Origin: Microcaldota archaeon
Lineage (GTDB): Archaea; Micrarchaeota; Micrarchaeia; Micrarchaeales; Micrarchaeaceae
Direction: 5' to 3'
Assembly (NCBI GenBank): GCA_021817565.1
Contig: JAKAUP010000007.1
Coordinates: forward strand, 62,001-126,000
DNA length: 64,000 nt
Numbering within the stretch: the stretch's first letter is position 1; each line of letters starts with the position of its first letter. A model generated the notes under the pieces. It ran no database searches, was not told the origin of the DNA, and worked only from the letters and a program-made list of their open reading frames with translations. Shown piece after piece: positions 1 to 64,000 of the stretch. Made by a program: the position numbers and the translations under genes.

Positions 1-974
1 CCTATGCATGAATATACTGGTCCTGAGAAGAAGTCTACATTGGGCCATATGCCTTTCTTTCCGGTAACCTTTATCGCAGCTTCTTCTATGCCGAATGCCG
101 CATCCGCGATCTTTTTTGTCTCTTTGTTTGCATTTCGGAGCGCTTTCTTAAGCTGTTCTTTTATTATGGTTGCCCTGGGGTCGTATGTTTTGTAAACCCT
201 GTGCCCAAAACCCATAATCCTTCCTCCTGAAGAGATAATCCCGTTTATATATTTGTCTGGATCCTTATCCATTCCGTCCTTTATCATTTTTAGCGCCGCC
301 TCGTCCGCACCCCCATGAAGCGGTCCCTTCAGCGTATTTATTGCGGATACGGTTGCAGAGTAGATATCAGACATTGTTGATATTGTAACTATCCCGGAGA
401 AGGTTGATGCGTTTGAGCTGTGTTCAGCATGCAGAAGCAACATCGTATCTGTCAATGCAACAACATCCTTCTTTTTCTTCTCTCCGTCAAGCATATACAG
501 AAAGTTTTCAGTATGGCTTAGCGTTTCATCAGGAGGGTTATATTTTCCGGTATTTCTTATACTTCCTATAGCGCCAACAACGCTCGCCATCTTTGATATT
601 ATCCTTACGGATGCTTCTTCCATACTTCCATTCTCCGCGTTCTTCTCCGTTGCTCCGATCAGGTCCATTGCTACGGATAAGGTGTGCATGGGCTTGGTCT
701 TCTTTGGTATTCTTTTTATGAGGTTTATCACATCCTCGCTGAGCTCTCTGTTGGAGGCAAGCGCTTCCTTGAAGACTGCCAGCTCCTTTTGTTTTGGGAG
801 TTTTCCGTGGAGAAGCAGGTAGGATACTTCCTCGAAATTGGAGTGCTTTGCAAGCTCTCCTATGTCATATCCGTAATAGTACAGCTTTCCGGCCTTTCCG
901 TCAACCTTGCATATCTCAGATTCCATGAAGTACACTCCTTCAAGCCCCTGGTTTATCTTTGGTTTCTCATCCAT
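1..974 (-). CDS. gltA: Citrate synthase (3' end truncated by window edge)
   Basis: Reverse-strand translation from ATG at 974: MDEKPKINQGLEGVYFMESEICKVDGKAGKLYYYGYDIGELAKHSNFEEVSYLLLHGKLP...HAEHSSNAST...LKGPLHGGADEAALKM...GFGHRVYKTYDPRA...NVDFFSGPVY; classic citrate synthase motifs. Absent from ORF track because the frame is open to the window edge. Confidence 0.93.
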   Translation of the reverse strand, partial: MDEKPKINQGLEGVYFMESEICKVDGKAGKLYYYGYDIGELAKHSNFEEVSYLLLHGKLPKQKELAVFKEALASNRELSEDVINLIKRIPKKTKPMHTLSVAMDLIGATEKNAENGSMEEASVRIISKMASVVGAIGSIRNTGKYNPPDETLSHTENFLYMLDGEKKKKDVVALTDTMLLLHAEHSSNASTFSGIVTISTMSDIYSATVSAINTLKGPLHGGADEAALKMIKDGMDKDPDKYINGIISSGGRIMGFGHRVYKTYDPRATIIKEQLKKALRNANKETKKIADAAFGIEEAAIKVTGKKGIWPNVDFFSGPVYSCI

Positions 975-1022
975 CTACCCACACTTGATTATCTCATATT
1001 ATATTTTTGTATCTTTCTGTTT

Positions 1023-3845
1023 ATGGCAACCTTTTTTATCCTGTATGAGAAATACACAGGGGATTTTGTGGGCTATTCGGACGCGCTTGGGATACTAAAA
1101 TCTTTTACCTCGGACTCGGGTAAGGAGTTATTTTATTATTCCCTGCCGGAGCTCGAAAAGAAGGGCTTCGGAAAAATTTCCGAACTTCCTTTCTCCATAA
1201 GGGTGGTTTTGGAATCGCTTGTCAGGAACCTGGATGGGAAATCAGTTACAGAAAATGATGTCAGAGCCCTTGCTAACTGGAATCCTTCGCAGCCTTCAGA
1301 TTTGGACGTGCCTTTTAAGGTTTCAAGAATACTTATGCAGGATTTTACCGGTGTCCCTGCGGTTGTGGACCTGGCAGCAATGCGCGACTTCGTTGTTAAG
1401 AAAGGAAAGGGCGCTGAACTGATACAGCCGCTTGTACCTGTTGATCTCATCATAGATCACTCTGTTCAGGTCGATTCTTTCAACACAGCCGATTCTATTG
1501 TGATAAACCAGCAAAAGGAGGTAGAAAGGAATAGGGAAAGGTATGGGTTTTTAAAATGGGCTGCGGGCGCTTTTGACAAGTTCAGGGTTTATCCGCCCTC
1601 TGCGGGCATATGCCACCAGATAAACCTGGAGTATCTGGCAACATGCGTGTCTACCCAGCAAGAGAATGGCGTTACTTATGCATTCCCCGACACTTTGGTT
1701 GGAACAGATTCCCACACCACTATGATAAACGGGTTGGGTGTAGTCGGGTTTGGAGTTGGCGGGATTGAGGCGGAAGCCGCAATGCTTGGGCAGCCCACAT
1801 CTTTTACCACCCCAAAGGTGCTCGGAGTACATATTACCGGAAAGACAAGAGAGGGTATTACGGCAACAGACTTTGCGCTTACCCTGACAAAGATCCTTAG
1901 GGAGAAAGGAGTCGTAGGTATGTTTGTTGAGTTCTTTGGGGAGGGGGTCGGGTCTCTCTCTCTGCCTGACAGAGCAACATTATCTAACATGTGCCCGGAG
2001 TATGGCGCTACGATTGCGATATTTCCACCGGATCAGAAAACGCTTGATTATATGGAGATGACCGGAAGGCCGCAAAATCAGATAAATTTAGTAAGGGATT
2101 ATTACAAAGCGCAAGGTATGTTAGGGATAGACTATAAAAAGATAAAGTACAGCGATATCTTAGAAATAGATCTCGGATCGGTACAGCCTTCCGTCTCTGG
2201 GCCGGATCAGCCAAAGGAACAGGTTCCTTTGGGCAGGATAAGGGATGACTTCGATTCGGTGTTCGTGTTTGATGGTGGGGAGAAGGAGAGTCTGGATAAA
2301 AAAGATGCTACAAGATGGGCCACCGAAAGCGCGGCTCCTGACGCCGGGAAAGCAACGGATGCCCCAACACACAAAAACATTAGGAGTTTTAGGGTAAAGG
2401 AAGCGGACGGATATGAGTATGTGCTTTCAGATGGGGATGTTGTGGTATCCTCCATAACAAGTTGCACGAATACTAGCAATCCTTCTGTGATGATTGCAGC
2501 GGGACTGCTTGCGAAAAAGGCGGTTGAACTTGGCTTGAAAGTAGATGTTAGGAAGGTTAAAACAAGCTTTGGACCTGGATCAAGGGTTGTTACAGAGTAT
2601 CTTAATAGGGCTGGCCTGACGGAGTACCTGAATAAACTTGGTTATGGGTTGGTTGGATATGGATGCATAACGTGCATAGGCAATAGCGGACCGCTTATTG
2701 GGGGCCAGAGTGAGACAATAAACAAGAATGGCATAGTTGTTGCATCAGTACTTTCTGGAAACAGGAACTATGAGGCAAGAATACATAGGGACATCAGGGC
2801 GAATTACCTTATGTCCCCGCCGCTTGTAATCGCTTTTGGGATAGCTGGAACTGTCAGGATAGATCTGGCCAAAGAGCCTTTGGGTACTGGGAAAGGCGGG
2901 CAAAAGGTATTCCTTAAGGACATATGGCCCACAGATTCTGAGATAAATGAGGTCGTAAAAAAGGTTGTAAGCGAAGATATGTTTGAGAAGGTATACGGCA
3001 AGGACATTTACAATGTGAATAACTACTGGAATGGAATAGAGACAGAAAAGGGAATGCTCTATTCGTGGAATGATAAAAGTACATACATCCGTCTTCCCCC
3101 ATTCTTCGGTTCGGTTGGTAAGATAGGGATAAAGCCGCTTAACGGCTGCGCCGTTCTTGCTGTCTTTGGGGATTCGCTTTCGACAGACCACATCTCCCCT
3201 GCAGGAGCAATAGGCGCTGACAGCCCAGCAGGGAAATACCTTGCGTCTTTAGGGGTTGAACAGAAGAACTTCAATACATATGGCGCGAGGAGAGGGAACC
3301 ACGAGATAATGATGAGGGGCACATTTGCAAATAATAGGATAAAGAACTTGTTGCTGGAAGAACAGGGAGGTTATACAAAACATTTCCCCAGTATGGAAAG
3401 ATTGAGCATTTATGACGCTGCGATGAGATACAAAAGCGAGGATGTTGGGGTGGTCGTGTTTGGGGGGAAGGAGTACGGGTCTGGAAGCTCCAGGGACTGG
3501 GCTGCAAAGGGTCCAGCGCTGATAGGGGTGAGGGCGGTGATAGCAGAAAGCTTTGAACGCATACACAGGAGCAATCTTGTAGGCATGGGGGTTATTCCGC
3601 TCCAGTTTTCAAATGGGGATACGTTCAGCTCGCTTAACATAGATGCATCGAAAAGGATAGATATTGCGATAAAAGAAGGAGTGAAGCCTAGAGACACAGT
3701 GGTGCTTTATTTCACTGACAAGGAAGGGAGTAGGAAGGAGGCAAAACTTATTCTGAGGATTGATACAGATACAGAGATGGGTTATTGCAGGAACGGAGGC
3801 ATACTTAATTATGTTTTGGGCAAGATAATCTCTGGCGGGCTTTGA
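1023..3845 (+). CDS. acnA: Aconitate hydratase
   Basis: Motifs VGTDSHTTMINGLGVVGFGVGGIEAEAAMLGQP, SSITSCTNTSNPSVMIAAGLLAKKA, GYGCITCIGNSGPL, GSGSSRDWAAKGPALIGVRAVIAESFERIHRSNLVGMGVIPLQF. Start placed at internal ATG 1023 because upstream ORF overlaps citrate synthase. Confidence 0.95.
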   Translation: MATFFILYEKYTGDFVGYSDALGILKSFTSDSGKELFYYSLPELEKKGFGKISELPFSIRVVLESLVRNLDGKSVTENDVRALANWNPSQPSDLDVPFKVSRILMQDFTGVPAVVDLAAMRDFVVKKGKGAELIQPLVPVDLIIDHSVQVDSFNTADSIVINQQKEVERNRERYGFLKWAAGAFDKFRVYPPSAGICHQINLEYLATCVSTQQENGVTYAFPDTLVGTDSHTTMINGLGVVGFGVGGIEAEAAMLGQPTSFTTPKVLGVHITGKTREGITATDFALTLTKILREKGVVGMFVEFFGEGVGSLSLPDRATLSNMCPEYGATIAIFPPDQKTLDYMEMTGRPQNQINLVRDYYKAQGMLGIDYKKIKYSDILEIDLGSVQPSVSGPDQPKEQVPLGRIRDDFDSVFVFDGGEKESLDKKDATRWATESAAPDAGKATDAPTHKNIRSFRVKEADGYEYVLSDGDVVVSSITSCTNTSNPSVMIAAGLLAKKAVELGLKVDVRKVKTSFGPGSRVVTEYLNRAGLTEYLNKLGYGLVGYGCITCIGNSGPLIGGQSETINKNGIVVASVLSGNRNYEARIHRDIRANYLMSPPLVIAFGIAGTVRIDLAKEPLGTGKGGQKVFLKDIWPTDSEINEVVKKVVSEDMFEKVYGKDIYNVNNYWNGIETEKGMLYSWNDKSTYIRLPPFFGSVGKIGIKPLNGCAVLAVFGDSLSTDHISPAGAIGADSPAGKYLASLGVEQKNFNTYGARRGNHEIMMRGTFANNRIKNLLLEEQGGYTKHFPSMERLSIYDAAMRYKSEDVGVVVFGGKEYGSGSSRDWAAKGPALIGVRAVIAESFERIHRSNLVGMGVIPLQFSNGDTFSSLNIDASKRIDIAIKEGVKPRDTVVLYFTDKEGSRKEAKLILRIDTDTEMGYCRNGGILNYVLGKIISGGL

Positions 3846-5191
3846 TGGTCTTTATGGACAACAGGGACTATGAACTTATTATTGTTGGTGGGGGGATAAC
3901 CGGAGCGGCTGTTTTGTACGCTGTTTCCGCTTATACAAACGTATCGAAAGTGCTGCTCATAGAGAAGTATGAGGATATTGCAACCCTTAATTCAAATTCC
4001 AAAAGCAACAGCCAGACGCTCCATTTCGGAGACGTCGAAACTAATTATAGCTTAAAGAAGGCGGAAGAGGCAAGAGGGGAGGCGCGCCGTGTGCTCAGAT
4101 ATATGAGCCTGCTCGATAAGAATGAAAGGGAGCGGACAATCAGAGCATGCCAGAAGATGGTGTTAGGAGTTGGTGATGAAGAATCAGAGGCGCTTGAGAG
4201 AACTTATCATTCAGGGATAAGGAGGCTCTTCCCTGGATTACAGATACTTTATAGGGATGGTTTGGAAAGGGTTGAGCCAAATACAGTAAAGGGAAGAGAT
4301 AAGGATGAAAGTGTGACCGCATTGCTTAGCGATAGCGGTTATATGGTGGATTTTGAGAGGCTCGCCCGCTCCTTCGTATCGAAGGCGCTCGATAATAAGA
4401 GGAGGGGGAAGGAGGTAGCATTGATGTTTAATACCAGAGTAGTCAAACTGGAGGAGAAGCATGGTGTATATAGGCTAACTACGACAAAGGGTGAATTCCG
4501 GGCGAAGTTTGTGGTCTTTGCTACTGGAAGCTACAGCTTGCTTTTCGCAAAGATGCTTGATTTTGAGAAGAACCTTTCGATAATATCTGTAGGGGGCGAC
4601 TATTTCATATCTAAAAAAATGCTGAGAGGAAAGGTTTATCGCGTTCAAAAAGGAGGGATACCTTTTGCTGCAGTGCATGCAGATCCGGACATAAGGAATG
4701 AGAAGATAACGAGGTATGGGCCTACCGCAACAATTCCGCTGAAGCTTGAGAAGAGGGGTTCCACCGCGCTGGATTATATCCGTTCTTTCAATTATGACAT
4801 AAAGACATTGGAAACGATAACAAAGGTATTGGGCAATGAAGACATACTCAGGATACTTGAGACCAACTTCGTTTACGGCCTGCCCGTGGTAGGGAAAAGA
4901 TGGTTCTTCCAGAACGAGGTGAGGAAGATAATACCTTCGATAAAATATGAGCACCTTTATTACCAAAGGGGGATGGGCGGGATACGCCCGCAGATAGTGG
5001 ACGAGAACACAAAATCATTTTTTGTTGGGGCGTCAAAGCTTTACGACCATAATGCAATATTCAACATAACCCCTTCCCCGGGAGCATCTTCGGCATTAGA
5101 GAGTGGGATAGAGGACATGAAGTACATAGCGCGTGCGCTTGATTTGCGTATAAACGCTTCGAAATTTGATAGAGAGCTTGGGTTGGATTAG
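3842..5191 (+). CDS. mqo: Malate:quinone oxidoreductase-like FAD-dependent oxidoreductase
   Basis: N-terminal Rossmann YELIIVGGGITGAAVLYAV and LNSNSKSNSQTLHFGDVETNYSLKKA typical of Mqo; C-terminal NITPSPGASSAL. Confidence 0.8.
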   Translation: MMVFMDNRDYELIIVGGGITGAAVLYAVSAYTNVSKVLLIEKYEDIATLNSNSKSNSQTLHFGDVETNYSLKKAEEARGEARRVLRYMSLLDKNERERTIRACQKMVLGVGDEESEALERTYHSGIRRLFPGLQILYRDGLERVEPNTVKGRDKDESVTALLSDSGYMVDFERLARSFVSKALDNKRRGKEVALMFNTRVVKLEEKHGVYRLTTTKGEFRAKFVVFATGSYSLLFAKMLDFEKNLSIISVGGDYFISKKMLRGKVYRVQKGGIPFAAVHADPDIRNEKITRYGPTATIPLKLEKRGSTALDYIRSFNYDIKTLETITKVLGNEDILRILETNFVYGLPVVGKRWFFQNEVRKIIPSIKYEHLYYQRGMGGIRPQIVDENTKSFFVGASKLYDHNAIFNITPSPGASSALESGIEDMKYIARALDLRINASKFDRELGLD

Positions 5192-6244
5192 ATGGCGAAA
5201 TACAGTTTGCTGTGTCTGGATTGCGGGGCAACGTATAAGAGTACGTACCATACGCAAATATGCGAGAAGTGCTACGGGATACTCGAGGTAGTATATAGGA
5301 GCATATCGCTTCCAGGCAGGATACGCTCATTTTGGGATATGTCTGGCGTACTCCCTGACTCGGACTATATGGAGTTACACCTCGGAAATACCGATGTTGT
5401 GAAGATTGAGAAAAACGCATACGCTAAACTCGAGTTCCAGAATCCGACAAGATCGTTCAAGGACAGAGGTTCGGCTGTGGAGGTCTCTAAGGCGAACGAT
5501 TTGGGGCATGCAGAAGTCGTATGCGCATCGACAGGCAACATGGCTTATTCGGTAGCGTACTATTCGAAGATATATGGGCTAAGGTCAAAGATATTCATAA
5601 GCAAGGATGCGAATCCGGACAAGCTAAAGTACATAAAAGACACGCACAACGCATCAGTAGTGAGGATAAATGGGGATTTCACAAAGGCGCAAGAAGCAGC
5701 GGTAGCATATTCGATTAAGGAAGGAGTGTTTTTGGCTGGGGATTATTGCTATAGAAAGGAAGGTCAAAAAACGATCGCTTACGAGTTGGACTATCAGTTG
5801 CCAGGAGCAAGTGATATAATAATACCGGTAGGAAATGCGACGTTGTTCTCAGGTATGTATAAGGGGTTTTGGGAAATGAAAGGGAAGAGAAAGAATAAAC
5901 GGGTGCCAAGACTCATAGGGGTAGAGGCGGAAGGGTGTTCTCCGCTTGTAAAGGCGTACAAAGACAAGAGGGAGCTGAAGTATCAGCAACCGAAAACGCG
6001 AGCGGATGCGATAGCAGTAGGTTATCCGACATTCTGGAAACAAGCAATAGAGGGAATGAGGAGAAGCAGAGGTTTCGCGTTGTCTGTATCAGATTTGGAA
6101 ATGGAGAGTGCAAGAAACAAGCTGTATATGAAGCAGGGTTTGATGGTGGAATTGGGAGGTGCAGCAACAGCTGCGGCATATGAAAAGGTAGGAAACGAGT
6201 TGGGTAGAAGAGTTGCATTAATACTGAGCGGTTCTAACACATAA
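5192..6244 (+). CDS. thrC: Threonine synthase
   Basis: PLP-dependent fold type II: NPTRSFKDRGSAVEVSKA, CASTGNMAYSVAYYS, N-terminal zinc ribbon-like CLDCGATYKSTYHTQICEKC. Confidence 0.85.
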   Translation: MAKYSLLCLDCGATYKSTYHTQICEKCYGILEVVYRSISLPGRIRSFWDMSGVLPDSDYMELHLGNTDVVKIEKNAYAKLEFQNPTRSFKDRGSAVEVSKANDLGHAEVVCASTGNMAYSVAYYSKIYGLRSKIFISKDANPDKLKYIKDTHNASVVRINGDFTKAQEAAVAYSIKEGVFLAGDYCYRKEGQKTIAYELDYQLPGASDIIIPVGNATLFSGMYKGFWEMKGKRKNKRVPRLIGVEAEGCSPLVKAYKDKRELKYQQPKTRADAIAVGYPTFWKQAIEGMRRSRGFALSVSDLEMESARNKLYMKQGLMVELGGAATAAAYEKVGNELGRRVALILSGSNT

Positions 6245-6266
6245 CTGCTTGTAATTTTAGTGGGAT

Positions 6267-6305
6267 GTTTGTCGGGACGGAATTAAGAAACCGTCCGGGA
6301 CAAAC
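6267..6305. terminator. Hairpin gtttgtcgggacgg-aattaagaaa-ccgtccgggacaaac (copy 1)
   Basis: Inverted repeat overlapping the stop codon of the 6283-7128 ORF, between convergent thrC and that ORF. Confidence 0.55.
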
Positions 6306-7128
6306 TTTTTTTGTTGGTTGCCAGATTATACAGAGTATTTTCTGTACGCATTTGCCTTAAAGCGACAGATACGGCGGTTGGCACAGTGGTTGGCACAACA
6401 TCCGACACCCCTGTTCTAAGATAGGAGATTTTTGGGTGTTTTGTATTTGATTCGGCATTTCTTTTTTTTGCCGTTGTCTGTTCGACCGGGTAGATGCTGT
6501 CCATAATAACTTTTTCTTTAGATTTACCGTTTGTCGTCCATATTGGAGTTACCTTGACCTTTTCACCTATCTTCAAGTGTGGTTGGTGTGTATCTGTCTG
6601 CACGACTCGCATTTCTTTTCCACTGTTTAATTGGTAGTTAAAAACTGTTGGTGGTAGTTTATTTTTTTCTACAATAACAGATGTCCCAGCTACACCAGTC
6701 ATTATTACACCAGTTATTAAAACAGCTCCCATTACAGATATCGGATATACACGCGAAAAAGGTTCATCGGTTCTTGCCGTGGCAAGAAGGGCGGCTAAAC
6801 CGGTCACTGCAAACACCCCAAGGTAAAGCTCTGCAGCAAGTTGAAGTAGAGTTGGTGATTTTTGTTTATAACCAGTCACCGTAGCCTCCATTGACGGACC
6901 TGCCTTAATGGCAATGGCAGATGGTTTAGTTTCGATCACTCTCTCAATCTTAGGCTGTTCTTTTAAAGCTTGCTTGGACCAATTTTCTTCTGGACGATGA
7001 GTAAGTAAAAGCGTGCCCAGGGCGATAGCAGGCGATATCAAGAATAGGGCAGAGCCAGGAGCCGATACTGACCATCTCACTATATCTGATACTATGTTTT
7101 TATTTGAGCCTATATAATAATTTGTCAT
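6283..7128 (-). CDS. Tandem-paralog membrane protein, copy A
   Basis: ORF; shares GTLLLTHRPEENW, EQPKIERVIETKPSAIAIKAGPSMEATVTGYKQKSPTLL and C-terminal ALRQMRTENTLYNLATN..SLSRTVS with the next two ORFs; hydrophobic segments. Confidence 0.7.
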   Translation of the reverse strand: MTNYYIGSNKNIVSDIVRWSVSAPGSALFLISPAIALGTLLLTHRPEENWSKQALKEQPKIERVIETKPSAIAIKAGPSMEATVTGYKQKSPTLLQLAAELYLGVFAVTGLAALLATARTDEPFSRVYPISVMGAVLITGVIMTGVAGTSVIVEKNKLPPTVFNYQLNSGKEMRVVQTDTHQPHLKIGEKVKVTPIWTTNGKSKEKVIMDSIYPVEQTTAKKRNAESNTKHPKISYLRTGVSDVVPTTVPTAVSVALRQMRTENTLYNLATNKKSLSRTVS

Positions 7129-7254
7129 TCAATCACGGCTGTACTCTATCTTTTCAGATATATATGGGTTTTGTTGTAGTTTTTCGGCTTTTTCCAGTAT
7201 GTTTTTATACTGCATTGGAGTGAGTTCGGGCCCTGTTATGTTTCTTAGTGATTT

Positions 7255-7293
7255 GTTTGTCGGGACGGAATTAAGAAACCGTCCGGGACAAAC
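7255..7293. terminator. Hairpin copy 2 (gtttgtcgggacgg...ccgtccgggacaaac)
   Basis: Identical to copy 1, overlaps stop codon of 7271-8116. Confidence 0.5.
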
Positions 7294-8116
7294 TTCTGTT
7301 GGTTGCCAGATTATACAAAGTATTTTCTGTACGCATTTGCCTTAAAGCGAACGATACAGCGGTTGGCACAGTGGTTGGCACGACATCCGACACCCCTGTC
7401 CTAAGATAGGAGATTTTTGGATGTTTTGTATTTGATTCGGAATTTCTTTTTTTTACCGTTGTCTGTTCGACCGGGTTGATGCTGTCCATAATAACCTTTT
7501 CTTTAAATTTACCATTTGTTATCCATACTGGTGTTGGAGTTACTTCGATCTTTTCGCCTATCTTCAATGGGGGTTGGCGTGTATTTACCTGCACAAATTC
7601 TTCTTTTCCATTCGGGTTTTTTAATCGATAGTAAAAAGCGAGTGACGGTTGTGAGGGTATTACGCCCATTCCTGCCAGCGCCATATTTCCTACAACTGCT
7701 ATACCGGTGACTATAGGGGTCCCTATGAAAGCTGCTGTGGTTGTAAGATCTAGGCTTAGCCCGCCATCTATTATCCCCTCAGCAATAAGACTGGCAACAC
7801 CAAGCAATGCAAAAACCCCAAGGTAAAGCTCTGCGCCAAGTTCAAGTAGGGTTTGTGATTTTTGTTTATAACCGGTTACCGTGGCCTCCATTGACGGACC
7901 TGCCTTAATGGCAATGGCAGATGGTTTGGTTTCGATTACTTTCTCGATCTTAGGCTGTTCTTTTAGATGTTCGGGCCAATTTTTTTCTGGACGATGAGTA
8001 AGTAAAAGCGTGCCCAGGGCAGCAACAGGTAATAGCCCAACAATACTAATACCGAGTATACCACCAGTCATCACAGCTTTTTCTTTGGCGTTTTCTATTA
8101 CATCTTCCATTGTCAT
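7271..8116 (-). CDS. Tandem-paralog membrane protein, copy B
   Basis: Near-identical N-proximal and C-terminal blocks with copies A and C; divergent central TM region. Confidence 0.7.
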   Translation of the reverse strand: MTMEDVIENAKEKAVMTGGILGISIVGLLPVAALGTLLLTHRPEKNWPEHLKEQPKIEKVIETKPSAIAIKAGPSMEATVTGYKQKSQTLLELGAELYLGVFALLGVASLIAEGIIDGGLSLDLTTTAAFIGTPIVTGIAVVGNMALAGMGVIPSQPSLAFYYRLKNPNGKEEFVQVNTRQPPLKIGEKIEVTPTPVWITNGKFKEKVIMDSINPVEQTTVKKRNSESNTKHPKISYLRTGVSDVVPTTVPTAVSFALRQMRTENTLYNLATNRSLSRTVS

Positions 8117-8242
8117 TCAATCACGGCTGTACTCTATCTTTTCAGATATATATGGGTTTTGTTGTAGTTTTTCGGCTTTTTCCAGTATGTTTTTATACTG
8201 CATTGGAGTGGGTTCGGGTCCTGTTATGTTTCTTAGTGATTT

Positions 8243-8281
8243 GTTTGTCTGGACGGAATTAAGAAACCGTCCGGGACAAAC
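8243..8281. terminator. Hairpin copy 3 (gtttgtctggacgg...ccgtccgggacaaac)
   Basis: Third copy, one substitution; overlaps stop codon of 8259-9062. Confidence 0.5.
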
Positions 8282-9062
8282 TTCTGTTGGTTGCCAGATT
8301 ATACAAAGTATTTTCTGTACGCATTTGCCTTAAAGCGGCCGATACAGCGGTTGGCACAGCGGTTGGCGCGGCATCCGACACTTCCATCCTAAGATAGGAG
8401 ATTTTTGGATGTTTTGTATTTGATTCGGCATTTCTTTTTTTTACCGTTGTCTGTTCGACCGGGTAGATGCTGTCCATAGTAACTGCTTTATGTTTACCAG
8501 TTATCCATACTATTGTTGGAGTTACTCCAACCTTTTCGCCTATCTCCAAGTGGGGTTGGCGTGTATTTACCTGCACAAATTCTTCTTTTCCATTCGGGTT
8601 TTTTAATCGATAGTAAAAAGCGGGTGGTTTTGATTGTGGTAGTAGGCCCATTCCTCCAAGCCCCATTAAACCTATAAATCCTAAACCAGTTAGTACAGAA
8701 GCCGATGCGACTGCAGCACAACGTTCATCCTCATCTGCAGTTCCCACGAGAACAAGCGCAACTAATCCAAAAGTACAAAGGTAAACCTCTGCGCCAAGTT
8801 CAAGTAGAGTTGGTGATTTTTGTTTATAACCGGTTACTGTGGCCTCCATTGACGGACCTGCCTTAATAGCAATGGCAGATGGTTTAGTTTCGATTACTTT
8901 CTCGATTTTAGGCTGTTCTTTTAGATGTCCGGGCCAATTTTTTTCTGGACCGTGAGTAAGTAAAAGCGTGCCTAGGGCAGCAACAGGTGCTAACACCGCC
9001 AGACCGCTGCCGATCATCACAGCTATCTCTTTGGCGTTTTCTATTACATTTCTCGTTGTCAT
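8259..9062 (-). CDS. Tandem-paralog membrane protein, copy C
   Basis: As copies A and B. Confidence 0.7.
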   Translation of the reverse strand: MTTRNVIENAKEIAVMIGSGLAVLAPVAALGTLLLTHGPEKNWPGHLKEQPKIEKVIETKPSAIAIKAGPSMEATVTGYKQKSPTLLELGAEVYLCTFGLVALVLVGTADEDERCAAVASASVLTGLGFIGLMGLGGMGLLPQSKPPAFYYRLKNPNGKEEFVQVNTRQPHLEIGEKVGVTPTIVWITGKHKAVTMDSIYPVEQTTVKKRNAESNTKHPKISYLRMEVSDAAPTAVPTAVSAALRQMRTENTLYNLATNRSLSRTVS

Positions 9063-9312
9063 TCAATCACGGCTATATTATATCTTTCCAGATATATATT
9101 GATTTTGTTGTAGTTTTTCGAAGTTTACCTAGGTTTTTATTCTGCGCCGGATTGGATTATGGCACATATCCTGTTTTTTATTTACACATTCGCCGGATAA
9201 ATGATGATTGGCGTGCCCCTTTGCTTGTTTGTGGTCTGTGGATGACCCCGATGGTAAGATATATAATTCTATTCAGCGAGATATTACCAGTTGCTTGTTT
9301 TATGGTGATATA

Positions 9313-10053
9313 TTGTTCGAGATAAAGATAGATGATGCAAAATACTGGAAGAACTGCGTTGATGCGCTTGTCAGGCTTGTTGATGAGGGTATGTTTAGCC
9401 TCTCCAAGGAAGGGATACAGTTCAGGGCAATGGATCCTTCCGGGATAAGCATGGTTTGTTTTGATATGCCCAGCAAGGCCTTCTCAAAGTTCGAGATAGA
9501 AAAGGCTGTTTCCGTAGGGCTCAACTTGGAAAACTTTTACAGGATTTTGTCCAGTGCAAGATCGGACGAACAGCTCACCATGAAAGACTCCGGCGGGCGT
9601 TTCCTTCTTGAGTTCGTAGGGAAGAACAGCAAGAGAAAATACAAACTCCCGATAATCGAGATCCGGAAGAGTTTCGAGAACGAACCGAAAGTTGAGTTCG
9701 AGTCCGATGTTGTGGTAAAGGGAGAATCCATAAAGGAGATAATAAAGGATGCTTCTCTTCTCTCTAATTATATAGGCTTCAAGACCGACAAAAATTCACT
9801 TATAGTCTCGGCAAAAGGCGACTTTGGCGAGCTTGAGGAGGAGCATATGGGAGAGGGGGATGCGATACGCAAGATCGATATAAGGAAACAAGTAAATGCG
9901 ACCTTCAACCTCGAATACCTTGACAGGATGGTAAGCGCATGTCCCTCTGGTAATCATATAGAGATGCATTTCAAGACTGACGCGCTCGTAAAGATAAACT
10001 ACAAGATAGGGGATGCAGAAGTAGTCTATTATCTTGCGCCATATATAGTGTAG
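9313..10053 (+). CDS. pcn: DNA polymerase sliding clamp (PCNA); likely TTG start
   Basis: FEIKIDDAKYWKNCVDALVRLVDEGMFSLSKEGIQFRAMDPSGISMVCFDMPSKAF ... YYLAPYIV (PIP-pocket C-terminus). TTG at 9313 is in frame with ORF 9208; TATA-like gatatata near 9258. Confidence 0.93.
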   Translation: MFEIKIDDAKYWKNCVDALVRLVDEGMFSLSKEGIQFRAMDPSGISMVCFDMPSKAFSKFEIEKAVSVGLNLENFYRILSSARSDEQLTMKDSGGRFLLEFVGKNSKRKYKLPIIEIRKSFENEPKVEFESDVVVKGESIKEIIKDASLLSNYIGFKTDKNSLIVSAKGDFGELEEEHMGEGDAIRKIDIRKQVNATFNLEYLDRMVSACPSGNHIEMHFKTDALVKINYKIGDAEVVYYLAPYIV

Positions 10054-10584
10054 ATGGTTTGCATGAGAGTGTTGGTTTTCATACCTCCCGCAGAATACAA
10101 GGATGACGCCTTGAAACTTGCAACCCTATTCATGGAAAAATGGGGGATCGCCTATGACCTCTCTAGCTATCATACAGGGGAGTGCAGAGGGTCCCAAGGC
10201 CACATTACAAAAGTAAGGATCAATACCAAAGACGCAAGACCTTCTGATTATGGCGCTTTTGTGATAATAGGCGGCGATGGCATCGACAAATACAAGCTCC
10301 CGGAGTTCCGCCCTTTGATAGACATGGTCATAAAATTCAGCAATGAGAACAAAAAGATATGCGCAATAGGGAGCGGGATAAAAATAATACCGCGCGCAAA
10401 CATAATAAAAGGGAAAAGGATCGTTTCCAACCAAAATGGTTCGATAGCGCAGAATGTTTCGCTTTTCCATGGAATACCGTCCGACAAACCTTTTGAAATC
10501 CAGGGAAACATTACAACGATATCAGACAAGGAGGTCTCTTTCATAGAACAGGGACTTGAAGGCTTTATGGGACAGCTTGGATAA
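10054..10584 (+). CDS. DJ-1/PfpI-like class I glutamine amidotransferase-fold protein, nucleophile cysteine not conserved
   Basis: YGAFVIIGGDGIDKY ... ENKKICAIGSGIKIIPRANIIKGKRI resembles DJ-1/PfpI layout; AIGSG at the nucleophile elbow. Confidence 0.55.
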   Translation: MVCMRVLVFIPPAEYKDDALKLATLFMEKWGIAYDLSSYHTGECRGSQGHITKVRINTKDARPSDYGAFVIIGGDGIDKYKLPEFRPLIDMVIKFSNENKKICAIGSGIKIIPRANIIKGKRIVSNQNGSIAQNVSLFHGIPSDKPFEIQGNITTISDKEVSFIEQGLEGFMGQLG

Positions 10585-10597
10585 TGGAGCGGTCTGC

Positions 10598-10894
10598 ATG
10601 GGGAAGAATGAGGAAGTTGAGAGGATTGTTTTTGAACGGATATCCCTGCTTTATGAGATGGCAGAGAAGACAGAAGACGATAAACTCTCGAGAAGGTATA
10701 TACGCATTTTAAGGGAAATAGCTAAGCATCACAGAAGGAGGGTGCCGAATGGGATAAAGAGAAAATTTTGCGGCTTTTGCGGCACGCTTTTTTTGAGGAG
10801 TTCTAGTACGGTGCGGCTTTCTAGGAAAGGGTATATCTCGATAAGATGTGGAAGCTGCGGACGCGAGACCCATCTTTTTTACAGGCAGCCTTAA
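10598..10894 (+). CDS. rnp4: Ribonuclease P protein component 4 (Rpp21/Rpr2 family)
   Basis: Zinc-ribbon: IRILREIAKHHRRRVPNGIKRKFCGFCGTLF...SIRCGSCGRETHLFYR; start chosen at MGKNEE. Confidence 0.8.
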   Translation: MGKNEEVERIVFERISLLYEMAEKTEDDKLSRRYIRILREIAKHHRRRVPNGIKRKFCGFCGTLFLRSSSTVRLSRKGYISIRCGSCGRETHLFYRQP

Positions 10895-11298
10895 TCTCCT
10901 ATTGCTTTTATTATGAGCTTGTGCATCCTTTCCCTTTCCAGTTCTGTCATCTCCTTATGCGGCTCAAAATTCGGATGCTTGTGGGGGAGGTATCTCGGTA
11001 TTACGTGTATGTGCGTGTGCATTATCATCTGTCCTGCTGGTCTTTCTATGTTTGTCACTACCTTTATTCCGTCTGCGTCAAGCTTTTCCCTGAATGTTTT
11101 ACCTATCTCTTTTGCAGTCGCCATCATTGAATCTATTGTGGGCTGCGGTGTCTGCAGCAGGTTCCTGTAGTGCTTTGATGGTATGACTAGCATGTGCCCC
11201 AAAGAGGCAGGGAACTTGTCGAATATAACGAAGTGGTCTTGCTTCTTTATAACTACGCCGTCCCCATTTTCATATATTTTGCAGAAAACACATTCCAT
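10891..11298 (-). CDS. HIT family hydrolase
   Basis: CVFCKIYENG ... GHMLVIPSKHYRN ... GQMIMHTHIHVIPRY (HIT motif HTHIHVIP). Confidence 0.9.
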   Translation of the reverse strand: MECVFCKIYENGDGVVIKKQDHFVIFDKFPASLGHMLVIPSKHYRNLLQTPQPTIDSMMATAKEIGKTFREKLDADGIKVVTNIERPAGQMIMHTHIHVIPRYLPHKHPNFEPHKEMTELERERMHKLIIKAIGD

Positions 11299-11312
11299 TT
11301 GATTACCTTTTA

Positions 11313-11387
11313 TGGGCCTGGAGAGATTTGAACTCTCGACCTACGGCTTATAAGACCGCCGCTCTGACCAGGCTGAGCTACAAGCCC
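11313..11387 (-). tRNA. tRNA-Ile(UAU), intronless
   Basis: Cloverleaf: GGGCTTG TA GCTCAGCCTGGTCAGAGC G GCGGT-CTTATAA-GCCGT AGGTC GAGAG-TTCAAAT-CTCTC CAGGCCC A; loop positions 34-36 = TAT. Confidence 0.88.
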
Positions 11388-11428
11388 ACAGCTTTTATTA
11401 TGATAAAGAAAAGGTTAAAAACCAGAGG

Positions 11429-14400
11429 TCATGGCATGGACAAGTTGTTGCTTATGTAGCTCGGCTTTTGCGGTACTACTGTTGGATTCCCCCCGGTATA
11501 ATTGTCCAGTTTGTATATCCTTATGTCCTGTGTGTAATTTACAAGGTTGACGCCAGTTGCGTTGGTTACGTTTGGATACACTTGCGTGAATCCAGGAAGT
11601 TTTCCAAGGAAGAACCCGCGGTAGTAGTTTGAGCTGTAGAACTCTGACGGAGCGTTTACGACAGTGTCATTAGGCCCGTTTGGCAGGTATATTACCATGA
11701 ATTCTAGGTAGTTTGCGCCTCCTACGCTTATGAGTCCGTTATTGTAGCTCTCCTGTATTACTGCATTGGCCTTTGTCCCGTTGCTGTAGTATAACTGCAA
11801 GGCGCCGTTCTTTGTTGGCACAGGATCCATGCAGAACGTCTGATTAGATAGTGTATAACCGATAACGTTAAGCGTCCTTATGTAAGGCGTTGACGTGTTG
11901 AGCGAACAGTAATCCGATAGCGTCGATTGCGAGCTGTTTTGTGTGAGCGTTGCAAGCGGAACTAGGGTATACACCGGATCGTGCTGCACCTCGCACTGCG
12001 ATGTGCCGAGCAAGTATGGTGCGGATACGTTCTGCTGCTTTGCGGCTGATATTGCGTATTGCTCGGATGTTGCGTTTACGTCCACGCACGCCAGGAAGTC
12101 AAGCGCGCCCCATTTCGGCACTAGCTGGTTGTCGAAAAGTACGTATTCGGTCTGGTTCCCGTTCATCGTATTTGCAAGTTCTGTAGGTCCATACCCTTCC
12201 TTCTGCCCCAAAACGTAAGATGCGGCTGTTGCGTAGTCTTCCTTCGGCACCGAATTGTCGCCTCTTAGCACAGCATTAGAGTTCCCGAACCAATTTATCC
12301 AGTCGCCGTAATCCCACCATGCGAGTATCCTTGGCGCGTACGGACCCACATTCTTTGACATCCATTCTGTCGCTGCAATCCAGTAGCTCGGTATGGTGTT
12401 GCAGTATAACGATGAGCCCATCCCATTTCCATTGTTGCCGAATACCGTACATGCGTTGGATGGGTTTGCGGAATATGTGAACATTGCTGTATATGACCCG
12501 ATGGTTGACTTTATCTCGCCGAGCATTATCGTGTGTGTAAACACCAGCGTCCCTATCATCAGAAGCAGCATTATCGCGAAGAGCGCCCATGCGAACTTCT
12601 TGTACTCTATCTTCCTCCAGTATATGATGTAAATGAGGTAAACTAGCGCAAGTATTGGAGATATGAAGAATATCCCTATGGATAGCAGTGTAAGCACAAG
12701 CGACTCATGATCCTTCGATATCTTTGGACTCCCTTTCCTCCAGTAAAGCCCGTTGTTTATTATGTAAACTGTTTCCCCCAAGAGTATGCAGAAGAGTATT
12801 ATGTATGCGATTGCGAAGTGCGGCAGGTATTTGACCTCTGATATGGCTGCAACGGTAAGCGGTAACGATATCGCAAGGTATAGTATCCCGGTCTTGCTGT
12901 TCCTGAATACTATGCTTACAAGTATCATTATCATGGCAAGCGCGATTATTACCCATATAAGTATCGGAAGGCCGAAGGTATTGGCTGCAAGCAGCCCGAA
13001 CCCGCCGGCAAAGAAGTTATAGCCTAAGCCCGTCGGAGCGTATTCCTGCACCGTCATGAACAGCGGCGATGAGGGCGTTGTGAATTTCTTGCTCAGCGCA
13101 AGATAGGACTTTACAGAGTTGCCTATCGGAGTTGCAAAGATAAGTATAAGCATGATTATTATGAGAAACGCAAGGAATCCCACTTTCTCTATTACATCGT
13201 TCTTGTTTATCAGTATTTTCCTGCTCGCAAGCATCTTTGGCAGATAGTCAAAGACTGCAACAAAAAGCAGTGCCGCCATTCCGAACGATATCGTTATTGG
13301 TATACCAAGTATACTGGGTATTCTTCCTGATAGCGTTGCGTGATACAAATGATAGGGTATCAAGAATAGCGCTATTATGAAAAGCACTATTATGTTCATC
13401 TTGTAGAAATTCTTGTTGTTCTCCCCCCTTAGCACGCTTATGACTCCCTGCACAATTATGTATAGAGCCAACACTCCGGCATCTACTGTGTAATAATGTG
13501 CGCCGAGGAACGTTGATGCGAATGCTATCCCTGCTAGTATTGCGTATCTTGGCTCGTCCATATTCTTTACTGCAAGCAGGTAGGTCGCAAAGAAGAAGAA
13601 GAGCGAAAATATACCCCATGGTTCGAGCAACTGCTCTCCTGATATGAATGTGATGATTATCACGGGGAGCATTACTGTAAGCGCGGCCCCTATGAGCGCT
13701 ATTTTCTTGTCATAATCATAATAAAGAAGCATGAAAACAGAGAACGCGAGAAGCGCCCCGGTGATAGGCGGATATACCCCTGATACGTAGCTCATCAGCG
13801 CGGTGTTGAACGAGGCTGTGCTTGCACCGAAGAATCCGGCGAGCGAGTACCAGTATGCCTCTATGTATGGTATGAGGGGTTGAATGCGCATCACTGTCCC
13901 GCCGCTCACTACTGGCCATGCTGATGTGGATTTATAGAACTGCTGGCCAAAAACCAGTATAGATTTTGTGGCGAGCATGTCAAAGTAAGGGTCGAACTCG
14001 AAGTAGTTTGGCGCGACTGCTATGCTCAATATCATGGTTGAGAAGCCCACAAGCATTATGAGCAGCAATACGATCCAGTGCCAGTTTTCCCTTATGCTAA
14101 AGCGTTTCCCTGTTTGCTTTGGGGTGTACGTGGAGTCGCGTTCCAGCCTCGAAAGAAGCATTGATTCTTCCTGTTCGTGGTCTTTTGTTATGCGTTCCAA
14201 CTCCTTCGTGTGTGCGGATCTGAGCGCGTCCTTTTCCGCGTCTGTGAGTTTTGTTGCAAGTTCAATCTCCTTTTCCTGCTTCCTCTTTATTTCCTCTTCC
14301 TGCTTCATGTGGCTGTCTACCACAGATTTTGCGCTCTCGAATGCCCTAAGCCTGTCCCTTGTTTCGTGTATCCCCTGCCTGAGCTCTGCCTGATCGCTCG

Positions 14401-14740
14401 CTATCCTTTCCTTTTCCGCTTTGTTGAACCCTTTTCTGCTTATGCCTCCTGAAAAGCTGAACACCCCTTGCTGGAAGCACAGCACAAGTCCTATTATGGA
14501 CAGCACGACTGCGTTTGCCTCGAACAGCCCCAACGAAAAGGAGAATGCGTGCACATAGCTTATCGCGTACGATTCCATCCATGTTAGCGTTGGGGGTGCT
14601 ATCATCCCAAGGATAAACCCTATTACCGATATCTCAAAGAAGTGCAGCTTTGTCTTTCTCAGCAATGCAAGCGATAGCAACTCTCCAGGTATAAAGAAGG
14701 TCAGGAATGCAACGATTGCTGTCAAGAGTATGCTAAACAT
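11429..14740 (-). CDS. aglB: STT3/AglB oligosaccharyltransferase with N-terminal TM + coiled-coil extension
   Basis: Catalytic WWDYG motif (RILAWWDYGDWINWFGN), N-terminal EFDPYFD, many TM helices; 1103 aa. Confidence 0.9.
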   Translation of the reverse strand: MFSILLTAIVAFLTFFIPGELLSLALLRKTKLHFFEISVIGFILGMIAPPTLTWMESYAISYVHAFSFSLGLFEANAVVLSIIGLVLCFQQGVFSFSGGISRKGFNKAEKERIASDQAELRQGIHETRDRLRAFESAKSVVDSHMKQEEEIKRKQEKEIELATKLTDAEKDALRSAHTKELERITKDHEQEESMLLSRLERDSTYTPKQTGKRFSIRENWHWIVLLLIMLVGFSTMILSIAVAPNYFEFDPYFDMLATKSILVFGQQFYKSTSAWPVVSGGTVMRIQPLIPYIEAYWYSLAGFFGASTASFNTALMSYVSGVYPPITGALLAFSVFMLLYYDYDKKIALIGAALTVMLPVIIITFISGEQLLEPWGIFSLFFFFATYLLAVKNMDEPRYAILAGIAFASTFLGAHYYTVDAGVLALYIIVQGVISVLRGENNKNFYKMNIIVLFIIALFLIPYHLYHATLSGRIPSILGIPITISFGMAALLFVAVFDYLPKMLASRKILINKNDVIEKVGFLAFLIIIMLILIFATPIGNSVKSYLALSKKFTTPSSPLFMTVQEYAPTGLGYNFFAGGFGLLAANTFGLPILIWVIIALAMIMILVSIVFRNSKTGILYLAISLPLTVAAISEVKYLPHFAIAYIILFCILLGETVYIINNGLYWRKGSPKISKDHESLVLTLLSIGIFFISPILALVYLIYIIYWRKIEYKKFAWALFAIMLLLMIGTLVFTHTIMLGEIKSTIGSYTAMFTYSANPSNACTVFGNNGNGMGSSLYCNTIPSYWIAATEWMSKNVGPYAPRILAWWDYGDWINWFGNSNAVLRGDNSVPKEDYATAASYVLGQKEGYGPTELANTMNGNQTEYVLFDNQLVPKWGALDFLACVDVNATSEQYAISAAKQQNVSAPYLLGTSQCEVQHDPVYTLVPLATLTQNSSQSTLSDYCSLNTSTPYIRTLNVIGYTLSNQTFCMDPVPTKNGALQLYYSNGTKANAVIQESYNNGLISVGGANYLEFMVIYLPNGPNDTVVNAPSEFYSSNYYRGFFLGKLPGFTQVYPNVTNATGVNLVNYTQDIRIYKLDNYTGGNPTVVPQKPSYISNNLSMP

Positions 14741-14749
14741 ATAAAGTAC

Positions 14750-15373
14750 CTAAGCATTTGATATTTCCCTCGGTATCTCTATTTTCTTTATCTCCCTGTC
14801 CGGGAAGACGGTGTTTGGCGGCACTATCCTTACCTTTATGCCTATTGCTCCGTGTTTTGGATATGCGGTTGCGTGGCCTTCGTGCACAAGCTTTATCACA
14901 TCCCCAACTTTCGGTATGTATCCTATACTCTTCCTTATCTTTTTCTTCCTTGCGCTCTTAGCTGCGACCTTCCCGCTTATTATTATTTCGGCGCCCAGCG
15001 CCCCCCTTGAGAGTATGTCCTTCAGCGTGCGCTGCATTATCTTCCTGGCATTTATGGATCTTTCTATCTTGTATGCTATGTCTTTTGCCACTATCATCGG
15101 CTCCAGCATCGGGTCATCGATTTCCATTACGTTTATCTGTGGATTCTTGACATCAAACGTCTTTGATATCTGTTCCGTAAGGTCGTTTATCGTCTTTCCC
15201 GACCTGCCTATCACCCTCCCTGGTTTGAGCACGTATACCGTTATTCTTGTAAGTACCGGCGTTCTCTGTATCTCGACCCTTGAGAATCCTGCCTTGGATA
15301 ATGAGTTCTCCATGAATTTTGATATGTTGAGCTTCACTACAGACTCTTCTATAAATTTTTTCTCCGACGTCAT
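14750..15373 (-). CDS. rps3: 30S ribosomal protein uS3
   Basis: KH domain VLKPGRVIGRSGKTINDL; HEGHATAYPKHGAIGIKVRI; in S10-type cluster. Confidence 0.95.
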   Translation of the reverse strand: MTSEKKFIEESVVKLNISKFMENSLSKAGFSRVEIQRTPVLTRITVYVLKPGRVIGRSGKTINDLTEQISKTFDVKNPQINVMEIDDPMLEPMIVAKDIAYKIERSINARKIMQRTLKDILSRGALGAEIIISGKVAAKSARKKKIRKSIGYIPKVGDVIKLVHEGHATAYPKHGAIGIKVRIVPPNTVFPDREIKKIEIPREISNA

Positions 15374-16128
15374 TTCTTCCCCTCATCTTCTTTCTTTACA
15401 TCCGCGTCTTTCTCTTTCTGCGCTTTTGGTTTTGCCTCTTGCGCTGCCTCCTCGGTTTCCTTTATCTCCTTGCCTGTTTTATCGTACTTTTTGGGCATTA
15501 CCTGGCCTTTGAGTTCCGGCTGCTTTCTGTGGACTGCCTGCTTCTGCTTCGTTTTCCCTTCCTGCGCCTCCTTCTTTCCCTTCGGTGCGCGTTTCCTGTT
15601 TGTACTGATTATCTCTTGCGTGCGCTTGCTTAGCTTAAGTTTTTCTGGTGACTGCGATACGCCTATTTCCACTTTGGAGAACTCAAGGTCGCTGTGCGCC
15701 ATTGTGTTGTATCCATATCTTCCGTATGGGGAGCCGTGCTGCCTTCCTTTCGGAGGCCTTCTCGAAGCGGTAAACACCTTGTTTGCGGATGCGTGCACGA
15801 CCACAAGCGATTCCCTGTCCATGCCCTTGCTGGCCGCATTGCTTCCCGCATTTACCAAAACTTTCATTACCGCCTTTGCGCATTTAGCCGGAGTCCTTCC
15901 CTTCTTTCCCCCGAGTTCCGGTCTTGCGCCCATACCCTTATTATGCCTCTTGAACTCTACCGGTTCCCCCTCAGTTATACGCTCTAGTACGTCCATTGCC
16001 TGTTCGTATGGCTTGTAGCGTATTGCAGAGCAGACCGCTGAAAGATCCTTGTAGCTCGCGTTGATGTTTGACTGTTGTCCCAGCACTATCTCCGCGCTCC
16101 TTAGCTCCTTGTTTAAAGAATACTTCAA
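15370..16128 (-). CDS. rpl22: 50S ribosomal protein uL22 with charged C-terminal tail
   Basis: GRRPPKGRQHGSPYGRYGYNTMAHSDLEF-type region; cluster position between uS3 and uS19. Confidence 0.88.
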   Translation of the reverse strand: MKYSLNKELRSAEIVLGQQSNINASYKDLSAVCSAIRYKPYEQAMDVLERITEGEPVEFKRHNKGMGARPELGGKKGRTPAKCAKAVMKVLVNAGSNAASKGMDRESLVVVHASANKVFTASRRPPKGRQHGSPYGRYGYNTMAHSDLEFSKVEIGVSQSPEKLKLSKRTQEIISTNRKRAPKGKKEAQEGKTKQKQAVHRKQPELKGQVMPKKYDKTGKEIKETEEAAQEAKPKAQKEKDADVKKEDEGKK

Positions 16129-16136
16129 TCAACCAC

Positions 16137-16529
16137 CTATTTGTTTGCCAGGAACTTGCTCCCTTTTGTCGCCTTTATCCCAGGAGCAGAGTGTTGCACC
16201 CTCTTTGTGGTGTATGAATACTCTCCCAGCCTATGACCAAGCATGTTTGCGTCTATCACGAACTCCTTGAACTCCTTCCCGTTGTGCACCGCGAATGGTA
16301 GTCCTATCCATGAAGGGAGTATAACTGCGTCCCTCGCGTGCGTCCTTATTGGTTTAGTCTTGCCGGCTTTCCTGTTCTTCTCTATTTTCTCCAGCAGTTT
16401 CTTGTACTGCATCGGATTCCTTTTTATAAAGCGGCGTTCCCTTGTGTTCAGCAGTCCGAGATATTCCTTTGGCTCTATCTCCTTTGCCTCTGTCTGCGTC
16501 TTTCCCTTAAATGCTATTCTTTCTGCCAA
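16137..16529 (-). CDS. rps19: 30S ribosomal protein uS19
   Basis: RTHARDAVILPSWIGLPFAVHNGKEFKEFVIDANMLGHRLGEYSYTTKRVQHSAPGIKATKGSKF. Confidence 0.95.
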   Translation of the reverse strand: MAERIAFKGKTQTEAKEIEPKEYLGLLNTRERRFIKRNPMQYKKLLEKIEKNRKAGKTKPIRTHARDAVILPSWIGLPFAVHNGKEFKEFVIDANMLGHRLGEYSYTTKRVQHSAPGIKATKGSKFLANK

Positions 16530-16533
16530 TAAA

Positions 16534-17244
16534 TCACTTCTTTCTCCTGCCTGTGCGCCTTGATGCTATGTTTCCGACCTTCCTTCCTGGAGGCGCGTTC
16601 CTTGATGTTGATGCGCTCTTGCCCTTGTGGTGCTGCTTTCCTCCGAATGGATGATCTACCGGGCTCATCTTTACTCCGCGGTTTCTTGGCCACGTCCTGT
16701 TCAAAGCGTGATATATGTAATGGCTTTTGCCCGCTTTCATGAGCGGAAGGCTGTCCATTCCGCCCCCGGATATTATTCCAAGCTGCGCCTTGCAACTCGG
16801 ATCAAAGTTCACTATCTTCTTTGAAGGCATTACCACGGATACATACTTATCGGTTTTGCTCGATATCTTTGCGGACGATCCTGCACTTCTGACAAGCTTT
16901 CCGCCGTCCCCAGGCTTTGATTCTATGTTGAATATCGATATTCCTTCTGGAATGCTTGAAAGGGGCATCGCGCTTCCGAGCGTGTAAACAGGCTTTTCTC
17001 CGATATGTATCCTGCTGCCAATCGTTATTCCCTCCGGAGCGATAAGGTCCCCTTCTGAGAAATCTTCATATACGATGTTCATTATTGGGGCTGTATGTCC
17101 TGTGCTGTTATCAAATCCCACCACCTCCGCATAAACATCTTTCTTTGGTGCTGGGTACTTTACAGTAACGTTGAATGTGTTTGGGTGTTTCGTGTATACG
17201 TTGCTGCCTTTTCCCCGTCTTTGTTGCCTTAATTTCTTTCCCAT
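16534..17244 (-). CDS. rpl2: 50S ribosomal protein uL2
   Basis: MGKKLRQQRRGKGS ... TWPRNRGVKMSPVDHPFGGKQHHKGKSASTSRNAPPGRKVGNIASRRTGRRK. Confidence 0.96.
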   Translation of the reverse strand: MGKKLRQQRRGKGSNVYTKHPNTFNVTVKYPAPKKDVYAEVVGFDNSTGHTAPIMNIVYEDFSEGDLIAPEGITIGSRIHIGEKPVYTLGSAMPLSSIPEGISIFNIESKPGDGGKLVRSAGSSAKISSKTDKYVSVVMPSKKIVNFDPSCKAQLGIISGGGMDSLPLMKAGKSHYIYHALNRTWPRNRGVKMSPVDHPFGGKQHHKGKSASTSRNAPPGRKVGNIASRRTGRRKK

Positions 17245-17253
17245 TTTTACACC

Positions 17254-17508
17254 TCACACAAGTTTTAGCTTCATCGCTATGTTCGTCGCATCCTGGCCTG
17301 CGCCCAGCTTTATGTACGCTTTCTTCTCGTTTTTGGGCGTGTTGATGATGTTTATTTTCTCTACCTTAACGTTATAAAGCTTTTCAAATTCCGCTTTTAT
17401 CTCTGATTTCTTTGCCTTGTTGTGGACAACATACGTAATTATGTTGTTCTTGGTTATCATTGATACTGCCTTTTCCGTTGCGATTGGGTATACGAGAACG
17501 TTCATCAT
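17254..17508 (-). CDS. rpl23: 50S ribosomal protein uL23
   Basis: VYPIATEKAVSMITKNNIITYVVHNKAKKSEIKAEFEKLYNVKVEKINIINTPKNEKKAYIKL. Confidence 0.95.
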   Translation of the reverse strand: MMNVLVYPIATEKAVSMITKNNIITYVVHNKAKKSEIKAEFEKLYNVKVEKINIINTPKNEKKAYIKLGAGQDATNIAMKLKLV

Positions 17509-18263
17509 ACCAGCCTTATGTTTGTCTTATTCCCTATTGAATCTATCTCCTTGAGTGCGGACTCGGTCCATATCGCGACCGATTTTGCGCTCCCGCCAGG
17601 CATTAGTCTCCCTACGGAGAGCGAATCTACCGTACATATTTCAACTCCCGGTATGTTCCTTGCCGCCTTTGTTATTCCCTTGTCCTCTTTTACTACGATT
17701 GTTAGGACATGCGAGTATCTCTTTATCTGCGAATGCCTCCTTACCCCTTTCCTTATGTGCTTTGAGGGCTCTTTCCATACGCCCAGTTGGGCCAGTATCT
17801 TGTTTACCTCCTTCGTCTTCCCTACAGATTCGAGCGCGTCCTCCATCACTATCTTTCTGTTGCTGAATGTCTTTGAGATTGCACTGTAAAGAGCGTTGAT
17901 GTATTCTGTTTTGTTGATTCTTTCCTTCTGCCTCTTCTCTACAAGGTGGGGGGATGCCCTTTTACCGGTCGTTGCGCTCGGTATGCGCCTGACCTTCCCC
18001 AGCGCGCCTTCCGCAAGTTTTTCCCTGGGCCTTATTGCACGCCCCACATGCCTTCCTGTTCGCCATGCGTGCATTTTTCCCACATACACTGCCGTAGTTT
18101 GCATACCTGCAAGCAGGTAATGGCCCTGCGGCTGCAGCTTCCATGTGTTCTCCGCAACTACCGCCCTGTTGATAAGCCATGGTTTATATGGATAGCTGAG
18201 CTTCATAGGCTCTGCTATCTCTTTCTGCTCCTTGCATTCCTTAGAAAGAACCTTTAGCGCCAT
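17505..18263 (-). CDS. rpl4: 50S ribosomal protein uL4
   Basis: GRHVGRAIRPREKLAEGALGKVRRIPSATTGKRASPHLVEKR; VEICTVDSLSVGRLMPGGSAKSVAIWTESAL. Confidence 0.95.
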   Translation of the reverse strand: MALKVLSKECKEQKEIAEPMKLSYPYKPWLINRAVVAENTWKLQPQGHYLLAGMQTTAVYVGKMHAWRTGRHVGRAIRPREKLAEGALGKVRRIPSATTGKRASPHLVEKRQKERINKTEYINALYSAISKTFSNRKIVMEDALESVGKTKEVNKILAQLGVWKEPSKHIRKGVRRHSQIKRYSHVLTIVVKEDKGITKAARNIPGVEICTVDSLSVGRLMPGGSAKSVAIWTESALKEIDSIGNKTNIRLV

Positions 18264-18264
18264 T

Positions 18265-19209
18265 TTAACTGAACCCCAGTATCTTCGGTTTAACTATTTT
18301 CTTGTTTTTTGAGTTTCTTATTGCCTTCTTTATGCGTATGAGCCTTTTAGATGGACCTGCCACAGATCCGTGCAGCACAATAAAGTCGCCCTTTACGTTC
18401 CCGTAGTTTTTGAAGCCTGCACTGTTGTTGATCTCTGATGCGTGCTGGTTTGACGATATTTTGAGTATTCTTTTGTTTTGTTCGGTGCGGTATCCGAATC
18501 CCTGCTGGCCTGCTCTTGGTATCGTGTAGAAAACCTTGCCCGGAGTAAATGCGCCGAGCGGGCCTCCGTGCCTCACTTTCTGCGTTGATTTGTGGTTGTT
18601 TCTGCGTACGCCGCCCCTCCTTATCACTCCCTGCCAGCCCTTGCCTTTTGTTATCGATGAGACGTCTATGTATTCGCCTTCCTCAAAAATTTCCGTTGGC
18701 TTTATCTCCTTGCCCAGCATACTTTCCGCAAATACCATCTTCTCGCTTGTCTCGTTTCCCAAGACCTCGCTTTCGAAGCGTATTCTTCGTTTTTGCCCTA
18801 TACTCGTAGCTTCCGGATAGGCAACAATCAGCACGGCAACAGCAGATACGGATTTGTCGTTCTTGATTTCGGTAAACTCGTGCTTTTTCTTTTCCTTTAT
18901 CTTCAGCTTTTCCGCCAGCTGCTTATCATATACCTCATATGTTGAATGATTGTAGCCATTCTGGTCTTTTTTGTATGTCCTGATCCCGTACACCTCCATT
19001 TTTGGAAGCTCGAGTATCGTGACTGGACGCGCTACCTCCGCGCCCTTTGTCACCGATTCCGAATCGTCAATCATCATTGCGGTCCTCATTCCGACCTTGA
19101 ACGTGATGATGTTTGATATCCCTGTCTTCGGATGCTTGGAGCTGTTTCTTACCCTGGGCAACCTGGACCTTGCACGTCTTGATTTCCAATATTGGAGCGA
19201 TCTTGACAT
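18265..19209 (-). CDS. rpl3: 50S ribosomal protein uL3
   Basis: RRARSRLPRVRN; VSSITKGKGWQGVIRRGGVRRNNHKSTQKVRHGGPLGAFTPGKVFYTIPRAGQQGFGYRTEQNKRIL. Confidence 0.95.
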   Translation of the reverse strand: MSRSLQYWKSRRARSRLPRVRNSSKHPKTGISNIITFKVGMRTAMMIDDSESVTKGAEVARPVTILELPKMEVYGIRTYKKDQNGYNHSTYEVYDKQLAEKLKIKEKKKHEFTEIKNDKSVSAVAVLIVAYPEATSIGQKRRIRFESEVLGNETSEKMVFAESMLGKEIKPTEIFEEGEYIDVSSITKGKGWQGVIRRGGVRRNNHKSTQKVRHGGPLGAFTPGKVFYTIPRAGQQGFGYRTEQNKRILKISSNQHASEINNSAGFKNYGNVKGDFIVLHGSVAGPSKRLIRIKKAIRNSKNKKIVKPKILGFS

Positions 19210-19222
19210 TATTACTACCTTT

Positions 19223-19501
19223 TTACAGCTTTTTTGTTTTGACTGCAGCGAGAGCGGATTCGATAGAGTTTATATCGCGTAATGTCGCGTTTATTGAGGC
19301 TCTCAAAGCAGAATTATCGGTAGCTGTTATATATACCTTTAGGTTCTGCTCTGTCTCCTCTATCTCTGTCTTGCTTCGTTTGCGCTGCTTTTCTTTTCCC
19401 ATTATTTTCTTGTAGTTCGTACTGTATTTTTTATTCAAATAAAGTTCACATCTTTGCATAAGTATCTTATCCTTCGAGCCCTCGGTACTTTCTTCCTGCA
19501 A
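19223..19501 (-). CDS. pcc1: KEOPS subunit Pcc1-like
   Basis: KRSKTEIEETEQNLKVYITATDNSALRASINATLRDINSIESAL resembles the archaeal Pcc1 core; start may be internal. Confidence 0.65.
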   Translation of the reverse strand: MQEESTEGSKDKILMQRCELYLNKKYSTNYKKIMGKEKQRKRSKTEIEETEQNLKVYITATDNSALRASINATLRDINSIESALAAVKTKKL

Positions 19502-19988
19502 TGCTTAGTCCTCTCTGGGCGCGTCCTTTCTGCCTTATTATCTTGCTGAAAAACTTGTCCGAATTTATCCTTGGTGAGTTCCTGTCGAGCAATATTATTT
19601 CGTAATAGCGTCTGTCGCCTGTTTCTCCTGCGTAATATGAATTGAGTACCTCACAGTTAAGAAACTTCCTTGCCGCCTTCTCTTCGGCGATTGCCCTCAG
19701 TGATTTTCCCCTTGAGAAAAAACTTCCACTTTTTGCGGGCTTTCTTCCTCCGTCTGGCCTGGCCCTCTTTCTTCTCCCTTTTTTTATGCGTACTCTTGCA
19801 AGCACAACGCCGTCCTTCGCTTTGTACCCAAGCGTTTTTGCTTTGTACAGGTTGGTCGGCCTTTGTATTCGCGTTACAGTAGGCAGTGCGTTCCACTCTA
19901 TTATGTGGTTTTTGTACGTCTCGCCGCGCGCCTTGAATTCTTCTCTTACAGTCTGCCTTATGTTTTTATATGCCCCCAAAATAATCAC
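19467..19988 (-). CDS. rpl15e: 50S ribosomal protein eL15
   Basis: RIQRPTNLYKAKTLGYKAKDGVVLARVRIKKGRRKRARPDGGRKPAKSG ... NCEVLNSYYAGETGDRRYYEIILLDRNSP. Confidence 0.95.
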   Translation of the reverse strand: MIILGAYKNIRQTVREEFKARGETYKNHIIEWNALPTVTRIQRPTNLYKAKTLGYKAKDGVVLARVRIKKGRRKRARPDGGRKPAKSGSFFSRGKSLRAIAEEKAARKFLNCEVLNSYYAGETGDRRYYEIILLDRNSPRINSDKFFSKIIRQKGRAQRGLSIAGRKYRGLEG

Positions 19989-20196
19989 GCTAATCTCTTA
20001 GGAATCTAGAGAACAGAGTGATGAATATTAAGCAGGTATCTTTTTATAGGTATCCTTTTGGTTGTTTTTATAGGAAGCCTGGTTTTAGTTCTGGTATTTG
20101 CGTTTTTACAACATGTTTAAATATCTAAATAGCGTTAATATATTTTGTTGGCGCTTTGTTGGTACTGCTAAGAAGAGGGTGTCAAAGGTAGATGCT

Positions 20197-20946
20197 ATGT
20201 TGAACCTTAAAACTAAAAAACTTAAAAATAGGAGAGCTGGTAAAAATAGTGCGCACAAAAAAACAAAGAGCGCCCAAGTTAGCAAGGACAAGAAGAAGTT
20301 TGGGCTCGGGCTTGTTTCAGGGGGGCGCAAGAGTCACCCCCGCCCAGCGAAAAGGATCAGTGCGCATAAGATCAAAATCAAGAAAATGCCGACAAAGGCA
20401 GAGATAAACAAGAAGATAGACCTGCAGAAAAACAGAAAGGCGTATGAGGTTGCGGCAAAGGCGGTAATAAGCAGCATGGTTGCCGACCAGCAGTTCAAGG
20501 AGTATGTAGAAAGAGTTGTAGAAAATGATAGGACAGTGGACATTATAAGCAAGCTCAACAAGCCCAGAAGCGATGAGGATATTGCCAAGATGCTCGACAT
20601 GAAGATAAATGCGGTAAGGACAGTATTAAACAAACTCCAGGGCATGGGAATAACAAATTACAGCGTATCAAACAACAAGAAAGGATGGCTCTCGTTCTCT
20701 TGGGAGCTGGACGCAAAAAAGGCGACTGATTTTGTTGGATTGATAGAGAACAAAAAACTAGGAACCGATGTGGTAACAGAGCAGTGCAATGATTATTTTA
20801 TATGCGAGAAGTGCTACAAGGAGAACAAACTTATACTTACTTTCGACGCCGCGTACGAATCCAGTTTCAGGTGCGTATGCGACAAAAGGTTATCGCAGCT
20901 CTCCAAAGCAGAAGTGGCAAGGATATTGCCCGAGACCAAAACCTAA
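20197..20946 (+). CDS. tfe: Transcription factor E (TFE alpha)-like, with lysine-rich N-terminal extension
   Basis: Winged-helix LNKPRSDEDIAKMLDMKINAVRTVLNKLQGMGITNYSVSNNKKGWLSFSWELD followed by CEKC...CVC zinc-ribbon-like region. Start uncertain (ORF opens at 20098). Confidence 0.8.
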   Translation: MLNLKTKKLKNRRAGKNSAHKKTKSAQVSKDKKKFGLGLVSGGRKSHPRPAKRISAHKIKIKKMPTKAEINKKIDLQKNRKAYEVAAKAVISSMVADQQFKEYVERVVENDRTVDIISKLNKPRSDEDIAKMLDMKINAVRTVLNKLQGMGITNYSVSNNKKGWLSFSWELDAKKATDFVGLIENKKLGTDVVTEQCNDYFICEKCYKENKLILTFDAAYESSFRCVCDKRLSQLSKAEVARILPETKT

Positions 20947-21000
20947 GCATACGGTCCGCGTAAGATAGTGTTTTATAATTTGGCGATGCAAAACAAACAC

Positions 21001-21075
21001 AGCGAGGTAGGGCAGCCAGGAGTACCCGCCGGGCTCATAACCCGGAGATCGGTGGTTCAAATCCACCCCTCGCTA
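21001..21075 (+). tRNA. Initiator tRNA-Met(CAU)
   Basis: AGCGAGG TA GGGCAGCCAGGAGTACCC G CCGGG-CTCATAA-CCCGG ... GGTGG-TTCAAAT-CCACC CCTCGCT A; A1-U72 and GGG/CCC anticodon stem are archaeal initiator hallmarks. Confidence 0.95.
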
Positions 21076-21081
21076 TAAAGC

Positions 21082-21218
21082 TATACCCCCCACACTTCCA
21101 CTAATCCGTCTTCTTTTATATATATGTATATAAAATACCTGAACTAAAAAGTACATACAAAAAGTGGCAAAACATAAAAAGAAAGAAACGCAAACCAATA
21201 AAGGAAGTGTGGGGTATA
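21082..21218. repeat. Inverted repeat arms TATACCCCCCACACTTCC (21082-21099) / GGAAGTGTGGGGTATA (21203-21218)
   Basis: Arms complementary except a CC indel; they flank the AT-rich promoter region of the GINS gene. Confidence 0.8.
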
Positions 21219-21219
21219 T

Positions 21220-21699
21220 ATGAACAAAGTGAGTTACGATTTTTTGTGGCAGACGTTGCAAGAAGAATCTAAAAACAAAACATTGAACCAATTACCGCAG
21301 GATTTCTATAGTGAAGCTGAACAGCTGCTTAAGGAAGAAAAAGATGCAGACAAAAGAGAAAATATAAATAACAATATTACCAACATGATATCGAAAATAA
21401 AGGAGATAAGGATAAACAAACTTCTCTTATATATTGCATACGGAAAGCAGATACAGATGCCGATACCTATAGAAGAACAGGAAGCATACGAAAGGATAAC
21501 TGCATATATATATGAATACAGAAACCGCAACAAGGGCGAAAACGAACCGAAAGCATTGAGTGTGGTGCACAACGTGCCTGAGATATATCTTCCGTCCGGC
21601 AACAAGATCGGACCGCTCTCAGAAGGCCAGAAAATAAAGATAAATGAAAAGAACGACGCGGCGTTTCTAATCAACTCCCTGATATGCGAATACGAATAA
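21220..21699 (+). CDS. GINS complex subunit (archaeal Gins15/51 type)
   Basis: LPQDFYSEAEQLLKE ... IKEIRINKLLLYIAYGKQ ... LNVVHNVPEIYLPSG-like C-terminal small domain. Confidence 0.65.
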   Translation: MNKVSYDFLWQTLQEESKNKTLNQLPQDFYSEAEQLLKEEKDADKRENINNNITNMISKIKEIRINKLLLYIAYGKQIQMPIPIEEQEAYERITAYIYEYRNRNKGENEPKALSVVHNVPEIYLPSGNKIGPLSEGQKIKINEKNDAAFLINSLICEYE

Positions 21700-21714
21700 C
21701 AATCAAGTGATTTT

Positions 21715-21999
21715 ATGAAGATGACAAAAGAAACTAACGCGTTTTGCCCCAAATGCAACAAACATACCCCCCACAAGGTGAAGGCGTACTCGAAAGGGCA
21801 GGCGGGAGGAATGAAGGTTGGAAACAGGAGGCACAACAGAAAGCTTAAGGGCTATATAGGCAAGGTAAAGGGTCCGGTAACCCCAAAGAAAGTAGGGAAG
21901 ATGCAAAAGGTGCTCCTTGGGTGCAAGGTATGCAACTATCAGGCGGAAAAGGTACTCGGTTCGCGTACAAGGAAGAAAATCGAGTTCGTAACCGAATGA
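21715..21999 (+). CDS. rpl44e: 50S ribosomal protein eL42 (L44e)
   Basis: TNAFCPKCNKHTPHKVKAYSKGQAGGMKVGNRRHNRKLKGYIGKVKGPVTPKKVGKMQKVLLGCKVCNYQ. Confidence 0.95.
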   Translation: MKMTKETNAFCPKCNKHTPHKVKAYSKGQAGGMKVGNRRHNRKLKGYIGKVKGPVTPKKVGKMQKVLLGCKVCNYQAEKVLGSRTRKKIEFVTE

Positions 22000-22003
22000 T
22001 CAT

Positions 22004-22792
22004 ATGTTGACAAAAAACTTCCCGAAAACCAACTCTCTTGTAATAGCGCAGGTAGACAAGATAGAGAAGTTTGGCGCATACTTCAAGCTGATAGAGTATG
22101 GAAACATAGAGGCATTTATGCCCATAAAGGAGGTTTCTGCAGGATGGATAAAAAACATACACGTATTCCTCCATAAAGGCCGCAAAATGGTCTGTAGGGT
22201 TACAGACGTAAACGAGCAGAGGCAAACAGTAGACATATCGCTCAAAAAAGTAACAACACAGGAATCAAAGGAAAAGATAAAGGGATACAACCTTGAAAAC
22301 AGGATATCCTCGCTCACAAACATCGCGATAAAGAGGTCAGGCAGCTCAGCGCAAAGACAGACAATACAAAACAATATACTCTCAGAATTTGGCACTTACG
22401 CAAACTTCCACGCACAGGCAATAGCCGGCCAGATAAAAAACACAAGAATTCCAGAAAACTTCATAAAGACGTACAAGGAAATAGTGGAATCAAGCAAGAA
22501 ACAAAAGAAGTACGAGGTATCATATACGCTCAGCTTCATATCTGAAGATACGATGTCTGGGGTAGAAATAGTTAAGGAGGCGCTGCTCTCCGCATCGGAA
22601 AAAGGGGTCACAATACACTACCTTGGCTCGCCAAAGTACATGCTCGAGGCATCAGGCGCAGACTACCCTGACGCCGAGAAAAAGGCAAAAATTGCCATAA
22701 CCGCAATAGAAAAGAGCATGCACGGAACAGAGATAACTGTAAAGAAGAACAAAACAAGGGACGAAAAGACAGACATAATGGAAACTCTGTGA
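22004..22792 (+). CDS. eif2a: Translation initiation factor aIF2 alpha subunit
   Basis: S1 domain VIAQVDKIEKFGAYFKLIEYGNIEAFMPIKEVSAGWIKNIHVFLHKGRKMVCRVTDVNEQRQTVDISLKKV. Confidence 0.92.
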   Translation: MLTKNFPKTNSLVIAQVDKIEKFGAYFKLIEYGNIEAFMPIKEVSAGWIKNIHVFLHKGRKMVCRVTDVNEQRQTVDISLKKVTTQESKEKIKGYNLENRISSLTNIAIKRSGSSAQRQTIQNNILSEFGTYANFHAQAIAGQIKNTRIPENFIKTYKEIVESSKKQKKYEVSYTLSFISEDTMSGVEIVKEALLSASEKGVTIHYLGSPKYMLEASGADYPDAEKKAKIAITAIEKSMHGTEITVKKNKTRDEKTDIMETL

Positions 22793-22796
22793 TAGA

Positions 22797-23576
22797 ATGA
22801 CGACCGTTATCGCATTAAGGAACAAACCCAGACTCAACAAGCCGGTGCTTGTAGTCGGACTACCAGGCGTGGGGAGCGTGGGAAGGATGGTTGCAAGGCA
22901 TCTAATAAAAGAGTGCAAAGCAGAGCGTTTCGCAACCCTGTACTCGGATCACCTACCACACAAGACGGTAATGAAGAAGGACGGGACGCTCCGCCTGGTA
23001 AACAACCGGTTCTATTACATAAAAAACAAGAAGAAGGGAGGTAATGACATAGTGCTCCTAACAGGAGACGATCAGCCCATGACTCCTGAAGGACAATATG
23101 AAGTAAACAAGAGAATAGTAAACTTTTTCATAAACGAGCTGAACGGGAGTTTTATATACACCATAGGCGGGTATAACAATCCCGCCAGCCAAACCACACA
23201 AAAGCCGAAGGTGTTTGGGAATGCATCAGACAGAAAAGTGGTCGGGCTTTTCAAATCTGAGGATGTGGTTTTCGGCGAATCGAAAGGGTTCATACTCGGT
23301 TCTGCGGGCATGATAGTCGCATTCGCAAAAAAGGCAAAGCTTCCAGCAATATGCCTTATGGGCGAAGCGAGGGCGATAGACATAGACACAAGGGCCGCAA
23401 AGACAGTCACAGAGATGCTTTCTGCAAAGCTCGGTATAAAGACTGATACCTCCTCATTCGATAAAACAGAGGAGAACATCAACAAAATGCTGAACAACCT
23501 CGCATCAGAGATGCAGCAAGACATCAATACTCCGCAGCCGCATAGCCAAGAAGATCCATTCTCCTACATACGCTGA
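22797..23576 (+). CDS. PAC2 (proteasome assembly chaperone) family protein
   Basis: KPVLVVGLPGVGSVGRMVARHLIKECKAERFATLYSDHLPH; GFILGSAGMIVAFAKKAKLPAICLMGEA. Confidence 0.82.
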   Translation: MTTVIALRNKPRLNKPVLVVGLPGVGSVGRMVARHLIKECKAERFATLYSDHLPHKTVMKKDGTLRLVNNRFYYIKNKKKGGNDIVLLTGDDQPMTPEGQYEVNKRIVNFFINELNGSFIYTIGGYNNPASQTTQKPKVFGNASDRKVVGLFKSEDVVFGESKGFILGSAGMIVAFAKKAKLPAICLMGEARAIDIDTRAAKTVTEMLSAKLGIKTDTSSFDKTEENINKMLNNLASEMQQDINTPQPHSQEDPFSYIR

Positions 23577-23580
23577 ATGT

Positions 23581-23666
23581 GCGCCAGTCATCTAGCCTGG
23601 TAGGATATCAGCTTCCCATAAACATGGAAAAAGCTGAATGCCCGGGTCCAAATCCCGGCTGGCGCA
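23581..23666 (+). tRNA. tRNA-Gly(CCC) with 13-nt intron at 37/38 (23619-23631)
   Basis: GCGCCAG...CTGGCGC A acceptor; anticodon stem TCAGC/GCTGA; loop TTCCCA-[taaacatggaaaa]-A; TTCC/GGAA helix plus 3-nt 3' bulge resembles BHB. Confidence 0.85.
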
Positions 23667-23690
23667 TGGTTAGCACGGTTTAGCTCGCAC

Positions 23691-24383
23691 CTACAGCAAC
23701 ACAACGATTATACTTATCAGGCTTCCAAAGACGCTTCCAAAGAAATTGGAAGTGAACTTGTTTCCTATTCCCTTTTCCTCAAACCAGCCCAAAACGGAAT
23801 CGAAAAGCGTGCCACCAAACCCCCCGGCCACTACCGCCAGAAAGATGTAAGGTGTTACCGCAATAAAACTGCCCAGAAAGAGCAAAAGTGCTGCTATGAG
23901 CGCGCTTCCCAAAAGCCCGGCCAAAAGGCCCACCCATGTAACTCCTCCGGAAACGCCCTTGTCAACCTTCCTGAAGCCTATTATGGATATCGGAATACCG
24001 TCCAGCACCCCTATCTCGCTGCTGAATTTGTCGGCCATCACTGCGGCAAGAGCACTCAAGAACCCCACCACCGCAAGCGATTGGAATGCGCTTCCTCTCA
24101 TCAGGAAGTAAACAACCACCATAAATAGCGGCCATCCCCCATTCGCCAAAACGTTCTTTATGCCCCTCTGTTTCTCATAAAGCTTCGCCCTTACCTTATA
24201 GCTGTGCCCTATCTTTGTGACAATCGCAGACAGAAACAGGAAATAAAGCATGGCCAAAAGGAAAAATGGCCCTAGATTACCGCCAAGCACGAGGAAGAAT
24301 ACCCCCATGACCAAGGCCACGGCCATTGCCTTATCTGCAAGCGTAAGTATAGCCATAAAGACCACAAACCAAACCAACAACAC
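23691..24383 (-). CDS. DUF92 family membrane protein
   Basis: MADKFSSEIGVLDG ... KVDKGVSGGVTWVGLLAGLLGS ... GGFGGTLFDSVLGW pattern of DUF92. Confidence 0.8.
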   Translation of the reverse strand: MLLVWFVVFMAILTLADKAMAVALVMGVFFLVLGGNLGPFFLLAMLYFLFLSAIVTKIGHSYKVRAKLYEKQRGIKNVLANGGWPLFMVVVYFLMRGSAFQSLAVVGFLSALAAVMADKFSSEIGVLDGIPISIIGFRKVDKGVSGGVTWVGLLAGLLGSALIAALLLFLGSFIAVTPYIFLAVVAGGFGGTLFDSVLGWFEEKGIGNKFTSNFFGSVFGSLISIIVVLL

Positions 24384-24440
24384 TCATACTTCCACTATTA
24401 TAAAAAGCATTTTAAATATATACTTGGTAAACTATTTACG

Positions 24441-24515
24441 GGTTCTACAGAAGAATTTCGTGAAGAACTGGTCGCCTTGCCAGCGCCTAAACGCGCTGGC
24501 ACTATTTCTTCTTTA
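24441..24515 (+). ncRNA. Candidate structured RNA upstream of radA
   Basis: Perfect 9-bp hairpin TGCCAGCGC-CTAAAC-GCGCTGGCA (24478-24501) nested in AGAAGAA (24449-24455)/TTCTTCT (24506-24512); TATA-like ttttaaatata ~25-30 nt upstream. Confidence 0.35.
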
Positions 24516-24583
24516 TGAGAAAGATAAGACACTAACCTATTTATTCCTTAATATGCAAATCCTACTGCTTATTTTGTGGTCAT

Positions 24584-25534
24584 ATGGCTAAAGAGAAGGC
24601 TGTAAGGGAGCTGGAAGACCTGCCCGGCATAGGCGAAACAAGTGCAGAGAAGCTAAGGAATGCCGGCATATCCACATTGGAAAAGGTGGCGGTGCTCAGC
24701 CCACATGAACTATCAGAGATCTCCGGGATAAATGTTGAGGCGGCGAAAAAGGCAGTGGCCGCAGCTAAGGCAGCCACGCATATAGAATACGAGACCGCTG
24801 CATCGGTATCCAAAAAACGGGAGGAGTTGGGAAAGATAACTACCGGATCTAAGGGTTTGGACGAACTTATTGGAGGTGGGGTAGAGACTAACGCCATAAC
24901 TGAGGTTTATGGGAAATTCGCCAGTGGAAAAACCCAAATAGGGTTCCAGCTGGCTGTGAACGCACAACGTCAGAAGAACAAGGGGGGATTAGGTGGTTCC
25001 TGCCTTTTCATAGATACGGAAGGAACATTCAGGCCGGAACGTGTCATGAGCATGGCAGAAGGCAGCGGAATAGACCCGGCCGAGGTGCTAGAGAAAATAA
25101 TAGTTGTAAGAGCACAGACAACAGACAAACAGATACTTACCGCAGAACGCGCTGACAAACTCATAGAAGAGAACAACATAAAGCTGATTGTGGTCGATTC
25201 CCTAATGGCCCTTTTCAGGTCTGAATTCATCGGAAGGGGCTCGCTTGGAGAAAGGCAGCAGAAGCTGAACATGCATGTGCACCAGCTCCAGAAACTCGCA
25301 GACAGGTACAATCTGGCGGTTTACGTTACAAACCAGGTAATGGACAATCCTGGCATACTCTTTGGGGATCCGACGACCCCTGTAGGTGGTAATATACTTG
25401 CGCACGCCGCCACAACGCGCCTTTACATAAGGAAGAGCAAGGAGGAGAAGAGAATAGTGCGCCTTGTTGACTCGCCGAGCATGCCCGACGGGGAATGCAT
25501 AATAAAGATAACCACCAAAGGGGTATCAGACTGA
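24584..25534 (+). CDS. radA: DNA repair and recombination protein RadA
   Basis: HhH N-terminus [17 protein letters not shown]; Walker [59 protein letters not shown]. Confidence 0.96.
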
Positions 25535-27937
25535 GAGGACTTTTGCATCAACTACCTTGGTTCCTTCATCAAGGCTGACCAGCCTGACTCCACTTGCGTT
25601 CCTGCCTGTCTTCCTTATAGAATTGACCGATATCTCTATCGATACGCCTTTCGAATTCACTATTAGAAGCTTCTCGTCCGCCTTACAGGGCAACACCTTT
25701 ACGACTTCACCAGTTTTTCGATTAACCTTAAGGTTCAGCACACCGCTCCCCCCTCTCTTTTGCATCCGGTAATCCGATATGGGTGTGCATTTCCCATAGC
25801 CATTTTCAGTTATTGTCAGGACAAGTTGCTTCTCAACATCAAACCCTACGGCTCCAACCACGTAGTCCCCTTTTGCAAGACGGATGCCCCTCACGCCCAA
25901 CGCCATCTTTCCCATGCTTCTTATGTTTGAAGAACTAAAGCGTATCCCCTTGCCCTGGCGCGTTGCGATAAAGAACTCAGAGTTGTCGCGAGTTATGGAT
26001 ATGCCTGCCAACATATCATCATCCATTTCAGGCAGCACCTTTATCCCTTTAGACCGCGGCTTGGAGAAAACGCTCCCCCTTACCTTCTTTATCTTTCCAT
26101 ACTTCGTGACAAAGACCACAAACCTCTCATCGAACTCCCTGGTCCTGAATATACTTATTACGTGCTCACCGCTCTCTATTCCAATAAGGTTTACTATCGC
26201 CTTTCCGGCTCCATATCTTCCAGAAGGCGGCACCATATAAGCTTTAAGCCAGTAAACCTTCCTCCTATCCGTGACAACCAATAGGTAATCTTTTGACATG
26301 CAGGGCACAATGCCGGAAACATAGTCGCCTTCCTTTAGCTCCACGCTACCAACGCCTCTTCCCCCTCTCCCCTGCTCCTTGTAGGAAGCTGCGGCCAGGC
26401 GCTTTACATATCCGTCCTTCGTCCATATAATCACTGATTCCTCGTCTTTGATAAGGTCCTCATTATCTATGTTCATGCTCTCTATGTTGGTATTGATTCT
26501 GGTCCTTCTTTTCCTTCCGTAGTTCTTCTTGACATACTCGCTCTCATCCCTTATTATCTTGTATATATGCTTCTCGTCAGAGAGAATCGTCTCGTCTTTG
26601 CTGATCTCCCTCTTCAGCAAGTCCATCTCCTTTCTTATAGTTCCCTCTTCGAGCGAGGTAAGCCGTCTTAGCTGCATCTCAAGTATCGCGTCAGCCTGTT
26701 TTTCGCTTAGCTTGTAATTTGTAGCAAGTCCTTCCCTCGCGCTCTTAGCGTCGGGACTGCCCTTTATCAGTTGCACTATGTTTTCTATGTTGTCAATCGC
26801 TACGCCCAACCCTTCTAATATATGCATCCTGTCTCTCGCCTTTTGCAGGTCGTAACCTGTCCTATTCTTTATGACTTCCATCCTGTGCTCAACGAACACC
26901 TTAATGAAGTCCTTAACGTTCATTGTGAGTAGGCGGTTTCCTATTACCGCAATGTTCATTACAGGGATCGTTACTTGCAGGTTCGTGTGGGTATAGAGCA
27001 GGTTGGTTATGAGCTCCTGGTTTGCATCCCGCTTCAGGCCAAGCACGATCCTTATCCCGCTCTTGTTGCTCTCGTCCCTCAGGGCATTTACCCCTGTAAT
27101 CACCTTATTCCTGATAAGATCGGCTATCTTTTCTACAAGCACCGACTTATTCACATTGTAAGGTATCTCAGTTATAATTATACTCCAGCTCTTCTCCTTG
27201 TCCTGCTCGGCGTTAACTTCGCCCCTGATGGTTACAGAACCTCTCCCGGTAAGATAAGACCGCATAAGGTTCGGATCCATAAAACAGCTTCCGCCAGTCG
27301 GGAAGTCCGGTCCCTTTATATGCTCCATTATCCCCTGTGGGGTTATCTCCCTATTGTCTATATAGGCACAAATCGCATCGCAAACCTCTGAAAGGTTGTG
27401 CGGGAGTATGTTCGTCGCAACGCCAACCGCAATTCCTGCAGAGCCGTTTATAAGCAGGTTAGGTATTTTGGACGGCAGGACCAACGGTTCCTCCTCGGTG
27501 TTGTCAAAATTCTGGACAAACTTTACAGAATTCTTCTCTATGTCCTCCAGCATCTCCTCCGCTATCTTGTGCATTCTTACTTCGGTGTATCGCTGCGCGG
27601 CAGGCGGGTCGCCGTCAACCGACCCCATATTGCCTTGCCCCTCAACTAGCGTATAGTTAAACGAAAAGTCCTGCGCCATTCGTATAAGTGTCTCATACAC
27701 CGCCATGTCCCCGTGCGGGTGGAACTTACCTAATACCTCTCCAACGATCCTTGCGCTTTTCTTAGTGGGCTGTTCGTGGGTGTTCTTGAGTATATACATT
27801 GCATAGAGTATCCTTCGCTGCGCAGGCTTCAGCCCGTCTCTCGCGTCGGGTAGCGCCCGCCCCACAATTACGCTCATGGCGTAATCTATGTAGCTTGACT
27901 GCATCTCAGACTCTATCGGAATTTCTATGTGTTCCAT
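25526..27937 (-). CDS. gyrA: DNA gyrase subunit A
   Basis: [92 protein letters not shown]; GyrA-box-like QGRGGRG. Confidence 0.97.
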
Positions 27938-27945
27938 CCTAATAC

Positions 27946-29835
27946 CTATATATCAAGGAACGAGACCTCTGTTGAATGCTCCTCAAGATACCTCCTCCTT
28001 TGCTGAACGTCCGTTCCCATAAGCACACCGAATATTGTGTCCGCAACTTCCGCATCCTTCACGGTTACTTTTTTGAGTATCCTGTTCTGGTGGTTCATCG
28101 TTGTCTCCCAGAGCTGGTCCGGGTTCATCTCGCCAAGCCCCTTATATCGCTGTATCCTAGCCTTCGGATTTCCCCTCACAGCCTCTTCCATCTCCTTGTC
28201 AGAATATATGTACTTTGACTCTTTGCCTATGGTTATTCTGTACAGCGGAGGCTGGGCAACATACACAAAGCCCTTGTCTATCAACTGCTTCATATACCTG
28301 TACAGGAAGGTAAGCAGAAGGGTCTTGATATGGCTTCCATCAACATCGGCGTCGGTAAGCAGTATTACCTTACCGTACCTCATCTTAGATATGTCGAAAT
28401 CTGCACCAATGCCGGTCCCAAACGCAGTAACCATGGCCCTCAACTCGGCATTCCCGAATATCTTGTCCTTCCCCGCCTTCTCAACATTCAATATCTTCCC
28501 TTTTAGCGGGAGTATCGCCTGTGTGAAGCGGTCGCGACCCTGTTTGCTAGATCCGGCAGCGCTTTCCCCTTCTACTATGAATACCTCTGTTTTCGACGGA
28601 TCGTTCAGAGTGCAATCCGCAAGCTTTCCCGGAAGCACCGCGCTATCAAAGAGGTTCTTCTTCCTTGCAAGTTCACGTGCGTTCCTCGCCGCCTCTCTTG
28701 CAATCGCCGCCCTTATTACGCTCTCGGTTATCTTTGCAGCATCGCCTGGGTTCTCTTCCAGATATCGCGAAAACGACTGGTATACTATGTTGTCCACTAT
28801 CGCTCTGACGTTTTGCGATCCGAGCTTTTCCTTTGTTTGCCCCTCGAATTCAGGGTCGTGCATCAGTATAGAAACCACGCACACAAGCCCCTCCCTGCAG
28901 TCATCGCCCTCTACCTGCACGTTCTTTTTCGAGTTTTTCTGTATATAACCGAGCAGGGCCCTGCTGAGTGCAGATCGGAATCCAGTAACGTGGGTGCCCC
29001 CTTCCGGAGTCTTTACGTTGTTTACAAAAGATATGAGCTTCTCGCTGTAGCTCTTAATATAAACCATCGCAAGGTTTACTACCACAGAATCGCTTTCTTT
29101 GGAGAGAGTTATGGGCTTTGAGATACGTTCCTTCTCTCCGGCAAGTATATCCAACAGGTCAAGTATGCCTCTCTCCGAGTAGAAAGATTCATTTTCCTCC
29201 TTTTCGCCCCGAAGGTCTTCCAGTTCAATCCTCAATCCGGGATTAAGTATCGCGATGTCTCTTACATGCTCCTTCAAGAGCACAGTATCAAAGCTTCTAG
29301 AGGAGAATATTGTGGCGTCCGGTTTGAACCTTACAGTAGTTCCGGTAGAGTCTGCGCGTCCAGTTTTCTCCAGAGGACCGGTAGGGTCCCCCTTTGAGAA
29401 ACGCTGCACATACTCATTTCCATCCCTTCTTACTGTAACATATGTGTAATCAGAAAGGGCGTTAATCACCGTAAGGCCTACGCCGTGCAGCCCGCCAGAA
29501 ACCTTGTATATGCGATCGTTGAACTTTGCGCCTGAATGCAGCGATGTCATTATTGTTTCAAGCGCGGATCTCCCATCTATCATGTCTACCGGTATGCCTC
29601 TCCCATCATCGCTCACCTCTGCCCAGTCCATCCCGTCTTCACTGCCAAGACGTATGTGTATATGCTTGCAATAGCCGGCGACCGCCTCGTCAACCGCGTT
29701 ATCTATGAGTTCATAGAGAAGGTGAATCATGCCTGCGCTACCCGTGGAGCCTATGTACATCGCCGGCCTTTTTCTTACGCCCATGGTCCCGGAAAGTACC
29801 ACTATATCCTTGCCGCTATAACTACTCTCGCTCAT
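27946..29835 (-). CDS. gyrB: DNA gyrase subunit B
   Basis: [103 protein letters not shown]. Confidence 0.97.
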
Positions 29836-29952
29836 ACAATATCATCGTAAAAACAAAGAATTTGGTTCTATTTAATAGACGGATTTTAAGTTTATATCTC
29901 TTTTGGTCAAATGTATATCTGTTCGAAAATAACTTTTTGGAGGGGCATAATT

Positions 29953-30363
29953 TTGGGAAAACTAAATTTAAGGAATGTGGAATTGGTGCTGTTGTTTTTG
30001 GGCATAGCAGTAGCGCTCTATCTTACAATAGAACACTTCATACCGGGCGTTTTGGCATGTTCAAACAGCGGACTAATAGACTGCCAGAAGGTATTGACAA
30101 GCAGGTTTTCTACCATACTGGGGATACCTATAGCGCTGATGGGGCTCGTTTGGGCAGCGCTGATGTTTCTCGCGGTATACAAAGGCATCCAGAAAACGGC
30201 AATTTATATACTTGCCGGAATAGGGATACTGGCAGTACTATACTCGATATCCGCCCAGTATGCAATCGAGAACATATGCGAATACTGCCTCTCCCTAGAC
30301 ATCATTATAATACTAACAGTCTCAATTCAAGTCATAAGAGATAGAAGGAGAGGGATAGCGTGA
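29953..30363 (+). CDS. Vitamin K epoxide reductase (VKOR) family thiol oxidoreductase
   Basis: Four-TM protein with ACSNSGLIDCQKVLTSRFSTILGIPIALMGLVW and ENICEYCLSLD (CxxC). TTG start at 29953 with GGAGGGG 7 nt upstream; ORF opens at 29911. Confidence 0.85.
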   Translation: MGKLNLRNVELVLLFLGIAVALYLTIEHFIPGVLACSNSGLIDCQKVLTSRFSTILGIPIALMGLVWAALMFLAVYKGIQKTAIYILAGIGILAVLYSISAQYAIENICEYCLSLDIIIILTVSIQVIRDRRRGIA

Positions 30364-31484
30364 AAGAGATAACAATAAGGGACGCGGTTCTTGGAGACAT
30401 CAAAATCGCAGGAGTACAGAAAGAGATAATAGACGACCCGAACTTCCAGCGGCTAAGGTACATAAGGCAAACAGGTTTCCTTTATCTTACTTATCCTGGA
30501 GCAAACCACACAAGGTTTGAACATTCTGTGGGCACAATGAAGGTAACCAGCGGAATATGCGAGGTTTTGGACATAGATAACGAGGAATTGGTGCTAAGCG
30601 GTTTGCTGCATGACATAGGCCACGCGCCATTTTCCCATCAATCAGAAGATACGATATACAAATACACCGGGAAAAACCACGAACAGATAGGCATTGAAAT
30701 AATGAAGGAAAGCTCAATAAGGGACAGAATATCAGATTCTACACTATCATACAAAAAAGTAGTGGGATACATGAAAGGCAGAACGCCAAGCGAGATAATA
30801 TCTGGTCCGGTAGGCGCAGACAGAATAGATTATCTTGTAAGAGATTCATATTATACTGGCACAGCCTACGGTATGATAGAGACCGACAGGATAAAGAGCA
30901 AGATGGCCATACATAACGGAAAAGTGGGGATAAAGGAGAGCGGGATACAGGTTGCCGAATCGATACTAATAGCGAGGTACTACATGTTCATGTCCGCCTA
31001 CATACACCACAACACGCTGATAGCTGGAGGGATGTTCAACAGGGCGCTTGAGCTGGCAATAGGTGCAGGAGAGATAGATCCAAGTAGCGTTTCAAAGGAA
31101 AATGACTACTCAATAATGGAGAAACTTATGCGCTCAGAGACGCGAGCAGCAGACATTGCAAAAAACATAATGGAACGCAGGCTGCTGAAGAGGGTGTATT
31201 ATAAACCAGCATACAACAGCAATGTACTGAACACCGCAAAAGAAGCGATATCCGGCCTTGGCATAGATCCAGAAAAGGTAATCGTCCGCCTAATAAAACT
31301 GAAAGGGAGCACAGACGATATTAACGTTATAGACAAGAGAGGAAAGGTAATAGGGAAGCTCAGCCAGATGTCAGACATGTTCACAAAGCTTAAGGACACG
31401 CTGCAAAACAAATCCATGCTGCTTGTGGCTGCGGATGCGAAGGAAAGAAGGAGGATCTCGGAAGCGCTCTCAAAGGCGTTGTAA
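30360..31484 (+). CDS. HD-domain phosphohydrolase (dNTPase/SAMHD1-like)
   Basis: QRLRYIRQTGFLYLTYPGANHTRFEHSVGTMKV; HDIGHAPFSHQSE; GADRIDYLVRDSYYTG. Confidence 0.88.
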   Translation: MKEITIRDAVLGDIKIAGVQKEIIDDPNFQRLRYIRQTGFLYLTYPGANHTRFEHSVGTMKVTSGICEVLDIDNEELVLSGLLHDIGHAPFSHQSEDTIYKYTGKNHEQIGIEIMKESSIRDRISDSTLSYKKVVGYMKGRTPSEIISGPVGADRIDYLVRDSYYTGTAYGMIETDRIKSKMAIHNGKVGIKESGIQVAESILIARYYMFMSAYIHHNTLIAGGMFNRALELAIGAGEIDPSSVSKENDYSIMEKLMRSETRAADIAKNIMERRLLKRVYYKPAYNSNVLNTAKEAISGLGIDPEKVIVRLIKLKGSTDDINVIDKRGKVIGKLSQMSDMFTKLKDTLQNKSMLLVAADAKERRRISEALSKAL

Positions 31485-31489
31485 TAATC

Positions 31490-31624
31490 ATGGCAGACAA
31501 AACCAAGAACCAAAAGGAATGCCTCTTCACAGAACATGATATAAGTGCATATCGTCACACTTTGAAAGAAGGCGTAACACCAAAAACACATATACATCTA
31601 ATAAAAGAAAGTAATATCTGGTGA
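31490..31624 (+). CDS. Possible 44-aa small ORF
   Basis: ATG...TGA: MADKTKNQKECLFTEHDISAYRHTLKEGVTPKTHIHLIKESNIW; tightly fits between the HD gene and the 31629 ORF. Confidence 0.3.
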   Translation: MADKTKNQKECLFTEHDISAYRHTLKEGVTPKTHIHLIKESNIW

Positions 31625-31628
31625 AAAT

Positions 31629-32069
31629 ATGAACAACCTAAATAACAAATTCAAGGGCAACATAAAACCAACAAATTCGGTAATAATCGGCGGAGTAAAG
31701 GATTTTGAGGAAAAGACCGGTGTAACAAGGGGTTATATTGGTTCAAGTCAAGCGGAATTCAGGTTTATGTTTTACAGTGGAAACGAAAGTGAAACTAAAG
31801 CCGTCCGTGTTGCCGCAGAGCATGCCAACAAAAACAAAATCCGTTTTGGAAAAGAGTTGGAAAGAATAGAGTGGAGTAGCACAGTCAGGGTTAACCCCAC
31901 AACTGGAGAACCATATCTAGTTATCAAGGTTGACGTAAATGGTCAGGACGCATATGCAATAATAGAGAGAGAGTGTCATAATCTAAACAAAGCACTCAAA
32001 CATACCGGGGTTCAGATATTAAAAGACAAATTAGTAGAATTACTAATGCGGAGACGTGATTTAGACTGA
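31629..32069 (+). CDS. Hypothetical protein (146 aa)
   Basis: Isolated ORF, MNNLNNKFKGNIKPTNSVIIGGVKDFEEKTGVTRGYIGSSQ...; no family recognised. Confidence 0.55.
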   Translation: MNNLNNKFKGNIKPTNSVIIGGVKDFEEKTGVTRGYIGSSQAEFRFMFYSGNESETKAVRVAAEHANKNKIRFGKELERIEWSSTVRVNPTTGEPYLVIKVDVNGQDAYAIIERECHNLNKALKHTGVQILKDKLVELLMRRRDLD

Positions 32070-32077
32070 TAACAAAT

Positions 32078-32320
32078 TCAGAATTAGGGCCGGTAAGCAA
32101 TCTTTTACCGCAAGTCCATGTGTTTTTGGGATCTTCCACTCAAATATTGGGATAAAAACCTCGACCTACAATGGTAAAAGTCTAAGCGGCGAATCGGGTT
32201 AGGCTACTTTGTTAGTGCGAAGTGGCGAAGTTAAGTAAATAATGGCCTACGCAACTGATTACCGAGATTAGCAGAAAAGGGCTAAATCCCAACCCAAGTC
32301 ACATAAAAGTAAATCTGATT
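32078..32320 (+). ncRNA. Candidate structured RNA, possibly RNase P RNA
   Basis: Non-coding gap; hairpin GGTAA/TTACC (32092-32109), then GCAAGTCC (AAGTCC 32112-32117) and distal CAGAAAAGGGCTAAAT (32272-32287) matching RNase P CR-I/CR-V layout with AGUCC/GGGCU P4-like pairing. Confidence 0.4.
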
Positions 32321-32363
32321 AAATCAAAACAAATAAAAATTATAACCAACAAGTAGTTGCTGT

Positions 32364-32452
32364 GGGTCTATAGCTCAGTTTGGTTAGAGCGGCTGGCTCT
32401 TAACCAGTAGGTCGAGGGTCCAAAATCAAGCATGGAAATCCCTCTAGACCCG
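32364..32452 (+). tRNA. tRNA-Lys(CUU) with 14-nt intron in the T-loop (about 32425-32438)
   Basis: GGGTCTA TA GCTCAGTTTGGTTAGAGC G GCTGG-CTCTTAA-CCAGT AGGTC GAGGG-[TCCAAAATCAAGCATGGAAAT]-CCCTC TAGACCC G; 21-nt T-loop where 7 expected; TCCA/TGGA helix and 3-nt AAT bulge. Confidence 0.9.
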
Positions 32453-32454
32453 CA

Positions 32455-33615
32455 TCACGGTTGCATCCAGTCTATCTCGTAATATTCATAGCTGCTTTTC
32501 GGAAGCTCAATCCTACTTATCCTATAATACGTCACGGAAGTTTCTCTGTCGGCTATAGCCACCACAAGTTCCAAGGATTTTGCCTTCGCCTCGTTTATTG
32601 CACTAGAAAGCTCCGCACCGCCGATATAAGAACTCTCGCTGAGCGAGAGCATCGCATACGAAGGTTTACCAGATTCCGGAGACTCGCTGTTTCCCCCCTT
32701 CCTGTGGTAGAGTACGAAATCCAACGACTGCTTCTTGTTCCTGCTCTTTCCAGGTATCGCAAGTATGAAAGTCTTTCTCACCGAATGCGCTACCCTTATC
32801 ACACGCGACCATTCCGAAGTCAGCAATTTCTGCTCTTTTGGGAATACGTGCAAGACGTGCCTTGAATGCGTCCAGTTTTCGTCCTTTATAGGTTTTGCTC
32901 CAGGGAAATATATCCTGAAATGGGTGCCGAACTTAAAACCCGTCTTTATCACATACCCTTTTTCCCTCCAATCAGCATAGACTACATACAGCTTCATAAA
33001 GTCCTTCCTGAGCTTAAGTCCCGCATCAACTATCTCTTTTCTACTCATTCCCGGGATTGTCAGCACTCCTCTATCTACCAAGAACAAGGTCTCATACATG
33101 TCCAACTTGTTCAGTATCCCCCTATCGCTCGCCTTGTACGTCCCATACTGTCCAAGCCAAAATTTCTCGTACAGTTCCTTTCCCGAATCCTGGTCGTCTA
33201 TTATTGCAGTCATGTCTTCAGGAAAGAGAGTCGCATTCGCGCTCAACGATCTGAATGAAAGCGGAGATGCCGGATACCTCTTGACAGGAGTCTTTCCTCC
33301 ACCCAATTCGCTTCCCGGAGATTTTATTATAAGGCCGCGATCCCTCCAATCCTTGAAAGTGAAGTACCTTGCCATAAGCTTCTTTGAACTTATGTGTTCT
33401 GCGGTCTCGTCAAACAGCATACGCTTTCCCGCTGTGTCTGAGCAAACCGCGTTCCTCACATCAATAAGGTACAACCCTTCCTCAGGTTCAAGCAGCAAAG
33501 CCCTTCCCTCGAACTTTCCGAAAGAGGCGCGCCTCAGCGTATCTATGCTTGACTGATCTTTGACCAAAAAGCCGCGTTTCTTCCTATCATATAAAATCTC
33601 AAGCACGCAAACCAC
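32455..33615 (-). CDS. endA: tRNA-splicing endonuclease, fused three-unit (ARMAN-type) form
   Basis: 386 aa; two EndA-like N-domains (YFTFKDWRDRGLIIKSPG; VYADWREKGYVIKTGFKFGTHFRIYFPG) and catalytic C-domain with H/K (HSRHVLHVFPK...RVAHSVRKTFILAI). Confidence 0.88.
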   Translation of the reverse strand: MVCVLEILYDRKKRGFLVKDQSSIDTLRRASFGKFEGRALLLEPEEGLYLIDVRNAVCSDTAGKRMLFDETAEHISSKKLMARYFTFKDWRDRGLIIKSPGSELGGGKTPVKRYPASPLSFRSLSANATLFPEDMTAIIDDQDSGKELYEKFWLGQYGTYKASDRGILNKLDMYETLFLVDRGVLTIPGMSRKEIVDAGLKLRKDFMKLYVVYADWREKGYVIKTGFKFGTHFRIYFPGAKPIKDENWTHSRHVLHVFPKEQKLLTSEWSRVIRVAHSVRKTFILAIPGKSRNKKQSLDFVLYHRKGGNSESPESGKPSYAMLSLSESSYIGGAELSSAINEAKAKSLELVVAIADRETSVTYYRISRIELPKSSYEYYEIDWMQP

Positions 33616-34363
33616 ACATTATACCTAACATTTCCTTCTCTATCTCGGAAAGTTCCGCATGCAAAATAAAGCAGCACATACCATAATCAAGATCCATATC
33701 TAAGAGTTCATTGACGCGTTTGTATAATAATCTCATGCCGTCTGAACCTATGTCCGTCATCACTATCAGCATACTTTCTCTAGATATTATACCTTTTGCT
33801 TTTGAGCTCTCGGCATCAAGCATTATGCGCAACGCCTCTTTATGGTCCATGGATCTTGCTTGAACGGAATCGTAGTCGAGAAGTATGAGCGTGTGCATGT
33901 TATTCCCAAAATTGCACGAAAGCTTGTCATAAAAAGATACGGGGCGGTATCCCTCCTTCCAATCCGCAATGGTACAAACCTCCCCAAACCTGTAAAAATC
34001 AAGTCCAGATTCGCCTATTGCCGCAGTGAAGATAGAAGAAGAGTGCACAACCTCTATCTTAACTCCGACTCCTATTGCCTCAAGGTAAAGTATCTTGTGG
34101 GTTGTAGCTATGAGCGGGTCGCCGCCCACCAGCAGAGCAATGTCCTTATCGGATGCCTTCCTCACAAATTCTCCGGCGCGCTCCTCCAGAGAGCCACGAT
34201 CCAGTTCTACAATACGTTTCCCTATCGCCTCCTCAATCTCTCTTAACTGGCCGTCCGAAATCCTAAATGTATACCTCTCCAGAAAAATATCAGACCCGCG
34301 CAAAAGCGCAACTACGTCTGCGTCCAGTTTGTTATATATCCCTAAACCGCAAATGCGTAGCAT
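33599..34363 (-). CDS. dphB: Diphthine synthase
   Basis: ICGLGIYNKLDADVVALLRGSDIFLERYTF; ALLVGGDPLIATTH; VVHSSSIFTAAIGESGLDFYRFG. Confidence 0.9.
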   Translation of the reverse strand: MLRICGLGIYNKLDADVVALLRGSDIFLERYTFRISDGQLREIEEAIGKRIVELDRGSLEERAGEFVRKASDKDIALLVGGDPLIATTHKILYLEAIGVGVKIEVVHSSSIFTAAIGESGLDFYRFGEVCTIADWKEGYRPVSFYDKLSCNFGNNMHTLILLDYDSVQARSMDHKEALRIMLDAESSKAKGIISRESMLIVMTDIGSDGMRLLYKRVNELLDMDLDYGMCCFILHAELSEIEKEMLGIMCGLRA

Positions 34364-34367
34364 AATA

Positions 34368-37115
34368 TCACCGATGTGTCCAATATTTCTTGTTTTTTAT
34401 GAAGTTTTTTTGTGCCTCTATCAAGTCTGTGTAGAAGAGCGTACTTTCGCTCCTATGCATCTTGAGGGCGCGTGCGGCAGTCTTCGGCCCTATGCCGTAC
34501 GTTGCAAGGGCCACAGCAGCCTTACCTCCATAAGCGCTAAAAAGGCGCGCCTCGATCATCATCTCTTTGTATTGCTCCATTTCAGAGCCCTTCAGCCGTT
34601 TCTTATCAAGAAGATGCGATACAATGTTTTTATACTCCTCTGTATACATGCACACCATCCTACTTGCACAGCTTGGGCATTCTATGCGATCAAGATCCCC
34701 TACCTCAGATATCTTTCTCTGAAAATATACCCCACAATAAGTGCAGAGCAGTCTAATCTTTTTCGAAGCGGTAAACTCAACGAAAGAGTTAAGGAGTGAT
34801 TCGCTGGGTCTGATAGGCATTATGAGTTCTTTTGTATGATAATCAGAGTTAATGATCATATCGGAAATAGGGGAAAGGTTCTGCAAGGCCACAGTTTCCA
34901 ATGCCTTTTCGCCATTTTGTATCTGCCTAAAAAAATCTACTACAGAACCATAGTCAAAATAATTCTCTTTTATCTCCCTATAAGTCTCCTCCCAGAGGGG
35001 TGTCCCTTCGAATATCTTTATTATCTTCCTGGCAGTGTTCTTAGAAAGCGTCGCGTCCCTTTCCACAATACCTAGACGTTTGGCTATTTCAACAAACTTA
35101 TATTCAAAAAGGCTTGTGCCTTTAATGACTTTTTCGGCCAGTTTTTCTATGCTTGCCTGTGACATCCCACTTAATACGCGTTCAATTTTCGCTTTGCCTG
35201 CCGCTATATATACGAGATAAGGAGAAGCCTTCGTATTAATGCTTGTCCCGGACGACTCGCTTATCAAAAGGCCGAGCAGCTTTGCCAAGAACTCGTTCCC
35301 CCTGGTGCCAAGGAAGGTATACAGTATCGTGTGCCCCTCCAACTCCTCTATAAAAACAGTTTCCTTTTTGATGGTGAAGTATTCAGACTGTTTTTTTATA
35401 AGCGACCGTATCTCTTCAGGAAATCCTGTCTTTCCGTCAAGCAGTTTCAGGACGCCCTGCGCAACGCTGAAGTTTACCGGTATATCCTCTCCATACCAGT
35501 CAGGCACAGCAGCAGATATGTCCGTACTGGGTTCCACAGTGATGATGTCCTTCTCAATCTCTATTACTTTCCAAGGAAGTCCCTTTGTTATAAAAACAGA
35601 AGATTCTGTCACGTTTCCCAAAACAAACTTTTCGTCAAGGTAAGATATGGTTCTTCCATTCGCGATATTTTTTACTCTAAATCTCACGCTGTCCGGGATT
35701 GCGCTCAAGTGTTCATAATAATACCTTCGGCTCTTCCCCGAAGCGGACCAGAGTTCGCCGTCTAAAACAACCATCCGCTGCTTCCTCATAAAATCAAGGA
35801 GGCCGACCAATTTTTTTATGTCGAATTCCCTGTAGATAAAACTCTTCTTGAATAACTCCAGAATTCTATCAGTCCTTGACGGACCATTCTCCATAAGCAT
35901 CCCGCAGATCTGATGCACCGCAACGTCCAGGGCGCAGAAGTTTGGGGCAAAGCTTTCAAGCTCGCCATTTTTGGCGTTTTCCAAAACGGATAAAGATTCG
36001 AGGTAGTCTATCTCGTTCAATGCGATGATCGAACCCCTAGAAACCCTCTTTATCGAATGGCCACTTCTTCCCATGCGTTGCAGCAGGCGCAGTGCCTGTT
36101 TTGGCGAACCGTATTGCACCACAAAATCCACATTGCCTATATCTATCCCAAGCTCAAGCGAGCTTGTTGATACTATTGCCTTCCTTTTGCCATCCTTGAA
36201 CAACCGCTCGAGCTCTTCCCTTTCCTCTTTATCGAGAGAACCGTGATGGACACCCACTCCGCCCAAATGCTCCAGGCTATCAAGATATACCAGCCTGCTC
36301 CCTAGCGCCTCAACTACCTGCCGCGTGTTCCCGAAAACTATGCACGATTTCGACTTTTTTATATGTTCGGCAATCGCATATATCCTCGAAGAAGAGGCGC
36401 GGTCAAGTCCGAAGAAATCCTCAAAATCTTCGTTTCTCTGATGCGCTTTTGCCGGTAGCTCTATATCTATCTCAGGCACCCTTGTCGTATCCACCCGTAC
36501 AATCCTGCACTTCCTTTCGCCGCAAAGGAAATGGGCTACGGTATCATCGTCCCTCACAGTGGCGCTTATCCCTACACGCTGGAAGCTACCAGCACGTTCC
36601 TCAAGCCTTTCCAGCGCAACAGAGAGCTGCGCTCCACGCTTGCTATAATAAAGTTCATGTATCTCGTCCACTACCACAACCTTGATGTTTTTGAGATACC
36701 TTCCCATGTATTTTGTCGGAAGCATGCCTTGGAGCGTTTCAGGGGTTGTTATGAGTATGTCCGGGGGGCTACGTATCTGTCTTGCCCTTTCAGACTGCTT
36801 TGTATCTCCGTGCCTTACGCCAACGCTTATTCCGGCTTCAGAACAGATCTCTTGAAACCGCCCAAACATATCCCGGTTAAGTGCGCGAAGCGGCGTAATA
36901 TAAAGGACCGATACTGGAGACCATTTTTCCCCTTCCAGTCTTTTTATAATCGGAAGCATTGCGGCTTCAGTCTTACCTGTTCCGGTTCCTGATATGACGA
37001 GGCAGTTTTCCCCGCTTTGTATGCATTCAAACGCGGCCTCCTGTATCTCCGTGAATCCTCCGTACTTAAGCGCATGGCGTTTGTATACATCAGTAATTAG
37101 ATCACCACCGCGCAT
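34368..37115 (-). CDS. Lhr-type / SF2 DEAD-box-like ATP-dependent helicase
   Basis: ISGTGTGKTEAAMLPII; TPLRALNRDM; VVVDEIHELYYSKRGAQLSVALERL; VSTSSLELGIDIGNVDFVVQYGSPKQALRLLQRMGRSGH; C-terminal HhH YGIGPKTAARAL. Confidence 0.9.
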   Translation of the reverse strand: MRGGDLITDVYKRHALKYGGFTEIQEAAFECIQSGENCLVISGTGTGKTEAAMLPIIKRLEGEKWSPVSVLYITPLRALNRDMFGRFQEICSEAGISVGVRHGDTKQSERARQIRSPPDILITTPETLQGMLPTKYMGRYLKNIKVVVVDEIHELYYSKRGAQLSVALERLEERAGSFQRVGISATVRDDDTVAHFLCGERKCRIVRVDTTRVPEIDIELPAKAHQRNEDFEDFFGLDRASSSRIYAIAEHIKKSKSCIVFGNTRQVVEALGSRLVYLDSLEHLGGVGVHHGSLDKEEREELERLFKDGKRKAIVSTSSLELGIDIGNVDFVVQYGSPKQALRLLQRMGRSGHSIKRVSRGSIIALNEIDYLESLSVLENAKNGELESFAPNFCALDVAVHQICGMLMENGPSRTDRILELFKKSFIYREFDIKKLVGLLDFMRKQRMVVLDGELWSASGKSRRYYYEHLSAIPDSVRFRVKNIANGRTISYLDEKFVLGNVTESSVFITKGLPWKVIEIEKDIITVEPSTDISAAVPDWYGEDIPVNFSVAQGVLKLLDGKTGFPEEIRSLIKKQSEYFTIKKETVFIEELEGHTILYTFLGTRGNEFLAKLLGLLISESSGTSINTKASPYLVYIAAGKAKIERVLSGMSQASIEKLAEKVIKGTSLFEYKFVEIAKRLGIVERDATLSKNTARKIIKIFEGTPLWEETYREIKENYFDYGSVVDFFRQIQNGEKALETVALQNLSPISDMIINSDYHTKELIMPIRPSESLLNSFVEFTASKKIRLLCTYCGVYFQRKISEVGDLDRIECPSCASRMVCMYTEEYKNIVSHLLDKKRLKGSEMEQYKEMMIEARLFSAYGGKAAVALATYGIGPKTAARALKMHRSESTLFYTDLIEAQKNFIKNKKYWTHR

Positions 37116-39063
37116 GTTTTAAAGTAAGATACGCCACCAATGCAACAGCACAAGCGACAATAAAAAATAAAACCCAAGATTCCCCATACTGAAATACCAC
37201 CCTTCCGCCAGTGCCATACGCCGTGGCAAAACCTATGGACTCGTTTCTATAAATGGCAATACCCTTTGCCTCCCCATAAATTACGTTGTTGATGGCAAGC
37301 GTTCCGTTTTTCCCTGTGTAGGACCTAAACGAAGTTTCATTCACAAAGTTTAGTTCTACTGTAGAATTGACAGGATACCCATAAAAATTAGAGGTTTTTA
37401 CTGACACTTGATACAAAGGCAGCGTAATGTTAACCTCTCCCGAAGAGGAAACGTTGAAGGATATGTTCTCTGGAATCCAGTAACCCAAGAAATCAACTCC
37501 CTCCAACGTGTTATTGCCCAAAAAGAGGTATTTTGCGTCTGTGTAACTCCTATTATCTATGAGTGCTGTAATATCGGAGGCGTTTACCGTCTTTCCATTC
37601 TCATTCAAAAATTTCAAAGTGACATACGTGGCAGGCCGGAATTCTGCAGTAATATTATAGCTTCTGTTCATAATAAGATCGCCCTGCATGTAAGCGTAAC
37701 CATTGCTCCAGCGATAAAATCCAGTGATGCTGTTTCTGGAGTTCGTGATGTTTGTAAAATTGATTCCGAAGCGCGCGACGGTCCCGTTAGCATACCAACC
37801 ACCTCCATAAACCTGCCCATAACGCGAAGTGAGGCTAAGCAGGTACTCCTTCTTCCACAAAGCGGAGAGAACCAAGCTCTCATTCACAAGAACATAGTTT
37901 CCGTTCAAATCGGATCCAGAGCCAGCCCAACCTTCAAACACATACCTGCTTCCCTTGCTCATGTAAATCGTCGCGTTATTGACTGATATGTGGGCAATAC
38001 TGCCTTTGTCGTACCAACCAGATCCAGATGCTGCTCCAAAATCTGTGCTTAAGTTAAGAAAATACTGGATCTGCCACACTGCTCTTTCATTTACATCGCC
38101 GTACATGCTTATGTTCGCCGAACTGGCATTACCTGTATAAGATCCGATTCCGCTCCCGTCCCATCCCTCAAAGACGGCTCTTGCACCATTCGATATATTT
38201 ACTACGGAAGGCTCGGATATCCCAACCCTGCTTCCAAACGTGTACTCTGTCACGCTACTATTCCCAAAAGCCGAGCTCAGATTCAGTTCATACCCGCTAT
38301 CCCACAAGTATGTGCCGTTCACCGGTCTGTTTATTCCTGAACCGACAATAAAATAGTCAGATACGTTTCTTACTTCGGCGACTCCATAATCATTGATCTC
38401 GCTATGGCTGCTGTTTACACCATACCCAACGTACGAATATGCTGCAGGCACATGCACCATCCGTCCGCCAACTACTACAGAAAAATTCTTCATCTTTACG
38501 GGCGACATAAAGGTACTGTTATTTGTCGCGTTTGCATACTCGCCAACTGAGTAAGGTGGTTGTGGCCCCGAAGTCCCGCTGCCTACGTCAGCACTGCCAA
38601 ACTTTTTGCCATTTATGTAAAAATCCCATACTCCGCCATCATAAACCGCGGAGTAGTTGTTGAAAGTGTTGTTATTGCCCAAGCTCGCGTTGCTGAACGT
38701 CCCATAAAAGCTGTTTTCGGCACTGGTATTGTAAAAGTACTCAAAGAACGCGTAAGGGGTATTTGCGTTCATATAAACCTGTGATGAGCATGCGTTAACT
38801 GTACAGTCGTTCGGATAGTATCCGGTCTGAGACTGTACCGCATAGCCCACTTGTATAAAGGCGCCATTCTCGAGCGTTTCACCAACCCAGAAAGCCATAG
38901 AGCCATTTGTTATGTGCTGCGCTAAAGTCTGTATCTGTACAGAGATACCGGTGTTTTGGTACTGGGAAGAGTTCGCGATTACACCGCTCTGGAACCAATA
39001 CTGTGAATATGTGGCATGCAGAAGTAGCGTAAAGGCCAAAAACAGAAGCAACGCGGTTCTCAT
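37102..39063 (-). CDS. Secreted, sequon-rich surface protein with repeat domains and C-terminal TM anchor
   Basis: Signal peptide MRTALLLFLAFTLLLHATYS; LamG-like N-part (VYDGGVWDFYINGKKFGSA); repeated ...GSGWYDKGSIAHISV..RYVFEGWAGSG units; C-terminal WVLFFIVACAVALVAYLTLKHARW. Confidence 0.8.
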   Translation of the reverse strand: MRTALLLFLAFTLLLHATYSQYWFQSGVIANSSQYQNTGISVQIQTLAQHITNGSMAFWVGETLENGAFIQVGYAVQSQTGYYPNDCTVNACSSQVYMNANTPYAFFEYFYNTSAENSFYGTFSNASLGNNNTFNNYSAVYDGGVWDFYINGKKFGSADVGSGTSGPQPPYSVGEYANATNNSTFMSPVKMKNFSVVVGGRMVHVPAAYSYVGYGVNSSHSEINDYGVAEVRNVSDYFIVGSGINRPVNGTYLWDSGYELNLSSAFGNSSVTEYTFGSRVGISEPSVVNISNGARAVFEGWDGSGIGSYTGNASSANISMYGDVNERAVWQIQYFLNLSTDFGAASGSGWYDKGSIAHISVNNATIYMSKGSRYVFEGWAGSGSDLNGNYVLVNESLVLSALWKKEYLLSLTSRYGQVYGGGWYANGTVARFGINFTNITNSRNSITGFYRWSNGYAYMQGDLIMNRSYNITAEFRPATYVTLKFLNENGKTVNASDITALIDNRSYTDAKYLFLGNNTLEGVDFLGYWIPENISFNVSSSGEVNITLPLYQVSVKTSNFYGYPVNSTVELNFVNETSFRSYTGKNGTLAINNVIYGEAKGIAIYRNESIGFATAYGTGGRVVFQYGESWVLFFIVACAVALVAYLTLKHARW

Positions 39064-39100
39064 AGCAACAGTAAATATACGTAAAAAGGATTAAAGTAGT

Positions 39101-39889
39101 TTACACCCTCACATAAGGGAGCCCTATCTTTTCAAGCTCTTCTATCGCCCCATTCCTTTCGGGGCTTTTTAGGCTCTTCCACTCTATAAAAGCAACTGAA
39201 GGCTGAACGTCGGATTTGGATGCCGCTTCATGAATCATCTCCAGCCTGGGTACATTGTACTTCGACATCATGTGCGAAAACGCCACATTCTGTTCTATCG
39301 CCAATCCGGTAAATTTGGTAGGATAGTGCCCCCCGCCAATCCCTAGGGCGACCTGTTTTGGTTGAATCCGCACATCGAACATATCAAAAGCCGCACGCGC
39401 CAGAGCCCCACACATCCTATCTATCAAATTCTCATCCACAGTCCCTCCAACTTCCATAAAGAACGAAGGTGTCCTTATTGTGGGCCCATGGTGTGTTGCC
39501 TCATAAGTCACATCAACCCCCGCAAGCCTGTTCTTATTAAGCATATGGAGCGCAGTGAGCATTCTTCCCGGAGAGGCGAAGCCCAGCTCATGAGGTCTCC
39601 CGCCTATACTGTTGTCTCCAGACCAGTTTCCTTCAGGATGCACAGTCATGGCAGGAACATTTGCGGTGCTGTAATGCGAGTAAAGGAATACAAAACAATC
39701 TGTTTTTGTGGCAGAATCCAGAAAGTCGGCATCCATTGAGGGAACATTTATCTCAGCAAGTTCCTTTTCTCCGGATTTGAAAATGCGCAAACCATTCACC
39801 TCGTCAAAATAGGCGAACCCGAATTGTTCCTTCAAAATATCCGCGATGCGCATCGAGGTCTTATTCGCTTTGGAATAAACAAGAATCAT
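39101..39889 (-). CDS. dtdA: D-aminoacyl-tRNA deacylase (archaeal DtdA)
   Basis: FLYSHYSTANVPAMTVHPEGNWSGDNSIGGRPHELGFASP; DVTYEATHHGPTIRTPSFFMEVGG; ALGIGGGHYPTKFT. Confidence 0.9.
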   Translation of the reverse strand: MILVYSKANKTSMRIADILKEQFGFAYFDEVNGLRIFKSGEKELAEINVPSMDADFLDSATKTDCFVFLYSHYSTANVPAMTVHPEGNWSGDNSIGGRPHELGFASPGRMLTALHMLNKNRLAGVDVTYEATHHGPTIRTPSFFMEVGGTVDENLIDRMCGALARAAFDMFDVRIQPKQVALGIGGGHYPTKFTGLAIEQNVAFSHMMSKYNVPRLEMIHEAASKSDVQPSVAFIEWKSLKSPERNGAIEELEKIGLPYVRV

Positions 39890-39922
39890 CGTGACACCCT
39901 CTTCTAATTAAAGGTTATGTAC

Positions 39923-40018
39923 TTACCACGCGTTTGCGGGCCTGTCAGCATCGTCTTTCGCCATCTGCCTTTTGAGGTCAGAGTATATCCTTAACTTGTA
40001 GGCACGCATTGCTTCCAT
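39923..40018 (-). CDS. 31-aa ORF, possible TnpB N-terminal remnant
   Basis: MEAMRAYKLRIYSDLKRQMAKDDADRPANAW; (R)AYKLRIY resembles IS605 OrfB/TnpB N-termini. Weak. Confidence 0.2.
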   Translation of the reverse strand: MEAMRAYKLRIYSDLKRQMAKDDADRPANAW

Positions 40019-40065
40019 ATTTCATGTTTTGTTTTGCATTATTATATACCCTTTTGCATGCCTCT

Positions 40066-40160
40066 ATTCCTATCTGAAGGATAGGGGAATGAGGGCGTGA
40101 TGGATTTTTATCAACCTGCGCGGCCTTGCTCTTTTAGTCACTCTGGGAGCAAAGCCCTAT
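40066..40160 (+). ncRNA. Candidate structured RNA upstream of thyA
   Basis: Hairpins ATTCCTATC-TGAAG-GATAGGGGAAT (40066-40090) and GGCCTTGCTC (40122-40131)/GAGCAAAGCC (40147-40156); TATA-like ttatatacc at ~40042 about 25 nt upstream of first hairpin. Confidence 0.4.
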
Positions 40161-40191
40161 GAAAAAACCGTTAAATATAATTTTGTAATCT

Positions 40192-40205
40192 TTCTTTATA
40201 AAGAA
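40192..40205. promoter_or_regulatory. Perfect 14-nt palindrome TTCTTTATAAAGAA in thyA promoter region
   Basis: Direct reading; flanked by TATA-like taaatataa (40172) and taatatatat (~40207). Confidence 0.4.
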
Positions 40206-40251
40206 GTAATATATATCTCAAGATTCTAACCGCTTTAAAGTTTTAGGGGGT

Positions 40252-41217
40252 TTGATGGTAAACGCATTTAGGAAAGAGGGTGTAGCCGCCTCCACGAACA
40301 AGGCCTTGCTGAGGAAAGAATTGAATGCGGACGAAGCGTATCTTGGAATCGTGAACAGGGTACTGAAAGAGGGTGAATGGAAGGAGAACAGGACAGGCAT
40401 GCGTGCGCTTGCCATAGTGGGTGCGACATTCGAACATGACATGGAGAACGGGTTCCCCATGCTTACTACGAAGAAGATGGGGCTGCAGAGTGTGGCCGCT
40501 GAGCTCGAATTCTTCATAAAGGGCATAACCGATAAGAAATGGTTGCAGGACCGCAAATGCACTATATGGGACGAATGGGCCAATCCGAAAAAATCGCCAT
40601 ATGGACATGACGATGAATCTAAGGCGCGCATGAGGGCGGAGCGCGATCTCGGGCCTATATACGGCTGGCAGTGGAGGCACTTTGGCGCCACGTACGAAAA
40701 CTATGACACAGATTACACTGGCAAAGGCTTTGATCAGTTGGCTGTCGCAATAGAGACGCTCAAGAAGGCCCCAAACGACAGAAGGCAAGTGGTGTCAGCC
40801 TGGAATCCAACGCAGCTGGGGCAGATGGCTCTCCCGCCATGCCATTTGGGATTCCACATAACAATAATAGACAACAGACTCAATTTGACGTGGAACCAGA
40901 GATCTGTGGACACGATGCTGGGCCTGCCATACAACATAGCCAGCTATGCGTTGCTCCTTCATCTTCTCACTAAGGAGATAGGCAAGGAAGTGGAAGGCCT
41001 AAAGGAGGGGAAGCTTGTGGGGTTCCTCAGCGACGTCCACATATATGAGAATCATATGGAAGGAGTCATGGAACAGATATCTAGGAACCCGAGAAAATAT
41101 CCAGTTCCAAAGATTCGGACCGACGAATTCGGGAGCATATTCGAATGGAAATACACAGACACTAAAAAAGAGGCGTATGAAAGCTATCCAAAGATAAATT
41201 TCCCGATAGCGGTGTGA
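40252..41217 (+). CDS. thyA: Thymidylate synthase (ThyA type)
   Basis: ENRTGMRALAIVGATFEHDMENGFPMLTTKKM; DLGPIYGWQWRHFGA; NDRRQVVSAWNP; ALPPCHLGFHI; RSVDTMLGLPYNIASYA. Confidence 0.96.
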   Translation: MMVNAFRKEGVAASTNKALLRKELNADEAYLGIVNRVLKEGEWKENRTGMRALAIVGATFEHDMENGFPMLTTKKMGLQSVAAELEFFIKGITDKKWLQDRKCTIWDEWANPKKSPYGHDDESKARMRAERDLGPIYGWQWRHFGATYENYDTDYTGKGFDQLAVAIETLKKAPNDRRQVVSAWNPTQLGQMALPPCHLGFHITIIDNRLNLTWNQRSVDTMLGLPYNIASYALLLHLLTKEIGKEVEGLKEGKLVGFLSDVHIYENHMEGVMEQISRNPRKYPVPKIRTDEFGSIFEWKYTDTKKEAYESYPKINFPIAV

Positions 41218-41699
41218 GAATGCCAATAAACATAATAGTCGCTATGACGCGTGATGGCGTCATAGGCGATAAAGGTACTATCCCGTGGCACATACGCGAG
41301 GAGTCGGAGCACTTCAAGGCGCTGACAACTGGAAATGCAGTTATAATGGGCAAAAACACATGGCTTTCTATACCGGAGGAATTCCGGCCTCTTCCAAGCA
41401 GGATGAACATAATCGTAAGCTCATCATTGGACAGACACAATGGCGCGATTGTCTGCAAAAACATCGAAGAGGCAGTAGAGAGGGCCGAAAACTACGGGAA
41501 GGGCGAAACCTTTTGCATTGGTGGTGCCAAGCTTTACGAGGCGATGCTGCCTTTTACGGAGATACTGCACATATCATGGATAAAAGGCGATTATATCGGA
41601 AACGTCCGCTTCCCATACGTCGATTTCTCAAAATGGGAGATGAAAGGAATGAAGGAACATAATGAATTTAAGTATGGGCAATACATTAGGAAAGGCTGA
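41214..41699 (+). CDS. folA: Dihydrofolate reductase
   Basis: INIIVAMTRDGVIGDKGTIPWHIREESEHFKALTTGNAVIMGKNTWLSIP; CIGGAKLYEAML. Confidence 0.93.
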   Translation: MRMPINIIVAMTRDGVIGDKGTIPWHIREESEHFKALTTGNAVIMGKNTWLSIPEEFRPLPSRMNIIVSSSLDRHNGAIVCKNIEEAVERAENYGKGETFCIGGAKLYEAMLPFTEILHISWIKGDYIGNVRFPYVDFSKWEMKGMKEHNEFKYGQYIRKG

Positions 41700-41706
41700 G
41701 AGGTCT

Positions 41707-41940
41707 TCAAGGACCAATCGTATACAGTCTGTTGCTATTCACGTGCCGAATTCTGTCCATGAACCAGGATATCATCTTACTCGCTTCAGCTCGAAGAAAC
41801 GAATCTATCTCGCTCTCAAAAAGCCTCGTTAAGTTATGTTACTTTCTGATTAGAAGATCCTCTGTCGCACATGCTGCTCACCCATCTCATTCAGATGGTC
41901 TAAGAACTGATTGCAGTAGGCTGTCAAATCGCATATACAC
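41707..41940 (-). pseudogene. Probable frameshifted remnant of a protein-coding gene, family unknown
   Basis: Reverse-strand reading gives protein-like fragments in two frames: TAYCNQFLDHLNEMGEQHVRQRIF* and LTRLFESEIDSFLRAEASKMISWFMDRIRHVNSNRLYTIGP*. Confidence 0.35.
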
Positions 41941-42025
41941 TGGCGCACGAACTTTTGTCACTTTTGGGGCAATTCATTCCGCACAAAAGAATTAATATTA
42001 TAACTCATAAACCCATAACGATAGG

Positions 42026-42382
42026 ATGGCGCTTTACGACTATATGGCTGCGGTTTTTTTTGCCGCATTCGGATTATTTATCGGAAGCATGTTTATCCTA
42101 ACCTCAAAGCTGATAAGTAAGAGGGCAACCACAAATCCAATAAAAGCAGCACCATACGAGAGTGGAGAGCGCAGCGTGGGCCGGTCAAGGGACGTAGATA
42201 CAGAATATATGCCATTTTTTATGATCTTTCTTCCGTTCGAGCTCATAAGCGTTCTAATCCTATTGTGGGGCGCAACTGCGACGGCTGTGCCTTACGCGTC
42301 CAGCATAGAGATGCTCGGCTTGGTATCTGTATCAACCGTACTAGCGGTTTTTGGCTATAAGTTAACATCAAATAGAGGTTGA
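42026..42382 (+). CDS. nuoA: NADH-quinone oxidoreductase subunit A
   Basis: Three-TM; PYESGERSVGRSRDVDTEYMPFFMIFLPFEL resembles NuoA loop; followed by nuoB-C-D. Confidence 0.85.
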   Translation: MALYDYMAAVFFAAFGLFIGSMFILTSKLISKRATTNPIKAAPYESGERSVGRSRDVDTEYMPFFMIFLPFELISVLILLWGATATAVPYASSIEMLGLVSVSTVLAVFGYKLTSNRG

Positions 42383-42386
42383 AAAT

Positions 42387-43004
42387 ATGGTTGACGCCAC
42401 GCCTTACACAGAGGAGCAGTTCAAGAACGCGGAGGAGGAGATGAGCTACCTCACGCAAAAATCGCTCGAGAAATCAAACCTTAACGGAAACCTGATGTTT
42501 GCAAGGACAGCTGACATAGCAAAACTTGTATCAAAGCCGATCAAGGACTGGGCAAGGTCAAACTCACTATGGCCCATGCAGTTCGGTCTTGCCTGCTGCG
42601 CAATAGAACTCATGGCGTTCGGGTCGCCCAGAATAGACGCGGAAAGGAAAAGCTACCTTCTTTTTAGGGCAACTCCTAGGCAATGCGATGTGATGGTGGT
42701 TGCGGGGTGGGTCACAAAGTCAATGGCGCCAAGGGTAAAAAGACTCTACGAACAGATGTCTGAACCAAGGTATGTGGTAGCATTCGGCGAATGCGCAACT
42801 TCCGGCGGCCCGTGGTACGAAAGCTACAACATAATGCAGGGCATAGACCAGATACTCCCAGTCGACGTCTACGCGGTGGGGTGCCCGCCACGCCCGGAAA
42901 ACCTGTTCGCAGCACTTATGAAACTTCAAGAAAAGATAAAAGGTAATATAAATGGATACCCAGAGAGAAGCATTAGCGAAAACATTAAGCGAGATGAGAT
43001 CTAG
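42387..43004 (+). CDS. nuoB: NADH-quinone oxidoreductase subunit B
   Basis: SLWPMQFGLACCAIELMAFGSPRIDAER; RQCDVMVVAGWVTKSMAP; GECATSGGPW; VYAVGCPPRPENL. Confidence 0.96.
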   Translation: MVDATPYTEEQFKNAEEEMSYLTQKSLEKSNLNGNLMFARTADIAKLVSKPIKDWARSNSLWPMQFGLACCAIELMAFGSPRIDAERKSYLLFRATPRQCDVMVVAGWVTKSMAPRVKRLYEQMSEPRYVVAFGECATSGGPWYESYNIMQGIDQILPVDVYAVGCPPRPENLFAALMKLQEKIKGNINGYPERSISENIKRDEI

Positions 43005-43320
43005 CGGATTCGAATATCTAAAATTCATCACGGCGGTCGATTATCCGGAGCAGATAAAGGTAATATACATGCTCGCAAACCTCAAGGCTAACAAATCCGA
43101 GCAAATAGAGGTTGTACTCGAAAAGAAGGATGGGCTATGGATAGATACATGCACAAAGATATTTCCTGCGGCTGACTGGTACGAGCGGGAGCTTTCTGAG
43201 ATGTTCGGTATAGAAATAAAAGGCAGAAACGCAAAAAGGCTGCTTCTCGAAAACTGGAATGGCGCAGTATACCCGCTAAGAAAGGAGTTCCAATGGGGGA
43301 AGGAATATAAGAAGGTGTGA
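42952..43320 (+). CDS. nuoC: NADH-quinone oxidoreductase subunit C
   Basis: FPAADWYERELSEMFGIEIKGRNAKRLLLENWNGAVYPLRKEF. Confidence 0.92.
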   Translation: MDTQREALAKTLSEMRSSGFEYLKFITAVDYPEQIKVIYMLANLKANKSEQIEVVLEKKDGLWIDTCTKIFPAADWYERELSEMFGIEIKGRNAKRLLLENWNGAVYPLRKEFQWGKEYKKV

Positions 43321-44417
43321 AAATGCCGCTTACACGCATAAATGTCGGTCCAATACACCCAAGCACTCACGGAGTATTGCGTTTTATAGTAGACCTTGAC
43401 GGCGACACAATAGAGCACATAGAAACGCATGTAGGCTTCCTCCACCGGGGCGTAGAAAAGCTGTGCGAAAGTAGGATGTATATGCAAATTCCGTCATACA
43501 CGGAAAAACTGGACTATCTCGCACCCCTATCGTGGGACGACCTATATGTCAACACCGTAGAAAAGGTGCTTGGGCTCGAAGTCAAAGAGACAGCAAAATA
43601 TGCAAGGATGGTTCTGCTAGAGTTCCAAAGGATTGCAAGCCATTTGGTATTCATCGGAACGTTGTGCAACGATATGGGCCAGATGTTTACCTTGTTCATG
43701 TGGACATTCAGGGAGCGGGACATGGTATTAAAGTTCTTGGAGGACGTTTCAGGAGGAAGGATGTTCTATGTAAACATCAGGCTCACGGGCCTGAACAGGA
43801 ATCTTCCGGCAGATTTCAAGGAGCGCGCGCACGCGCTTGCAGACATTCTGGAAACAAAAATCCAGAGTTACAGGGATATGACAGAAGGGAACCCGATCTT
43901 CATGGAAAGAACAAAGGGAGTGGGAAGGATAAGCCAAAAGGATGCGATAGCACACGGAATATCCGGACACGCTCTAAGGGCAACAGGGATAGCATACGAC
44001 ATTAGAAAGGCCAATCCCTACTATGAGTATTCAAAAATGAAATTCAGGGTATGTACAGAAACAGGGGGAGACGCATATTCGAGGTACAAGGTGAGGTATA
44101 ACGAGATATTCGAAAGCATAAAGATAATACGTCAGGCGCTTGACGCGATGCCAGATGGTGACGTGCTGGGAATGCCCATAAAGCTTATATCGCCGCAAGC
44201 CAAGCCTGACATAATAGTTAATAACGCTGAGCTTCCAAAGGGAGAAGGGATAATATACCTTGTCCCAGACAAGCAACGTCCTTACCGTATATATCTCAGA
44301 TCAGGGACATACACAAATACGGCAATCCTTGAGCATATGTGCAAGGGGATAAAATATGCAGACCTCTTTACTATATTGGGCAGCATGGATCTTGTCGCAG
44401 GGGATATAGATAAGTGA
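43317..44417 (+). CDS. nuoD: NADH-quinone oxidoreductase subunit D
   Basis: NVGPIHPSTHGVLRFIVDLDGDTIEHIETHVGFLHRGVEKL; LGSMDLVAGDIDK C-terminus. Confidence 0.96.
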   Translation: MKMPLTRINVGPIHPSTHGVLRFIVDLDGDTIEHIETHVGFLHRGVEKLCESRMYMQIPSYTEKLDYLAPLSWDDLYVNTVEKVLGLEVKETAKYARMVLLEFQRIASHLVFIGTLCNDMGQMFTLFMWTFRERDMVLKFLEDVSGGRMFYVNIRLTGLNRNLPADFKERAHALADILETKIQSYRDMTEGNPIFMERTKGVGRISQKDAIAHGISGHALRATGIAYDIRKANPYYEYSKMKFRVCTETGGDAYSRYKVRYNEIFESIKIIRQALDAMPDGDVLGMPIKLISPQAKPDIIVNNAELPKGEGIIYLVPDKQRPYRIYLRSGTYTNTAILEHMCKGIKYADLFTILGSMDLVAGDIDK

Positions 44418-44421
44418 TATT

Positions 44422-44769
44422 ATGGAAAACAATCAAAAGAAGAACATAGAAGAGAAGACGATGGATTACCAGAGGATAAACGAACAACTTGAATCCCTCT
44501 CGTCCCAGAAGGACAGGTTTTCGATGCAGAAGGCAGAGTACAAAAACGCCGAAACGGAGATAACAAACGCAAAAGGGAAGATATATTCGGCGGTGGGCTC
44601 TGTAATCGTGGAAGTATCAAAGGAAGATGCATCAAAGACAATCAAGGAAAAGATAGAGATGGTAGATCTGCGCCTAAGCGTGATAACCAAACAGATCGCA
44701 GAGCTATCAGAAAAGGAGAAGAAGGCAAGGGCCGAACTCGAAAACATGCTGAAGCCGGCCCCAAGCTAA
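44422..44769 (+). CDS. pfdB: Prefoldin beta subunit
   Basis: Coiled coils with central IYSAVGSVIVEVSKEDASKTIKEKIEMVDLRL. Confidence 0.75.
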   Translation: MENNQKKNIEEKTMDYQRINEQLESLSSQKDRFSMQKAEYKNAETEITNAKGKIYSAVGSVIVEVSKEDASKTIKEKIEMVDLRLSVITKQIAELSEKEKKARAELENMLKPAPS

Positions 44770-44781
44770 ATTGGTAATCTG

Positions 44782-45765
44782 ATGGGGATAGGAATAGGAG
44801 AGCTGAAAAGCATGCTCGAACGGTACAGAAAATCAAATGTCTCCATAGCATCGCATTCAATAGGCGATGCAGACTTCATAGGTTCTGCGATTGCGCTTGC
44901 CGAGTATATCCCAAACTCGAAAATCATAGTACAAGACAAGATATCCGCAAACGTTGAGCGGATACTTAAACAGAACGGCATATTACTCAAGACAGATAGT
45001 TCGCTTGGCAATCCAGATTTGATCATACTTCTCGACGTAAACAACTTCCAGAACTGTGGCACATTGCAAACAGAGTTATCAAAAACAAAAAAGAGCATAC
45101 TCATCATAGACCACCACCATCCTAAAGCCGAGGAAAGGGAAAACGTAATAACGTTCGACCAGGAGGAATACTCTTCTACCTGCAACATAGTATACAGCGT
45201 CCTCAAAGAGCTGGGATTCAAGCTGACGCAAAAGTCGGCAGAGATGCTCCTAATCGGCATGGTGTCAGACTCCGCAGAACTGATCAATTCAACGCCAAAA
45301 ACATTCATGCACGTATCAGAGATACTCGATTATACGAAAACCGACTATGCGGACATAGTAGAAGAAATATCCTACAATCTTAACTCAAAGGAACGCGAAG
45401 AGATAATCTCAGATATATGCTCATCAAGCAAGGAAAACATATCTGGTATACTGATACTGTACGGAGAGTCAAAGCTGCCCGCGCACATATCCGCGGACTT
45501 TGCAGTAAAAGCAGGGGCAGACATAGCCCTATTTTACTCGTATTACAAAGAGGAAATATCAATATCTGCAAGGATGCGTCACTCCACCGAGAAGAAGCGC
45601 AAAATACACCTTGGCGAGATAATGGGCAAATGCGCGCATGCAATAAACGGCACGGGCGGAGGACACAGCTGTGCGGCAGGCGCATACGGCCCCAAAAAGG
45701 AAGGGTATAAAGATTTCGTAAAGGAGTTCAAGGAGATGGTTTCTGCAACTGCGGCGGTTTTATGA
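44782..45765 (+). CDS. DHH-family phosphoesterase
   Basis: SIGDADFIGSAIAL; LDVNN; ILIIDHHHPK (DHH); NGTGGGHSCAAGAYG (DHHA1-like). Confidence 0.88.
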   Translation: MGIGIGELKSMLERYRKSNVSIASHSIGDADFIGSAIALAEYIPNSKIIVQDKISANVERILKQNGILLKTDSSLGNPDLIILLDVNNFQNCGTLQTELSKTKKSILIIDHHHPKAEERENVITFDQEEYSSTCNIVYSVLKELGFKLTQKSAEMLLIGMVSDSAELINSTPKTFMHVSEILDYTKTDYADIVEEISYNLNSKEREEIISDICSSSKENISGILILYGESKLPAHISADFAVKAGADIALFYSYYKEEISISARMRHSTEKKRKIHLGEIMGKCAHAINGTGGGHSCAAGAYGPKKEGYKDFVKEFKEMVSATAAVL

Positions 45766-46991
45766 AGATAGGGATAGTATCTGACATGCACCTTGGATAC
45801 GAAAGGTTCAGGGAGGATGCATACACTCAGGCAAAACGTGCGCTAGACCTCGCATCTGCATCCTGCGATCTTATACTGATCCCTGGCGATGTGTTTGATA
45901 ACAGAACCCCTTCTCCGGAGGTTATAGCAGAAGGGATAAACATATTCAGGGAGTTGTCAAAAAGAGCATGGCAAGCAAAAGTTACCGATTACATATCCGA
46001 GAGAGAGACGCACACAAGCGTGCCGGTAGTGGCGATTTCGGGCACGCATGAGCGCACGGCAATCGGGAGGGACAATGCGCTACGACTTCTAGACTTGGCA
46101 GGCCTGCTTGTCGATACTAGCGAATCAACCACAATAATATCAAAGGGCGAGGAAAGGGTCGCAATCTATGGGATAGGGGGAGTCTCAGAGGAACTGTTCA
46201 AATCAAAGATAGGTGAGCTGGCGCCTAGGCCGGTAGAGGGTGCATTCAACATATTCATGTTCCATCAGTCAGTCTACGAACTGCTCCCATTTAACGAGGC
46301 TTTTGTAAGGACCGAAGAACTCCCAAAAGGATTCGACCTTTATATAGACGGGCATTTGCACACGAACACTGAGACCGAGGCGCATCGCAAGCCGTTCCTG
46401 ATACCCGGCAGCACTGTAATAACCCAGATGAAAGAAGGAGAGCAATCCAGCAAAGGCTTCATAATATTCGATACAAAGGAAAGGAAGCATACATTCGTTG
46501 AGATAAACTCGCGCGCCTTTGTATCAAAAGAGATAAATGTTTCCGGGAAAAGCAGCACGCAAATCAAAGAGAGGTGCGCAGAGACTATAGCGGAGATATT
46601 ACGCGATCAACACAATGCCATAATCAGGCTGAGGCTAAAGGGTGAGCTGAACCACGGAATATCGAACAGCGAGATAAGCATAAAAGGGCTAATTGGCAGA
46701 TACTCAAAGGAGGCTTTTATAGAAGTGGACACTTCAAAAATAACAAATGCCTCTGTGGAAGAAGGGATAAGGGAGGTAAGGGAAAACAAGATTCACGGTG
46801 AATCAATCAAGGAGCAAGGACTGGCTACACTTCAGCAGGCGCTTGAATCTCTCGGCTTTACCTTGGGGATACCCTCATCAGAACTGTTCGAGATGCTTGT
46901 AAGCACAGAACTCAAGAAAGAACGCCTCACAGAGCAGATACTGGAAAAGTTAGACGCTGCAGACGAGAAAGAGAATAAGGAAAAAGGCTAA
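45762..46991 (+). CDS. mre11: Mre11-like DNA repair exonuclease
   Basis: IGIVSDMHLGYERFREDA; LILIPGDVFDNRTPS; ISGTHERT; HQSVYELLP; YIDGHLHT metallophosphoesterase motifs. Confidence 0.82.
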   Translation: MKIGIVSDMHLGYERFREDAYTQAKRALDLASASCDLILIPGDVFDNRTPSPEVIAEGINIFRELSKRAWQAKVTDYISERETHTSVPVVAISGTHERTAIGRDNALRLLDLAGLLVDTSESTTIISKGEERVAIYGIGGVSEELFKSKIGELAPRPVEGAFNIFMFHQSVYELLPFNEAFVRTEELPKGFDLYIDGHLHTNTETEAHRKPFLIPGSTVITQMKEGEQSSKGFIIFDTKERKHTFVEINSRAFVSKEINVSGKSSTQIKERCAETIAEILRDQHNAIIRLRLKGELNHGISNSEISIKGLIGRYSKEAFIEVDTSKITNASVEEGIREVRENKIHGESIKEQGLATLQQALESLGFTLGIPSSELFEMLVSTELKKERLTEQILEKLDAADEKENKEKG

Positions 46992-47224
46992 TGGCTCCCC
47001 GATGCCGGTTCCAAGCCAATCGCTTTTTCCACTGCCTCCTTGTTTTTGGGATCAACTTTCTGCTCAAGAAACTCAAGATGGCGGGGGTTGCACCGTCGTT
47101 CCTTCTTTCTTGCGGCAGTAACTATCTTTACGAATCCGTCGCTTTCAACGCCAGTTATTACCGCCTTCTTGCCCGCGTCCCTTCCGTATTTCTTTATGCA
47201 AACTCTTCCTACTTCCAATAACAT
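46988..47224 (-). CDS. rpl14e: 50S ribosomal protein eL14
   Basis: LEVGRVCIKKYGRDAGKKAVITGVESDGFVKIVTAARKKERRCNPRHLEFL. Confidence 0.9.
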   Translation of the reverse strand: MLLEVGRVCIKKYGRDAGKKAVITGVESDGFVKIVTAARKKERRCNPRHLEFLEQKVDPKNKEAVEKAIGLEPASGSH

Positions 47225-47228
47225 ACAT

Positions 47229-47750
47229 TCACCTTCTCATTTTTTCTTTTAGTGCAGAGGATATCAGGCTTACCGAACCGTCAATACTTATCTTTCCGGT
47301 GTTTATCTGCAGGTCAAAATCATCATGATTGGTTATATCTACCACATAAAACTTTTTAAAATGCTCTATGGCTGTGCGATCTATCTCAAGCATGCGCGCC
47401 CTTGCATCATTCTCGTCCTCTATGTTCTCTCTTCTCATATACCTCTTAACCCTTACCTCATCCTGCGCGTACAGCCATATCCTGAGCGTCGCGTCTTTTA
47501 TGAGCCATGGGCTGAGCCATGTGCTTATCACACAGTCTTCTTTTGAGGCCATCTCGATAGTCTTCATATCGAAATTCTTTACAAACTCCTCGTCCGTCTC
47601 ATCGATAAAAGAGGTAAGCTTCTTGTTTTCACTGAGGTAATCCTTATACGAGTTTTTAACGTGCAGCAATCCCATGTCGGAAGCGACCCGTTCTGAGATG
47701 GTCGTCTTTCCCGAACCGGTCAATCCGCTTATACAAATCTTAACTACCAT
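47229..47750 (-). CDS. cmk: Cytidylate kinase
   Basis: ICISGLTGSGKTTISERVASDMGL; WLYAQDEVRVKRYMRRENI; neighbours eL14/eL34. Confidence 0.85.
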   Translation of the reverse strand: MVVKICISGLTGSGKTTISERVASDMGLLHVKNSYKDYLSENKKLTSFIDETDEEFVKNFDMKTIEMASKEDCVISTWLSPWLIKDATLRIWLYAQDEVRVKRYMRRENIEDENDARARMLEIDRTAIEHFKKFYVVDITNHDDFDLQINTGKISIDGSVSLISSALKEKMRR

Positions 47751-47755
47751 TTTTA

Positions 47756-48061
47756 TCAGTGCGCCACAAGCTGTAATACATAAGCCTTATATTTGGTGCC
47801 CAGGTCGTCAAGCTTGAGTTCTCCCTGTTCCACCCTGCTGCCGAACTTTATTACCTCCGCAGAGCACTTGCTGCACAATACTCCTCCGAACTGCCTGCTC
47901 GTCGTCCTTCTGCTCTTTCCGCCCTTGCTGCTTATCCCATTCAGTTCCGCAAGGCATATTGCGCAAACATGTGGCGCATTCCGCGCCCTCCTGTAATGCA
48001 CCACACTTCTTCCGCTCTTTGTCACTCTCTTTAGCTTCTTATAGCTTCTTGATCTGTGCAT
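47756..48061 (-). CDS. rpl34e: 50S ribosomal protein eL34
   Basis: MHRSRSYKKLKRVTKSGRSVVHYRRARNAPHVCAICLAELNGI; second CxxC VLCSKC. Confidence 0.93.
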   Translation of the reverse strand: MHRSRSYKKLKRVTKSGRSVVHYRRARNAPHVCAICLAELNGISSKGGKSRRTTSRQFGGVLCSKCSAEVIKFGSRVEQGELKLDDLGTKYKAYVLQLVAH

Positions 48062-48082
48062 CGGTTTCGTCAAACTAAACAC

Positions 48083-48580
48083 CTATTTGTCGCTAAGCGC
48101 TTCCTCCCCCATGGCTTCCATCCTACTCTTTTTCCTGTCATATAGCGCTATAGTTATACCTACAACCAAACCTAATATAAACACCACCGCTATGAAAAGC
48201 TCCTTGTATCCCATGGGGAATATGAAATTTATAACGTATTTCTGCCACGAACTGAGATAAACACCTATCAGCAAGTAATATATTGCGAGCAACACAGGGA
48301 ATATGACTATCATGGGCTTCATCGAATTCTTCATGCTCTCATTGAAATGAGGCATCATCTCTTTCTGTTTTGCCATAATGTGTTCCTGCGGAGCCTTGTT
48401 TTTGATCATTTCCCGCATCTCTATATTTATCCTGTTCAGCTTTCTTTGTATGCTCCTAGCCTTCTTCGGGTTTCCTAGGGTTCTTTGTATTACAGTAGAC
48501 ATAGCAACATCCAATATCGCTATACCCACTATTATCAAAGCCACGTTGATTGGCATTGGTACTAGAATTGCCGTGGTCAT
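48083..48580 (-). CDS. DUF106/EMC3-TMCO1-like membrane insertase homolog
   Basis: Three TM with intervening basic coiled coil (TLGNPKKARSIQRKLNRINIEMREMIKN); cluster context eL34/adk. Confidence 0.75.
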   Translation of the reverse strand: MTTAILVPMPINVALIIVGIAILDVAMSTVIQRTLGNPKKARSIQRKLNRINIEMREMIKNKAPQEHIMAKQKEMMPHFNESMKNSMKPMIVIFPVLLAIYYLLIGVYLSSWQKYVINFIFPMGYKELFIAVVFILGLVVGITIALYDRKKSRMEAMGEEALSDK

Positions 48581-48584
48581 GATA

Positions 48585-49157
48585 TCAATCCATGTTTTTT
48601 ATTGCCTCTATGCATCTGTTTGCCGTTTCTTGAATGCGGCCCTGCCTGTTGTGTATTATGTAAAGCGGCAGGTTTAAATAAGTGGAGTAATACGAGAGAG
48701 CGCTTAGGTTTATCATGCGCTGATTCTCTATCTTTACTTTATCTTCGATCTCTCTAGTCCTGCTTTTGTCCCCCTTTCTTCTAGCCAAAATCTCTTTCTC
48801 TGTCGCGTCTATCATTATTATCCCGGAAAGACCTTTGAGCATTGATATCGCATCGTATGGTATCCCGGAAGTATACCTATTTCCGCTGCATACTGATACG
48901 TGAGTGTCTATAAGCACTGTGCCACTCATGGCGGATATCTGTCTTATGGCAGATTTTCTTAGCGCCGAAGTTACCTTTTTGGGAAGGTATCTTATCTGAT
49001 CCCTGTTCTTTACATATTTCTCCGTCACCGCAATGTCCTTCATCAAAGTACCAATGGTGACCGACTTATACCCTTCTTTTTTAAGCAGCTCCGTCACGCT
49101 CGTCTTTCCTACTCCGGGCGATCCGCATAAGAGGATGCAGTTAAGGGATCTTTTCAT
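48585..49157 (-). CDS. Fap7-type/archaeal adenylate kinase-like NTPase
   Basis: LLCGSPGVGKTSVTELLKKEGYK; VLIDTHVSV; IDATEKEILARRKGDKSR. Confidence 0.75.
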   Translation of the reverse strand: MKRSLNCILLCGSPGVGKTSVTELLKKEGYKSVTIGTLMKDIAVTEKYVKNRDQIRYLPKKVTSALRKSAIRQISAMSGTVLIDTHVSVCSGNRYTSGIPYDAISMLKGLSGIIMIDATEKEILARRKGDKSRTREIEDKVKIENQRMINLSALSYYSTYLNLPLYIIHNRQGRIQETANRCIEAIKNMD

Positions 49158-49176
49158 CTGAACACATCAGAGGGGT

Positions 49177-50820
49177 TTAATCCCCCTCCATTCCTCCGGG
49201 AGGCATTCCTCCAGGTGCGCCTTTCGATCTTGAACTGATAATATCATCTATTCTCAGTATCATCTCGGCGGCCTCGCTTGCACTGTATATCAGCTGTATC
49301 TTCATCTTTGTTGGCTCAAGCACACCGATTGACTCCATGTCTCCCACTGTGTTCTTGAATATATCTACCCCGAATTTCCTGCCGTCCGGAGACTTGTGCT
49401 TGTTCCTCAGTTGTACCAACGTGTCTATCGCGTCAATACCTGCCGTCTCTGCGAGCGTCTTCGGTATGGACTCGAGCGCGTCTGCGAATTTCTGTATCGC
49501 AAGCTGTTCCCTTCCTCCAACCTCTCCGGAATATTGCCTTAGGTTGTCCGCAAGGTCTATTTCGATAGCGCCCCCTCCAACCACATACATCCCGTTGTTC
49601 TCGATGGTTGCTGTTACCGCTCCAAGTACATCCTCAAGCGAACGCTCAACCTCGTCTATCACCTGCTGTGATCCGCCCCTCACGAATATACTTACGCTCT
49701 TGGGGTTCTTGCAGTCCTCTACGAACACCATCTCCTCTCCGCTTACCTTTCTTTCTTCGACAACCCCTGCGCGTCCAAGGTCATCACCCGAGAGGTCGTC
49801 CAGGCTTGTTATTATCTTTGCATTTGTCGCCCTCGCCAGCTTCTCCATATCACTCTTCTTGACACGCCTTATCGCCATTATGCTGTACTTCGCAAGGAAG
49901 TGCTGTGCAACGTCATCTATACCCTTCTGCGTAAACAGCACATTCGCGCCGCTCTTCTTTATTTTTTCGGCCATCTCCTTTAGCATCATCTCTTCCTGCT
50001 GCAGGAATCCCTGGAGTTGCTCTGGTGAGGTTATATCTATCTTTGCGTCCGTTTCCGTCTTCTCTATCTCTAGCGCAGTATCAAGCAGCGCAATCTTCGC
50101 ATCCGCGACGTACCGCGGCATGCTTGGGTGAGTAACCTCCTTATCTATTATCACTCCGCTTACCAGAGAAGTTTCTGCAATGCTTCCTCCAGTCTTCTTC
50201 TCTATCTTTATGTAATCCCTGTCTATTACATAGCGTCCCTTCTGGTTTTTGTCCGTCACTGCGTTTACTGCGTCTATAACAATCTTTGAAAGATGCTCCT
50301 TCGTCTCCCGCTCCCCTATATTCTTTGAACCAAGAGAGACAAGCGCTATCTTCTTCAATATGCTCTCGTCCTTAACATCCGCCTTCTTCGAGCTCTCTAG
50401 GAGAAGCTTGTCAGCCTTTGCGGCAGCCATCTTGTAACCTCTCACTATTATTGTGGGGTGTATCCCCTGTTCAATAAGTTCATCGGCTCCCTTCAACAGA
50501 TTTCCCGCTATTACAACCACGCTTGTGGTTCCATCTCCCACTTCCCTATCCTGACTCTTGGCAACATTCACCATTATCTTTGCCACAGGGTGTTCAACAT
50601 TCATCTCTTCCAGTATGGTGGCTCCGTCATTTGTTATGACGATGTCACCCAAGTCGCTAACAAGCATCTTGTCCATGCCTTTTGGTCCAAGCGTCGTCTT
50701 GACTACATTCGCTACTGCTACCGCAACCGCAATATTCGTCCTTTGGGCATCCCTACCCAACAACCGCGTGGCTCCCTCTGGGAGTAGCATTATCTGTCCT
50801 AAATTCTGGTTCTCTGGCAT
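49177..50820 (-). CDS. thsA: Thermosome (group II chaperonin) subunit
   Basis: [59 protein letters not shown] tail. Confidence 0.97.
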
Positions 50821-51034
50821 ATTTTCACCTATTGTCTGAAAAGCGTTAATATCTCAAATCAAAAAAAGATCCTGTAAATACTAAAATCTCTTAGAATTAT
50901 ACCTACAATAAAATATTTATATTTTGTGCAGGAGCGCAAGACCAAGAAAACAAGCATTTCAGGCCGCCTGTAGTAGGAGTAGCACCCCAAAATCCATATA
51001 TATCATAAAAGCAAAAATGCTTTATTGTGTGGTT

Positions 51035-52108
51035 ATGGGGTCTTATAAAAAGAGGGACGGACACAAGTGGAGCATTCCAAAACTGCTAAGGGTTGCAGGA
51101 GCAGCGGCAATTCTAAGTTCTGCGCTCGCCGCTCCGGTGATGGCTGGCCCAGAGCAGAGCATATACTTCCTTACAGGGGAGAAGGTGATGAATACATACA
51201 CGGATTCAACATCTTCAGATGCAGGAATAACCGATATTATAAAATTCAAAAGAAACGAATTTGCGCTGGGGGTGATGGACGAGGGTCTTGAAGAGGGCGG
51301 GATAAGGACAGGCATTTATGCGGACTATCTCTTCAGGTACAAGATAGCAGACAACATAAACGGGTTTTTGGGCATAGGTCCGTATGTAACGTGGAAAGTG
51401 CCAGTCGGAGAGGAAAACACAGGCGTCAATACCGCGTTGAACACCGACATAACGCTTGGATTTACCACTAGAATAAATCACGACCTAAGCCTTATTTTTC
51501 AGTGGGTGCAGGTAAAAACAGGACTCATTGTAATACAGGATAGCAGAAACACCGACGCAGACAATTTTATGGTAGGTGCAGGATACCGTTTCGGCAATGG
51601 CGATAACACGCGGTACAAGAATTCATCATTCGAGGTATTTTTCGGAAGGTCCGACGCAAGCATGGGATCCGCAACAGATTGGGGCGCTCTGGACGACATA
51701 CACAAAAATGGATACTCCATAAAAGTAGGGTATCTTAACGAGGGCCATTTATATACGAACGAAGGAGGCGAAACAAAAAGGGATGGTATATTTGTGCAGC
51801 TAAGCACGGATTTATACTCAAACAACTTCCTAAAGGTATTTGCAAGTGCAGGCCCTTACATATCATCTACAACGCGTGTGAATCGTGACATGAACGCGTG
51901 CCGCGAAGTTGCGGGAACTCAGGTATGCCAAGAAACAGCCAAAGACGCATACAACATAAACCTGTATGCAAGCAGCGGGGTAAAGTTACTGCTTCCGGAC
52001 AGATGGGAGATTACAGGCAGTGCAAACTACATATACACTGGCAGATTCTTCGATCACAACAACACAAACAGCGTTTTCTGGGGCGTAGGAGTAGGCTATA
52101 GGTTCTAA
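51035..52108 (+). CDS. Secreted beta-barrel outer-membrane-protein-like protein
   Basis: Signal peptide-like KLLRVAGAAAILSSALAAPVMAGPEQ; alternating amphipathic strands (GIYADYLFRYKIADNINGFLGIGPYVTW, ITLGFTTRINHDLSLIFQWVQV, MVGAGYRFGNGD, SFEVFFGRS); C-terminal FWGVGVGYRF. Start chosen with TATA-like catatatat ~38 nt upstream; ORF opens at 50924. Confidence 0.7.
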   Translation: MGSYKKRDGHKWSIPKLLRVAGAAAILSSALAAPVMAGPEQSIYFLTGEKVMNTYTDSTSSDAGITDIIKFKRNEFALGVMDEGLEEGGIRTGIYADYLFRYKIADNINGFLGIGPYVTWKVPVGEENTGVNTALNTDITLGFTTRINHDLSLIFQWVQVKTGLIVIQDSRNTDADNFMVGAGYRFGNGDNTRYKNSSFEVFFGRSDASMGSATDWGALDDIHKNGYSIKVGYLNEGHLYTNEGGETKRDGIFVQLSTDLYSNNFLKVFASAGPYISSTTRVNRDMNACREVAGTQVCQETAKDAYNINLYASSGVKLLLPDRWEITGSANYIYTGRFFDHNNTNSVFWGVGVGYRF

Positions 52109-52929
52109 TCAAGCAGCGATTTTTCTATAATCCCCTTGAAAATGTTGTACATATGTTCGTCTGATAGGACAGGAACATTTCCAAGCGCGTCCATCTCTGC
52201 CATCCTCCGGTCCCTCGGAATAAAACCTAAAAATGTGCTTCCAACATCCCTGGCAACCTCCTCAGAATTTCTACCTTGGTTATTATCGGACATATTCTCC
52301 ACAACTCCAAGAATGCTTACGCCGAACCTCTTTACCATGAGGGCAGACTTTTTTGAATCCATAGCAGAGACTCTTCCAGGCCCTGTAACTATTATGAACC
52401 CTCTCATATCCACAAGCTGCAGTATGCTTAGCGGGGCATCGCTGGTGCCTGGCGGCAAATCCATTACAAGGTAATCTAACTCCCCCCAGTCAGTCTTTTC
52501 AAAAAAATCTTCCAGCATTTTTGCCACTAAGGGCCCCCTCCATATTATAGGTTTTTTAGAGTCGTCAACAAGCATCGCAGTAGAGGCAATCTTTACCCCA
52601 TTTTTTAAGATCGGGACCAGAGGTATCCTTGATATATCCATCTTATCATCGATATTAAGGAAGGCCGGGACATTAGGGCAGTCTATGTCCGCGTCAAGCA
52701 AGCCCACTTTATACCCCATCCTACTAAGCGCATACGCAAGATTTATCGATACGGTAGTTTTCCCTACCCCCCCTTTTGCGCTATACACTCCTATCTTATG
52801 CTTCACTCCAGACAGGCTCCTCTTTATCGCCTCCTTCTTCTTCAACACGTTAATAAAAGAGGGATGCATCCCAGAATTCTCTTCTCCCATACAATCACCG
52901 CAGGCAGAACCAGCAAAAGTCCAACACAT
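52105..52929 (-). CDS. Mrp/NBP35-type Fe-S carrier P-loop ATPase
   Basis: IGVYSAKGGVGKTTVSINLAYAL; LLDADIDCPN; YLVMDLPPGTSDAPLSI; N-terminal SACGDCMG. Start chosen at MCWTF. Confidence 0.9.
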   Translation of the reverse strand: MCWTFAGSACGDCMGEENSGMHPSFINVLKKKEAIKRSLSGVKHKIGVYSAKGGVGKTTVSINLAYALSRMGYKVGLLDADIDCPNVPAFLNIDDKMDISRIPLVPILKNGVKIASTAMLVDDSKKPIIWRGPLVAKMLEDFFEKTDWGELDYLVMDLPPGTSDAPLSILQLVDMRGFIIVTGPGRVSAMDSKKSALMVKRFGVSILGVVENMSDNNQGRNSEEVARDVGSTFLGFIPRDRRMAEMDALGNVPVLSDEHMYNIFKGIIEKSLLD

Positions 52930-53030
52930 CAACCTAAATCGGAAAAGTATATAAGCTTTACATAGGATAATAAGTAAAAAAGAGAGCAAGATGCAACGCT
53001 TATTTTTAACGTTGGAAGTGTTCTTTTTAG

Positions 53031-53411
53031 GTGTTTTCAATGAAAATAAAGGAACTTAGAGCAGGAGTAAGCAATGTAGAACTACGCGCAGAAGTGGTCC
53101 AAAAAGACGAACCAAGGGAAGTCGTATCAAAGTATGGCAAGAGGTTGACGGTCGCAAACATAACCATAAAAGACGAGACCGGTACAATACCGATGTCTTT
53201 ATGGGGCGAGGACATAGAAAAAGTGAACGTTGGCGACACAATAGAGGTCAAGAACGGCTATGTAAGCGAGTTCAGAGGGGCTCCTCAGCTATCGACCGGA
53301 AAGTTCGGCAAGATATCGGTCGTTGAGCAGGGCAAGGGAGGAGGCAAGAGCAGCGCGAAATACGAAGATGAAGAAGAACCCCCGGAGGAGCCAGTAGACG
53401 AAGAGTTCTGA
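53031..53411 (+). CDS. ssb: Single OB-fold ssDNA-binding protein with acidic C-terminal tail
   Basis: IKELRAGVSNVELRAEVVQKDEPREVVSKYGKRLTVANITIKDETGTIPMSLWGEDIEKVNVGDTIEVKNGYVSEFRGAPQLSTG; tail EDEEEPPEEPVDEEF. Confidence 0.85.
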   Translation: MFSMKIKELRAGVSNVELRAEVVQKDEPREVVSKYGKRLTVANITIKDETGTIPMSLWGEDIEKVNVGDTIEVKNGYVSEFRGAPQLSTGKFGKISVVEQGKGGGKSSAKYEDEEEPPEEPVDEEF

Positions 53412-53414
53412 AAA

Positions 53415-54503
53415 TCATTTTCGGAACTTATTATTTTTCTTTCTTCCCTTCCATTTACCTCTTCTCCTTTTATTCTCTTTAGGCAAGTTCTCTTTCCAAT
53501 ACCTCATACTGTAAAACAGGAATACGCCTCCTAGCGCGACACCAAACCATAATGTGGCTATCCTTTCCATGATTGTAACCGCGGAGCTCTTTGCCACGCT
53601 CAGTCCCATTATGCCCCTAAGCAGGGCAAGCAAGGTACCGTCAGTTACCCCTATGTTTCCCGGGGATCCGGTCGCCATTCCCAGTACGTTTGATGAAGTC
53701 TGTATGAAGACGCTGTTCATCAGATTGGGGAAAACCCCGACCGCGACAAGGCATAGATACAAAGCCATCGCATTGAAGAGCGCGGCGGGCAGCGATGTCG
53801 CTATTGATACAAGATATGTCTTAGGAGTATTCAATTTGCTTTGGAATGCGAAGTACTCGTCCCCATAAGCAGTAAACCTCAAAAAGAAGCGGCTTTTCAT
53901 CATCTTCGGTTTGATAAAATTGTAAAACCTGTTATTCAGTATAAAGAGGTACGGGAGCATCAGCACCATATCTATTATGAGCACATATATCACGTAGGTC
54001 TTGAAGTAAAGCGCAGTAATGAGCGCAAGTATGCCTATCCCGAGGAAATCGGTAAATATATCAAAGGTAACTACGGGTAGCGTGCTGGTCAGTTTATTAT
54101 TCGTTATTCTGTTGAGGGTGTAAGCGACAATGACCCTGCCAAATTTTCCCGGGGTAATATTCATAGAGTATAGTGAGAGATAAGTGACGAGGTTCTTCTT
54201 AAGCGGTACGTGTATCCCGAGCTTTTTCAGGTAATAATTCCACTTCAGAAATCTTAGGAGGTAGCCGAGCAGCACAAGCACAAATGCCCCAAGGTATATC
54301 AAGGGATTTGCTGATAATATTATCCCGATTACCTTGCTCAGCCCACCTATCAGCGCTATCACTACAAAGACAAAGAGGCTTATTATGAATGCGGCGGCTA
54401 TAAATAGCGTTATTTTGTTTATGCGGGACAGGTATTCCTCATGGGTCATATTTCCCGTATCGGTAAAAGACCTCCAAAACCCAATCGGCCTCTTTTTTTC
54501 CAT
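53415..54503 (-). CDS. UPF0104/lysylphosphatidylglycerol synthase-TM family membrane protein
   Basis: Multi-TM; LLGYLLRFLKWNYYLKKLG; NITPGKFGRVI; ATGSPGNIGVTDG. Confidence 0.75.
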   Translation of the reverse strand: MEKKRPIGFWRSFTDTGNMTHEEYLSRINKITLFIAAAFIISLFVFVVIALIGGLSKVIGIILSANPLIYLGAFVLVLLGYLLRFLKWNYYLKKLGIHVPLKKNLVTYLSLYSMNITPGKFGRVIVAYTLNRITNNKLTSTLPVVTFDIFTDFLGIGILALITALYFKTYVIYVLIIDMVLMLPYLFILNNRFYNFIKPKMMKSRFFLRFTAYGDEYFAFQSKLNTPKTYLVSIATSLPAALFNAMALYLCLVAVGVFPNLMNSVFIQTSSNVLGMATGSPGNIGVTDGTLLALLRGIMGLSVAKSSAVTIMERIATLWFGVALGGVFLFYSMRYWKENLPKENKRRRGKWKGRKKNNKFRK

Positions 54504-54509
54504 GAATAA

Positions 54510-55655
54510 CTAATCCTTGCAAAGGTTATAAAATAGATTCTCGTACTGCTTAGATATCCTGTCCCAATCGTGCTCTGCAATTATTATTTTTCTCCCAGCC
54601 TTTACCATCCTCCTTATCTTACGCTTGTCCATAAGCACCCCTTCCTTTATCTTATTATAAATGGAATCAATGGATCGCGGGGTCGAATACAAACCAGAAT
54701 CTTTCATCATCTCCGGCATTCCCCCCGCCCTCGCAACCACGCAGGAAAGTTCGGAAGCCATTGCCTCAAGCAGCGCGACAGATGCAGGCTCATAAGTAGA
54801 TTGCAATGAGAACATATCCGAAGCATTGTAGTAATACTTTGTAAGTTGGTGGTCAACCTTTCCTGCAAAACACACATTCCCACTCAATCCCTCCTTTTCT
54901 ACGAGTCCAGTTAATTTTTGCAGGTATGGCCCGTCTCCAAGGAGTACCAATTTCATATCAAATTCCCTAAGCAGTCTCTTGACTGCCATTATCAGATAGC
55001 TATGCCCTTTCTGCGGCACGAGCCTGCCAACATCTAAAATGGTAAAGTTATCGAGATCGAAGCTGTCCGCTATACGCCTTACATGCGCATCGCTTTTCGG
55101 TCTTTTCTTGAAAGCATCATAATCAACCCCATTGTAGACAACATGCGATTTCCCAATCAACTTTTTTGGCACGGTAGACAACAAAGCGCTTTTCGATACT
55201 CCTGTCAAAAGATCTGCAGCTTCCATCATCCGTCGTCCGACCAATGTATCATACAACAAACCCGCAGAATCGGTAATAAAATCTATATTCTGAGGAAGGG
55301 CGTTGTGTATCGTCAAAGCAAGTTTGCCGATATTCTTCATCTTTCCTACTTCGCTGAGTGTATATTGGAACCGATTGTTTATGTGGTATATTTGCGAGTC
55401 GGACTTCCTTATTGCATCAACCAAACCATGCATTCTCAGATAAGGGAGAGGGGCCTTCGGTACGTTTATAAAATCAGTCTTAAGTCTTATGACATCGATT
55501 CCGAATACGCTGTCCAGTTTCAGTTCCCTACCGTTGTTACTGGTTATCACAGTTACCTGATGTTTTTTGGCAAGTCTTTTATAAACCTCAAGCAGTACGG
55601 TCTCAGTACCACCACTATAAGGGTAAAAGAAAGGGTTCAATACGCAAATTCTCAA
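54510..55655 (-). CDS. GT4-family glycosyltransferase
   Basis: PFFYPYSGGTETVLLEVYKRLAKKHQVTVITS; VYNGVDYDAF; ILDVGRLVPQKGHSYLI; STYEPASVALLEAMASELSCVVARAGGMPEMM. Confidence 0.92.
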   Translation of the reverse strand: MRICVLNPFFYPYSGGTETVLLEVYKRLAKKHQVTVITSNNGRELKLDSVFGIDVIRLKTDFINVPKAPLPYLRMHGLVDAIRKSDSQIYHINNRFQYTLSEVGKMKNIGKLALTIHNALPQNIDFITDSAGLLYDTLVGRRMMEAADLLTGVSKSALLSTVPKKLIGKSHVVYNGVDYDAFKKRPKSDAHVRRIADSFDLDNFTILDVGRLVPQKGHSYLIMAVKRLLREFDMKLVLLGDGPYLQKLTGLVEKEGLSGNVCFAGKVDHQLTKYYYNASDMFSLQSTYEPASVALLEAMASELSCVVARAGGMPEMMKDSGLYSTPRSIDSIYNKIKEGVLMDKRKIRRMVKAGRKIIIAEHDWDRISKQYENLFYNLCKD

Positions 55656-55769
55656 TGAATCACTCCGCAGTTAACAGATAATAAACTAAAGGTATAATAA
55701 CAATTCTATTCATGAAACCGTTTCATAAAAGGGTATTTATACTCTTTCGCTCATAGCCGGTTGATTAAA

Positions 55770-57218
55770 ATGCACAGCCGCAGGCCTAATGTAGTAATGT
55801 TTATGCTGGACACGCTTAGGGCGTCCGACACTTACACTAATAGCGCGCTTACCAACATAAACAGGATGGCAATGGAAGGGCTTAGTTATACCAATGCGGT
55901 AGCACCAGGCACATGGACAGCCACATCACACGCATCAATGTTTACGGGGAAGCCGGTTTCAGCAATACCGGATGCATCAAAAGACCTATTCAACGGCGGC
56001 ACAGAGAAAATAGATCCATGGTTTGTAAAGACAAAGTTCCTTCCGGATAGCATCAACACGCTCGCATCGAAGCTAGGCTCAATGGGATACTCAACAAGCT
56101 TGTTTTCCAATAATCCATTCCTCAACAGCATGACAAATCTCTCAGAAGGCTTCCAAACAACTTACGACTTATGGAAAGATACAAATGCATCAAAAAAAGG
56201 GATGCTAAGCAGAAAAGCATCAAAGCTGCTTCAAGGCGGAAGCAGAACAAGAATAAAGATGATGGATGTATCATACGCTGTAAGCAGAATATTGCCAGCT
56301 CCTCTGCTGGACAAACTATACCTTGACCTGAGGGTACGGCTGGACAGGGGCGTCGCTGAAAACGACTTCACATATAAAATGGATCGCGGGGCAAACCGAA
56401 CGAACAAAGTGATAAAGAGCTACATAAGGAAGAGAGCACAGTCCGATATAATGCCTAAATTCATGTTCATTAACTACATCGAAGCGCACGAAAATTATCC
56501 AGTCAGGAAGGAAATAGTCCAGGACAAATGGCTATACATGAGCCGCATCATGGAACTGGACGAAAACACAAGATCAGAGCTGCATAAGGCCTATCTTAGG
56601 AGGATAAGATACTTAGACAAAAAGGTAGGGGAAGCCATAAAGGACATGAGGGAATCCGGACTGCTTGATAATGCGCTCGTTATTTTGCTTTCAGATCACG
56701 GGCAGTTCTTCGGGGAACACGGTCTTCTTTACCATTCAATGGCCCCATACTCAGAGGTCTCCAATGTACCTCTCATATCGTTGCGCTTTATTGACGGCAA
56801 ACCAGTAAAGGAAAGGAAAGTCATAGACGAACCGGTAAGTCTTGGCAGAATAGGGAGCGCTGTGGTTGAGGTAGTAACGAAAAATCAGACAAACTTGAAT
56901 GGAAACATGTTTGGCAATGTTTACTCTGAACATACTGGAATAAGCGAGGGCTGGGACGAATACCTGTTGGCAAAACTTAGGAGGAGGTCAAAGTTCGCAG
57001 ATATGATATACAAGGCCAAAATGGAGCACAACAGGCAGGCAGTAGCGATATACCACAACGGGATGAAGCTGATACATTTCTATGGCGGCAGGCCAGATGA
57101 ATTATACGCGATAAATGACAAAATGGAAGAGCAGAACATAATCAGCGGCCACAAAAGCGAAGCGGCAGATATGCGCAAGCGCCATTCAAAATACGTGGCT
57201 AATCATACTTCTCTATAG
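55770..57218 (+). CDS. Sulfatase/alkaline phosphatase-superfamily hydrolase
   Basis: [57 protein letters not shown]. Confidence 0.85.
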
Positions 57219-58020
57219 ACTCCACATAGCTCTGGGAGCAGACTGGCGCCTTGTTTCCAATCTCTTCGCATATGGCAGTGGTATAAAGGTTTGCCGTGCC
57301 TATTATGTTCTCAGATATCTGGCTGCTGGGCTGGTTCAACGATGATATGATATCGGTCCAATTCTTTCCAGCTACAATCTGCGGGTTAATCGGCGTTCCG
57401 ACCTGCAGGCTCTGATTTCCGAAGTCCACAAAAGGTATGTCAGAATTCTTGTCGTACGCGGAGAAGACAACCGTCTGCGAGGCATTGATGCTCTGGAGCG
57501 GGTAATAAAATCCTGTTGCCGGGTCAGGTTTGTTTGTCGTTGTCTCTACTGGAACAAAAGTAAGATATGGGCTCGAGTACGTGGAATTATAAAAGGTGAA
57601 CGTGGCGGTGTTGGGGAATACATCTACTCCGCTTGAGGTCATATAATGCAATCCAGTAAAGTTGCCGAAGCGCATAAGCGCTATCATCATGCTCCATCTA
57701 GTGATTGCGCAATACGGACAATATTCAGCCCCTACGTAAAGCATCTCCGGTTTCCCGCCAGCATACAATTCGGTGCCGTTTATCTTCTGGTAGCCTGGGT
57801 TTGAAGCAAACGCGATGCTTACACCTCTGGCAAGCGACTGGTTGTTTGCAATGCTGTAAAGTTCGGAGTATGTAGAAGTGCTTACAGGCTGGTTGTCAAA
57901 CGCTAATGCAGTAGCATTGCTAAGATGTGGCAAAGGCGCAAACTGCGTGTAGAAAACATAAGCCGCAGCGACTATTATCAAAACAATAACCAGGATATAA
58001 GGCAAGTTTTTCTTGTTCAA
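57199..58020 (-). CDS. DUF929-like membrane-anchored thioredoxin-fold protein
   Basis: N-terminal [35 protein letters not shown] (CPYC). Confidence 0.8.
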
Positions 58021-58028
58021 ACAAACAC

Positions 58029-58562
58029 CTAGGGTTTTTTATGGTAAACATAGTAATAATAAAGTATACCTGCGATGCTTTTGTTGTCAATAATCAGATT
58101 GCTCTTTATCATCTTAAGCGCTTGTGAAACAGAAACCTCTTTTATCTCTATCATCTCATCTGGATCTAGGTTTCGCTTACCCTTAACCAAACCGGTTGCG
58201 ATGAAAAAACCTTCCTTGTGGTCTAGTGCCGCTGGAGAAGGGTATCCTACAAACATTCTTATAACGCGCTTTGGGGAGTAACCAGTTTCCTCCTCAAGTT
58301 CCCTTTTTGCGGCCCTCGAGTAGGTTTCTCTCTTATTCAGGTGACCTGCAGGCAACTCGTAAATCCATCTCCTTATCGCAGGCCTGAACTGCCTTTCCAG
58401 TATTATCTTTCCATCATCTTTTACCGCCACAATAACGGCTGCATCCCTTTCGTATATCCTGACGAACTTAGCAATCTTGTTCTTGTGCCTGAAGGGCATC
58501 TCGTAAATAGAAAGCGTGCCATTCTTGTAAATCAATTTCGGCATAAATCCTATTACAGACAA
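58029..58562 (-). CDS. NUDIX hydrolase (ADP-ribose pyrophosphatase-like)
   Basis: [30 protein letters not shown] (Nudix box). Confidence 0.92.
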
Positions 58563-58595
58563 ATCTATAAATATACGATAGTAAAATCCTAATCA

Positions 58596-58736
58596 GGGGT
58601 TGTGGCGTAACCAGGCAGCGCAGCGGGCTCCAGATATTTATTATTGAATTGAGCCAAATGGCGATGATGAGAATCTGGAATTATGATAATGAAGTGAAGT
58701 AACCTGCTGGTCCGGGTTCAAATCCCGGCAACCCCA
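58596..58736 (+). tRNA. tRNA-Trp(CCA) with 68-nt intron (58634-58701)
   Basis: GGGGTTG...CAACCCC A acceptor; stem GCGGG/CCTGC; loop CTCCAG-[intron]-A; T-arm CCGGG-TTCAAAT-CCCGG. Confidence 0.9.
58663..58679 (+). ncRNA. Box C-like GATGATGA plus anticodon-complementary AATCTGGA inside tRNA-Trp intron
   Basis: GATGATGA at 58663-58670; AATCTGGA at 58672-58679 complementary to exon/intron TCCAGATATT; D boxes degenerate. Confidence 0.4.
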
Positions 58737-58893
58737 ACCCGCATACCGTCCGATCTTTTACTATATTTATCATCCCGCGCAGGCTGAGTCACAAATCCAG
58801 GCTCTGAAGTGCGGCAATAGCCCCCGGTAAATTAGATGGAATTTTCCTATCCGCCGGGATAAGGTATTTATTGGTTACAAAACCAAAAATAGC

Positions 58894-59151
58894 ATGCAGG
58901 GATTTGAAAGGGGAGTACTCATTTCTGGTCTAGGTTGGATATTGGCCGGTACTATAACGCTCTCAATATGGGAAATAGCGGTCAAAAAAGCACTTTCCTA
59001 CACGAATCCACCAGGAATACTAGCGCTAGGCGTAATCTGCATAATCTCAGGACTATCTATCATAATATTCAAAAAACAGGTTAGTGCGTTTGCTGAAAGG
59101 AAGATTGCCACATCAAAAGCAAAATCAAAATATCGAATCCACAAGCTATAA
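58894..59151 (+). CDS. Small two-TM membrane protein
   Basis: ORF MQGFERGVLISGLGWILAGTITLSIWEIAVKK...LALGVICIISGLSIIIF. Confidence 0.5.
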   Translation: MQGFERGVLISGLGWILAGTITLSIWEIAVKKALSYTNPPGILALGVICIISGLSIIIFKKQVSAFAERKIATSKAKSKYRIHKL

Positions 59152-59182
59152 AAAGATGCGGGGGCAGAACCTATCGGTATAG

Positions 59183-60043
59183 ATGATTACACTGATTGAT
59201 CTTCTACATTCCGTAATAATAGGCATAGTCCAGGGCATATCCGAATGGTTGCCTATAAGCAGCAAAACGCAGATTATATTGGCGTCGGAGTATCTCCAAC
59301 ACCTAACATTCAACCAGGCATATACCTTCGGCCTATTCATGGAAATAGGGACAGTCCTGGCAGCTATAATCTATTTCAGGAAGGACCTTTTGACATTGAT
59401 AAAAGCACTTCTGGGAAGAGGCGACCGGCAAGACAAAAAACTTCTAATATATGTTATCGTGGCAACTGTAGTGACCGGGATTGTAGGCGTTCCATTATAT
59501 CTTGTGGCCGATTCTGTAAGTGGAATTAATGTCGGGATACCTATGCTTATCATAGGCCTTGTCCTGATAGGGGATGCCATACTGATAAGACATTCAAGGA
59601 AAAAGATAAGTAAAAAGAGTACTAAAAAATTCAAGGATCTTAAGACAAGGGATTACTTCATAATAGGCGGTTTGCAAGGAGTCGCTGCACTTCCAGGAGT
59701 CAGCAGATCAGGCATCACAACCAGCGCACTGCTTCTTATGGGCACAGAACCTGACGAAGCGTTTCGGCTTTCCTTTCTGATAGGGATATTTGCCAGCACA
59801 GCCGCCGCAATAATGACCGTAATAATAAGCAAGGGGAACGTGATAGCTTCGCTCGCCGGCATAGGTATATCCGGCCTCATAATAGCAATCATCGTCGCAA
59901 TCATCGTAAGTCTTTTCCTAATAGACTTCTTGATAAAAGTCGCAGGGAAGGCAAAGATAATATACGTCACTACCGGTCTAGGCATACTTGCAATATCGTT
60001 CGGCCTTACCTACCTAATCTTCAACATACACGCAATCGGATAG
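59183..60043 (+). CDS. uppP: UppP/BacA-type undecaprenyl-diphosphatase
   Basis: GIVQGISEWLPISSKTQIILA; GGLQGVAALPGVSRSGITTSALLLMG. Confidence 0.93.
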   Translation: MITLIDLLHSVIIGIVQGISEWLPISSKTQIILASEYLQHLTFNQAYTFGLFMEIGTVLAAIIYFRKDLLTLIKALLGRGDRQDKKLLIYVIVATVVTGIVGVPLYLVADSVSGINVGIPMLIIGLVLIGDAILIRHSRKKISKKSTKKFKDLKTRDYFIIGGLQGVAALPGVSRSGITTSALLLMGTEPDEAFRLSFLIGIFASTAAAIMTVIISKGNVIASLAGIGISGLIIAIIVAIIVSLFLIDFLIKVAGKAKIIYVTTGLGILAISFGLTYLIFNIHAIG

Positions 60044-60072
60044 CGCTACCAACCATTTAAAACAGGCATTCT

Positions 60073-60624
60073 ATGAAGGAAGACATGCAACCATGGATAC
60101 TGTGCGGGGATATGCTTGTAAGGATAAAAGAGGAATTCATGAGCGAGGCCATTGCGCTGCTTGACAAGGAGATAAAGGCAGGCAACATATCAGTGAGCGG
60201 CGATGTAGAAAGTGCGGCGGAGCAGGACAGGGAATACGAGAAAAAGATGATGGTAATAAACAACCTTATGGCCGAGAGGGAGAAACTGAACTCAATCTAT
60301 GGGGATTATATGGAAAAGGAAAAAGAAGGGAATCCAAAAATAGTGGAAAGGGCAGAGGTGCTAAGGAAATTTCTGCTATCAGTAGACACAATAAGCATAC
60401 TTATGAGTTACGTCACTGAAATCGACATTTGGATAAAAGAGGTAGCAAAAGAGGTAAAGGCAGAAAGCATAGTGGAGGTATTAAAAAGTACTTCCGGTTC
60501 TGGGGTGCGCATAGACATACTTAGAAGAGTAGTGTCGAAAAGAAACTTCGTAGAAGACAAGGTAATTTCAACGAGCGAATACCAACAGCTTAAATCAGTG
60601 ATAAATAATTCGTCTAATGTCTAA
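60073..60624 (+). CDS. Hypothetical protein
   Basis: ORF between uppP and hmgA; charged, helical composition, no family recognised. Confidence 0.6.
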   Translation: MKEDMQPWILCGDMLVRIKEEFMSEAIALLDKEIKAGNISVSGDVESAAEQDREYEKKMMVINNLMAEREKLNSIYGDYMEKEKEGNPKIVERAEVLRKFLLSVDTISILMSYVTEIDIWIKEVAKEVKAESIVEVLKSTSGSGVRIDILRRVVSKRNFVEDKVISTSEYQQLKSVINNSSNV

Positions 60625-60675
60625 TACTGCTACGTCCTTTTTATATCTTAACCTGTAACTCGCTGTTGTGTTGTT

Positions 60676-61899
60676 ATGGTAGAAGCAGAAAAACAAAAGA
60701 AATTCAGAGAAATGGACATGGAAGAAAGGTTTGATTACCTCAGGAGAAATTCTGGTTTGACGGAGCACGGGGAACAAGTGCTGCGAGACTGGAAGAACAA
60801 CGCACCAAAGGAAACAGAGAACCATATCGGATACATGGTATTGCCCATAGGTTTGGTAAAGATAAGAGTCAACCAAAAAATATACGGAGTGCCGATGGCG
60901 ACGGAAGAACCAAGTGTGGTCGCAGCAGCATCGCACGGCGCAAAAATGGCAGAAAAAACAGGCGGGTTCAAGACGCAAGTAATCGGTACTGGTACAATTA
61001 CAACGGGTCAGATACAGATAATAGACATACCGTCAGACAGGTTTGAGGCGGCAATCCAGAAAGTTATTGATTACATCCCTCAATTGGTGGAGGTGGGAAA
61101 CATCGCTTCCCCTAGATTGATTGCCGCAGGAGGCGGGATAGTCTCAATTAAGCCTAAATCAATATACGTAAAGATGCGCCAGTCTGTGCCAGGTGCAGAC
61201 CATAGGCAGCTGATAATCGATTTCGATGTAGAATGCAAAGACGCTATGGGCGCAAATGCCGTAAGCAAGATGGCAGAGGCAATGGCCAAGCCAATTGAAA
61301 GCTTAACTGGAGGGAAGGCGGTAGGCAGGATACTCTCCAACTTATCTCTAGGAAGATTGGTTATATGCGAAGCAGAATTCGACAAAGAAGCAATAGGGCT
61401 TAGAAAGGAGATAAACGGTAGCGTAATAGAAATCCCTGCAAACGAGATGATAAGGAACATAATCGCGCTCAACGACTGGGCTGCGATAGACCAGTTCAGG
61501 ACGACCACCCACAACAAAGGCATAATGAACGGGATTACTGCCGTAGCACTTGCGCTTGGCCAAGACACGAGGGCGATAGAGTCCGCAGCGCACTCATATG
61601 CAGCGTACGGGGGAAGAAGCTATCAGCCTCTGAGCCATTTCGAAATACTAGGAAATGGTAATCTATATGGATGCCTTTCCGTGCCAATACCTGTGGGCCT
61701 GGTAAGCGGAGTTATAGACTCAAACCCTACAGCAAAGGCACTAATAGAAATTACTGGATGCAATGATGCGAGGGAGCTGGCTTCCCTGCATGCGGCTGTA
61801 GGGCTAGCGCAGAACATATCTGCGTTAAGGATGCTCGCAGGCGAGGGCATAAGCAAAGGCCATATGCCTCTCCACCACCTAAGAACATCCAGTTCTTAG
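60676..61899 (+). CDS. hmgA: Hydroxymethylglutaryl-CoA reductase
   Basis: MEERFDYLRRNSGL; ENHIGYMVLPIGLVKIRVN; PMATEEPSVVAAASHGAKMA; DAMGANAVSKMAEA; HMPLHHLRTSSS. Confidence 0.93.
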   Translation: MVEAEKQKKFREMDMEERFDYLRRNSGLTEHGEQVLRDWKNNAPKETENHIGYMVLPIGLVKIRVNQKIYGVPMATEEPSVVAAASHGAKMAEKTGGFKTQVIGTGTITTGQIQIIDIPSDRFEAAIQKVIDYIPQLVEVGNIASPRLIAAGGGIVSIKPKSIYVKMRQSVPGADHRQLIIDFDVECKDAMGANAVSKMAEAMAKPIESLTGGKAVGRILSNLSLGRLVICEAEFDKEAIGLRKEINGSVIEIPANEMIRNIIALNDWAAIDQFRTTTHNKGIMNGITAVALALGQDTRAIESAAHSYAAYGGRSYQPLSHFEILGNGNLYGCLSVPIPVGLVSGVIDSNPTAKALIEITGCNDARELASLHAAVGLAQNISALRMLAGEGISKGHMPLHHLRTSSS

Positions 61900-62022
61900 G
61901 TATCCTGCCAGCGAAGCTGCAGACAGTTAAGTATAAATATCTGGAAGCTAATTCTATGTAATCGTGTAAAACCAGCTGCAAAATCAAAAGTAATATTTAT
62001 TTAACTATTAAAGTATCCGCGT

Positions 62023-62118
62023 GCAGGGATGGCGGAGCATGGTCAAACGCGACAGACTCAAGATCTGCTGGCTTAGGCCTACGGGAGTTCAAAACGAGAA
62101 TAAATCTCCCTCCCTGCA
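62023..62118 (+). tRNA. tRNA-Leu(CAA) with 11-nt intron in the T-loop (about 62094-62104)
   Basis: GCAGGGA TG GCGGAGCATGGTCAAACGC G ACAGA-CTCAAGA-TCTGC, long variable arm, GGGAG-[TTCAAAACGAGAATAAAT]-CTCCC TCCCTGC A; T-loop 18 nt instead of 7. Confidence 0.88.
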
Positions 62119-62133
62119 TATTAAGGTGTAAAA

Positions 62134-62892
62134 ATGAGCAAAAACAAAGAATCAGGAAAAAGAGCGCAAAAAATATACGAGATACCAAACTACCCCCAGA
62201 GCGAAGAGTTTACTGGATCGGCAGCCTGCGTAATGATGGTATTAAAGTACATAAACAAAGACTTCAAGATGAAAAAAGAGGCAGAGTTTGACATATGGAA
62301 GGATGCCATAGGCGGGAGCATATGGCACGGCTCAAAGTATGGGATAGCATATGCGCTCGCAAAGAGGGGCGCCCAGCCTAGGATAATAAGCAATAATCTG
62401 AAGGACGAAGGGTATGAGAAAAAGTTGGCGGTTTACGAAGGTACAAACCTCGAAACCCTAAAAGCATCCTACAACGAGATAAGGGAAAAGGTGAAGTCGC
62501 TCAAGATACCTGAGGAATACAAACGCATAAACACCAATACGGTAAAGAGTGAAATCAACGCGGGCCGCATACCTATAGTGCTTGTGAACTCAGGCTATTT
62601 GGAGGGAGAAAAGAACCCGGAGAAGAGCACCGGTCCGCAATGGGTCGTTGTGAAAGGATACGATGCAGATACCTTCTACATAAACGATCCGTTTTCCGAC
62701 AACACAGTGGAGATAAACCCACAGCTTTTCAAGACAGTTCTAGGGTATGATTCAGAGCTGAACCTGATATCAATAAGCACCAGAAAACCTGCCCCAAAAA
62801 AAGGGAAGCAAAAACAGCCTCCAAAAAAGAAGGCAGATAAGAAAAGCGTAAAAGGAAAAAGCAAACCAGGGAAGAAATACCCTCGCAGATAA
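62134..62892 (+). CDS. C39-like peptidase-fold protein, apparently lacking catalytic Cys/His, with Lys-rich tail
   Basis: IPNYPQSEEFTGSAACVMMVLKYI ... GPQWVVVKGYDADTFYINDPF resembles EFTCGPA.../HWVVVxGYD...NDP of C39-like peptidases. Confidence 0.6.
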   Translation: MSKNKESGKRAQKIYEIPNYPQSEEFTGSAACVMMVLKYINKDFKMKKEAEFDIWKDAIGGSIWHGSKYGIAYALAKRGAQPRIISNNLKDEGYEKKLAVYEGTNLETLKASYNEIREKVKSLKIPEEYKRINTNTVKSEINAGRIPIVLVNSGYLEGEKNPEKSTGPQWVVVKGYDADTFYINDPFSDNTVEINPQLFKTVLGYDSELNLISISTRKPAPKKGKQKQPPKKKADKKSVKGKSKPGKKYPRR

Positions 62893-62896
62893 GAGC

Positions 62897-63124
62897 TCAA
62901 TTCAGGAGCTCTTTTCTTTTTCGGTATCCAGTTCCGTATCTCACCGAACCGGTATTCATACCAGAGTAGCACCTAGTGCACAAATACCTCTTATCTATCG
63001 GCAAAGAGATCTCCTGCAATTCTGCCGAAGCCACTAGGAACTTTACTTCTTCCTTAATCAGAGTGCGTTGGCAAACAGCACACCGCATGCTCTCGCTAAA
63101 CTCTTCTTTTTCGTAGATATCCAT
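62897..63124 (-). CDS. Small zinc-ribbon-like protein
   Basis: CAVCQRTLI ... YLCTRCYSG. Confidence 0.6.
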   Translation of the reverse strand: MDIYEKEEFSESMRCAVCQRTLIKEEVKFLVASAELQEISLPIDKRYLCTRCYSGMNTGSVRYGTGYRKRKELLN

Positions 63125-63336
63125 AGTCCCATCCCATAATCAAACCCATAATCTGATTTTTTTAGATTATATATATGCCTTTTTATCCGGAAAGTTCCGC
63201 TAAAAAGAAGGATGAAAAACTTAGAGGTAAAACAATCAAGCACAGAGAAAGTCTTTTAAAGCTTTTTTTATCCAGCCATACAAATTTTATAGAAAGACTT
63301 TTATTTTTTGGAGGTGAGAGGGAAGCGGTGTTATAG

Positions 63337-63987
63337 ATGTCGGATGAGAACCTAAAAGGTATCTTCAAAAAGTATGAGCTAAAACCGCTACCGTATAAGC
63401 TGGACGCGCTCGAGCCGTATATAAGCAAGGATATAATGGACGTGCATTACAATGGCCATCACAAAGGTTATGTAAACACGGTAAACAACCTGGTGGACAG
63501 GTTCGGCAAGATAGTGAACGAGGAAACAAAGGAATATGATATACAAGGCGTAGTAAGGGGCATAACATTCAACTTGAACGGCCACAAACTGCACTCGCTC
63601 TACTGGAACAATATGGCTGAGGAAGGGAAAAGGGGGAAGCCCGGAGGTCTTGTTGCAGATATGATAGAGAAGCAATACAAGAGCATAGACAGATTCAAGA
63701 AAGTGCTATTCGAAACCGCAACATCGCTTCCAGGCACAGGATGGACAACCCTAAATTACGATGTGGAGAACGGAAATCTGCAGATCATGACATACGAAAA
63801 CCATTTCATGAACCAGATAGCGGAACTGCCAATAATCATGATACTTGACGAATTTGAGCATGCATACTATCTTCAGTATAAAAACAAGCGAAATGACTAT
63901 GTTGACGCTTGGTGGAATCTGATAAACTGGGATGACGTAGAGGATCGCTTAAGAAAGGCAGTAAACAGGGAGAAAAAAGAAGGATAA
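63337..63987 (+). CDS. sod: Superoxide dismutase (Fe/Mn)
   Basis: [79 protein letters not shown]. Confidence 0.94.
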
Positions 63988-64000
63988 GCCCACTTATCGG

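Follow-up and report, generated by a model that had tools for sequence, protein, structure and literature searches.

The locus

The window analyzed here is a stretch of 64,000 nucleotides, bases 62001-126000 of a 271-kb Micrarchaeota contig. At 51035-52108 on its forward strand lies an intact ORF whose 357-residue product resembles the precursor of a two-domain, outer membrane protein (OMP)-like β-barrel (Table 1); a second in-frame ATG at 51017 is a possible alternative start. An n-region (KKRDGHKWSIPKLLR), a hydrophobic core, and an AxA-type site can be recognized by inspection, in line with the Sec-type signal peptide proposed in the initial annotation, and signal-like N-termini are likewise apparent on the homolog and the paralog described below. 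The mature part comprises ~320 residues and closes with FWGVGVGYRF, the aromatic OMP-type C-terminus that had been pointed out initially. Escherichia coli OmpX, our control, ends in TWIAGVGYRF, such that the last six residues of the two proteins, GVGYRF, are identical. The window protein thus carries the aromatic β-signal of 8-strand OMPs at its C-terminus, as does the paralog (LLVGAQIKF); the homolog ends in GVGYRD, without a terminal aromatic residue.

A crude count of alternating hydrophobicity returned 16 strand-like peaks (z = 2.7 versus shuffles), in keeping with the alternating amphipathic strands described at the outset, and the score exceeds that of all but one of ~50 other window genes; the metric cannot tell OMPs from fimbrial or PCNA-type β proteins and lends weak support only.

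Table 1. Features at the barrel locus (positions refer to the window)
Feature	Position	Strand	Basis
Approximate gain interval, absent from G202	50924..52108		Intergenic identity break; Mrp directly next in G202
Candidate archaeal promoter, TATA-like element	50997..51002	+	~35-40 bp upstream of ATG; sequence and pattern scan
Predicted Sec-type signal peptide, residues 1-37	51035..51145	+	Cleavage between APVMA and GPEQ, judged by inspection
N-terminal barrel repeat (putative), residues 38-187	51146..51595	+	Ends GAGYRF; AF2 model and Foldseek
C-terminal barrel repeat (putative), residues 188-357	51596..52105	+	Ends GVGYRF; homologous to N-terminal repeat
Cys pair C289...C298	51899..51928	+	Loop insertion of C-terminal repeat

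Tandem duplication and relatives of the protein

On sequence comparison, the window protein is a tandem duplication, in which two homologous halves of ~150 residues are joined in one chain. Profile-profile alignment of the N- and C-terminal halves (hhalign) gave a probability of 97% and an E-value of 1.1e-10; the 140 aligned columns span an entire half, and both halves close with GxGYRF. Shuffle z-scores between halves were 4 inside the window protein and 20 inside its homolog, and 6 and 13 when halves were compared across the two proteins. This internal duplication and the single-domain paralog are additions to the initial annotation, which missed both.

The family is sparsely distributed. 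Among 301 Micrarchaeota genomes searched, it is present in two: the window's own genome (G000; 775 kb in 8 contigs, 97% complete) and G236, which belongs to the same family but a different genus. The G236 homolog is full length, has the same two-repeat architecture, and is 36% identical across 335 aligned positions (E 6e-48). The paralog, a 176-residue protein with one repeat, is encoded on contig 5 of the window's genome. Weak profile matches in G142, G250, and G102 were rejected, as no OMP-like reading frame was found there. No relative emerged from tblastn searches of phages and plasmids, and pattern scans of viral contigs and GTDB genome contigs, an insensitive approach, recovered only the G236 contig (JAKARM010000036.1; Ca. 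Micrarchaeota isolate YF4.bin12). Scans of this kind would miss distant relatives, and a distant bacterial donor may exist.

A lipoprotein-like ORF (L003:989-1498(-); ISMLSGCATVP) adjoins the barrel gene in G236, and another (L042:5241-5789(-); GSLAACSTVYS) lies ~1 kb from the paralog in the window's genome; neither has a Pfam match. The contig of the paralog also encodes a Thermopsin-family secreted acid protease (L042:251-1222(+); Pfam E 4e-7), which fits an acidophilic organism.

A disulfide had been suggested for the Cys pair of the window protein. Both residues exist, but the loop insertion that bears them is absent from the G236 homolog; the mature G236 protein has no Cys, and the proposed disulfide is therefore not conserved. 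Elsewhere in the window, at 57202-58020 on the minus strand, is encoded a DUF929 thioredoxin-like protein (E 5e-28) with a CPYC motif and an N-terminal anchor, which might act as an oxidant in disulfide formation outside the cytoplasm.

Archaeal residence and gene gain

Comparison with G202, a genome of the same genus, places the barrel gene firmly in an archaeal context. Fourteen G202 genes matching window positions 44782-58562 are collinear over 13 kb and 55-93% identical, and the barrel ORF is the only gene of this interval missing from G202. The intergenic DNA is 82% identical up to ~50926, where the identity breaks. The flanking genes are archaeal, as the initial annotation had it. Since thermosome and Mrp are adjacent in G202, G204, and G236, the arrangement is most simply read as a single-gene gain between the two in the window's lineage. 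Of the horizontal acquisition proposed earlier, the gain is thus borne out by synteny with G202, whereas no bacterial source was found.

When 51 window genes are ordered by how well their codon usage fits the table of the window itself, the barrel gene comes 27th; E. coli genes score far lower. The paralog and the G236 homolog sit on other contigs or assemblies. An assembly chimera or bacterial contamination at the locus, which would have undone the initial annotation, is very unlikely because the contig is long (271 kb), G202 is collinear on both sides of an empty site, codon usage is native, and there are both a homolog in an independent MAG and a paralog on another contig. We found no evidence in favor of it.

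The window holds another tandem array, at 6286-9062 on the minus strand: three paralogous genes whose products (~270-280 residues, 64-71% identity) carry a hydrophobic segment at the N-terminus. Pfam gave no match for the one copy that was searched.

Fold of the repeats

The best Pfam match of the window protein is OMP_b-brl (PF13505; E 9e-4), which covers residues 231-357 and scores 19.8 bits against a curated gathering cut-off of 28.7 bits. The same family is the best match of the G236 homolog (E 6e-4, 20.4 bits) and, weakly, of the paralog. Taken as single repeats, all five match OMP_b-brl below threshold, and no second Pfam family recurs among them. As every score lies under the curated cut-off, we do not file the protein as a PF13505 member. 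Searches of PDB sequences with phmmer and profiles gave no meaningful match, and PHROGs and NCBIfam returned nothing significant.

An AF2 model of the N-terminal half, built from an alignment of the five repeats (pLDDT 62.5, pTM 0.57), shows seven well-defined strands, preceded by a weak first one. When this model was compared with the PDB using Foldseek, the best 50 matches were all outer-membrane or designed membrane barrels: among them were OmpA (E 7e-5 to 1e-4), NspA (TM 0.71), Ail, OprF, OmpX, PagL, and OmpW. A full-length model from the single sequence (pLDDT 31) was uninformative and was discarded. The model of the N-terminal half is consistent with an 8-strand-type OMP meander, and a membrane β-barrel fold is, in our judgment, highly probable for the protein. 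Its two units may form either one 16-strand pore or two linked 8-strand barrels. Together, the model, the sub-threshold OMP_b-brl matches, and the archaeal locus uphold the original proposal of an OMP-like barrel encoded in an archaeal genome.

Search for Omp85, and candidate OMP-like proteins elsewhere in the phylum

That no BAM component is visible near the gene, as first remarked, extends to the whole genome. A search of G000 for Omp85/BamA (PF01103) returned nothing even at an E-value of 10, and none of the 301 Micrarchaeota genomes contains one above the cut-off, which was exceeded in seven control genomes, all bacterial. Weak matches in G271, G195, and G133 were rejected as SufD-like, glycyl-tRNA-synthetase-like, and metabolic genes. 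The Omp85/BamA partner that would accompany a BAM-assembled OMP was thus not detected alongside the window protein. Its absence might just as well indicate that the organism has no outer membrane.

A PF13505 scan of the phylum yielded further sub-threshold matches, several of which appear on inspection to be secreted OMP-like proteins. For instance, a 252-residue protein of G170 (L025:4697-5452(-)) matches OmpA_membrane with E 9.6e-4 and 19.4 bits, just under the cut-off of 21 bits; G059 encodes a secreted protein of 200 residues ending in YGFGFSFN, and G007 one of 262 residues ending in FGVGMRF (L027:8602-9387(+)). Large β-rich proteins occur in G010, G011, and G012. The OMP-like, β-rich proteins recorded in these other Micrarchaeota genomes comprise the L025 and L027 proteins just named and those at L026:476-1075(-), L022:8722-10497(-), L024:2-850(-), and L024:935-3826(-); most have signal-type N-termini and aromatic C-termini, and none is related in sequence to the window protein. 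Homologs of the G007 protein with the same layout (E 7e-36 and 2e-19) were found in two further genomes, which belong to different genera and, in one case, to a different family. A second group of signal peptide-bearing proteins of ~260 residues can be delineated (L027:8602-9387(+), L046:121-948(+), and L047:1501-2259(-)), with 29-37% identity, C-termini FGVGMRF, VGVGLRF, and LGIGRRL, and representatives in three genomes from at least two families. Neighbors of these OMP-like genes, read by eye, include FtsZ, an Spt5-like protein, and Lrp-/TrmB-like regulators, which suggests that the contigs are archaeal. We regard these sequences as leads, not results.

Proposed role and competing explanations

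Our preferred reading, to which we assign a probability of about 0.5, is that the protein is a duplicated barrel of the OmpA/OmpX/NspA type that resides in the archaeon's own outer membrane and is inserted without BAM. The precursor would leave the cytoplasm via Sec and lose its signal peptide to signal peptidase, and the mature protein would fold in the outer membrane, the layer seen in ARMAN-type cells, as one 16-strand pore or two linked 8-strand barrels, acting there at the cell surface or as a pore for diffusion. The transmembrane OMP barrels described so far belong to bacteria, mitochondria, and chloroplasts, and there depend on Omp85 proteins for insertion. As Omp85 went undetected in the genome and exceeded the cut-off in none of the 301, insertion here would be spontaneous or proceed via another insertase. 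OmpA, OmpX, and similar small barrels fold unaided into bilayers in vitro, and so a route without BAM is conceivable. The gene would have entered the lineage by the single-gene gain between thermosome and Mrp, with the one-domain paralog representing the unduplicated form.

Placement in the cell's own outer membrane, for which the odds are about even, draws on an analogy: cryo-ET showed ARMAN cells to have a conspicuous outer as well as inner membrane, with a periplasm but without an S-layer (PMC4110969; reviewed in PMC4243693). An envelope of this kind is not shared across the phylum, because the related, cultivated Ca. Micrarchaeum harzensis has a single membrane and an S-layer by cryo-ET (PMC8975820). 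Against the outer-membrane reading stand the moderate confidence (pLDDT 62.5) of a model that covers half the protein, sub-threshold Pfam scores, and the YRD terminus in G236. The wider proposition, that a true outer membrane occurs in some Micrarchaeota and carries their own OMP barrels, inserted without an Omp85 homolog, with pores that arose by duplication of an 8-strand unit in the archaeal lineage, is more tentative.

The initial annotation had offered a host-targeted pore alongside the cell's own envelope. In this scenario, the exported barrel would be inserted into the membrane of the Thermoplasmatales host, or be carried to it in vesicles, and act there as a pore or in attachment; the archaeon itself would need neither outer membrane nor BAM. 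Micrarchaeota do attach to wall-less hosts (PMC8975820; PMC4110969), the lack of Omp85 in the genome and above cut-off in the phylum set would be accounted for, and patchy presence in 2 of 301 genomes together with a single-gene gain would suit an interaction gene. However, no delivery or adhesion domain is fused to the barrel, its fold class is that of integral outer-membrane proteins rather than pore-forming toxins, and other OMP-like families exist in Micrarchaeota. Sequence does not choose between the two settings, but the ARMAN literature makes the cell's own envelope the more likely, and we consider action on a host, the main rival, rather unlikely.

Somewhat less probable still is a secreted soluble or surface-layer β protein, the amphipathic strands of which merely look barrel-like. 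Moderate AF2 confidence for half a protein and strand statistics that fail to set OMPs apart from fimbrial proteins or PCNA leave room for it; the best 50 Foldseek matches, all outer-membrane or designed transmembrane barrels, do not, nor do the recurrence of OMP_b-brl alone over all five half-domains and the terminal GxGYRF of both halves. The bacterial-type fold and the absence of the gene from same-genus G202 could also reflect a recently captured bacterial gene with no working role in the archaeon. We think this improbable: codon usage matches the genome, the duplicated architecture has been kept at 36% identity between two genera, a paralog is present, and the searches described above found no close bacterial relative. 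The chimera or contaminant considered above ranks far below any of these.

Comparison with known systems

A literature search, though not exhaustive, turned up no description of OMP-type barrels from Micrarchaeota. As far as the literature searched extends, the fold is known, while its archaeal setting without Omp85 and its natural tandem duplication are undescribed. Should the family prove a genuine Omp85-free archaeal barrel, the second membrane of ARMAN could be tested as a functional, pore-bearing outer membrane, and barrel assembly in archaeal lipids without BAM would become accessible to experiment.

The closest likenesses are to the OmpA transmembrane domain, NspA, Ail, OmpX, and the OprF N-domain, which the window protein recalls in its predicted signal peptide and its putative complement of approximately eight amphipathic strands per unit, and which match the N-terminal model with Foldseek E-values of 7e-5 to 7e-3. 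Unlike OmpA/OmpX-type barrels, the window protein is archaeal, tandem-duplicated, below threshold in Pfam, and encoded by an organism without detected Omp85. The proposed barrel, as an archaeal pore set in an outer membrane, may also be likened to that of Ignicoccus hospitalis, a small protein that does not belong to the OmpA type. An outer-membrane pore complex of that organism is the subject of Burghardt et al. 2007, as listed in PMC4243693. A further study (Arnold et al. 2007, cited in PMC6340704) reports, to judge by its title, that artificial duplication of OmpX yields a functional pore. Both that construct and the window protein would comprise two 8-strand units per chain; the former is an engineered bacterial protein, whereas the latter is the product of a natural archaeal gene and may adopt either of two topologies. 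In essence, the window protein, if genuine, would be a natural counterpart of the engineered OmpX duplication.
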